This document shows positions 1-31,634 of a stretch of 31,634 bases of DNA, one piece after another; within the stretch, counting starts at the first letter, position 1; the number at the start of each line of letters is the position of its first letter. Source of the stretch: a virus. The stretch lies in IMG/VR virus record IMGVR_UViG_3300002835_000705, positions 1 to 31,634 of that record. One strand, written 5' to 3'. The notes under the pieces were generated by a model. It saw only the letters and a list, made by a program, of their open reading frames with translations, was not told the DNA's origin and did no database searches. Position numbers and translations under genes: made by a program.

Positions 1-606
1 AGACATATCGCAATTTTGATATGTTGCAAAGCAAGGTGTGCCAATGGTGTAATGCACAATCTGGGCGTTGTCATTGCCCGGGTACTCCATAGCCAGCCAG
101 TTCCAAGTTAGCGGTAGCTCACCAATCTCAGACTCGTTGAGCCAGCCAAACCGATGCAGGAACGAACCCTCTACCGCATCGATGGTCTGCTTATCCAAGC
201 AGCGGTTAGCAATATGAGCGCAGTTCCAAAGAATCAGGCTTGACCAGTTTTTTCTGGGGTAATTCTCGTTCTTATTTCCAAGATACTTGCGGGGGTGCTT
301 GGTCTGGTAGTCATGCTGGACGACTTGGACTGCGTATCTATCGTCACGCATTTCCCAGAGTCGGGCGATATCTTCACGGCAGACCATGTCCCCGTCTGCG
401 AAGATGGCCCAACCACGGTAGCCCATGAGATTTGGTACGAGAAATCTCGAATAGATGAAGTCATTTGACCCGCCTTTCCGTTCTACATTATGAGCCACCA
501 ACGGGGTGAACCGCACCGGCTCGCTGCAATTGTCGATCACCGACTGGCAAAACGTATGGTAGGCCACCGCTTCCCGCTGGTCAAAGCCAACCACAATGTC
601 AATCAT
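1..606 (-). CDS. Glycosyltransferase-like protein, C-terminus cut by window edge
   Basis: An open frame of 202 codons runs from an ATG at 606 to the window edge without a stop, so the C-terminus is missing. The N-terminus (MIDIVVGFDQREAVAYHTF) and the segment WAIFADGDMVC at about residues 66-76 give a DxD-type metal/nucleotide-sugar motif inside a beta-strand context, as in GT-A fold family 8-like glycosyltransferases. No membrane segment is visible, so it is expected to act in the cytoplasm. The ATG overlaps the stop of the upstream 69-residue gene by 8 bases, and no good ribosome site is seen, which suggests translational coupling. The acceptor (phage DNA base, capsid or host glycan) cannot be read from the sequence. 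A second glycosyltransferase-like gene lies at 21287-21928. Confidence 0.75.
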   Translation of the reverse strand, partial: MIDIVVGFDQREAVAYHTFCQSVIDNCSEPVRFTPLVAHNVERKGGSNDFIYSRFLVPNLMGYRGWAIFADGDMVCREDIARLWEMRDDRYAVQVVQHDYQTKHPRKYLGNKNENYPRKNWSSLILWNCAHIANRCLDKQTIDAVEGSFLHRFGWLNESEIGELPLTWNWLAMEYPGNDNAQIVHYTIGTPCFATYQNCDMS

Positions 607-808
607 GGTGCAGTCGTACGTCGTGGTCGTTCAGAGTCTCCCAGAATATGTCCATAAAGTGCTCTGCATCATGGGTTCCGGTGTACTTCATCTCGTTCCT
701 AAAGGCACTAGATAGCGCCTCAAGAGCGTGCTTAAACTTCCTACCTTGCACCGCACAATCGTACTCATACTGGTCATCTGGTAGGTTGAATATCAGCTTT
801 GCCTTCAT
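599..808 (-). CDS. Small phage protein of unknown function, 69 aa
   Basis: A 69-residue protein starting MKAKLIFNLPDD with a following helical segment (KFKHALEALSSAFRNEMKY). This pattern, a short beta strand with NLP followed by an amphipathic helix, recurs in small uncharacterised proteins of many tailed phages, to my recollection. A ribosome site (AAGGGGAAG) sits about 5 bases before the ATG. Its start overlaps the end of the 59-residue zinc-ribbon gene by 35 bases, and its end overlaps the glycosyltransferase start by 8. Function unknown. Confidence 0.7.
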   Translation of the reverse strand: MKAKLIFNLPDDQYEYDCAVQGRKFKHALEALSSAFRNEMKYTGTHDAEHFMDIFWETLNDHDVRLHHD

Positions 809-953
809 CGTCTTCCCCTTCTTTTAATTCGTAAGCCCAAAATGTAAACCCGCACTTAGTGCATATCCGATAGGTCGAGATAAGCAGCGGAGTAGTCTTG
901 ATTACTTTTGTGATTCCTGCTTCTGTTGGAGCTTCGCATTTCGAGCAGTCCAT
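774..953 (-). CDS. Small zinc-ribbon protein, 59 aa
   Basis: A short frame with two CxxC knuckles: MDCSKCEAPT at the N-terminus (Cys3, Cys6) and RICTKCGFTFWAYE about 25 residues later. This is a classic four-cysteine zinc-ribbon arrangement, followed by an acidic tail. It starts with ATG at 953. It overlaps the preceding 114-residue frame by 52 bases and the following gene by 35 bases, all in different frames. The cysteine spacing is the main reason to believe it. It may bind nucleic acid or protein; no specific function can be assigned. Confidence 0.6.
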   Translation of the reverse strand: MDCSKCEAPTEAGITKVIKTTPLLISTYRICTKCGFTFWAYELKEGEDDEGKADIQPTR

Positions 954-1228
954 ATCCGCATCATTTCTTCGTGGAGCTTGAGGTAGGCTTCTTGCCCACG
1001 GATTTCCCTGATTTGTTCGAGGTACTGGCGCCTAGTGTTCTTGGTCTTCTTCTTTTTGAAGACCCAACAGGCTTCGCCGTAGAGGAAATACTCTGCGGAA
1101 TAATTGCCAAGGGTTCGGCCATCTTCCGTGGTGATGAGTCTAGCCCCAGTATGGATTTGATTGCACGCAAAACAGACCAGTCTTTCATCTCTATTCTCCT
1201 TATTCCCACTTGGGGAGTTTGATTGCAT
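902..1228 (-). CDS. Small CxxC protein with C-terminal helix; frame and start uncertain
   Basis: The frame encodes LVCFACNQIHTG (one CxxC), an aromatic stretch with a third cysteine, a lysine-rich patch KKKKTK, then a long charged amphipathic helix (RRQYLEQIREIRGQEAYLKL). The composition looks like a folded protein. Start candidates are ATG 1228 (used here) and GTG 1246; both lie inside the upstream gene and neither has a clear ribosome site. A competing frame, 961-1188, has a well-placed AAGGAG seven bases before an ATG, directly after the upstream stop, but its product is a low-complexity Ser/Lys/Pro-rich peptide that looks like a shadow. I favour the 902 frame on protein quality, with limited confidence. 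Confidence 0.5.
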   Translation of the reverse strand: MQSNSPSGNKENRDERLVCFACNQIHTGARLITTEDGRTLGNYSAEYFLYGEACWVFKKKKTKNTRRQYLEQIREIRGQEAYLKLHEEMMRIWTARNAKLQQKQESQK

Positions 1229-1400
1229 ATCGTTGGAATGAATCACAAGTTTTACCCGATGTTGGCTTGTCGTAAAACCCGCACCACAAAAACGTGTACG
1301 GCCCAGAGCTGTGGTAACACTCTACACAATGCCTTGTTTTCGTGTCACGCACAACTGGCATATCCACCTTTGGCGTTGATTGTTGTTCGTCACCTTCCAT
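1200..1400 (-). CDS. Small cysteine-rich protein, 66 aa (53 aa from alternative start)
   Basis: The product contains RHCVECYHSS (CxxC), then WCGFYDKP and KTCDSFQRY, that is, four cysteines in a C-x2-C...C...C pattern. This resembles short cysteine-bearing phage proteins ending in a CxxF motif. ATG 1400 is preceded by GAAGGGGGG; ATG 1361 is preceded by AAAGGTGG and would cut the overlap with the upstream gene from 79 to 40 bases. Both starts keep all cysteines. It may bind zinc. Function unknown. Confidence 0.55.
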   Translation of the reverse strand: MEGDEQQSTPKVDMPVVRDTKTRHCVECYHSSGPYTFLWCGFYDKPTSGKTCDSFQRYAIKLPKWE

Positions 1401-1510
1401 ACACCCCCCTTCGCCACTTGGCTGTGTTGACAATTGCTACACCACCGCTTGCCCGTTATCGACTCCACCACCTGAGTCATGTTCTTGAGGTTTTTGTTCG
1501 TTATTGACAT
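1322..1510 (-). CDS. Small zinc-finger-like protein, 62 aa
   Basis: Two CxxC pairs, RWCSNCQHSQ and WICQLCVTRKQ, separated by about 20 residues give a zinc-finger or zinc-ribbon layout. The ATG at 1510 has AGGGAA about 8 bases upstream. The gene overlaps the end of the resolvase-like gene by 74 bases and the next cysteine-rich gene by up to 79, in different frames, which is unusually deep overlap. It is one of a run of small CxxC proteins between 774 and 1510. No specific function recognised. Confidence 0.55.
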   Translation of the reverse strand: MSITNKNLKNMTQVVESITGKRWCSNCQHSQVAKGGVWKVTNNNQRQRWICQLCVTRKQGIV

Positions 1511-1826
1511 CTATTGATTCCCTAATTGCAAACACCAAAGTATCTAGCGGTACGACCGCACGCCAAGGTTGACCGTTCTGGCGGAACACCACAATAGGTA
1601 CTTCCCCTACCCCGCAAGTCGCCTCGACTTGGCGCACCCAATCCATGACCGAGAGGCGCTCATGGCGCTTGACCTCAATCTTATACTTGCCAACCTGTAT
1701 GTCGTCCCCGCCATCCCTTGCCTGCCCTAACTTGCGCTTGACTACGAATCCAAGCTGGTCGGTAAGTAGCTGGGCTAGTTCGTTCTCCCCACGGGCTCCC
1801 TTCTGACGCCTTCCACGGCCCTTCAT
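1437..1826 (-). CDS. Holliday-junction-resolvase-like PD-(D/E)xK nuclease
   Basis: A 129-residue protein with GARGENELAQLL (Glu14), GGDDIQVG (Asp41/Asp42) and KIEVKRHE (Glu51-x-Lys53), the ordered acidic/ExK residues of the PD-(D/E)xK fold as in archaeal-type Holliday junction resolvases and related phage nucleases. The likely role is cleaving branched DNA during phage recombination or before packaging. The C-terminal 25 residues after the fold are polar and overlap the downstream zinc-finger gene. The start overlaps the RHH gene stop as ATGA, so the two are coupled. The family is clear in outline; the exact substrate is inferred. Confidence 0.75.
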   Translation of the reverse strand: MKGRGRRQKGARGENELAQLLTDQLGFVVKRKLGQARDGGDDIQVGKYKIEVKRHERLSVMDWVRQVEATCGVGEVPIVVFRQNGQPWRAVVPLDTLVFAIRESIDVNNEQKPQEHDSGGGVDNGQAVV

Positions 1827-2014
1827 TTCGGCCCCAGCAGCTTGTCTAACCGGGTAGTCACGTCCGAATACCGGGGCTGTAAGAAGGCTATGATGGCCTC
1901 GTCAACAAGGCTTGCCCGACTGCGGCGCTGATCCTCGGCTGCCCGGTCTAGTAGTTCCCGGGTGTACGGGCGTAGCCGTACTATGAATGTGTTGTACTTA
2001 CGCAGCGGTTGCAT
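1823..2014 (-). CDS. Ribbon-helix-helix DNA-binding protein
   Basis: A 63-residue protein with one beta strand (NTFIVRLRPY) followed by two helices (TRELLDRAAEDQRRS and RASLVDEAIIAFL), the Arc/CopG ribbon-helix-helix layout. These dimerise and bind operators through the strand. The ATG at 2014 has a strong AGGAGAG ribosome site. It is the first gene of the minus-strand run and faces the divergent serine recombinase, so it is well placed to regulate the intervening promoters, possibly through the palindrome at 2053-2065 (inference). Confidence 0.8.
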   Translation of the reverse strand: MQPLRKYNTFIVRLRPYTRELLDRAAEDQRRSRASLVDEAIIAFLQPRYSDVTTRLDKLLGPK

Positions 2015-2037
2015 TGTCTCTCCTATAAGGGTAATCC

Positions 2038-2065
2038 ATTATATCATTGAGATTGCACTAAGCAA
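2038..2065 (-). promoter_or_regulatory. Sigma70-type promoter for the leftward RHH/resolvase run
   Basis: On the minus strand a perfect TATAAT (2038-2043) lies 16 bases from TTGCTT (2060-2065). The start site would fall about 25 bases before the RHH gene ATG at 2014. Confidence 0.65.
2053..2065. promoter_or_regulatory. Palindrome, candidate operator shared by both promoters
   Basis: TTGC-ACTAA-GCAA is a perfect 4+4 inverted repeat lying exactly over both -35 boxes. A protein bound here would block both directions. The RHH protein is the obvious candidate; this is inference. Confidence 0.4.
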
Positions 2066-2082
2066 TACAAACGTGCTACATT
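2053..2082 (+). promoter_or_regulatory. Sigma70-type promoter for the rightward recombination module
   Basis: TTGCAC (2053-2058) and TACATT (2077-2082) are separated by 18 bases and lie about 43 bases before the recombinase ATG. Its -35 region overlaps the -35 region of the divergent promoter. Confidence 0.5.
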
Positions 2083-2125
2083 GGAGTCTCGATAAATCTT
2101 AACTACCGTTTCAGGAGATTAAGTC

Positions 2126-2809
2126 ATGCAAAAGATAGTTGCGTATTACCGTGTATCCACCGAGCGCCAAGGGCGCAGCGGGCTTGGGCTTGAGGCGCAG
2201 ATGCAAGCCATCAAGAACATACCCGATACGATGGTTTTATTCTCATTCGTAGAGGTAGAGTCTGGCGCAGAGGATGAGCGCCCAGAGTTAGCCAAAGCCA
2301 TCGACTATGCCCAACGTCACAAGCTACCACTAGCCGTGGCCAAGCTCGATAGGCTTAGCCGTGACGCCGAGTTCCTACTGAGGGTTCGCAAACTGGGCAT
2401 CAAGCTCATCATTGCGGATATGCAAAACCACAGCACCCTTGAGTACAACATCCGGGCAGTCATTGCCCAAGAAGAACGGGAAAAAATTTCAGTCCGAACA
2501 AAGGAAGCGCTGGCCGCAGCCAAGGCACGTGGGGTAAGGCTGGGCAATCCACGGCTCCAAGATACGGCAGAGAAGGGTAGGCAAACAATATCTCGTAGGG
2601 CTTCAGACTATGCTCGCAAGGTGAGCGTGATAGTCAAAGACCTTGAGGCACAGGGCATCAAGTCGCTCAATGGCGTAGGCCGTGGGCTAGAAGCAAGGGG
2701 GATTCTGACGCCCCGGGGCTGTAAGAACTGGTCGGATATGCAAGTCTCACGTTTATTAAAGAGGGTAAGAAATGACAAACCTGAAGCTAGTCAAAAGCAA
2801 GCCGCCTAA
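2126..2809 (+). CDS. Serine recombinase (resolvase/invertase family)
   Basis: A 227-residue protein with the catalytic N-terminal domain of small serine recombinases: YYRVSTERQ with nucleophile Ser11 and Arg9, then KLDRLSRD (Asp75, Arg76, Arg79). It is followed by the long helix EREKISVRTKEALAAAKARG and a C-terminal helix-turn-helix region ending near RLLKRVRN. It is shorter than large serine integrases (450+ residues), so its size fits a resolvase or invertase. It may resolve concatemers, invert a segment or act as an integrase. AGGAGA sits 8 bases before the ATG. First gene of the plus-strand block. Confidence 0.88.
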   Translation: MQKIVAYYRVSTERQGRSGLGLEAQMQAIKNIPDTMVLFSFVEVESGAEDERPELAKAIDYAQRHKLPLAVAKLDRLSRDAEFLLRVRKLGIKLIIADMQNHSTLEYNIRAVIAQEEREKISVRTKEALAAAKARGVRLGNPRLQDTAEKGRQTISRRASDYARKVSVIVKDLEAQGIKSLNGVGRGLEARGILTPRGCKNWSDMQVSRLLKRVRNDKPEASQKQAA

Positions 2810-2936
2810 CAACGTGGCTCAGCAGATGAGCCTGTTGACTGGTAAACCGTACGTTCTAGCCGAGCGTACTGACGTTGTACGTACATTCAAACAACACGGA
2901 TGGGTTCCACCATCACAGAAAGGGGAAAAGAAATGA
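2772..2936 (+). CDS. Small uncharacterised protein, 54 aa
   Basis: The frame begins MTNLKLVKSKPPN and ends PPSQKGEKK. It starts at an ATG preceded by GAGGG, overlaps the end of the recombinase by 38 bases in another frame, and its stop shares ATGA with the exonuclease start. The tight coupling and ribosome site support a real gene. It contains a short helical stretch and a basic tail; no domain recognised. It fills the otherwise empty gap between recombinase and exonuclease. Confidence 0.6.
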   Translation: MTNLKLVKSKPPNNVAQQMSLLTGKPYVLAERTDVVRTFKQHGWVPPSQKGEKK

Positions 2937-3895
2937 AGGGTTATGGAAAGGTAACGCCGGATACGATGCTGTCGTGCAGCAGACTGGCTGCGCTGGCAGG
3001 CAAGTCCCGGTATTCCACGCCGAACGATGAGCTACGCAAGACCATCGACGCATTGGAAATGGTTGAGCCGCCACCGTTTGAGTCCGAGGCTGCCGACTGG
3101 GGTAACAGGTTGGAAAGCATAGTCTTGAGGGAAGCTGCGCTGCGTCTGGGCATTGAGAAGATGAGCCTCGACCACCCGAAGCCCTACTACCATTCGTCTT
3201 GGTCGCTATGTTGTAGCCTTGATGGTTCGGCAGATGGTAATGGCCAGACTATCAAGCACGACCCAGCCAACGGTATCTTTGTGGTGTCTGGCAAGGGCGA
3301 GATTAAGCTAGATGGCACGGGGATTATGGAAGCCAAGGTAGCCGGGTGTAGCCCAGAAGATACGTTGCCCCTGTATCGTGGGCCGTTACAACTGCAAGGC
3401 TGTATGTCAATCCTTGAGGCCAAGTGGGGTTGCGTGGCCGTGCTCTACCAAGGGATTGCCATGCGCCTGTTCTTGTTTGAGCCACACCCTGAGAGCTTAG
3501 CGTTCATTGAGCACCTTTGCTACGACTTCCAGCGCAGGATAGACCATTGGAAGCAGACCAAGGAAACGTTGTGGTATGACCCACAACACACCGACGATGC
3601 GGCTAAGTGCTGGCCCGTGGCAGAGGAAGGTGATGAGCCAATAATCCTGCAAAATGATGCGGTGCAATGGGCCGCCGAGGTTATAGAAGCCAAAAAAATT
3701 ATCAAGGAAAAAGAGGAAATCATTGAGAGCCGACAAACCAAACTGATGGCTCTTATGCAGGGTAAGTCAAAAGCTATGGCTGGTTCGTACAAAGTGTCGT
3801 GGCCCATGCGCCACTACAAAGCCCAAGAGCAAAGGGTTATACCCGCACGTGATGCCTACTCTATCCGCCAATCTTCTGTCTCTGTAAAGGAATAA
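2933..3895 (+). CDS. YqaJ-type viral exonuclease (lambda-exo-like)
   Basis: The product (320 residues from ATG 2933) shows DWGNRLE (about 55-61), SLDG (Asp97), MEAK (Glu133, Lys135) and QLQGCM, the ordered motifs of YqaJ/lambda exonuclease PD-(D/E)xK nucleases. These digest one strand of double-stranded DNA ends to leave ssDNA for an annealing protein. The C-terminal third is helical and lysine/glutamate-rich (EAKKIIKEKEEIIESRQ), as often seen in this family. An ATG at 2900 is also open, but 2933 overlaps the previous stop as ATGA and has an AGGGGA site. The annealing protein follows two bases after its stop. Confidence 0.85.
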   Translation: MKGYGKVTPDTMLSCSRLAALAGKSRYSTPNDELRKTIDALEMVEPPPFESEAADWGNRLESIVLREAALRLGIEKMSLDHPKPYYHSSWSLCCSLDGSADGNGQTIKHDPANGIFVVSGKGEIKLDGTGIMEAKVAGCSPEDTLPLYRGPLQLQGCMSILEAKWGCVAVLYQGIAMRLFLFEPHPESLAFIEHLCYDFQRRIDHWKQTKETLWYDPQHTDDAAKCWPVAEEGDEPIILQNDAVQWAAEVIEAKKIIKEKEEIIESRQTKLMALMQGKSKAMAGSYKVSWPMRHYKAQEQRVIPARDAYSIRQSSVSVKE

Positions 3896-3897
3896 TA

Positions 3898-4776
3898 ATG
3901 AGCAACGTAACTATCCAGTCGCAAGTTCTTGACCCCGCAATCCAAGAGTCCATCGTATTGAAGGGTGACTTGTCGGGCTTGAGCCCACTACAAAAGAAGG
4001 ACTACTACCTGTATCGCTGCCAGCAAGTAGGGCTTGACCCAGCGGCTAAGCCGTTCGACTTGCTTACTCTTAATGGCAAGCAGATACTCTACGCCAACGC
4101 TAGTGCAACGCAACAACTATCCAGCGTACACAAGTTGTCCACGCAGATCACGCACCGTGAGAACGTAGGAGACATATACATTGTGTCCTGCCGGGTGACT
4201 GGTGCTGATGGCCGTGTCTCTGAGAACCAAGGGGCTGTCAATATAGGCGGGCTGAAGGGCGACCATCTGGCCAACGCCGTGCTCAAGTGTACGACCAAGG
4301 CTATCCGCCGTTCGGTGCTGGCCCACGTCGGTCTAGGAATGATGGACGAAACGGAAGTCGAAACTATTTCCGAGGCACGCAAGGTACACAATCCATTGGA
4401 TGACCTACCCAAACCAGCAGGAGCGTTCGGCAATGCAATCGGCAATGTCGTGGCCAACGCAGTACAGCAGGCAAAGAAGGATGATGTGGTTGAGGCGGTT
4501 GAGATTCCGGTTGGAACTGTATATACATTAACCCTACCCAACGGAGAGGCCGCCGACCATCCCACCTATGATGCGTGGGAGTCTGCTTACGTAGGGATGA
4601 TTGAGAAGATTGCCAAGGCAGGCAAGGCCCCGGTGCAGAAACGGCTGGATAGCATTGACCAACTCAAGCAATGCAATCTCAAGGTGCTAGATAAGATAAC
4701 CTTGGAGATGAGAATGATTCTCAATACCAAGGTAGCTAAGTGGTTGGCTCCTCTGCGGGAATCAACCGAGGTATAA
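3898..4776 (+). CDS. RecT/Red-beta-like single-strand annealing protein
   Basis: A 292-residue protein with YLYRCQQVGLDPAAKPFDLL (about 37-56), a strand-rich middle (ILYANASATQQL, IYIVSCRVTG) and ANAVLKCTTKAIRRSVLA followed by GLGMMDETE (about 146-154). These are characteristic of phage RecT-like annealing proteins that pair complementary ssDNA. The position directly after a YqaJ exonuclease confirms a two-component recombinase. AAGGAA precedes the ATG. The C-terminal third carries an unrelated helical segment. The stop overlaps the convergent endolysin gene by 15 bases, so there is no separate terminator between them. Confidence 0.8.
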   Translation: MSNVTIQSQVLDPAIQESIVLKGDLSGLSPLQKKDYYLYRCQQVGLDPAAKPFDLLTLNGKQILYANASATQQLSSVHKLSTQITHRENVGDIYIVSCRVTGADGRVSENQGAVNIGGLKGDHLANAVLKCTTKAIRRSVLAHVGLGMMDETEVETISEARKVHNPLDDLPKPAGAFGNAIGNVVANAVQQAKKDDVVEAVEIPVGTVYTLTLPNGEAADHPTYDAWESAYVGMIEKIAKAGKAPVQKRLDSIDQLKQCNLKVLDKITLEMRMILNTKVAKWLAPLRESTEV

Positions 4777-5238
4777 CGCACGCTCATGCTTGCGACGTTT
4801 GACAAGGCCGGGGAGCTCTTTGCCTCCGGCCTTTGTCCATGCCATGAACGACTCAGCAGCGCCATCGAAGTCACCACGGTTATGCTTCATCCGAATCGTG
4901 GAGCGTTGGAGATTACCTAGTCCGACGTTGAAGCTGAAGGATACAAGAGCATCGAAGCGACCTTGGGTAAGTCCTTCTGGACATAGTCTAAGTACGCCTC
5001 GCTCAAACGTAGCGAGGTCTTTTGCAAGTATGTCATTGACCTCATCCATTGTGAGAGTTCTATCCCACCCATCAGGGATTGCCAATCCTTTGCGTTCATC
5101 TAACTTTACCCTTATGTGATTAGGATCGATAACATGACCAACGCCAACAGTCCACAGTAGAGCAGGACAGCGATAGGGACGAAGTCGTACCCCCTCGTCT
5201 TTCTTGATTCCTTCGATGGCATCCTTACTTACCTTCAC
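4762..5238 (-). CDS. Endolysin, GH24 phage lysozyme
   Basis: A 158-residue muramidase. The catalytic arrangement E-x8-(D/C)-x5-T is present as Glu15, Cys24 and Thr30 within DEGVRLRPYRCPALLWT, followed by VGVGH. The family cleaves the N-acetylmuramate to N-acetylglucosamine bond in peptidoglycan. There is no signal peptide or SAR-type N-terminal membrane segment, so release should depend on the holin encoded immediately upstream; the two genes share an ATGA. Its length matches lambdoid/T4-type lysozymes. The Cys variant of the second catalytic residue is common in this family. Confidence 0.92.
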   Translation of the reverse strand: MKVSKDAIEGIKKDEGVRLRPYRCPALLWTVGVGHVIDPNHIRVKLDERKGLAIPDGWDRTLTMDEVNDILAKDLATFERGVLRLCPEGLTQGRFDALVSFSFNVGLGNLQRSTIRMKHNRGDFDGAAESFMAWTKAGGKELPGLVKRRKHERALYLG

Positions 5239-5738
5239 TTCTTACCCCATTGCCGACTTCCAAACCAGAAGGCAATGATCCCAGATAGCAAAGCCATCTC
5301 GTCCTCAGAAAAGATTACGTCGGTCGCAGCTATAAACTTCTCTACGTCCATGTCGCCTAGCCCACCTTGCAATAAGAAGTAAGTAAGGCCAATGTTAATC
5401 AGCACTAACTCAAGGACAAAGATGAACGTCACAGCCGGACGCACGATGCCATTGAGGTTGACCACCCAGTTAGAGGCTCTGGCCATGATCGCCTTGTCGT
5501 GGTCGAGAGCTGCGTTCTGGCGATCCGCATCTGTCTGCAAAGCTATTTGGTCTGTTCGGATTTCCTCTACCCTTTGTTGGGCAATGAAGCCACGCTCAGC
5601 AAGAGCAAGCTCACGCTCGGTCTGCATCTGGGCTAGCTTTAACTCTTGCGCTTTGTCTGCTTTATCTTGGAAAAAATTTAATACTTGTGGCAGACCAGAG
5701 GCTAGGAATCCAACAGCGGAGGAGATTAAAGATAGCAT
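5235..5738 (-). CDS. Holin, probable 3-TM (GTA_holin_3TM-like)
   Basis: Starting at ATG 5738 (AAAGGA 8 bases upstream) the product is 167 residues. A hydrophobic N-terminal segment (LISSAVGFLASGLPQVLNF) is followed by a long charged coiled coil, then a strong membrane segment (VTFIFVLELVLINIGLTYFL) and a third near ALLSGIIAFWFGS. This matches the layout of the three-TM holin family found in gene transfer agents and phages. It would form the inner-membrane lesion that releases the endolysin. The stop shares ATGA with the endolysin start; the start overlaps the upstream stop by one base (TAATG). An upstream extension in the same frame lacks a ribosome site. Confidence 0.78.
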   Translation of the reverse strand: MLSLISSAVGFLASGLPQVLNFFQDKADKAQELKLAQMQTERELALAERGFIAQQRVEEIRTDQIALQTDADRQNAALDHDKAIMARASNWVVNLNGIVRPAVTFIFVLELVLINIGLTYFLLQGGLGDMDVEKFIAATDVIFSEDEMALLSGIIAFWFGSRQWGKK

Positions 5739-6187
5739 TACAGGTGTCCTTTGAAAATGTAGTAAATGGTTACAACAAAAAATGAAGCTAGGAAGCACAT
5801 GATCTTTAAGTCTCTCAGCTTCTTTAGGTCACGGCCAAACTCGTCACGCCCATCTTTGACTTCCTTCATCTGACGTTCTTTGATGGCTTGAATATCTCGC
5901 CACTCATGCTCTGCCTTCTCTTTGCCGTAGCGCTCAACGAGCTGCTGAAACAAATCTTGCTCGGCTTCTTTGATCTCTTTCAATCTACGCCACTCCGCAA
6001 AGGCTGTGAGGATAGTGGTGTCACCCTTGACTATCCTCTGTTTCTTTTGGAACTGTTGCTTGGCCTGTAACTCGGCGACGCCTAGCTTTTGAATGTCAGT
6101 AACGACCGACTCAATCTCTTTGCCTGCGGCTAACGCACTCTTGATACTCTGCGTCGCACCCTTCGCCGATGTTACTAAGTCATCCAT
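5738..6187 (-). CDS. Coiled-coil protein with one C-terminal membrane segment
   Basis: A 149-residue protein with a helical, highly charged body (AEWRRLKEIKEAEQDLFQQL and so on) and one hydrophobic segment close to the C-terminus (FLASFFVVTIYYIF). AGAAGG precedes ATG 6187. Placed between a phosphoesterase and the holin in the same coupled run, it may belong to the lysis cassette. The orientation is unlike an i-spanin, whose membrane segment is N-terminal, so spanin function is not supported. A tail-anchored antiholin or membrane scaffold is possible. Function unknown. Confidence 0.7.
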   Translation of the reverse strand: MDDLVTSAKGATQSIKSALAAGKEIESVVTDIQKLGVAELQAKQQFQKKQRIVKGDTTILTAFAEWRRLKEIKEAEQDLFQQLVERYGKEKAEHEWRDIQAIKERQMKEVKDGRDEFGRDLKKLRDLKIMCFLASFFVVTIYYIFKGHL

Positions 6188-6188
6188 G

Positions 6189-7157
6189 CTAGACCTTCTG
6201 TCCCCTAAAGTAAGCGTCGCCATTGATGACCTCGCACAGCTCAGGAGGTAGCATCATCCCGTCCTTGAATGTCAGCACGCAAAAGCCTGAGCACCAGTTG
6301 ACCGGGTTCATTTCGGTGTAGGTAAACTGATCCCCGTATGGCTCAGCCAGAGTTCCTGCGTCTACCCCCCAGCGACGTCCATCGTAGTCAGAGAATGGAG
6401 TTATTTTCAGTTGGTGTAGATGCCCCGTGATGATGCTCCGACCCGATTTCAAGGCATTGTTCCAAGTGCTATGCACGCCGTTATGGTATCGGTGCTTGAT
6501 TATCACGGAGTCGTTAATGTCTATACGCCAGCCGGTATGCCAGCCCGGGAAGTACGAAAACAAATCGCTAAACTCGGAGAGCTCCGGTGCGTTCTGGGCT
6601 ATGTAGTTAAAGAGTCGCACGTCGTGGTTGCCGTACGTCCAGAGTTTAGTTGCGTTCTTAGATGCGTTAGCAATCTCATGCAGCCGGTCTTGGCAGGCTT
6701 CAATCTCCTGCTTAGGTGTTGGCGGGTTAGTCTTCATTAAAGCGGCATGGCGGCTAATCCTAGCGCCATCAAAGACATCACCATTGAGCACAATAGTCTT
6801 AGGCTTAAACTCAGTTAGCAGTTTGACAAATGCTTTGTGGGCTACGGTTGATTCCTCTGGCCAATAGTGGCAGTCGCTAGCAATGAATACATGGCCATTG
6901 TCTACCCTGTGTTCTATCACCCTGCGGTTTTCTGGTATGAATGTATTGCGTTGGCTGTCTTGTGGAGCTAAGTACGCCGGTAGAGAGATGCCATACTGCA
7001 TTTGAATCTTGGCCTTGCGTTGGGCCAGAGCCCGGACAGACAAACCAACGTGCTCGGCAGCAATCTTCGTACTGCCAAACCTTTTCATCGATGATATTAT
7101 TTCTTCGTCAGATACTTTTTTTAGTGCCACGACTTTTCCCCATAAGTTTAACTTCAT
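6189..7157 (-). CDS. Calcineurin-like metallophosphoesterase with N-terminal HTH
   Basis: A protein of 322 residues. All metal-binding motifs are visible in order: ASDCHYW (Asp95-x-His97), LNGDVFDG (Gly126-Asp127), YGNHDVR (176-179), the histidine-bearing KHRYHNGVH, and TGHLH (245-248). The first 50 residues resemble a helix-turn-helix (SMKRFGSTKIAAEHVGLSVR), which suggests nucleic-acid contact. It could be a phosphodiesterase or DNA phosphatase; the substrate is unknown. ATG 7157 overlaps the upstream Ntn hydrolase by 50 bases; a GTG at 7130 preceded by GGGGA would reduce this to 23 and is a serious alternative. Confidence 0.85.
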   Translation of the reverse strand: MKLNLWGKVVALKKVSDEEIISSMKRFGSTKIAAEHVGLSVRALAQRKAKIQMQYGISLPAYLAPQDSQRNTFIPENRRVIEHRVDNGHVFIASDCHYWPEESTVAHKAFVKLLTEFKPKTIVLNGDVFDGARISRHAALMKTNPPTPKQEIEACQDRLHEIANASKNATKLWTYGNHDVRLFNYIAQNAPELSEFSDLFSYFPGWHTGWRIDINDSVIIKHRYHNGVHSTWNNALKSGRSIITGHLHQLKITPFSDYDGRRWGVDAGTLAEPYGDQFTYTEMNPVNWCSGFCVLTFKDGMMLPPELCEVINGDAYFRGQKV

Positions 7158-7551
7158 CTATGGGCTCATGAGAACTTGTGTCGTACATACAAGAAATAGC
7201 GACCGCCTCACGGGGAGATGCCCCCATGTGCATTGCCGCTATTGCAAAGTTAGCACCAGTACCTATGGCCCAAAAGTCGTTCTTAATGCGGGCAGGAATG
7301 ATGGTACTTTCGTAGATATAAATGCCATCATGTCTGAGCTCAAGAACGGTCACGTCGGTATCAGAATCTAAATCACCACCTGATTCCAATACCTGATAAA
7401 ACTTTAGAATCTTCTCCCACTCACCGCAAGCACCGTATACGCAATCCTTACCACGGCGCAACTTTTCAACTAGGTAAAAAGAATCATCGCCGCTAACCAT
7501 ACTATCTGCGGCGATTTCTCCCGTAGAAAATTTGGCAGCTATGGTTGTCAC
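7108..7551 (-). CDS. Proteasome/HslV-like Ntn hydrolase
   Basis: A 147-residue protein beginning (M)TTIAAKFSTGEIAADSMVSG with Thr2, which becomes the N-terminal nucleophile after Met removal, Asp16 and Lys30. These correspond to Thr1, Asp17 and Lys33 of HslV and proteasome beta subunits. The C-terminal part has IGTGANFAIAAMHMGASPREAV, the glycine-rich turn and helix typical of the same fold. The start is GTG at 7551, overlapping the upstream stop as GTGA. No HslU or other unfoldase gene is visible, so it may borrow a host ATPase, process a virion protein or act alone. Similar proteins occur sporadically in phages; the role is unresolved. Confidence 0.75.
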   Translation of the reverse strand: MTTIAAKFSTGEIAADSMVSGDDSFYLVEKLRRGKDCVYGACGEWEKILKFYQVLESGGDLDSDTDVTVLELRHDGIYIYESTIIPARIKNDFWAIGTGANFAIAAMHMGASPREAVAISCMYDTSSHEPIDEVKLMGKSRGTKKSI

Positions 7552-7709
7552 TTAACCACTAGGCTTAGCAATAAGATGATTATGAACCCGGCTGACCCTA
7601 TAAGTATCTGCTCTAACCGCTTGAGCCTGGCGTTGATGCCGAGGTATCGTTCGGCGCAGACAGCTTCGTGGGTATCAAGTTGTCCTTTAACCTCGACAAT
7701 CGTTGCCAT
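7548..7709 (-). CDS. Small membrane protein, 53 aa
   Basis: The frame starts ATG 7709 (MATIVEVKGQLDTHEAV), continues with a short charged helix (NARLKRLEQIL) and ends with one membrane segment (GFIIILLLSLVV) and a final Lys. Start and stop are coupled to both neighbours (TAATG at the start, GTGA at the end) and GAGG sits upstream. The size and topology recall small phage antiholins or accessory lysis proteins, but no family match can be claimed. Confidence 0.65.
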   Translation of the reverse strand: MATIVEVKGQLDTHEAVCAERYLGINARLKRLEQILIGSAGFIIILLLSLVVK

Positions 7710-8068
7710 TATGCAGCCTCAACCCAGCTTGTTGTGGCCTCGTCCCAGCCATAGCGCTTGCCATCTGTGGGCATTGGTGTTGGAGATTCCCATTGTGCTA
7801 TGGTGTCGTTTAGAACCCAAGACGCAAAAGGTTTCGGAGGCACAAACGCATCAAGACCAGCGTTGTATGTGTATCCAATTCCTGCGTAGTTCTTACGGAT
7901 GTTACCGTTGTAAGAGGTCTTAACCCAGTTGCCGCCAAATAGACGCTGGCAGAAAGCCACGCCAATTGATTCGACTTCTGTGCCATCAGGGGTTGAGGTG
8001 TCTCTGTTGTCTACAACGATCACACGCAGAACAACATTGTTTTGACCAATCTCAGCGAAATGCGCCAT
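7709..8068 (-). CDS. Conserved phage protein near tail fibres, 119 aa
   Basis: The sequence MAHFAEIGQNNVVLRVIVVDN followed by GNWVKTSYNGNIRKNYAGIG and KPFASWVLN resembles a protein known from many aquatic phages, including cyanophages, where it sits beside fibre genes. Its C-terminal half with regularly spaced Trp/Tyr (PMPTDGKRYGWDEATTSW) resembles fibre-associated modules. AGGAG precedes ATG 8068. Molecular role unknown; possibly a structural or fibre-assembly protein. Confidence 0.7.
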   Translation of the reverse strand: MAHFAEIGQNNVVLRVIVVDNRDTSTPDGTEVESIGVAFCQRLFGGNWVKTSYNGNIRKNYAGIGYTYNAGLDAFVPPKPFASWVLNDTIAQWESPTPMPTDGKRYGWDEATTSWVEAA

Positions 8069-8672
8069 CTAATTCTCCTAATTGAAGTCCAGTTAAATCC
8101 ATTTCTTCCCCGACATTACCAACAGGGAATGTGTTAAACGACAGGCTAATACGGGTCTGGTCAGATTCCACAATTGGAACCATGTGGGTCAGGCTCGATG
8201 GAAAGAGCACCAAGTCGCAAGACCCAACATCAAACCACCACGACTCTGAGTTCCAGACATTCCAATCGCTTGGCGGGAACTTAATCTGCTGATACCCGTT
8301 ACGGTAAAAGTAAATTCTGTCCTTTGCTTTGTCAGATTGCACATAGAACACGCCAGACACAAATGAGTTTGGGTGTTCGTGCTTGTGATGGTACTGACCC
8401 TGTTCGGTATAGTTTGTCCAAGACTGAGTAATCTTAAGATTGACCTTGTTCTTAGGGTTGTAAACCGTGGTGAAGTATTCCGATACCTTGGTTTCAATGA
8501 AGTCCCGCAACTGGGTCAATTCTTTGGCTTTTAGAATCGTGTTGTCGATACTGGTTGTGTTGCCCATATTAGACCGTGTCTCTTGCTTTTTAAGAAACGA
8601 CAGTTCTTTAGCGGTTAAGTCACGGTCTAACTTGTACATACCAACAGGTGTGGGAAATAGATTGTGAATCAT
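8052..8672 (-). CDS. 2OG-Fe(II) oxygenase-like protein
   Basis: A 206-residue protein starting IHNLFPTPVGMYKLD, with a metal-binding stretch HHKHEHPNSFVSGVFYV (residues 95-111), then GSCDLVLFPSSLTHMVP (distal His163) and TRISLSFNTF (Arg174, likely 2-oxoglutarate contact). This is the pattern of the phage/cyanophage 2OG-Fe(II) oxygenase family (2OG-FeII_Oxy_5). It would hydroxylate an unknown substrate, perhaps a virion protein or host metabolite. Its start shares ATGA with the upstream gene and its end overlaps the next by 17 bases. Confidence 0.82.
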   Translation of the reverse strand: MIHNLFPTPVGMYKLDRDLTAKELSFLKKQETRSNMGNTTSIDNTILKAKELTQLRDFIETKVSEYFTTVYNPKNKVNLKITQSWTNYTEQGQYHHKHEHPNSFVSGVFYVQSDKAKDRIYFYRNGYQQIKFPPSDWNVWNSESWWFDVGSCDLVLFPSSLTHMVPIVESDQTRISLSFNTFPVGNVGEEMDLTGLQLGELDGAFR

Positions 8673-8953
8673 GCGGCCTTCTGTTCTGCAATCATCTGTG
8701 CGACTTGGGCTTTGGCTTGCGCCTCTGGGCTGCCAGTTAATTCAGCAATCTGTTCTGGCAACCAGACGGTATTGATGGAGTCCTCAAAGGCTTTAATCTT
8801 CTCCATCGTATCCAAGACTTCTTCCCATTTCGGACACGGCCTTGGGTCTTCCCAATTGCTAAAGTGAGAGTTTGTAATTTCCCACTTAGCACCGGGACGA
8901 AGCAAGTGCATTGCCGTGTCGATTCCGTATAGTCTGTAAATCTTAGTTTCCAT
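8669..8953 (-). CDS. Small conserved phage protein downstream of fibre gene, 94 aa
   Basis: The protein (METKIYRLYGIDTAMHLLRPG...) has a Trp-rich middle (WEDPRPCPKWEEVLDTMEKI) and an alanine/glutamine-rich C-terminal helix. Such proteins commonly sit between fibre and 2OG-oxygenase genes in aquatic phages. It may be a fibre chaperone or assembly factor, suggested only by position. It starts nine bases after the glycine-rich fibre stop, with a weak AAGAGTGG site. Confidence 0.65.
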   Translation of the reverse strand: METKIYRLYGIDTAMHLLRPGAKWEITNSHFSNWEDPRPCPKWEEVLDTMEKIKAFEDSINTVWLPEQIAELTGSPEAQAKAQVAQMIAEQKAA

Positions 8954-8962
8954 TAGCCACTC

Positions 8963-10477
8963 TTATTGGTTTGTTTTGATGATGACAATACCTGAACCGC
9001 CTGCGCCGCCAGTGCTTTTTCCGCCGCCGCCACCACCGCCGGTATTGGCGCTTCCGGCATTTCCAGTACCACCATTATTTCCAGCACCACCACCACCAGT
9101 ACCAGCAGCACCGCCGCTATTACCACATCCACCACCGCCGCCACTACGGGTCACAGATGAACCAGAAATTGACGAAGCAGTTCCGTTTCCACCAGCACCC
9201 GCTACATCACTACTTCCATCAGTACCAACGGCACTTGCACCACCTCCACCACCACCACTATTACTTGAACCACTTCCGCCATTACTTCCTTGAGAAGGTG
9301 ATGTAGATGGTGTGTTACCAGTTGAACTTCCAGTTCCACCTGGGAAACTTCCTCCACCGCCACCACCGGAACCGCCATTGGCTCCACTATTTCCGTTAGA
9401 GCCACCACCGCCGCCACCAGCAGAAACAATACCCGGAGATGCAAAAACAGATGGTGCGGAACCACCAACAATAGAAGAAGGGCCGCCATTTCCACCGCTG
9501 CCACCACCAGCAGTACCAGCAGCACCAACAGTAATTGTGTATTCCGTTCCAGCACTTACAGATGCGGATGTTCCTGTTCTATATCCTCCCGCCCCACCGC
9601 CACCAGCACCTTGGTTTACTGCTGGATTTGTAGCGCCGCCCCCACCGCCACCAGCAACAATTAGGTAGTCAACAGTAGTCACGCCAGTAGGTGCAACCCA
9701 TGAACTAGAGGCTTTGAATGTGAATACGGATTGAGTAGGTGCTTGATATTTGAGGATGACGATGCCTGAGCCGCCTGTTCTTGCTGAGGCCCCACCGCAA
9801 GCACCATTCCCTCTATTTGTTGTGCCGTTTTGATTTGATCCATCTCCACCTACGGCATAAGTTACAGATGAGCCAGAAATTGTTGATGCCGCTCCCGGCC
9901 CTCTTGTGCTATTAGTTGCAGCCCCACCAGCACCACCACCAAAAGATAAAGCGCCGTTGTAACCCTGTCTTGGTGGGCCAGCGACACCAGTTCCACCAGT
10001 TGTACCTAAGTAACCAGCACCGCCTCCAGAACCGCCGTTTCCACCGTTTCCATTTCGCCCGCCACCTTGTCCACCGCCTGTGGTGCTAATGCCTATTGCG
10101 GAACTTGTCTGACCCTGTGTTGCTGGCCCTCCACCACCACCAACAGTAATTGTGTAATCTGCACCGGCCGTAACTGACAATCCAGTTCCAGTTAGAAAAC
10201 CACCAGCACCACCAAATCCATTGTCAAACGGGTCTGATGCCGATCCAGTACCACCACCACCAGCGACTACCAAATACTCAACCTCGCTTACACCAGTAGG
10301 GCAAGTCCATGTGGATGTAGCGGTAAAGGTTTGGATGACGGTGTAGTTAGTAACGGGCCAAGTGCCAGCCCTTTGATATTGCAATGCCTCCTGCAAAGTC
10401 CATACGCCTTTAGCAGACGATGTTGTAACAGTTGGTGGCGTGGCAGAAATTATTCCACCGGGATAGCGCAGTCCCAT
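8963..10477 (-). CDS. Glycine-rich tail fibre / receptor-binding protein, duplicated module
   Basis: A 504-residue protein. An N-terminal anchor-like segment (MGLRYPGGIISATPP, then WTLQEALQYQRAG) is followed by two tandem copies of one module, about residues 45-246 and 250-504. Each copy opens with a strand such as FTATSTWTCPTGVSEVEYL or FKASSSWVAPTGVTTVDYL, then VAGGGG, then a very glycine-rich tract, and closes with GGSGIVI-x-K. This is the Gly-rich domain of phage adhesins, where polyglycine helices pack into a receptor-binding tip. AAGGAG lies before the ATG. The reverse strand looks like a proline-rich frame, which is only its shadow. Confidence 0.82.
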   Translation of the reverse strand: MGLRYPGGIISATPPTVTTSSAKGVWTLQEALQYQRAGTWPVTNYTVIQTFTATSTWTCPTGVSEVEYLVVAGGGGTGSASDPFDNGFGGAGGFLTGTGLSVTAGADYTITVGGGGGPATQGQTSSAIGISTTGGGQGGGRNGNGGNGGSGGGAGYLGTTGGTGVAGPPRQGYNGALSFGGGAGGAATNSTRGPGAASTISGSSVTYAVGGDGSNQNGTTNRGNGACGGASARTGGSGIVILKYQAPTQSVFTFKASSSWVAPTGVTTVDYLIVAGGGGGGATNPAVNQGAGGGGAGGYRTGTSASVSAGTEYTITVGAAGTAGGGSGGNGGPSSIVGGSAPSVFASPGIVSAGGGGGGSNGNSGANGGSGGGGGGSFPGGTGSSTGNTPSTSPSQGSNGGSGSSNSGGGGGGASAVGTDGSSDVAGAGGNGTASSISGSSVTRSGGGGGCGNSGGAAGTGGGGAGNNGGTGNAGSANTGGGGGGGKSTGGAGGSGIVIIKTNQ

Positions 10478-10486
10478 ATATTCTCC

Positions 10487-10873
10487 TTAACTGCTGATTT
10501 CTTCCCAAGAGCAAGTGACCACAAGATCATTTGCCGCACTTGCAGTAGCCCCAATAGACTTATCTTCTAACAAATAAAAAGATGTAGTCTTATCAGTAAC
10601 GATCAAAGTTGCGTCCGCAGGGACAACAATCGTTGACGCAATCGCCGTTCCTGTTCCACCTAAATCGTCTTGAGAAAATATCTTGATTGTAATTTCAGCG
10701 TTTGCAGTTCCATCTACGTTAGCAACCACAATGCTATTGATCTTATAAACTTTTCCGCTGCTTGCGGCATTGTTTACAAGAGCCGTAGCAAACGGATCTG
10801 CCGTTGATGAAATTAAATTTGTCGATGTGTTACCAAGAATGGTAGCAACACCGACTATATTTGGGTTTGCCAT
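10487..10873 (-). CDS. Small beta-rich structural protein, 128 aa
   Basis: The product is dominated by beta-forming, Thr/Ala/Val-rich sequence (VYKINSIVVANVDGTANAEI and similar), with no charged helices. It lies between two fibre genes, with AAGGAG upstream of its ATG. Comparable proteins in aquatic phages are annotated as virion or fibre-associated. A small attachment or decoration protein is likely; the exact role is unknown. Confidence 0.65.
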   Translation of the reverse strand: MANPNIVGVATILGNTSTNLISSTADPFATALVNNAASSGKVYKINSIVVANVDGTANAEITIKIFSQDDLGGTGTAIASTIVVPADATLIVTDKTTSFYLLEDKSIGATASAANDLVVTCSWEEISS

Positions 10874-10882
10874 GTTTACTCC

Positions 10883-12712
10883 TTAGAATCCAAAGATCAT
10901 TGACATTGCGATTGCCTTACCTGTGGTAATGCCGCCGCCAGTTGGTGTTGCAAAAGAAAGAGTTCCTGAACCGTTGGTCTGTAATACCTGATTCGCCGTA
11001 CCATCCGTTGTTGGCAATGTAAAAGCATTTACAAAGGATGTTAGGTTGCTGTCGTATGCTTGGACATCTGTGCCAATAGTTAGGCCAAGAGATGTCTTCA
11101 GCGTTGCCCCAGACTCGACTACAAAGTTAGTGCCGTTGCCGATAATTACGCCATTGTCTGTTGGGGTCAGGCCAGCTACGTCAGCTAATTGGGCATCGTA
11201 TGCTTGAACACTAGAACCAATGTTAGATGCGGTAAGTACATTGCTACCAGAGTTCTGTAGCGTCCCAGTAAAGTTAGCAGTTGTGTCTGCGTACTTAGCA
11301 AAACTAGATGCCGTGAATGTGCTGTCTTTAATTAGCTTTCCGCTTGTTCCGTCAAACGCAGCTAGACGGTCATTGACCGCAGATGCCGGGCCAACCACAT
11401 CGCCAGCGCCAGAGCCTGATGCGCCCTTCTCTGCAAGCACATCCCAGTAGGTTGTGTTCGTTGGCAGGTTGCCGGTTGAGGCAAGCTTACAGATATAGCT
11501 TGAGCCGTTGTAGCTGACTGCGTCATCGACTACATAGGATGTGCCACCAGCATAAGCGCCTAGCCAGTTCATTCCCACCGGCCCAGTTGCGCCTGTCGCT
11601 CCGGTTGAACCCGTTGCTCCTGTGGCTCCGGTTGGGATTCCAAGAGTTAATACATAAGTACCAGAGTTGTAAGATGCTGTCGCACTAGAGCCGGGAGACA
11701 GCGTGGTAGCCGTAGCAGAAAAGTTTGTTGCTAAGTTGATTGAGGCGTTGCTGGCGTTGGTTGCTGTGGTCGCAGAACTAGCCGCCGAGGTTGCGCTATT
11801 CGATGCATTAGTCGCAGCCGTGCTTGCGGTCGAGGCAGAACTTGCCGCTGCCGTTGCGCTGTTAGACGCATTGGTCGCTGACGTACTAGCAGCAGATGCG
11901 CTATTGGATGCGTTGGTTGCGCTGGTAGATGCGTTGCTTGCCGAGGTCGATGCATTGCTGGCAGATGTGCTGGCATTGCTTGCCGAGGTCGATGCGTTAG
12001 ACGCTGACGTTGAGGCGGCAGATGCGCTAGCAGCAGCAGCTACGGCAGATGCGTTGGCGGCTGCGGCATTGACCAGCAAAGCCCACTTGGCGCTGTCTGT
12101 ATTGGTTGAAATCGGCAGGGAGCCGGTAGAAGTATGTGGCGTTAAAACCTGATAGATGTTGTCGTTGGTTGTGTCTTTAACAATGTCACGCTGGTTGTAC
12201 GCTATGCCAGCCGCCCAGTTCCCACGGTTCTCACCAATGTAGTCAACCGCCGCAGGGTTGCCGCTGGAATCAAAAGAGAGCACCTTGCCAGCCCGTACAG
12301 AGGCCCGTGGCATGGTCATGCTAATGTTGGTCGGGTCAGTCTGTGGAGCCTTCAGAGCACGGTCTACACCCTCGGCATTTTGCTGGGCAAAGATGGTCAT
12401 GCTATCCAGCTCGTCGTTCAGGGTTGTAGCGAACAAGTCGCCACCAGTCGTAAAGTCTGAGGTGCGCTGGATTGCCCGGTCGCCAACAATGGCAATCTGG
12501 GTGGCTCCTGTCGGGGTAGCCGTCAGCGTTACAAAGCCCGTACCGTTGGTATTGATAGTGACGGTATAGTCAGTCGTCAGGGTAAGAAGGGTATCGTCCC
12601 TGTATACCGAAATGTCAGTATTTGCAAGGATTTCAAAAGTAAACGAATATGGCCCCGTGCCAGAGGCGGCGAGCACTACCCGGCGGGTGACATTTGAAAT
12701 TGGGACAGACAT
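10883..12712 (-). CDS. Tail fibre protein with T7 gp17-like N-terminus
   Basis: A 609-residue fibre. Residues 1-120 (NVTRRVVLAASGTGPYSF, TATPTGATQIAIVGDR, NDELDSMTIFAQQNAEGVDRAL) match the N-terminal virion-attachment domain of T7-type tail fibres. Residues about 215-325 form an Ala/Ser/Thr/Asn shaft with seven-residue periodicity. Residues about 362-380 form a collagen-like G-x-x stretch of seven triplets. A carbohydrate-binding-like Trp/Tyr module (LGAYAGGTSYVVDDAVSY) and repeated QAYD-S/A-x-L units follow, ending in AMSMIFGF. It is expected to be a trimer that binds the host surface. AAGGAA precedes the ATG. Confidence 0.88.
   Translation of the reverse strand: MSVPISNVTRRVVLAASGTGPYSFTFEILANTDISVYRDDTLLTLTTDYTVTINTNGTGFVTLTATPTGATQIAIVGDRAIQRTSDFTTGGDLFATTLNDELDSMTIFAQQNAEGVDRALKAPQTDPTNISMTMPRASVRAGKVLSFDSSGNPAAVDYIGENRGNWAAGIAYNQRDIVKDTTNDNIYQVLTPHTSTGSLPISTNTDSAKWALLVNAAAANASAVAAAASASAASTSASNASTSASNASTSASNASTSASNASTSATNASNSASAASTSATNASNSATAAASSASTASTAATNASNSATSAASSATTATNASNASINLATNFSATATTLSPGSSATASYNSGTYVLTLGIPTGATGATGSTGATGATGPVGMNWLGAYAGGTSYVVDDAVSYNGSSYICKLASTGNLPTNTTYWDVLAEKGASGSGAGDVVGPASAVNDRLAAFDGTSGKLIKDSTFTASSFAKYADTTANFTGTLQNSGSNVLTASNIGSSVQAYDAQLADVAGLTPTDNGVIIGNGTNFVVESGATLKTSLGLTIGTDVQAYDSNLTSFVNAFTLPTTDGTANQVLQTNGSGTLSFATPTGGGITTGKAIAMSMIFGF
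11571..11629 (-). repeat. Coding repeat: collagen-like G-x-x triplets
   Basis: Seven glycines at three-residue spacing (G-A-T, G-S-T, G-P-V triplets), a short collagen-like segment of the fibre. Confidence 0.75.
11738..12070 (-). repeat. Coding repeat: Ala/Ser/Asn/Thr heptads in tail fibre shaft
   Basis: Near-identical 21-base units encode S-A-S-N-A-S-T four or more times, then diverge into related heptads. It is a coding tandem repeat, prone to slippage, inside the fibre gene. Confidence 0.75.
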
Positions 12713-12725
12713 GACTTATTCCTTC

Positions 12726-15700
12726 CTAACGTGGATTATAAGGTGCTTGCTTGATTTTCTCTAGCGTATCGGGTGTTAATGGCAGCTTTTGCGGGGCTTT
12801 GCCAAATGCGTCCTCGAACGCCTTGCGCTCATCAACCAAGGTTTTGAGCTCGGGAAACTCCAAAAGCATCAGGTCTTTGGCGTAAGACGAATATACTGCC
12901 CGGACGTTTTGGAGCGCACGTGCTCTGTCTCCGGGTGTGGCTGGTCTACGGACGCCGGTATTGGGGTCGTAAGAAAAGTCGTAGGTTTCCTTGTCGGCTA
13001 TGGTCGAAACCATCTGTTCCAAGATTGGCTTGGGTACGGCAATCCCAAAGTATTCCTTAGCAAAAGCTGAACGCTCCGGATAGTTAATGAGCTCTTTATA
13101 ACGATCCTTTTGAATATCATTTAGTTTAATACCGGGCTCGTTCATGGAATTACTAATCGGCGGAAACCCAGACTTGAGCTTAATCATTTCCTCATTGATG
13201 CCGTTAAAGCGTTTAGTCTTGACCTGTATTGGCAAGGCGTTGGCCGGAGAGGCCCAATTATCAAACTCACGGTAGACCGGCTCATACCAGTCATTAGTCT
13301 CACGGATGCCCCTGCCAGTAAAGTAGGACGCCTTGGCTCTGGCTTCAGCAATAGCCTCATACGAACCACGCAAAGACATCCGAAACCCGGGAATCTCGGC
13401 ATAGGCGTACTGGTTTTCTGGCATTTTGGATTTGATGGGATTTTCCATTATCTTTTCAATGGTGTTCGTAATCCCAACCGGGGCTACCCCAAGCGTGGCT
13501 GCTGACTGGCCAACTACTAGACTTGCCTCGGTAGCCTGCTTTTGCAGCAATTGCAGGATTCGCTCAAACTTGTCGTCCTCACCCTCGTATCGTGTCCCGA
13601 TAGTATTGGCAAGCTCGGCAAAGAATTGCAGCGCAGGCTGGCTCTCTGTCATGTATTGCAAGTTACTGAGAGCCAAATGCGTCAAAATGTTTTCGGCTGC
13701 TTCTGGCTCACCAATATGGGATACCGTATCTCTGGAATCGGCCATAGAACCAAGCGCCATACCAACCGGCTCATACCGCTTATATGATAGCCAGCGATAT
13801 GAACCGTCCTTTTGCTTGATACCAAACGAATATGGCTCGTTCTTGGCAAGCCACTCACGGCGCTGCTCAGGGTCGCTTGGGCCGTAGCCAGTCATCCTAA
13901 ACTCACCCTCTGTCCAGAAATCTACTGTCATAAACGTACTGGCAATGGCAGACGATACCCCAACCTTAGCCAGCGCCATATTGCGCTCACGTGGGTCAGC
14001 AGAGTTTATAGCCTTAAAAAACCGTGGCATAGCAATAGCCATTGGGGTGCGCTCTAGTCCACGCAGTCCAATCTGAGTTACTGTTTTGAAGAACGGGAAA
14101 CCGGCAAGTTTTGCCACAGGATGAGACATGACTTCTTGCATCTTTCCAAGAATCTTGCCCTCTAGTGCATCTTGGAATGTAATCACACGGGCCATCTCAG
14201 ACGCTTCCTCAAAGGCGGCGTCAGAATTCATTGTGGCTCTGTATACGTCTTGGGCTACCTTGGTAGCATCGGCTTGACTTGCGCCATTCTCAACGGCTTT
14301 GATTGCTGCTTTGCTGGCTGCGTCAGTTGCCGCAAACTCCATCTCCATCCCACGGAATAAAGCCTTGTATCCTTCGTCTGCGCTGGTTAGCACACGGAAC
14401 CCCATAAACCGCATAGCCTGCCCAAAGTAGTCAATGCCCTTGCCAAGCGTGGAATTGGGGTCTACGTTAAAACTCTCGGCTGTCGTGGCCAGTCTGCTTT
14501 GGGCAAACTTGGTTGCCATGTCAGATGTCTTCTCAGACTTAAACGCTTCGGCAGAGGCGCTTAATGCCTGCGACCAATACCGTGGGAAGGCACGCAAAGA
14601 TGCAAATGTTGACTGCATCAAAGCCTCATCCTTACCGGCAAGGGCGGAAGCAAAACGCTCTGCCGTTATCATTCCGTAATGCAAAGGAGAGCCAAGGATG
14701 TTAAAAGCGTGGGTTTGTACGCCAGATACCAATGCCGACTGGTAAATCTCAGACGCAGAATCTAGCACCGCACGGGCCATGTGCTTTGAATAGAATCCAC
14801 GGGCGTTAGAGTTTGGCAATTGTTCATAGGAGCTAAGCGCAGCAAGCATCTTGTCCTTGCCGCCAAGTTGCTCAAGTATTGCCGCAGCCTCTTGCTCGCT
14901 AACCTCGCCAATCTGTTCTAGTTCAAATGATTCAATAGTCTTGCGTAGCTCACGAACCCTTGCCTTATCTGGGCCAATGATAATTCTATTGATGGAAAGA
15001 GCACGTCCTGTTTCGGCTGTAACGCCTAGCAACGATGCGCTGGCCTGACCATCTAGGGTCATCAACCTACCGGCTTCCAGAATGTCTTTAGCGTTGCCGG
15101 TAGATGCCGCTTGTTTGATTGCGGAAAGAGTTGCCGACTGAAGGTTTAGGACTGCTAACCGTGCAGCAAAAGAACGTGAGTCATTAAATGGGTCGTCGCC
15201 CGGAGCACGCTTTAGCAAATCTTGAAGAATCTGTACGTCACCGATTTCCTTGGCGTCATTGATGATGTCTTCAAATGTGCGACCAAGTCTACGCTGCTCG
15301 TCTACAAACGTTGAGTATTCGTCAACCGTGGCCAGATAGAATTGCTTGAGCTCGTCTTCAGATTGGATGCGGTCAAGGTTTGGGCGAACCGTTGGCGGCT
15401 TGCCATCAACCTTTTGAATCTTCATCGACTCCAATACACGGAACATTGTGGCCGGAGCTACTGGCTCGGCAATGACCATATCGCCTTCAACACGGATTGG
15501 CTGCTCGCCAACCGCTGCCCTAACGTCAATGTCGTCAATCGGTTTATCAGCGGCGTCTTTGGCTAAAACTTCCTTGGCTTTCCCGGCACGCTTGACCGGC
15601 GAAGTCTCTACTGGTGCGGTAGCCTTTTGAACGCTCTTTAGAATTCCTGTAAGCCCCTCAATACGGCCAGCAACCTGTACCGGCTCTAACTGCGGGTCTT

Positions 15701-15815
15701 CTAGGGTTAATGATGGGTCTGGTGTTACCGGCTCAATTGGCGCAGGCATTTCTTGCTGAGGGCCATCTGGTATGGCCAGTTGGTCGATGCGTTGGTCAAT
15801 TGACTTAATAGCCAT
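12726..15815 (-). CDS. Large internal virion protein, 1029 aa
   Basis: The largest gene of the window. It follows two other internal-protein genes and precedes the fibre, the position of the largest internal-core protein (gp16) in T7-like phages. The sequence is mostly helical with charged segments and a few hydrophobic stretches (for example QTHAFNILGSPLHYGMITAE and SSAIASTFMTV). The N-terminal 120 residues are proline/acidic and look disordered. No lytic transglycosylase motif was recognised, unlike T7 gp16. It is likely ejected with the DNA to form a cell-envelope channel. The start overlaps the upstream stop by one base (TAATG). Confidence 0.7.
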   Translation of the reverse strand: MAIKSIDQRIDQLAIPDGPQQEMPAPIEPVTPDPSLTLEDPQLEPVQVAGRIEGLTGILKSVQKATAPVETSPVKRAGKAKEVLAKDAADKPIDDIDVRAAVGEQPIRVEGDMVIAEPVAPATMFRVLESMKIQKVDGKPPTVRPNLDRIQSEDELKQFYLATVDEYSTFVDEQRRLGRTFEDIINDAKEIGDVQILQDLLKRAPGDDPFNDSRSFAARLAVLNLQSATLSAIKQAASTGNAKDILEAGRLMTLDGQASASLLGVTAETGRALSINRIIIGPDKARVRELRKTIESFELEQIGEVSEQEAAAILEQLGGKDKMLAALSSYEQLPNSNARGFYSKHMARAVLDSASEIYQSALVSGVQTHAFNILGSPLHYGMITAERFASALAGKDEALMQSTFASLRAFPRYWSQALSASAEAFKSEKTSDMATKFAQSRLATTAESFNVDPNSTLGKGIDYFGQAMRFMGFRVLTSADEGYKALFRGMEMEFAATDAASKAAIKAVENGASQADATKVAQDVYRATMNSDAAFEEASEMARVITFQDALEGKILGKMQEVMSHPVAKLAGFPFFKTVTQIGLRGLERTPMAIAMPRFFKAINSADPRERNMALAKVGVSSAIASTFMTVDFWTEGEFRMTGYGPSDPEQRREWLAKNEPYSFGIKQKDGSYRWLSYKRYEPVGMALGSMADSRDTVSHIGEPEAAENILTHLALSNLQYMTESQPALQFFAELANTIGTRYEGEDDKFERILQLLQKQATEASLVVGQSAATLGVAPVGITNTIEKIMENPIKSKMPENQYAYAEIPGFRMSLRGSYEAIAEARAKASYFTGRGIRETNDWYEPVYREFDNWASPANALPIQVKTKRFNGINEEMIKLKSGFPPISNSMNEPGIKLNDIQKDRYKELINYPERSAFAKEYFGIAVPKPILEQMVSTIADKETYDFSYDPNTGVRRPATPGDRARALQNVRAVYSSYAKDLMLLEFPELKTLVDERKAFEDAFGKAPQKLPLTPDTLEKIKQAPYNPR

Positions 15816-16405
15816 TATTTCTCACCTTTTTCTTTTGCCGCCGGAGCCACCGCAGCAGTAGCGCCAGTCAATGCTTTTTTGCTACGGGCAACAGCTTTGG
15901 TTGCGGCAGTAACAGTTTTTCCAGCACCACCTAGCTCGCCAACAAACTCGGATACTTTAGCGGCTTCCTTGCGCTCCTCGTCAATTTCGCCAGCAGGAAT
16001 CAACGGGCCAATGTTAGTGTCTAGCCACTTCTTAATTTCCTCTGTCTTTGGAAGAATAGTATCTGACTCAAGCCCTTTGATAAAAGCATCTAATGCGCTT
16101 TCGCCAGCACCACGTTTAATAATCTCACGCACGCCGTAGACTAAAGACTCTATATCGCCACCAATCCCAACCGTACCCTGAATTGCACCCTTGGCTAGAC
16201 CAGCAGGAACGTCAGCCGCCATCTTGCCAAACGTAGACATAGACATTGGCTTTTGGTCTTCTGGCAATGTCATCCCGCCAGACTCAAGAAATTCCTCAAC
16301 ATAGGCAGTTTCGTTGACACGATTATCTTTGTAATAGACTTGGCGCTGCCCACCAGCATCCCTTAGCGTCAGGGTCAATAGATACTGTTCGTCAATGTCT
16401 TTCAT
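15815..16405 (-). CDS. Putative internal virion protein, 196 aa
   Basis: The N-terminal half has a small mixed domain (YLLTLTLRDAGGQRQVYYKD), the middle a glycine/alanine-rich amphipathic stretch (FGKMAADVPAGLAKGAIQGT) and the C-terminus is Ala/Lys-rich. The amphipathic helices and location between two internal-core genes suggest membrane-interacting ejection protein function. It is coupled at both ends by short overlaps (ATGA, TAATG). No named family recognised. Confidence 0.6.
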   Translation of the reverse strand: MKDIDEQYLLTLTLRDAGGQRQVYYKDNRVNETAYVEEFLESGGMTLPEDQKPMSMSTFGKMAADVPAGLAKGAIQGTVGIGGDIESLVYGVREIIKRGAGESALDAFIKGLESDTILPKTEEIKKWLDTNIGPLIPAGEIDEERKEAAKVSEFVGELGGAGKTVTAATKAVARSKKALTGATAAVAPAAKEKGEK

Positions 16406-17967
16406 CGTGTCCCGCCAATCTTGTTGCCGTTTTGGTCAACCAGACCATCTTTAATTGCGCTTTGTAGCTGAGCTTTTTCGCTAATCAACCTTGTCTGAAG
16501 TGTTTTATCGTTAGCATTGATTGCTTTGCGGATTGCGTCGTCGTAACCTTGTATCGTCTTGATTGGGCGACCAACCACAACGTCGGCAAGATTTGCCGTA
16601 TCTGTTTTGCGAACCGTGCCAGCAATTGCGGTCACGTTATCTGTAACCCATTGTGTCGGGTCAAGGTTGGGATTAGCTTGTTTATCAGCCGCCCATTTGG
16701 TAACAACTTCGTTAGCAATACGCTCGTTTTGTATACGTGCCGCAGATGAATTCATTGGGTTGCCAATCAGCAATCCAAGTTGTGCTTTGGTGCGTCGCAT
16801 CACTTCTGATGTTTGTGCGTCTTGCAGTATCCGAGCCTTGTTCATGTACTCGGTGTAGGTAGATGGCGTTAGATATTTACGGTTTGCCTCTACGTCTTCT
16901 ACGGTCAGCACCTTGCCGGTAACGCTGCCAATCTTTGATGACAATGCCGCAATAGCAAAACCGTGGTCATACTGGGCAAACATACCGCCACCTTCGTCAC
17001 GCACTTTAAGCATCTCACGGTACTTGTCCCGATTAAGATAGTAAAGCTGGTCAAGAATCTTATCTTGCTCTGGCTTGTTATTAGCTGCAACCGCAAGGCT
17101 AAAGTCTGCCGTAAGGGTGTTGATTTGCCGCTTTGTAGTTGTCTCACGTGCAAGCTCTGCATCACGAAACTCATCCATTTGTTTCTTGGCTGCGTCTACA
17201 ATAATTGCACGCTTGTCGGTTTTAAGGATTGAATCCATTACTGCATTGCCAGTATTGCCGGAAATAATTGCCGAGTAGGTTTTGTTGATGTCGCCAGAAT
17301 CACGGATAAACTCTGAGGCAAAAGCAGATATTCCGGCGTCTTTTGCTTTGGTAGATTTCTCTATCCATTTGGGAACAAGCGTACGGTTCTTTGTAGCAAT
17401 TGCTCCGCCAAGTGTTGCTTCTAGTTGGGCAATTCTAAGATTTGCGTCATCAGGATTAACCGCAGTTTTTAAGATGTCTGAGACTTGGGTTTGTAGCCCA
17501 CCGGCCACGGAGTTCATTTGGTTTTCTGCGTCAGCCAAGTAAGCCTTGGTAAACGTTTCTGCGCTCAAGTCAACTAACGTGCGTGACTGTTGATTGATTG
17601 AGTTAGCCAGACCGCTTGCCTGATTTGGGTCTACCTTGGCCAAGCCCTTCCATAAGCCTTGCAGGGATAACACATCTTGCCGCATATCCTCGTGGCTCTG
17701 ATACCCGCCTGTTTGTAGCTTTTGCTTAAACTCAGCCATCTTTTCGTTGGCCAACAGCTCAAGCTCACCACGCATTTGAATACCGACAATCTTGTTTTCT
17801 TCGTTGATACGTTCTTTGACCGCACCTAACGCAAAAGCGGATACCTTGTCCAACGCCGCCCCCATGCTAGATGACAGCCTAGCTGCCTCTTTGACGTTGG
17901 CAAAACTTAACTGCGGTATGTCGGCTGGCATATTGCCAACACGTTGATAGCGTGGAAGTTCTGCCAT
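16402..17967 (-). CDS. Putative internal virion protein, 521 aa (gp15-like position)
   Basis: A helical protein with many heptad-like charged segments (for example LELLANEKMAEFKQKLQTGG and EKAQLQSAIKDGLVDQNGN). Order and size match the second internal-core protein (gp15) of T7-like phages: after the small gp14-like gene and before the largest. It starts two bases after the upstream stop and ends in an ATGA overlap. Likely an ejected core component; assignment rests mainly on position. Confidence 0.62.
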   Translation of the reverse strand: MAELPRYQRVGNMPADIPQLSFANVKEAARLSSSMGAALDKVSAFALGAVKERINEENKIVGIQMRGELELLANEKMAEFKQKLQTGGYQSHEDMRQDVLSLQGLWKGLAKVDPNQASGLANSINQQSRTLVDLSAETFTKAYLADAENQMNSVAGGLQTQVSDILKTAVNPDDANLRIAQLEATLGGAIATKNRTLVPKWIEKSTKAKDAGISAFASEFIRDSGDINKTYSAIISGNTGNAVMDSILKTDKRAIIVDAAKKQMDEFRDAELARETTTKRQINTLTADFSLAVAANNKPEQDKILDQLYYLNRDKYREMLKVRDEGGGMFAQYDHGFAIAALSSKIGSVTGKVLTVEDVEANRKYLTPSTYTEYMNKARILQDAQTSEVMRRTKAQLGLLIGNPMNSSAARIQNERIANEVVTKWAADKQANPNLDPTQWVTDNVTAIAGTVRKTDTANLADVVVGRPIKTIQGYDDAIRKAINANDKTLQTRLISEKAQLQSAIKDGLVDQNGNKIGGTR

Positions 17968-17969
17968 TA

Positions 17970-18440
17970 TCAGACTGTCCTTGTTTCAATCGGAGCTGGG
18001 CTTTGCTTGCCGCCCATACCCTGTGCAGCAGCCATTCCAAGTTTTGCAGCAGCATCAAAGTAGCCAGCTTTTTCCGCTTGCTTACCAGCCGCCCGAAGCA
18101 TATTAGCTTCAATGTCCCCAAAAGACATTGCGGCATTTGCATTATCTAGGGCAAACATAAATTCACGGCCAGCAACAGTATCATTAACGGAACGCAGTAT
18201 GTCTGGCGACCCGCTAAACGCATCCACTCCACCAGCAAACGAACGTGCAGCTATGGCTGCATTAGCCTGTCTTTTGCGTTGCAATATCTCGTTTGCCTGC
18301 AATTCGTATTGCAATGCCTTGCGCTCAGACTGAGCCGTGGTTTGCAAAGCCTGCAAGTTGTACATTTGCTTTTGCGCTTTTCCGCTTTGGATTGAACCAG
18401 CGGCACTAACTAATGTTGATGCTATCGCTACAAATTCCAT
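17970..18440 (-). CDS. Internal virion protein, gp14-like, 156 aa
   Basis: The N-terminus EFVAIASTLVSAAGSIQSGKA is a hydrophobic glycine-bearing helix, followed by a long helical stretch (QYELQANEILQRKRQANAA) and SFAGGVDAFSGSPDILRSV. This is the usual form of the small internal virion/ejection proteins next to the tail nozzle gene in podoviruses. In T7 the homologous-position protein inserts into the outer membrane. The start lies two bases from the nozzle gene stop. Confidence 0.72.
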   Translation of the reverse strand: MEFVAIASTLVSAAGSIQSGKAQKQMYNLQALQTTAQSERKALQYELQANEILQRKRQANAAIAARSFAGGVDAFSGSPDILRSVNDTVAGREFMFALDNANAAMSFGDIEANMLRAAGKQAEKAGYFDAAAKLGMAAAQGMGGKQSPAPIETRTV

Positions 18441-18441
18441 A

Positions 18442-20664
18442 TCATGTCCCCGGATATACTGAAACTTTATATTCCATACCCAATAAAATCATTTTCAGCG
18501 GGTCGTTTTGCTGAATCGTGATTTGCCCGTCTTGGGTATACCCAAGTATTCCGCTTACTGTTTTTGTTCCTGTAAACGGAGTTATTGCCTCGTCTAATAT
18601 CCCAGCGCCAAGAGCCCTAAACGGAACCTCGATACCATTGACAGACATACCTTGTGTGTCTTTAACCAACAGATTTACTTCAAGAATTCGCTTGCGGAAT
18701 CCAATGCGTGTGCCAGACTGAAGTTTTAGTTCTGCTGGCATGGTCTTAATTTGAACGCTGTAATCCATCCCGACTTGATACGATGTTGTAGATGAACGAT
18801 TAAAGGTTACCGTTCCGCCGCCCGGAACTGTCTGTTGAGCCTGAACAGAACCATCAAGTATTATGTCAACTGTTTTGCCAACCAGATGAGATAAGCTAGC
18901 GGAAGCGGCAGCACCACCAGATACGCCGCAATCAGTCTGAAAATTGTTGTCAAAGATTTCCACATAATAAACAGTTGATGAGTTGACCGTTCTTTTGACA
19001 ACCGTATAAATTGTTGTCAAGTCAACGCCAACATCAATAAACTCACCAGAAGTAATAAACTCAGATGGGGCAATAACGTTTTGCGAGCGCAGCAAAGAGA
19101 ACACCGCCATGCTGCCGCCATCACCATTGACTATCATTAGCAAATCATTTTCATCTGTTGCCACAGACCGGCGTAATGACATCCGTGTTGGCGACTTTAA
19201 TAAATGCCCAGACAGTAAGGATATTTTTGAAGAAACATAAGTTGCTTGAGTGTCGGTGTAAGAAAACTCATCTAGCGACTTACCCTGTCTCTGGATGTAG
19301 AGCGTGCTAGATTCTAATTGCAACACCCTAATTCCAACTTTTGCACCGTTTCTAGTAACGCCCTTCATAAAGAATGAAGTTGGCGTAATTGGCTCAAGAC
19401 CTTGCTGCGGGCAGAAGAACTCACCGCCAGTCGTAAACACCTGCAAGTCTCTGGCAGAAGTAATATCTACGATTGAGTTAAAGGTGTTGGTATCTAGCGT
19501 TGCCTCTACTGACTCATCGTCCAAGCCTTCGCCCGGTTCAAAATTAAAGAAGTCTCCAACCCTAGAACCCCAAATAGTTGATGGCCTAGAATCTGAGCCG
19601 CCAAAATATAACCGGCCCTCATGGAAAGTAACCGATAGCGGCCAGCCTCTAGTGCTCGACCATACATCTTCATACCCAAGCTCAAAAGACCAATCGGATG
19701 CTGCAATTGCTGATGTATTAAAAAACGGAAATTCTGTAATTGCCTTGACCACCGTTGTGCTTGTGTAAGAAACAATCTTTGCCCGACCCTGTGGCTCGGC
19801 GTTGACATACTGCCCAATAAGGTCTGATATTGTAAATACAGAAGTATTGTTTGGTTGCGTAGCCCACGCCACAGATACAGTTGCCACCTTTGTTGCGCCA
19901 ACGTAATCGCTAATGATTCTCGTTTGACCGGCGCCAGTTCCGCTGGTAATGGTTATCGTTGACCCGTTATAAATGTCATCTGTCGCAATAGCCGCCGCAG
20001 GCAAAGTTATTGTGCTGGCTCCACCTGCTGTTGCCGTTCCAGTTAATCCGTTGTGAAAAGCGGCAGCACCTGCGGTCAGGGTTACCTTGCCAGACACGGC
20101 AGACGGGGTTAGCGTTACAGCACGGCCAGCGTCATTCGTTACGGTGTATGCGTATCTTGGGATATTTTTGAAGGTAATTGTAGATGCCGCCCAACTTGCG
20201 TCTGTTGCGCCACGCACAATCTTTATTGGCTGAATATCTGGGTGGACAACAATGAGCGTGTCGGCAGATTGCGTCCAGTTAATTGTTCCTAATCGAGCTC
20301 CTGTTAAACCAACACTACTTGTGTCTAAATAGTCTAGTGAGCCGCCATTGATGTCTAAGACCTGAGCATTGTTCTTAAAGACGTGCATACGGTTGTGGGT
20401 AAAACACAACATATATGAGTCGCTGGTCGAGAACTCAAACGGCACTAGGCGCACGCCATTGCCAGCCGATTCAGAGCTACTGTTCGGCAGACTCATAATA
20501 TACTTTGTTCCGGGCCTGCGACGGATTCCGCCCTGTGGCTGAACCACTACATTAGTAGCTTCCTCTAAGGCATTTCCATAAGCCGCAAGGTCAACCCTAG
20601 CCCTCAACAGGGGGTCTAATTCCCCGGTCGAAAAGTTAGTTTGGATTGACGTAAAACGTGCCAT
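18442..20664 (-). CDS. Tail tubular protein B-like (tail nozzle), 740 aa
   Basis: The N-terminus is highly characteristic: FSTGELDPLLRARVDLAAYG, then TNVVVQPQGGIRRRPGTKY, as in the nozzle proteins of podoviruses. The rest is beta-rich, with repeated strands and a segment LYIQRQGKSLDEFSY common to the family. It forms the distal end of the short tail, where it contacts the adaptor ring and the fibres. Its start overlaps the adaptor gene stop by one base (TGATG). Length is close to other nozzle proteins (about 700-800 residues). Confidence 0.88.
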   Translation of the reverse strand: MARFTSIQTNFSTGELDPLLRARVDLAAYGNALEEATNVVVQPQGGIRRRPGTKYIMSLPNSSSESAGNGVRLVPFEFSTSDSYMLCFTHNRMHVFKNNAQVLDINGGSLDYLDTSSVGLTGARLGTINWTQSADTLIVVHPDIQPIKIVRGATDASWAASTITFKNIPRYAYTVTNDAGRAVTLTPSAVSGKVTLTAGAAAFHNGLTGTATAGGASTITLPAAAIATDDIYNGSTITITSGTGAGQTRIISDYVGATKVATVSVAWATQPNNTSVFTISDLIGQYVNAEPQGRAKIVSYTSTTVVKAITEFPFFNTSAIAASDWSFELGYEDVWSSTRGWPLSVTFHEGRLYFGGSDSRPSTIWGSRVGDFFNFEPGEGLDDESVEATLDTNTFNSIVDITSARDLQVFTTGGEFFCPQQGLEPITPTSFFMKGVTRNGAKVGIRVLQLESSTLYIQRQGKSLDEFSYTDTQATYVSSKISLLSGHLLKSPTRMSLRRSVATDENDLLMIVNGDGGSMAVFSLLRSQNVIAPSEFITSGEFIDVGVDLTTIYTVVKRTVNSSTVYYVEIFDNNFQTDCGVSGGAAASASLSHLVGKTVDIILDGSVQAQQTVPGGGTVTFNRSSTTSYQVGMDYSVQIKTMPAELKLQSGTRIGFRKRILEVNLLVKDTQGMSVNGIEVPFRALGAGILDEAITPFTGTKTVSGILGYTQDGQITIQQNDPLKMILLGMEYKVSVYPGT

Positions 20665-21278
20665 CAGTTTCTCACGTCAATTAAGCTGTAATCTTCAATA
20701 ACAGAAATTGGCTGACCTTGGCCATCAATAGTGGTGGCGGTACGCATATATCCACCACGACCATTTTCTGATGGCGCACCAATAGCCACGCCTTGCCAGT
20801 ATTGCGTCTTGTCCATCTGGTCTGTAATGGGCAAAGACAGATGCCAAGCCATCATGTACTTCATAAGCTGAATAAAGTACACGGGCATCTCGTACTCTTG
20901 TACGTCATAGGGATAGTCTATGTATATCGTTGTTTCGTTAGTTAAAAGCTGGTCGCCAAATATCCGATAGTTACGGATAGTTCCGGAACCGGGTGTTGCG
21001 CTAGTGGTTACGGAGCGTGGTGGGCCAATACGGTCGCCGGGTAGTTGATAGGCATAGCGATACTCAGTTGTTGGCCCAGTCAGCAATTGCGCTAACGCAA
21101 TCTTTTTGTATACAAAAGACCAAGGGTAAACCAAGAGAGCTTGCTTTTTGATGTCTTGGTACAGGGAATCGGCAACATTTGCCTCATCGGTTCCTTCTGT
21201 GAAGGACGAAATTGGCTTGGCGCCTAACATTTGCAAGGCGTCAGAACATATTGAGAGAGCAGAATCACCGGCAGCCAT
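20664..21278 (-). CDS. Tail tubular protein A-like (tail adaptor), 204 aa
   Basis: The sequence LSICSDALQMLGAKPISSF, then ANVADSLYQDIKKQALLVYPWSFVYKK, and the later YFIQLMKYMMAWHLSLPIT are typical of the T7 gp11-like adaptor family. This protein forms the ring joining portal to nozzle. Length is normal for the family. It has an AGGATAG site before ATG 21278 and is coupled to the nozzle gene by a one-base overlap. Confidence 0.88.
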   Translation of the reverse strand: MAAGDSALSICSDALQMLGAKPISSFTEGTDEANVADSLYQDIKKQALLVYPWSFVYKKIALAQLLTGPTTEYRYAYQLPGDRIGPPRSVTTSATPGSGTIRNYRIFGDQLLTNETTIYIDYPYDVQEYEMPVYFIQLMKYMMAWHLSLPITDQMDKTQYWQGVAIGAPSENGRGGYMRTATTIDGQGQPISVIEDYSLIDVRN

Positions 21279-21286
21279 AATCTATC

Positions 21287-21928
21287 CTATCCTCGAATGG
21301 CACGCAGCCACTCGGCGTCAACGTTGTTTGGTTTGTATTGCCCACCAAAATCAACAATCCTACACCCGTCAGGCGGTTTGCCTCGGTCTTTTACGTGTAG
21401 GCGGTATGAATAGACTCCGTATTTCTTGGTTTCTAATACCGGCACGTTTCTATCTAACGCATCCCAGATAAACGCCTGATCGCCCAAATATGGGCCGTCC
21501 TTGTTATCTTGGTGATATTTTACCCAATAATCTGGGTTTACCACAAATCTTTTATAGACTTCAACAGGGGCTTTATGATAGAACCACATAAGGGCAGACG
21601 AAACCATGTGCGGACGCTTTAGGTTTTGCATCATGGCAAAGTCGTATCCGCACTCGGCAATGTCCGAAAAGTCATCCAGTACAACGGTATCAAGGTCAAG
21701 GTAGATGGTATTCGGCGGTAGTACATCTGGCCTAAATAGCTCAATCTTTGACCACCACCCAGACCAGTCATGTTGCAAAGCAATACGTTCGCACGGTACT
21801 GGGATGTCAGAAAAGCACACAAAGTTGTGTGGCAGGCTCAGTTTTTGAGCTACATTGTGGCTCAGCTTGGCCACGTCGTCCGGGCTATATCTTCCGCCAG
21901 ACTTGAGGACACAAGCAACCGTAATCAT
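21287..21928 (-). CDS. GT-A-type glycosyltransferase-like protein, 213 aa
   Basis: A small single-domain protein. TVACVLKSGGRYSP at the N-terminus, then WSGWWSKIELFRPD, IYLDLDTVVLDD (Asp78-x-Asp80, DxD motif), and GDQAFIWDAL, are in the order seen in GT8-like glycosyltransferases. Soluble, with no membrane segments. It shares ATGA with the gene upstream, and the two together interrupt the usual capsid-to-adaptor gene order. The substrate could be a capsid or tail protein or a host glycan; not determinable. Confidence 0.75.
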   Translation of the reverse strand: MITVACVLKSGGRYSPDDVAKLSHNVAQKLSLPHNFVCFSDIPVPCERIALQHDWSGWWSKIELFRPDVLPPNTIYLDLDTVVLDDFSDIAECGYDFAMMQNLKRPHMVSSALMWFYHKAPVEVYKRFVVNPDYWVKYHQDNKDGPYLGDQAFIWDALDRNVPVLETKKYGVYSYRLHVKDRGKPPDGCRIVDFGGQYKPNNVDAEWLRAIRG

Positions 21929-22530
21929 TCTGGGGCTCCTAGCAAATCTTTGGTTCTTCCGGACATTGAGTAGATTCCCATAGTCAAGCCTTCCTCTTGG
22001 TGGCGCTTGAGCACCCGAAACCAGTTGTCTATCTGGTCTGCCCTAGCGTAGCCTGCGTGCTGGCTATACTTGTTTGGGTATCCTTGGGCATATTTCTGGT
22101 CGTCGCCAGACAGGGTTATGCCAGCCATTATGACTTCCTCAAACCCCATGCCGTGCCTAGCCCACATAGCACCGGCCACGCCACTAGAGCCAACGGCAAA
22201 GGATAGACCCGGCCAGACGTAGTCAATGGCATCAAACGACTCTCTAGCATACGGAATATGCCATAACGTTCCCTTGGGTGTTTGTAGGATTTTGGGTCTG
22301 GCGTGTATCTTAATTGGCCTGTCCACAGAAGCCTTAATCTTTATGGACATTTCGCCGTGCTGAGTCCAGACGTGTTCAATTTCGGGGACAATTGCGGCTA
22401 CATACTTAACGCCTAGGGTGGCGGCGTCTGGCCGCAACTTGCGTGCGGCTTCTAGGTCTTCAAAAAGAGAAGGGGCTGCGCCACATATAATGGCACAACC
22501 CCTATGCTTTACTGCGTACTCAACAGGCAA
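21925..22530 (-). CDS. Putative sugar-transfer/MptE-like (DUF115-type) protein, 201 aa
   Basis: The N-terminus CAIICGAAPSLFEDLEAARK has the G-x-G/A-PSL turn seen in DUF115/MptE-like and some sialyltransferase-like proteins. The C-terminal half has GSSGVAGAMWARHGMGFEEV and IMAGITLSGDD. Phage members are often found next to glycosyltransferases. The reading frame is closed just upstream, so the only start that keeps the motif is a TTG at 22530, directly after the stop of the decoration-like gene; no clear ribosome site is seen. Function inferred from motif and neighbour only. Confidence 0.58.
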   Translation of the reverse strand: MPVEYAVKHRGCAIICGAAPSLFEDLEAARKLRPDAATLGVKYVAAIVPEIEHVWTQHGEMSIKIKASVDRPIKIHARPKILQTPKGTLWHIPYARESFDAIDYVWPGLSFAVGSSGVAGAMWARHGMGFEEVIMAGITLSGDDQKYAQGYPNKYSQHAGYARADQIDNWFRVLKRHQEEGLTMGIYSMSGRTKDLLGAPE

Positions 22531-22809
22531 TTAGTCGCTGTCGATAGTGCCAACAGTTGTTACGCTGGTAACGTCAACAGTCGTGCCGTCGTTAGCATTG
22601 ACCACTACAAAGCCGAAAGCAGCAGAACCGCCAACGCCAGAGTAGACATACATAAGGTCGCCAACTTTGAGGATTGATGCGGCAGAGTTGAAGTAGCCTG
22701 CGCCGTCAATATCGCCAATTGCATCAGCAGATTGATACGTCCAAATCTGAGGTGCGTTGCCAGCCTTAGAACCGTTTACGAGGTTCAAACCGTCTTTGTT
22801 ATATGCCAT
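22531..22809 (-). CDS. Small head protein, possible capsid decoration, 92 aa
   Basis: The product (MAYNKDGLNLVNGSKAGNAPQ then YFNSAASILKVGDLMYVYSG and FGFVVVNANDGTTVDVTS) is beta-rich. Genes of this type commonly follow the major capsid gene in podoviruses and are annotated as head fibre or decoration proteins. AAGGAG precedes ATG 22809, 11 bases after the capsid stop. The strong ribosome site suits a high-copy product. Confidence 0.68.
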   Translation of the reverse strand: MAYNKDGLNLVNGSKAGNAPQIWTYQSADAIGDIDGAGYFNSAASILKVGDLMYVYSGVGGSAAFGFVVVNANDGTTVDVTSVTTVGTIDSD

Positions 22810-22820
22810 TGTCGTTCTCC

Positions 22821-23663
22821 TTAGACTGAATCAGTTGTTTGGACTTCGACAATACCTTCGGCATCAATAGCAATTGCACCTGCCGAGAATACTGCGTTTA
22901 CCAGCCAGCTAGTCTTCTCAGGGATGTAATTGATTTCGGTGCGTGGTGCAATGCCTTCGCCGTAGCCGATAGCGTCACGGTGGAAAGCCCACAGTTTGCG
23001 CTCGGACGAAGCAACGGGCAGACCGCCTTCCGAACGATCACCAATGGTGTGGAAGGTAAAGCCTAAGAACGTGTTGAGCTCACCAGACACCAGCGCACGC
23101 ACGGTGTTGAAATCAGCCGAAGTTACGGCAGTCTCAGACAAAATGCTTGACAAGCTGTTTGCGTGGATGATGATATGGCGGTTGTCCATAGGAACGTTGT
23201 TTTTATCCAACAGTTTCTTGGCAGCACGCAGCTTGGCTACGTTCAGACCCGTATCTGTACCACCTTCGTCTTCGGTCACGATAAGGCTGGTGCTCGAACC
23301 TGCGAGTGCGTCCAGAATAAGTTGGTCTTGACGACGGCCGATAGCGTTGGCAACAACCTGAACAAGCTCATTACGCTCGTCAAAGTTGACCTTAGCTTGG
23401 TTGAAAATGTCGCTGTACTCTGCGGCGTTCCAGTCTTGGAGCGTGCAGGTTACGTTTGAGAACGATACGTTCAAAGGGGTAACATCGGACTGGGGAACAC
23501 GTGATGTAGCTACGCCCTTGCCGACTTTGGGAAACTTAACAGTTGAGCCTTCAACACCCCGACGCTGACGAACCGCACCTACCAATTGGGCTACGCCCTG
23601 ATAAGCCTGTTTAACTTCAGCATCAAAGAGCGTTACAAAGGCGTTCGATAATGAAACGGACAT
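22821..23663 (-). CDS. Major capsid protein, 280 aa
   Basis: The gene sits after the scaffold and before the small head protein. The sequence includes GSTVKFPKVGKGVATSRVPQ, DWNAAEYSDIFNQAKVNF, AIGRRQDQLILDALAG and RHIIIHANSLSSIL, typical of phage coat proteins of HK97-like fold annotated as phage capsid. It forms the icosahedral shell. Its ribosome site AAGGAGA is one of the best in the window. Uniquely among the morphogenesis genes it has its own long leader, preceded by an intrinsic terminator, which suggests separate transcription. Confidence 0.85.
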   Translation of the reverse strand: MSVSLSNAFVTLFDAEVKQAYQGVAQLVGAVRQRRGVEGSTVKFPKVGKGVATSRVPQSDVTPLNVSFSNVTCTLQDWNAAEYSDIFNQAKVNFDERNELVQVVANAIGRRQDQLILDALAGSSTSLIVTEDEGGTDTGLNVAKLRAAKKLLDKNNVPMDNRHIIIHANSLSSILSETAVTSADFNTVRALVSGELNTFLGFTFHTIGDRSEGGLPVASSERKLWAFHRDAIGYGEGIAPRTEINYIPEKTSWLVNAVFSAGAIAIDAEGIVEVQTTDSV

Positions 23664-23840
23664 TTGTATCTCCTTGAAAGTTAAAAAAAGTTTTCGTCGC
23701 TTCGGTTAGCCGGTGATTTGGGCCGTATGCTTGCCCCTTACGGGAGCCGGTCGTCTGCATCCGCAGCGGATAGGGTCGCAAAGGATTGGCCTATGACGTC
23801 TTTTTACAACACTAATTTTGGCGATGCAATAGGTTTATGC
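23664..23840 (-). promoter_or_regulatory. Structured leader ahead of the capsid gene
   Basis: About 180 bases without a gene. On the transcribed strand it contains a perfect ATCCGC-T-GCGGAT palindrome (23759-23771), a CCGTA/TACGG hairpin a little downstream, two copies of CCGGCT, and AAGGAGA just before the capsid ATG. A weak promoter-like pair (TTGCAT with a TGTAAA/TAAAAA -10) lies soon after the terminator, but it is not convincing. A phage-specific promoter recognised by an RNA polymerase encoded outside the window is possible. Confidence 0.5.
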
Positions 23841-23871
23841 AAAAAAAACCCCCAGCCTTTTGAGCCGGGGG
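23841..23871 (-). terminator. Intrinsic terminator between scaffold and capsid genes
   Basis: On the minus strand, CCCCCGGCT-CAAAA-GGCTGGGGG forms a nine-pair stem with two G-U wobbles, followed directly by eight T residues. The wobbles pair only in the minus-strand RNA, which fixes the orientation. It lies 30 bases after the scaffold stop. Confidence 0.85.
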
Positions 23872-23901
23872 CAAGTCTCCGCTTGAAGGTTGGAGAGGGG
23901 G

Positions 23902-24690
23902 TTACTCAGAGAAAGCCTGCGAAAACATACGTTCTACCTTTTGGCGATAGGCAACGTCTGTCTTGTATTTCGGGTCTGCCACCATCTGATACAGTTCTTC
24001 TTTGCTTGGAGCGCCTTCTGATGGAACAGATTGTGTAGGTATTCTAGTTCCTTCAAATGCTTCCCGCAACTTAGATAGAACCCGAATCCCGTTGGCCGTG
24101 CCGCCCATGTACTTAAATTCCTCAAAGTCGTCCTTGCTGAGAACTCCCTTGCGAACTAAGCCTGCGCCCCATTCGCCCATGCCTTTAATAATGGCATCTG
24201 CATTTGGGCCTAAAGACTTGCGTTCTTGCTCAATGCTCATTGTGACTTGTTGTTGCTGTTCACCTTGCATTGCAACAACAGGGCCAACTAAGGCGTCTAA
24301 GGCGGCTTGGCTAACCCCAAACTCTTTGGCCCAGTTAGACACGTGGCCACGGACAGGGTCATCTTCTGGAATCTGAGCGAAGGAGCTCATGTCATACTTG
24401 CCGTCTTCAGGAGCCTTGTGCTTACCTTGGCTAATCTGCTTGCGTAAATCCATCCATGACTTAGCAATCCCCTCTAGGTCTGGCGCCGAGTCGTCTTTCT
24501 TCCAGAAATTCTCTGGCCACCAGTCTGGGCGCTCTAGCGGCCCGTCATCTTCCTTGGGCTCTAGGTGCTGGATGGTAGTCTTGGAAGTATCTTGGCTCTG
24601 GCTTTCTTGGTTATCGGTTACTACCGCCGAATCCAATAGGCCAGCTTCTTGGGTTCCCCCGCTGCTGGGTTGGGTTTCTTGGGTTTCCAT
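23902..24690 (-). CDS. Capsid scaffolding protein, 262 aa
   Basis: Located between portal and capsid genes, as in T7 (gp9). The N-terminal 60 residues are Gln/Ser/Thr-rich and disordered, then RPDWWPENFWKKDD, which is a common motif in podovirus scaffolds. The C-terminal part is helical and ends KVERMFSQAFSE, suited to binding the coat protein. ATG 24690 is preceded by GAGGAAA and overlaps the upstream stop by one base (TGATG); an in-frame TTG one codon earlier is not needed. Confidence 0.82.
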   Translation of the reverse strand: METQETQPSSGGTQEAGLLDSAVVTDNQESQSQDTSKTTIQHLEPKEDDGPLERPDWWPENFWKKDDSAPDLEGIAKSWMDLRKQISQGKHKAPEDGKYDMSSFAQIPEDDPVRGHVSNWAKEFGVSQAALDALVGPVVAMQGEQQQQVTMSIEQERKSLGPNADAIIKGMGEWGAGLVRKGVLSKDDFEEFKYMGGTANGIRVLSKLREAFEGTRIPTQSVPSEGAPSKEELYQMVADPKYKTDVAYRQKVERMFSQAFSE

Positions 24691-24947
24691 CAAAGTTTCC
24701 TCGCTCTTTTAATCCGTGCTTCAATGTCCCTTACTACGCTGTTCTGTCCCTCTCGGTAGAACCCATAGGACGGGTCGCTCCCCGGCACGGCGACGGGTTG
24801 CTCTAGTAGCGTAAGCCTAAGCCACGCCATCAATTCTTGGCCATCTTCGGTGCTAAAGACTCGTAGGCACAGCTTGTCTAAGTCTTCAGATTTCTGAGCG
24901 ACATCTCTTATGTCGGTCGGTATTGCTTCAAGTTCTTCCCAACTCAA
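24690..24947 (-). CDS. Bbp19-like small phage protein, 85 aa
   Basis: The sequence LRVFSTEDGQELMAWLRL followed by SYGFYREGQNSVVRDIEARI matches the plan of the Bbp19 family: a short helix with F-x-T-x-D/E-G, then an aromatic-REGQ/R-x-VV helix. These are common between portal and scaffold genes in podoviruses. Function unknown. The end is coupled to the scaffold gene. Confidence 0.68.
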   Translation of the reverse strand: MSWEELEAIPTDIRDVAQKSEDLDKLCLRVFSTEDGQELMAWLRLTLLEQPVAVPGSDPSYGFYREGQNSVVRDIEARIKRARKL

Positions 24948-24957
24948 TGATTACCCC

Positions 24958-26508
24958 TTATGCCGGTAGTTCGGCTTGTGCTTGGGCTTGGGCTAGTTGT
25001 TGAGCCATAGCCATTGTTTGCTCCATCTTGTCGGCACGCTCTGCTGGTGATGCACGCATAGCGGCTGGAACTCCCAGCTTGTCTGCAATGATGTCGAGCA
25101 TCTCGCCCACCTTAACTGCGACTTGGCCTTCTGGCCCAGCTTGGCTTGCAATCTGGAAGAACTTGAGGGCAGAGTCCACTTCTTCCATATTCTGAGCCAT
25201 AGCCAGCGGTGATACTGCGGAGACACGCACTTCAAGCCCATTGACCCGTAACGGCAGGTCAATGATTCCACGGTCATCCATAACCTGTAAGATTTTGGAT
25301 ACTATTGGAACCATTGTCTCGTTAATAAGGCGACCAAATGCCGAGCCTAGGTTCTGAGCCAGTTCCTTCATTCGCTCAACAATCTCGGTTGCCGACCGTG
25401 CGCTCATGTTATCTGGTGGCAAGGACTCGTCTAGCAGGATTCGCTTGATGTTCTGTACCAAGTCGTTGATAACCAACTGGCTTACGTTAAAGTCTCCCGA
25501 GCGTGGCAGGGCTTTTAATGACTCACCCTGCGGCCCACCGTTGCGTGCGACCGGGATAATCGCACCCGGAACAATACGAATCGTGTTTGGGTTGAGCACG
25601 CCGTCATCGGCTGCGGTATAGACCCCAGCAATAGCAAGGCTGGCGTTTTTGAGAAGTAACTCTTTTGTTTTGTTGAGTGTCTTAATATCTGGAAGGGCAG
25701 TTAGTAACGGGCCACGTCCATATATCTCACCGGCCACCTTCATGTATCTGGCTACAATCCAAGGGCTAGTCTTTATCTTACGATAGACAATCTCCTGCTT
25801 GGACTCTTTGTGGATAACGTAATACCCAAAGTCGCCACGCTTAACATCAACAATTGTTGCCTCAATAAACTCGACTTCTTCGGTGGGTTTATCCCTAACC
25901 AATCGAGCAAGCTGGCTATTCTCAGGTACTACTGCATCTTTCCATTGGTTTGCAATGGCTTCTGCTTTGATTCTCATGCGCCGATAAACATTATCGACCT
26001 GCCCATTGGCGCCTTCTTCAAAGGCCACAAGGTATTGTGGAACTGGAACGAAGTTTACCGGAGCTATATCATCTCCCGGCTGAACCATCATAACGGCTGT
26101 GCCAACAGATAGGTCTAGCAAGAACTCGCCAATAGCAATGTCAAAGTTTGACTGCTTGAGTACGGCAAACATCTTCTCGTTGTAGACATCTAGCGCAGAC
26201 TGTGCTTCAGCACGGCGCTCGTCAGGAATGTCCGGCCCCGGCTCTAGCTTGCACCACTTACGCTGCGGCGGAAAAATGCCAGACTGAAGACGGTTGGCAA
26301 AACGCTGGGTCGAGCTGATGGCCGTGGAATCAAACACACGGCCCATCTTCTTGGCGCCACCTACCTTGCCTTCCCAATATCCGTCGTATAGGTTGCGCTG
26401 CGGCAAAGCAAACTCGTAGGCGTCCTCGTAAAGACTTTTGAAATCATCTTTTTTGCGAAGTGCAACGTCGTGTCGTTTTAATACTTCTTCAGCCTTTAGT
26501 CGTGCCAT
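24958..26508 (-). CDS. Portal protein (head-to-tail connector), 516 aa
   Basis: Strong podovirus portal features: YEFALPQRNLYDG, VFDSTAISSTQRFANRLQSG, FPPQRKWCKLEPG, and later DESLPPDNMSARSATEIVER. They define the head-tail connecting protein family. Twelve copies form the DNA entry channel at one capsid vertex and bind terminase. ATG 26508 has AAGGAT six bases upstream; the in-frame TTG two codons earlier is unlikely. Length matches the family (about 500-550 residues). Confidence 0.93.
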   Translation of the reverse strand: MARLKAEEVLKRHDVALRKKDDFKSLYEDAYEFALPQRNLYDGYWEGKVGGAKKMGRVFDSTAISSTQRFANRLQSGIFPPQRKWCKLEPGPDIPDERRAEAQSALDVYNEKMFAVLKQSNFDIAIGEFLLDLSVGTAVMMVQPGDDIAPVNFVPVPQYLVAFEEGANGQVDNVYRRMRIKAEAIANQWKDAVVPENSQLARLVRDKPTEEVEFIEATIVDVKRGDFGYYVIHKESKQEIVYRKIKTSPWIVARYMKVAGEIYGRGPLLTALPDIKTLNKTKELLLKNASLAIAGVYTAADDGVLNPNTIRIVPGAIIPVARNGGPQGESLKALPRSGDFNVSQLVINDLVQNIKRILLDESLPPDNMSARSATEIVERMKELAQNLGSAFGRLINETMVPIVSKILQVMDDRGIIDLPLRVNGLEVRVSAVSPLAMAQNMEEVDSALKFFQIASQAGPEGQVAVKVGEMLDIIADKLGVPAAMRASPAERADKMEQTMAMAQQLAQAQAQAELPA

Positions 26509-26510
26509 GT

Positions 26511-26783
26511 TCAATCCTTTTTATGACGCATCGCAAAATTGCGTGCAGCTTCTTTGCTTCCAAAGCCCCATGCTTTCAAGGCTAGCTTTAGCCTAGTCGG
26601 CCTGCCTTTTTCGTCTGTGAGAGGCCCAGCCATGCCGCCAAATCTCGCAGCAAAGCTAACCCGTCTTGGGTTAGTCCCAGACTTTACTGGGGACTGTAAG
26701 TTGCCACCCTCTTTGCGCTCAAAGTGTTTTCTTCCAGCCTCGTTAAGGCCGCCTTCTGGATTTTGATATTTTTTTTGTACCAT
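26511..26783 (-). CDS. DUF6321-like small phage protein, 90 aa
   Basis: Contains NPEGGLNEAGRKHFERKEGG, then RRVSFAARFGGMAGPLTDE and RLKLALKAWGFGSKEAARN, the conserved signature of a small protein family frequent in phage head gene blocks (DUF6321 as I recall). Basic, possibly DNA-binding or virion-internal. ATG 26783 overlaps the upstream stop by one base; an upstream in-frame GTG exists. Function unknown. Confidence 0.7.
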   Translation of the reverse strand: MVQKKYQNPEGGLNEAGRKHFERKEGGNLQSPVKSGTNPRRVSFAARFGGMAGPLTDEKGRPTRLKLALKAWGFGSKEAARNFAMRHKKD

Positions 26784-27370
26784 TACTCGTACCACTCAAT
26801 CATTACATGGGCCATGTGCGCCTGACCGCTTCTATTTGTCAGCCTAAACAAGTATGTTGTTAATGGGGCAAGAACATATTGAAATGAAAATGCCGCAGCT
26901 CCACCAGCTTGACCACCAGAACCGCCAGCAAGAAATTCGCCAGTTATTGCGGTTCCAGTAGTGGTAACTGTTGGGTTAATTAGTATCGCACTTGAACTTG
27001 TATTGGTCGATGACCTATAACGATTGATAGCGGTAAACGATGTGCCGCCAGTTACAGTTGCATTTTCAAAAATAGTAAACTCTGCATCACCGCCACATCT
27101 AACATCAAATACTAGGTGGGGATATTTGCCAGCAGCCCAAGCGACAGCAATGTTAATAGATGCGTCATCAGCTAATTGATTTGCATCGCCATTTAAAAAA
27201 TATGCATAGAAGGCTCTACCTTCGTGCAGCCTCACATGGTTAATGTCGGCCATTGGCAACGGGTCAGGAGATCCAACTACTCTTTGTCCCTCGTCCTTGT
27301 CCATGAACGTCAAAGTCACATGACGTGACTTCGTGTTCATCGACTCCCTGCTGACGTATTGAGTCGCCAT
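26783..27370 (-). CDS. Putative structural protein, 195 aa
   Basis: The N-terminus (ATQYVSRESMNTKSRHVTL) is followed by a long beta-rich region with AEFTIFENATVTGGTSFTAI, then a Gly/Ala-rich turn (LAGGSGGQAGGAAAF) and FRLTNRSGQAHMAHVMIEWY. It resembles jelly-roll-like virion proteins found near portal genes, but no named family is certain. Coupled at both ends by TAATG overlaps. Probably a head or capsid-associated component. Confidence 0.62.
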   Translation of the reverse strand: MATQYVSRESMNTKSRHVTLTFMDKDEGQRVVGSPDPLPMADINHVRLHEGRAFYAYFLNGDANQLADDASINIAVAWAAGKYPHLVFDVRCGGDAEFTIFENATVTGGTSFTAINRYRSSTNTSSSAILINPTVTTTGTAITGEFLAGGSGGQAGGAAAFSFQYVLAPLTTYLFRLTNRSGQAHMAHVMIEWYE

Positions 27371-27522
27371 TACTTCTTGGGCTTCATTGCGGTTTTAGCC
27401 GCTTTCTTAAAAGCATCATCGGTAGGCGCTCCGGGAGAGCCGGGTTTACGCATCTTCTCGCCAGAACCCTCAGCTATGCGCTCACGCTTTTTATGGATAT
27501 TGGCATAGAGGCCGGGTTTCAT
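27370..27522 (-). CDS. Very small basic phage protein, 50 aa
   Basis: The product runs MKPGLYANIHKKRERIAEG, then SGEKMRKPGSPGAPTDDAF and a Lys-rich end. The KPGLYANIHKKR...GSGEKMRKPG...GAPT pattern is a widely conserved small phage protein, known to me from many phage genomes but without a function. It shares ATGA with the upstream gene and TAATG with the downstream one. Confidence 0.75.
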   Translation of the reverse strand: MKPGLYANIHKKRERIAEGSGEKMRKPGSPGAPTDDAFKKAAKTAMKPKK

Positions 27523-27677
27523 TTGTACCCCGCTGCCTTGCGGCCTTCGCTCATGGCAATGGCTTTTGCCTGCTGCTCGCTTTTGACCTTCTGGCCAGAG
27601 CCAGATTTCAGCTTGCCCTTAGAGTATTCACGCATAACCATTGCAACTTTTTTTTGCATTTTATCTTTATCTGGCAT
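27519..27677 (-). CDS. DUF6496-type small phage protein, 52 aa
   Basis: The sequence MPDKDKMQKKVAMVMREYSK followed by KLKSGSGQKVKSEQQAKAIA and MSEGRKAAGY is the signature of the DUF6496 family: a small basic protein with KSGSG..V....QA.AIA...... No enzymatic residues. ATG 27677 is preceded by AAGGAAA at good spacing. It overlaps the next gene as ATGA. The two small proteins together fill a stretch that would otherwise look empty. Confidence 0.78.
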   Translation of the reverse strand: MPDKDKMQKKVAMVMREYSKGKLKSGSGQKVKSEQQAKAIAMSEGRKAAGYK

Positions 27678-27687
27678 TTTTGTTTCC

Positions 27688-27933
27688 TTATAAAGCCGTG
27701 CCTGAACCTAGAGTTTGCTCTCCACCAACAACACTAGCAGTTTCAAGTAAACCACCACTACGGCGGCGAGCACGTTGAGCCGAAGCCTGAACTTCTCCGC
27801 CCCTTCTCATTTCTTCGTTAAGTTGGTTTTGCCTTTTTACTTTTTCTGCTTCCGCTTTGCGAGCAAGTTCTTCTGCTTTCCTTTTTGCTTCTTCACCAGT
27901 AACTTTTTTTACAGCGTTTGAAATCGCACCCAT
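27688..27933 (-). CDS. Small coiled-coil phage protein, 81 aa
   Basis: An N-terminal amphipathic helix (AISNAVKKVTG), then a Lys/Glu-rich coil (AEELARKAEAEKVKRQNQL) and a C-terminal tail RRRSGGLLETASVVGGEQTLGSG. The tail resembles that of the neighbouring 80-residue protein (SGG..LL..., then QTLG..GT), so the two may be paralogues. Small coil proteins with an LLS/TLG tail occur next to terminase genes in many podoviruses. Function unknown. Confidence 0.65.
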   Translation of the reverse strand: MGAISNAVKKVTGEEAKRKAEELARKAEAEKVKRQNQLNEEMRRGGEVQASAQRARRRSGGLLETASVVGGEQTLGSGTAL

Positions 27934-27935
27934 GA

Positions 27936-28178
27936 TTACACCCTTTCTGTGCCAGTAGCACCCAATGTTTGAATTCCTGTTTCTGGAGCTATGCGTGCTT
28001 CAGACAACAACATACGTGAGCCACCACTCGTCCTAGCCCTACGCTTGGACGCCTCGGATTCCATCATGTCACGCTTTTCTTCTTCTGCCTTTTGGCGCAG
28101 TCTTTCGTTTTCTTTGCGCTGTTCAGCAATCTGGCGCTCGGCTGCGCTTGTATCTGGTTTAGAAAATAATCCACTCAT
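27936..28178 (-). CDS. Small coiled-coil phage protein, 80 aa, paralogue-like neighbour
   Basis: Starts MSGLFSKPDTSAAERQIAEQ, continues as a charged coil, and ends with RTSGGSRMLLSEARIAPETG then QTLGATG. The MSG.FSKP start and GG.R.LL tail recur in small proteins of podovirus head modules. It overlaps the acetyltransferase-like gene end by four bases (ATGA). Function unknown, possibly virion-internal. Confidence 0.68.
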   Translation of the reverse strand: MSGLFSKPDTSAAERQIAEQRKENERLRQKAEEEKRDMMESEASKRRARTSGGSRMLLSEARIAPETGIQTLGATGTERV

Positions 28179-28660
28179 TTAATCCTCGCCATCATGTATG
28201 AATCCGAACCGTCCGGCAAAAACTTCCGCATTAGACCTTCTTCTTCAAAACCTAACGCTTTAGCCCACCGATACGCCCTTGTGTCATCAGATTTTACTGT
28301 GATTTGTAGCCGGTGCAATCCTTCTGATACCTCTGCGATATACAGAAATTGTTTTGCAACCAAAGTCATGGTCTTTGGGTAGCGCCTAGCCCTGTCATCA
28401 AACATAGACCAAAACTCAGCCATGCCATTCCAATAGTGTATAAATCCGAATACGGCTAGTGGTGAATTATTGACCACCGCTGTTACGGCAGGCCCAAGCG
28501 CCGCTTGGCAGTTCATGTGCTCGGCGGCGGATTGGCCCGAACTTAGAACCTCTGGGTTTGATACCTCAATCTCCATCGCATGAAGCGGGGAGTACGGCAT
28601 CAACAAAACCCCGTTTCTGTTCTTGATTTCAGAGTTTAGGCTAAGAATGTCCAAAGACAT
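28175..28660 (-). CDS. GNAT-fold acetyltransferase-like protein, 161 aa
   Basis: A single-domain protein with a C-terminal signature DDTRAYRWAKALGFEEEG and then LMRKFLPDGSD, the end of the GNAT fold. In T7-like phages a GNAT-like protein (internal protein A, gp13-like) is encoded in the virion region, so it may be structural or an assembly factor rather than a true acetyltransferase. The acetyl-CoA loop (Q/RxxGxG/A) is not obvious, which favours a non-catalytic role. It overlaps the terminase end by 20 bases. Confidence 0.7.
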   Translation of the reverse strand: MSLDILSLNSEIKNRNGVLLMPYSPLHAMEIEVSNPEVLSSGQSAAEHMNCQAALGPAVTAVVNNSPLAVFGFIHYWNGMAEFWSMFDDRARRYPKTMTLVAKQFLYIAEVSEGLHRLQITVKSDDTRAYRWAKALGFEEEGLMRKFLPDGSDSYMMARIK

Positions 28661-30203
28661 CGAATTCTGTATTGACTACGGTTTGTGCGGTAAATGTACG
28701 TGACTGGCCAGAGTTTGATTTGGTCATCCTTTTGTGCTCCCCGCCACCCAGCAATAGGTAGCCAAAAGCGTCGCCAACGTGCGAGTGTTCGTTCTTATTT
28801 GGGCTATCTCTGAATCTTTCTTGGCCTGCGCCAACGGCTATCCGCTTAAAGTGGTAGCCACCAGCCAAGGATTTCCGAAGTAGCTTACAGCTCCTATTGA
28901 CTAACAGCCCGGGCTTACCAGCCACAAGCCGCTGCATCGGGGCGGCAGACGCTTCTCGCCTAACCTTGAAGTCGTTACTTGGCGTAGGCTGAGCACGAAG
29001 CCCCAATGTTCTCAGGTAGTCAAATGCGGTTACTTCATATATGGCGTCCCTAGCCATACCAGCCGGGTCGCCCCAGACCATCACTTCGGCTTTTGGATAA
29101 CGGGCATTGAGCTCAGCCAATAGCTGCTGGCCAAATCGCTCAAGCCCCATATCAAAGGTGACAATCTCATGGAGTACGTGCCACGTACCACTTTGCGTAC
29201 GTTGTCCTATAACGGCGGCAGGCGTCAAACCAAAGTCTAGCCCTACTTGGATTGGAATGGTTGGGTCGTGTTCCAAGTCAGCCGTCATTAGTAGGTCATC
29301 GTACTCTGGCCAGACTGGTCTACCTTCTTGAACGTAGGTGTACTTTCCTTCGGCGTAGCACCGAATCCAGTCTAGGTTCTTACCAAGCAACATCTGCTGG
29401 TAGTATCCAGCCGGTAGGTTACGTACGTTTTCGGCTTTGGTGTTTAGCTTCCACCAGCGTCCGGCGGAAAACAGATGGTCATTGGCTTCTGGGTTATCTG
29501 GTAGGTCTTTGGGGTCTACTTCGACTACACCGCCGGGTTGCTTATAAAACTTCCAAGCATATGCCCCGGTCATCTTTTCTTTCTCAGATAGCCTATGCCA
29601 CCAATGGTCGTCATCCATTGGGTTTGTATCCATCCAAATACCATGCCAGCTAGCGCCACCATCTCGCTTGGTCGGGTATCGACCGACCCGGTGGGTGAGG
29701 CCATCGATAACTGCTTTTGGCAGCTCTCGGGCCTCGTTGACCCAAGCGCCGGTAAGCTCTAAGGACAACAACTTTCGCACGTCTTTGGGTTGGTCAAGTG
29801 CTAGAAAGATAACTTCGCAGTCAATACCCGCCGCATCGCCCCGGGAAGGCAAGCGGATATGGTGGGTAATCGGTGGAGTGTACAGCATTGGCCCAAAGGT
29901 GTTCTCTGGGAATAAGTCTTGCCACGTCTTGATTGTGGTCGTTTTGAGTTCTGGGTAAGAGTTTCGTACAATAACCCAACGGCTATATCGGATGCCATCG
30001 ATAGGGGAAGGCTTTTGCCTAACGGCACGCAACATTATCTCAGCGGCGCACGCATAGCTCTTGCCAGACCCCACCGGCCCCATCAATCCACGTACAAAAG
30101 CATTGCTTTGCAGGAAGTTGTAGACGACTGGGCTGGTAGAGAAGTCTAGGTCTAGACCAGCTCCGTTAAGCGCCTTCTGGCTGCGCTCTTTCTGGTTGCT
30201 CAA
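28641..30203 (-). CDS. Terminase large subunit, 520 aa
   Basis: The DNA-packaging motor. The ATPase half has Walker A GPVGSGKS (residues 42-49, Lys48) and Walker-B-like LTGAWVNEARE with Glu158. The nuclease half has VGLDFGLTP (Asp323), VWGDPAG (Asp379) and HVGDAFGYL (Asp478), the three-acid RNase H-like site that cuts concatemers. It starts with TTG at 30203, six bases after GAGGA; no better start is available before the conserved region. It overlaps the small subunit gene by 38 bases, a common arrangement. Confidence 0.95.
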   Translation of the reverse strand: MSNQKERSQKALNGAGLDLDFSTSPVVYNFLQSNAFVRGLMGPVGSGKSYACAAEIMLRAVRQKPSPIDGIRYSRWVIVRNSYPELKTTTIKTWQDLFPENTFGPMLYTPPITHHIRLPSRGDAAGIDCEVIFLALDQPKDVRKLLSLELTGAWVNEARELPKAVIDGLTHRVGRYPTKRDGGASWHGIWMDTNPMDDDHWWHRLSEKEKMTGAYAWKFYKQPGGVVEVDPKDLPDNPEANDHLFSAGRWWKLNTKAENVRNLPAGYYQQMLLGKNLDWIRCYAEGKYTYVQEGRPVWPEYDDLLMTADLEHDPTIPIQVGLDFGLTPAAVIGQRTQSGTWHVLHEIVTFDMGLERFGQQLLAELNARYPKAEVMVWGDPAGMARDAIYEVTAFDYLRTLGLRAQPTPSNDFKVRREASAAPMQRLVAGKPGLLVNRSCKLLRKSLAGGYHFKRIAVGAGQERFRDSPNKNEHSHVGDAFGYLLLGGGEHKRMTKSNSGQSRTFTAQTVVNTEFDVFGHS

Positions 30204-30636
30204 TTGGTTCCTCAGTTACATCTATCATGTCTGGGGCTTTAACGTTAATGCCAATAACGCTTGGCCTGTCAGACTCGGATTGTTCTGGTTCTAGCATCCC
30301 GGCAGCTTTGGCCAGTAAGCGCAGCACACCCACCTTGTCGTAGAGCTCAATATCCAATACCGAGTTGCCATCCTTATCGGTTTTAACCGAAACCTTCTTA
30401 ATGGCGTTTAGGGCGTGTTCGGGTATCTTAGACGAAGCCTTTACCCGTACGTTGCCAGCTTCGTCCCATTCCATGATGTCCGTAATCTTGGTATTGGCCA
30501 TTGACAAAAGCGAGTACGCAATGGCTTCCTGATTGGCGTACAGAGTATTGGAACGAGTAAGCCTTTTTTGTACGGAACGTACCCCACCCCAGTTCTTGAG
30601 GTTGGGCATTTGTGTCTGCCCTTTGGCGGCGGTCAT
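30166..30636 (-). CDS. Terminase small subunit-like protein, 156 aa
   Basis: The protein lies immediately before the large terminase. The central part (IMEWDEAGNVRVKASSKIPEHALNAIKKV) followed by IELYDKVGVLRLLAKAAGML matches the C-terminal half of terminase small subunits (terminase_2 family). The N-terminal DNA-binding helices are shorter than usual (NQEAIAYSLLSMANTKI). It recognises the packaging start on phage DNA. The ATG overlaps the upstream stop by one base. Confidence 0.8.
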   Translation of the reverse strand: MTAAKGQTQMPNLKNWGGVRSVQKRLTRSNTLYANQEAIAYSLLSMANTKITDIMEWDEAGNVRVKASSKIPEHALNAIKKVSVKTDKDGNSVLDIELYDKVGVLRLLAKAAGMLEPEQSESDRPSVIGINVKAPDMIDVTEEPIEQPERAQPEGA

Positions 30637-30929
30637 TAGAACGGTACGTCTGAGTCTACGTCGTCAAACCCGGATGGTTGTGCTTTTTGTTTGGCAGGAA
30701 ATGGCTTGTGTGCGGCTGAGTATTCCCCAGCTTTGTTCGCCACGGGCTTGCCAATCTTCATCTTAAAGTATGGCTGGCCATCTTTGGTATTAACGTTGAA
30801 GATGTCTACGTAGTGCTCGTTACCGTCTGGCAGCATAACCTTGCCCGCAAAGTCTCCGTGCCAGTCTTCTGTCTTTTTGTTGTTCTTAAACGCTGAGCCA
30901 TAACCCGGCTTAGGTACGTACTTATCCAT
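30636..30929 (-). CDS. Small protein with SSB-like acidic tail, 97 aa
   Basis: Begins MDKYVPKPGYGSAF and holds a beta-rich core (DFAGKVMLPDGNEHYVDIF, YFKMKIGKPV). It ends DDVDSDVPF, which closely resembles the acidic -D-D-x-PF tip of bacterial ssDNA-binding proteins that docks replication partners. The core is too short for a full SSB, and an OB-fold cannot be confirmed by eye. ATG 30929 follows an AGGGGTGA ribosome site also seen before the next gene. Placement before the terminase is unusual for an SSB. Confidence 0.6.
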   Translation of the reverse strand: MDKYVPKPGYGSAFKNNKKTEDWHGDFAGKVMLPDGNEHYVDIFNVNTKDGQPYFKMKIGKPVANKAGEYSAAHKPFPAKQKAQPSGFDDVDSDVPF

Positions 30930-30938
30930 GTTCACCCC

Positions 30939-31097
30939 TTATGGTTGTAGTTTTGATTCTTTAACAGCTTGCAGATACTCGTCAGCCTGCATCATCTTCA
31001 CCTTCTGTGAGGCTAGAGCCTCGGCTACCTGTTCCGTGGTAAACCCACGTCTGAGTAGCTGTAACACAAAGCCATGCAACAAATCCTCTACGTTCAT
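30939..31097 (-). CDS. Small helical protein, 52 aa, first gene of the late operon
   Basis: A short helical protein (VEDLLHGFVLQLLRRGFTTEQ, then QADEYLQAVKES) with a helix-turn-helix-like turn at RGFTTEQVAEAL. ATG 31097 is preceded by GGGGTGA; an upstream in-frame ATG at 31136 lies inside the structured leader and is less likely. Possible small regulator; no family recognised. Confidence 0.6.
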   Translation of the reverse strand: MNVEDLLHGFVLQLLRRGFTTEQVAEALASQKVKMMQADEYLQAVKESKLQP

Positions 31098-31115
31098 TTT
31101 CACCCCGTTTAAGGT

Positions 31116-31201
31116 GTTGGCTCCCAAGCACCACAATTCCTAGGATTGATTCTAGGTACTGTCCTAGAATCTATTGGGCTACTTTCCCGGTGAGAGCCAA
31201 C
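31116..31201 (-). ncRNA. Structured 5' leader of the minus-strand operon
   Basis: The transcript from the promoter at 31209-31236 should begin near 31202-31205. Its first bases GTTGGCTC (31201-31194) pair perfectly with GAGCCAAC (31123-31116), closing an 86-base domain. Inside is a perfect nine-pair hairpin GATTCTAGG/CCTAGAATC (31148-31171) with a six-base loop, and a smaller GGG...CCC hairpin. GGTGA in the ribosome site of the first gene could pair with TCACC at 31189-31193 or with a nearer CACC. No known riboswitch class recognised; the element is inferred from complementarity only. Confidence 0.5.
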
Positions 31202-31208
31202 GGTTAAA

Positions 31209-31236
31209 AGTATATCACCATGAAATAGACTTGCAA
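31209..31236 (-). promoter_or_regulatory. Sigma70-type promoter for the terminase/head operon
   Basis: On the minus strand TTGCAA (31231-31236) and TATACT (31209-31214) are separated by 16 bases. It lies immediately before the structured leader and the first gene of the long operon. Confidence 0.6.
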
Positions 31237-31239
31237 GTA

Positions 31240-31634
31240 GGGGAGAAAAGGTTTAATCTGTTTTCACGGGGCCATTAACCCAGCCCTCGGGAATGTTGTG
31301 GGTGACAGACCCGGATAAACGTGGCTAATCAGGTGGTACTTCTTTCTCGACGCAGGTGGATGCCGGAACGCTAGAGAATCGGGGCCAGACGCTTGAACGT
31401 AACAGTAGCCTAGATAAACGAGAACCCACAAGCCATAAGGCTTTCTACCTGTCTCTACACGGGTGAGGTGTTCTATCGTCAGATGATAGGTACGTAACTG
31501 GTAACGCTACAAGCAAAACCGCTGTTACAAAAATATGAGCAAAAATTTGTGTGTTCCCCCCACGCAATATGACGCATGGGCGGGGGGGCAAAGGGTGGGT
31601 TCCCCCCATCGCAACACATAAAGCACACCCCCCC
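31240..31634. other. Non-coding region at the right end of the window
   Basis: About 400 bases without a convincing gene. It holds several short perfect hairpins: GGGT/ACCC around 31300-31312, AAGCC/GGCTT with an ATAA loop at 31430-31443, CTATC/GATAG at 31473-31489 and GTAAC/GTTAC at 31501-31528. Then come C-tract repeats and a G-run cluster. A non-coding stretch next to terminase genes is a typical place for a packaging site, genome terminus or replication origin, but no direct evidence for any of these is seen. Confidence 0.5.
31553..31614 (+). repeat. Direct repeat GTTCCCCCCA(T)CGCAA, two copies
   Basis: Copies at 31553-31567 and 31599-31614, differing by one inserted base and spaced 46 bases apart. 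They flank a G-run cluster (31578-31599) with the pattern G3-N1-G7-N4-G3-N1-G3, which fits a G-quadruplex on the plus strand. Confidence 0.6.

Follow-up and report, generated by a model that had tools for sequence, protein, structure and literature searches.

A PPH-family proteasome/HslV-like hydrolase gene with a fixed metallophosphoesterase gene neighbour in a freshwater podovirus group

PPH is a phage protein family described in 2021 by Fuchs, Alva and Lupas, in a survey where neither genomic context nor co-occurrence with AAA+ proteins suggested a function for any new homolog (PMC8665760). Proteasome-type subunits are usually inactive unless assembled, and BPH, the beta-proteobacterial proteasome homologue, apparently works without an unfoldase (PMC8665760). 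A literature search returned no published activity or solved structure for any PPH, and no experimental PPH work after the 2021 survey. Phage proteasome homologs are catalogued, yet they are without an assigned function, hence the value of a fixed gene context. What is new here is mainly such a context: a phosphoesterase gene fixed directly after PPH in a common freshwater podovirus group, which provides a concrete partner to test.

The window analysed here is the whole 31,634-bp stretch of a virus record, probably a partial genome, and it carries terminase-like, portal-like, capsid-like and tail genes, which fits the tailed-phage origin expected of PPH. The PPH gene was called in the initial annotation without a strand; it reads as a single intact ORF on the minus strand (Table 1). 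Its protein matches phrog_1040, "peptidase HslV family", over its full length (E=9e-26). Relatives, mostly 142-156 aa long, are encoded on 128 viral contigs, and more than 200 phage records hold relatives. The only match in a scan of bacterial genomes was one distant relative in a Pseudomonadota MAG. Comparison with relatives of the same length gave a dN/dS of about 0.05-0.10, which shows that the gene, as part of a late operon, is under strong purifying selection. The PHROG match, the 128 contigs and the dN/dS together rule out a chance ORF.

Table 1. Features of the PPH gene and its neighbours on the minus strand of the window.
Feature	Position	Strand	Details
PPH gene: proteasome/HslV-like N-terminal-threonine hydrolase, 147 aa	7108..7551	minus	read 7551→7108 with GTG start at 7551; phrog_1040, PDB profile matches, AlphaFold2 and Foldseek
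Start codon, Thr2 (putative nucleophile once Met is removed) and Thr3	7543..7551	minus	MTT in 170/170 viral relatives; aligns with HslV T1
Asp16 codon (proteasome Asp17 equivalent)	7504..7506	minus	invariant in A1 and A2; aligns with HslV AGD motif
Lys30 codon (proteasome Lys33 equivalent)	7462..7464	minus	invariant in A1 and A2; aligns with HslV Lys
Asp124-Thr-Ser-Ser127 motif	7171..7182	minus	Asp124 invariant; Ser/Thr at +3 in 26/26 A2 rows, read by eye
Small coiled-coil and single-TM protein, 53 aa	7548..7709	minus	overlaps PPH start by 4 nt (GTGA); without Pfam or PHROG match
Calcineurin-like metallophosphoesterase	6189..7157	minus	PF00149 9e-7; phrog_221 7e-28; N-terminal helix-turn-helix-like stretch
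Holin-like membrane protein	5235..5798	minus	phrog_6637; holin from predicted TM layout, not database name
Lysozyme/endolysin	4762..5238	minus	phrog_7, PF00959

Searched as a single sequence, the protein gave no real match in Pfam (including the Pfam Proteasome model) or NCBIfam, and in the PDB it matched only BPH, below threshold. A profile search resolved the question. An alignment of 11 diverse phage homologs (A1), used as a profile against the PDB, matched HslV at 3.4e-13, BPH at 5.3e-10 and proteasome beta5 at about 8e-9. Among the 26 sequences of a second alignment (A2), three match PF00227 directly, and all 26 have phrog_1040 as their sole PHROG match. The AlphaFold2 model built from the 26-sequence alignment has a pLDDT of 87.7 and a pTM of 0.82, and Foldseek placed BPH (5ovs, 2.5e-9) first and HslV (6e-9, TM 0.75) among its PDB matches, with TM scores ranging from 0.67 to 0.77. 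In a viral structure library, the model matched phage models annotated "proteasome subunit beta" and "Ntn hydrolase". The HslV/proteasome-like Ntn fold proposed from the letters alone is thus borne out by profile search, model and structure comparison, and no different fold was predicted. Where HslV has two helices, the model has a strand at residues 37-43, a single helix at 45-57 and a strand at 67-73; by this model, helix H2 is missing from the window PPH, as described for the PPH family. Caps dock on the apical side, which is the face formed by H1 and H2.

The catalytic residues are where the initial annotation put them: a threonine directly after the initiator methionine, Asp16 and Lys30. 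In the A1 profile alignment, these align with the HslV residues that correspond to Thr1, Asp17 and Lys33 of the proteasome. Neither alignment varies at M1, T2, T3, D16, K30, G97, G99 or D124, so the conservation of the three catalytic residues, which the annotation had named as one of two points on which its reading could fail, holds throughout the 26 sequences. All 170 extracted viral homologs begin Met-Thr-Thr and have no propeptide. Gly43, the oxyanion glycine, is present in the window protein and in at least 90% of A1, with Ser in its place in a few distant members, and we take Asp124 and Ser127 to resemble proteasome Asp166 and Ser169 by position. The reading as a pseudo-enzyme was rejected because the catalytic residues are invariant, and the window PPH is most likely an active N-terminal-threonine hydrolase.

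The explanation that we favour, with somewhat more confidence than doubt, is that PPH is a minimal phage-encoded Ntn hydrolase of the proteasome/HslV branch, probably a ring peptidase without a dedicated unfoldase. Host methionine aminopeptidase would remove Met1, and the freed Thr2 would act as nucleophile and general base, tuned by Lys30 and Asp16, with Gly43 in the oxyanion hole and Thr98, Asp124 and Ser127 stabilising the amino group of the threonine. The subunits would probably form a small homo-oligomeric ring, held together by the H3/H4 face that they retain, and this ring may cleave peptides, or proteins that are already unfolded, with no AAA+ partner of its own; formation of an HslV-like ring could be altered or prevented by the loss of H2 seen in the model. 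Production would be late, together with the lysis cassette, and translationally coupled to the membrane protein and the metallophosphoesterase. Because identity to HslV is just 15-22% in structural alignment, we can only infer peptidase rather than ligase or amidase chemistry. If active, PPH would count as a self-contained threonine peptidase of very small size, and one without a helix found in most of the superfamily.

The searches for an unfoldase agree with the earlier statement that the window has no HslU-like ATPase. No HslU/ClpX-type AAA+ protein was found within the 31,634-bp record, itself probably a partial genome. The HslU/ClpX-type AAA model PF07724 was absent from 16 of 16 phage records, namely the source record and 15 related ones, five of which are deposited as complete genomes, in a search that recovered 14 of 14 positive controls. 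PF00004 gave one match, in phiM5, about 40 kb from that phage's PPH gene.

The neighbours are also as first described: genes for a small membrane protein and a phosphoesterase overlap PPH, and holin-like, lysozyme and fibre genes lie nearby. In order of transcription, the minus strand carries a Gly-rich gene, a 2OG-Fe(II) oxygenase gene, a phrog_7759 gene, the 53-aa coiled-coil/TM gene, PPH, the metallophosphoesterase gene, a small gene whose product has a C-terminal TM segment, the holin-like gene and the lysozyme gene. The 4-nt offset between the 53-aa gene and PPH recurs in many relatives. In the 53-aa protein a coiled coil precedes a single TM helix; only in this layout is it like an XhlA-type lysis accessory protein. 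The ATG at 7157, which would give the metallophosphoesterase gene a 50-nt overlap with PPH, was rejected as its start because relatives often carry a stop codon at that position; the true start is probably the GTG at 7130, with a 23-nt overlap, and this is the position of the commonest usable phosphoesterase start among relatives. Elsewhere in the window, a serine-recombinase-like gene (2126-2809, plus strand) adjoins YqaJ-type exonuclease and RecT-like genes (with 2900-4776, plus strand), all on the strand opposite to the structural genes. A 609-aa fibre-like protein (10883-12712, minus strand) has CBM_5_12 matches in two stretches and a long Ser/Ala/Asn/Thr repeat, and a protein of the head-tail block (21287-21928, minus strand) has a DLDT motif and a glycosyltransferase-like look, with no Pfam match.

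The survey of the gene pair covered 111 distinct DNA sequences encoding PPH with 55% or more identity to the window protein. The phosphoesterase follows PPH directly in 96 of the 102 that have enough downstream sequence, and the loci where it does not are a separate clade, DSL-LC04, or contig ends. Within the freshwater podovirus group, every distinct PPH gene with a readable next gene (101/101) is followed by a metallophosphoesterase gene with a short overlap, and seen from the other side, PPH lies upstream of the phosphoesterase in all 58 loci with enough upstream sequence. The gene upstream of PPH varies (the 53-aa TM protein in 40, a 5738-type gene in 29, another gene in 35) and falls into at least three contexts, so the surroundings vary more than the pair does. 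The idea that the phosphoesterase is an obligate partner of PPH outside the clade found no support: the DSL-LC04 clade has PPH without it, and in a Manatee Spring phage and a Microcystis phage a phosphoesterase that is 40% identical has lysis-type genes for neighbours but no annotated PPH nearby. In two Klebsiella phages, the gene of an RPC-like homolog overlaps a gene for a NinI-like Ser/Thr phosphatase by 47 nt.

A rather unlikely reading makes PPH and the overlapping metallophosphoesterase a single functional unit, in which, for example, a phosphatase and a threonine protease share one late target. Were it so, PPH would have its first functional context, and the NinI-like overlap in the two Klebsiella phages would be an independent occurrence. 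We treat the functional pair as a lead, since shared ancestry and operon conservation could explain the pairing instead.

Beyond this group, PPH relatives are placed in several ways. They lie beside holin and lysin genes in the Guernseyvirinae, between terminase and portal in phiM5, directly after a terminase gene in CcrSC, and among metabolic genes in large phages. A general link between PPH and lysis genes is thus not universal, and no single structural role fits all of the placements. In RcXuper, DSS3_MAL1 and phiCbK, the homologs are within about 3 kb of a nicotinamide phosphoribosyltransferase gene, and in RcXuper and DSS3_MAL1 NMN adenylyltransferase, RNA ligase and kinase genes also fall within that distance. 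Genes of these types are known to restore NAD+ and repair RNA in the course of infection. Several large phages carry two or more PPH/HslV-like genes, so that rings of mixed subunits would be possible. Among these phages are the Caulobacter phages CcrSC, C1 and J4 and Salmonella phage pSal-SNUABM-04 (PMC7823757); some of the gene copies lie in terminal repeats.

These placements bear on whether PPH is a counter-defence or host-takeover factor that acts late in infection to eliminate a protein or peptide of the host. Such a role is compatible with the peptidase chemistry of our favoured explanation and differs from it in having a defined host target. The moron-like, mobile placement across unrelated phages speaks for it, as does the proximity, in RcXuper, DSS3_MAL1 and phiCbK, of NAD+-salvage and RNA-repair genes, types known as anti-defence. 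In the group of the source record, however, PPH is a fixed part of a late operon and not an accessory gene, and there is no known defence partner, so we regard this role as improbable.

We consider it quite unlikely that PPH is a non-protease Ntn enzyme, either a connectase-like transpeptidase or protein ligase or a small-molecule amidase, the last being close to the amidohydrolase that the initial annotation allowed for. Many amidases belong to the Ntn clan, and among proteasome-like groups only connectase and PPH/RPC lack helices from the first pair (PMC8665760). On the other side, the closest folds to PPH are true proteases, and the PPH model, which has no helix before residue 45, does not show the two-helix insertion between S3 and S4 that is the signature of connectase.

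A third possibility, and a very unlikely one, is that PPH specifically processes a phage protein, for example as the maturation protease of a scaffold, portal or fibre. The phiM5 and CcrSC placements would suit it, but in the source record and in the Guernseyvirinae the gene sits with lysis genes, not head genes, and in large phages it is among metabolic genes; so mobile a position is at odds with a single structural substrate, and no evidence singles out virion-protein processing. Equally improbable, and the least favoured of the mechanisms first put forward since H2 is missing, is that PPH serves as an alternative protease ring for host HslU or another host AAA+ protein and redirects host unfolding to the phage: its nearest cellular homologs are HslV and BPH and the 16 records yielded no phage-encoded HslU-type partner, but the H1/H2 face would be changed and the HslU interface with it, the C-terminal tails are not conserved and vary strongly from one relative to another, and the 2021 survey found no co-occurring AAA+ (PMC8665760).

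The window protein resembles several known systems. With HslV (ClpQ) the window protein shares the fold, the N-terminal Thr, the positions of Asp and Lys and an IGSG-type motif (IGTG here), and differs from it in being about 30 residues shorter, in the missing H2, in the lack of an HslU gene and in a DxxS motif as in proteasome beta. BPH, its top structural match, is longer at about 180-200 aa, has H2 and a long acidic pore loop, and is 17-22% identical to it. RPC-type proteins have the same core but are 229-304 aa long with long C-terminal tails, whereas the window protein ends at 147; by length, the homologs carried by Pseudomonas phage PsgM04F and Klebsiella phage FBKp34 resemble the RPC type. 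The phrog_1040 profile (277 positions) also covers these longer RPC-type members with their C-terminal extension, which the window protein does not have.

The published PPH are closest of all. Every family-defining feature that could be tested is present: a compact protein of about 140 aa with no insertions and no C-terminal domain, a tailed phage, no propeptide, no H2, and a catalytic triad of Thr1, Asp17 and Lys33 equivalents with the oxyanion Gly. Kinship with HslV and BPH and the lack of a known AAA+ partner are likewise shared (PMC8665760). The fixed overlapping metallophosphoesterase gene is a difference, not described in that survey, and nothing excludes membership. Because the family had already been described (PMC8665760; phrog_1040), the find is less novel than the initial annotation suggested, and the window protein is a member of PPH/phrog_1040 rather than a new kind of protein.
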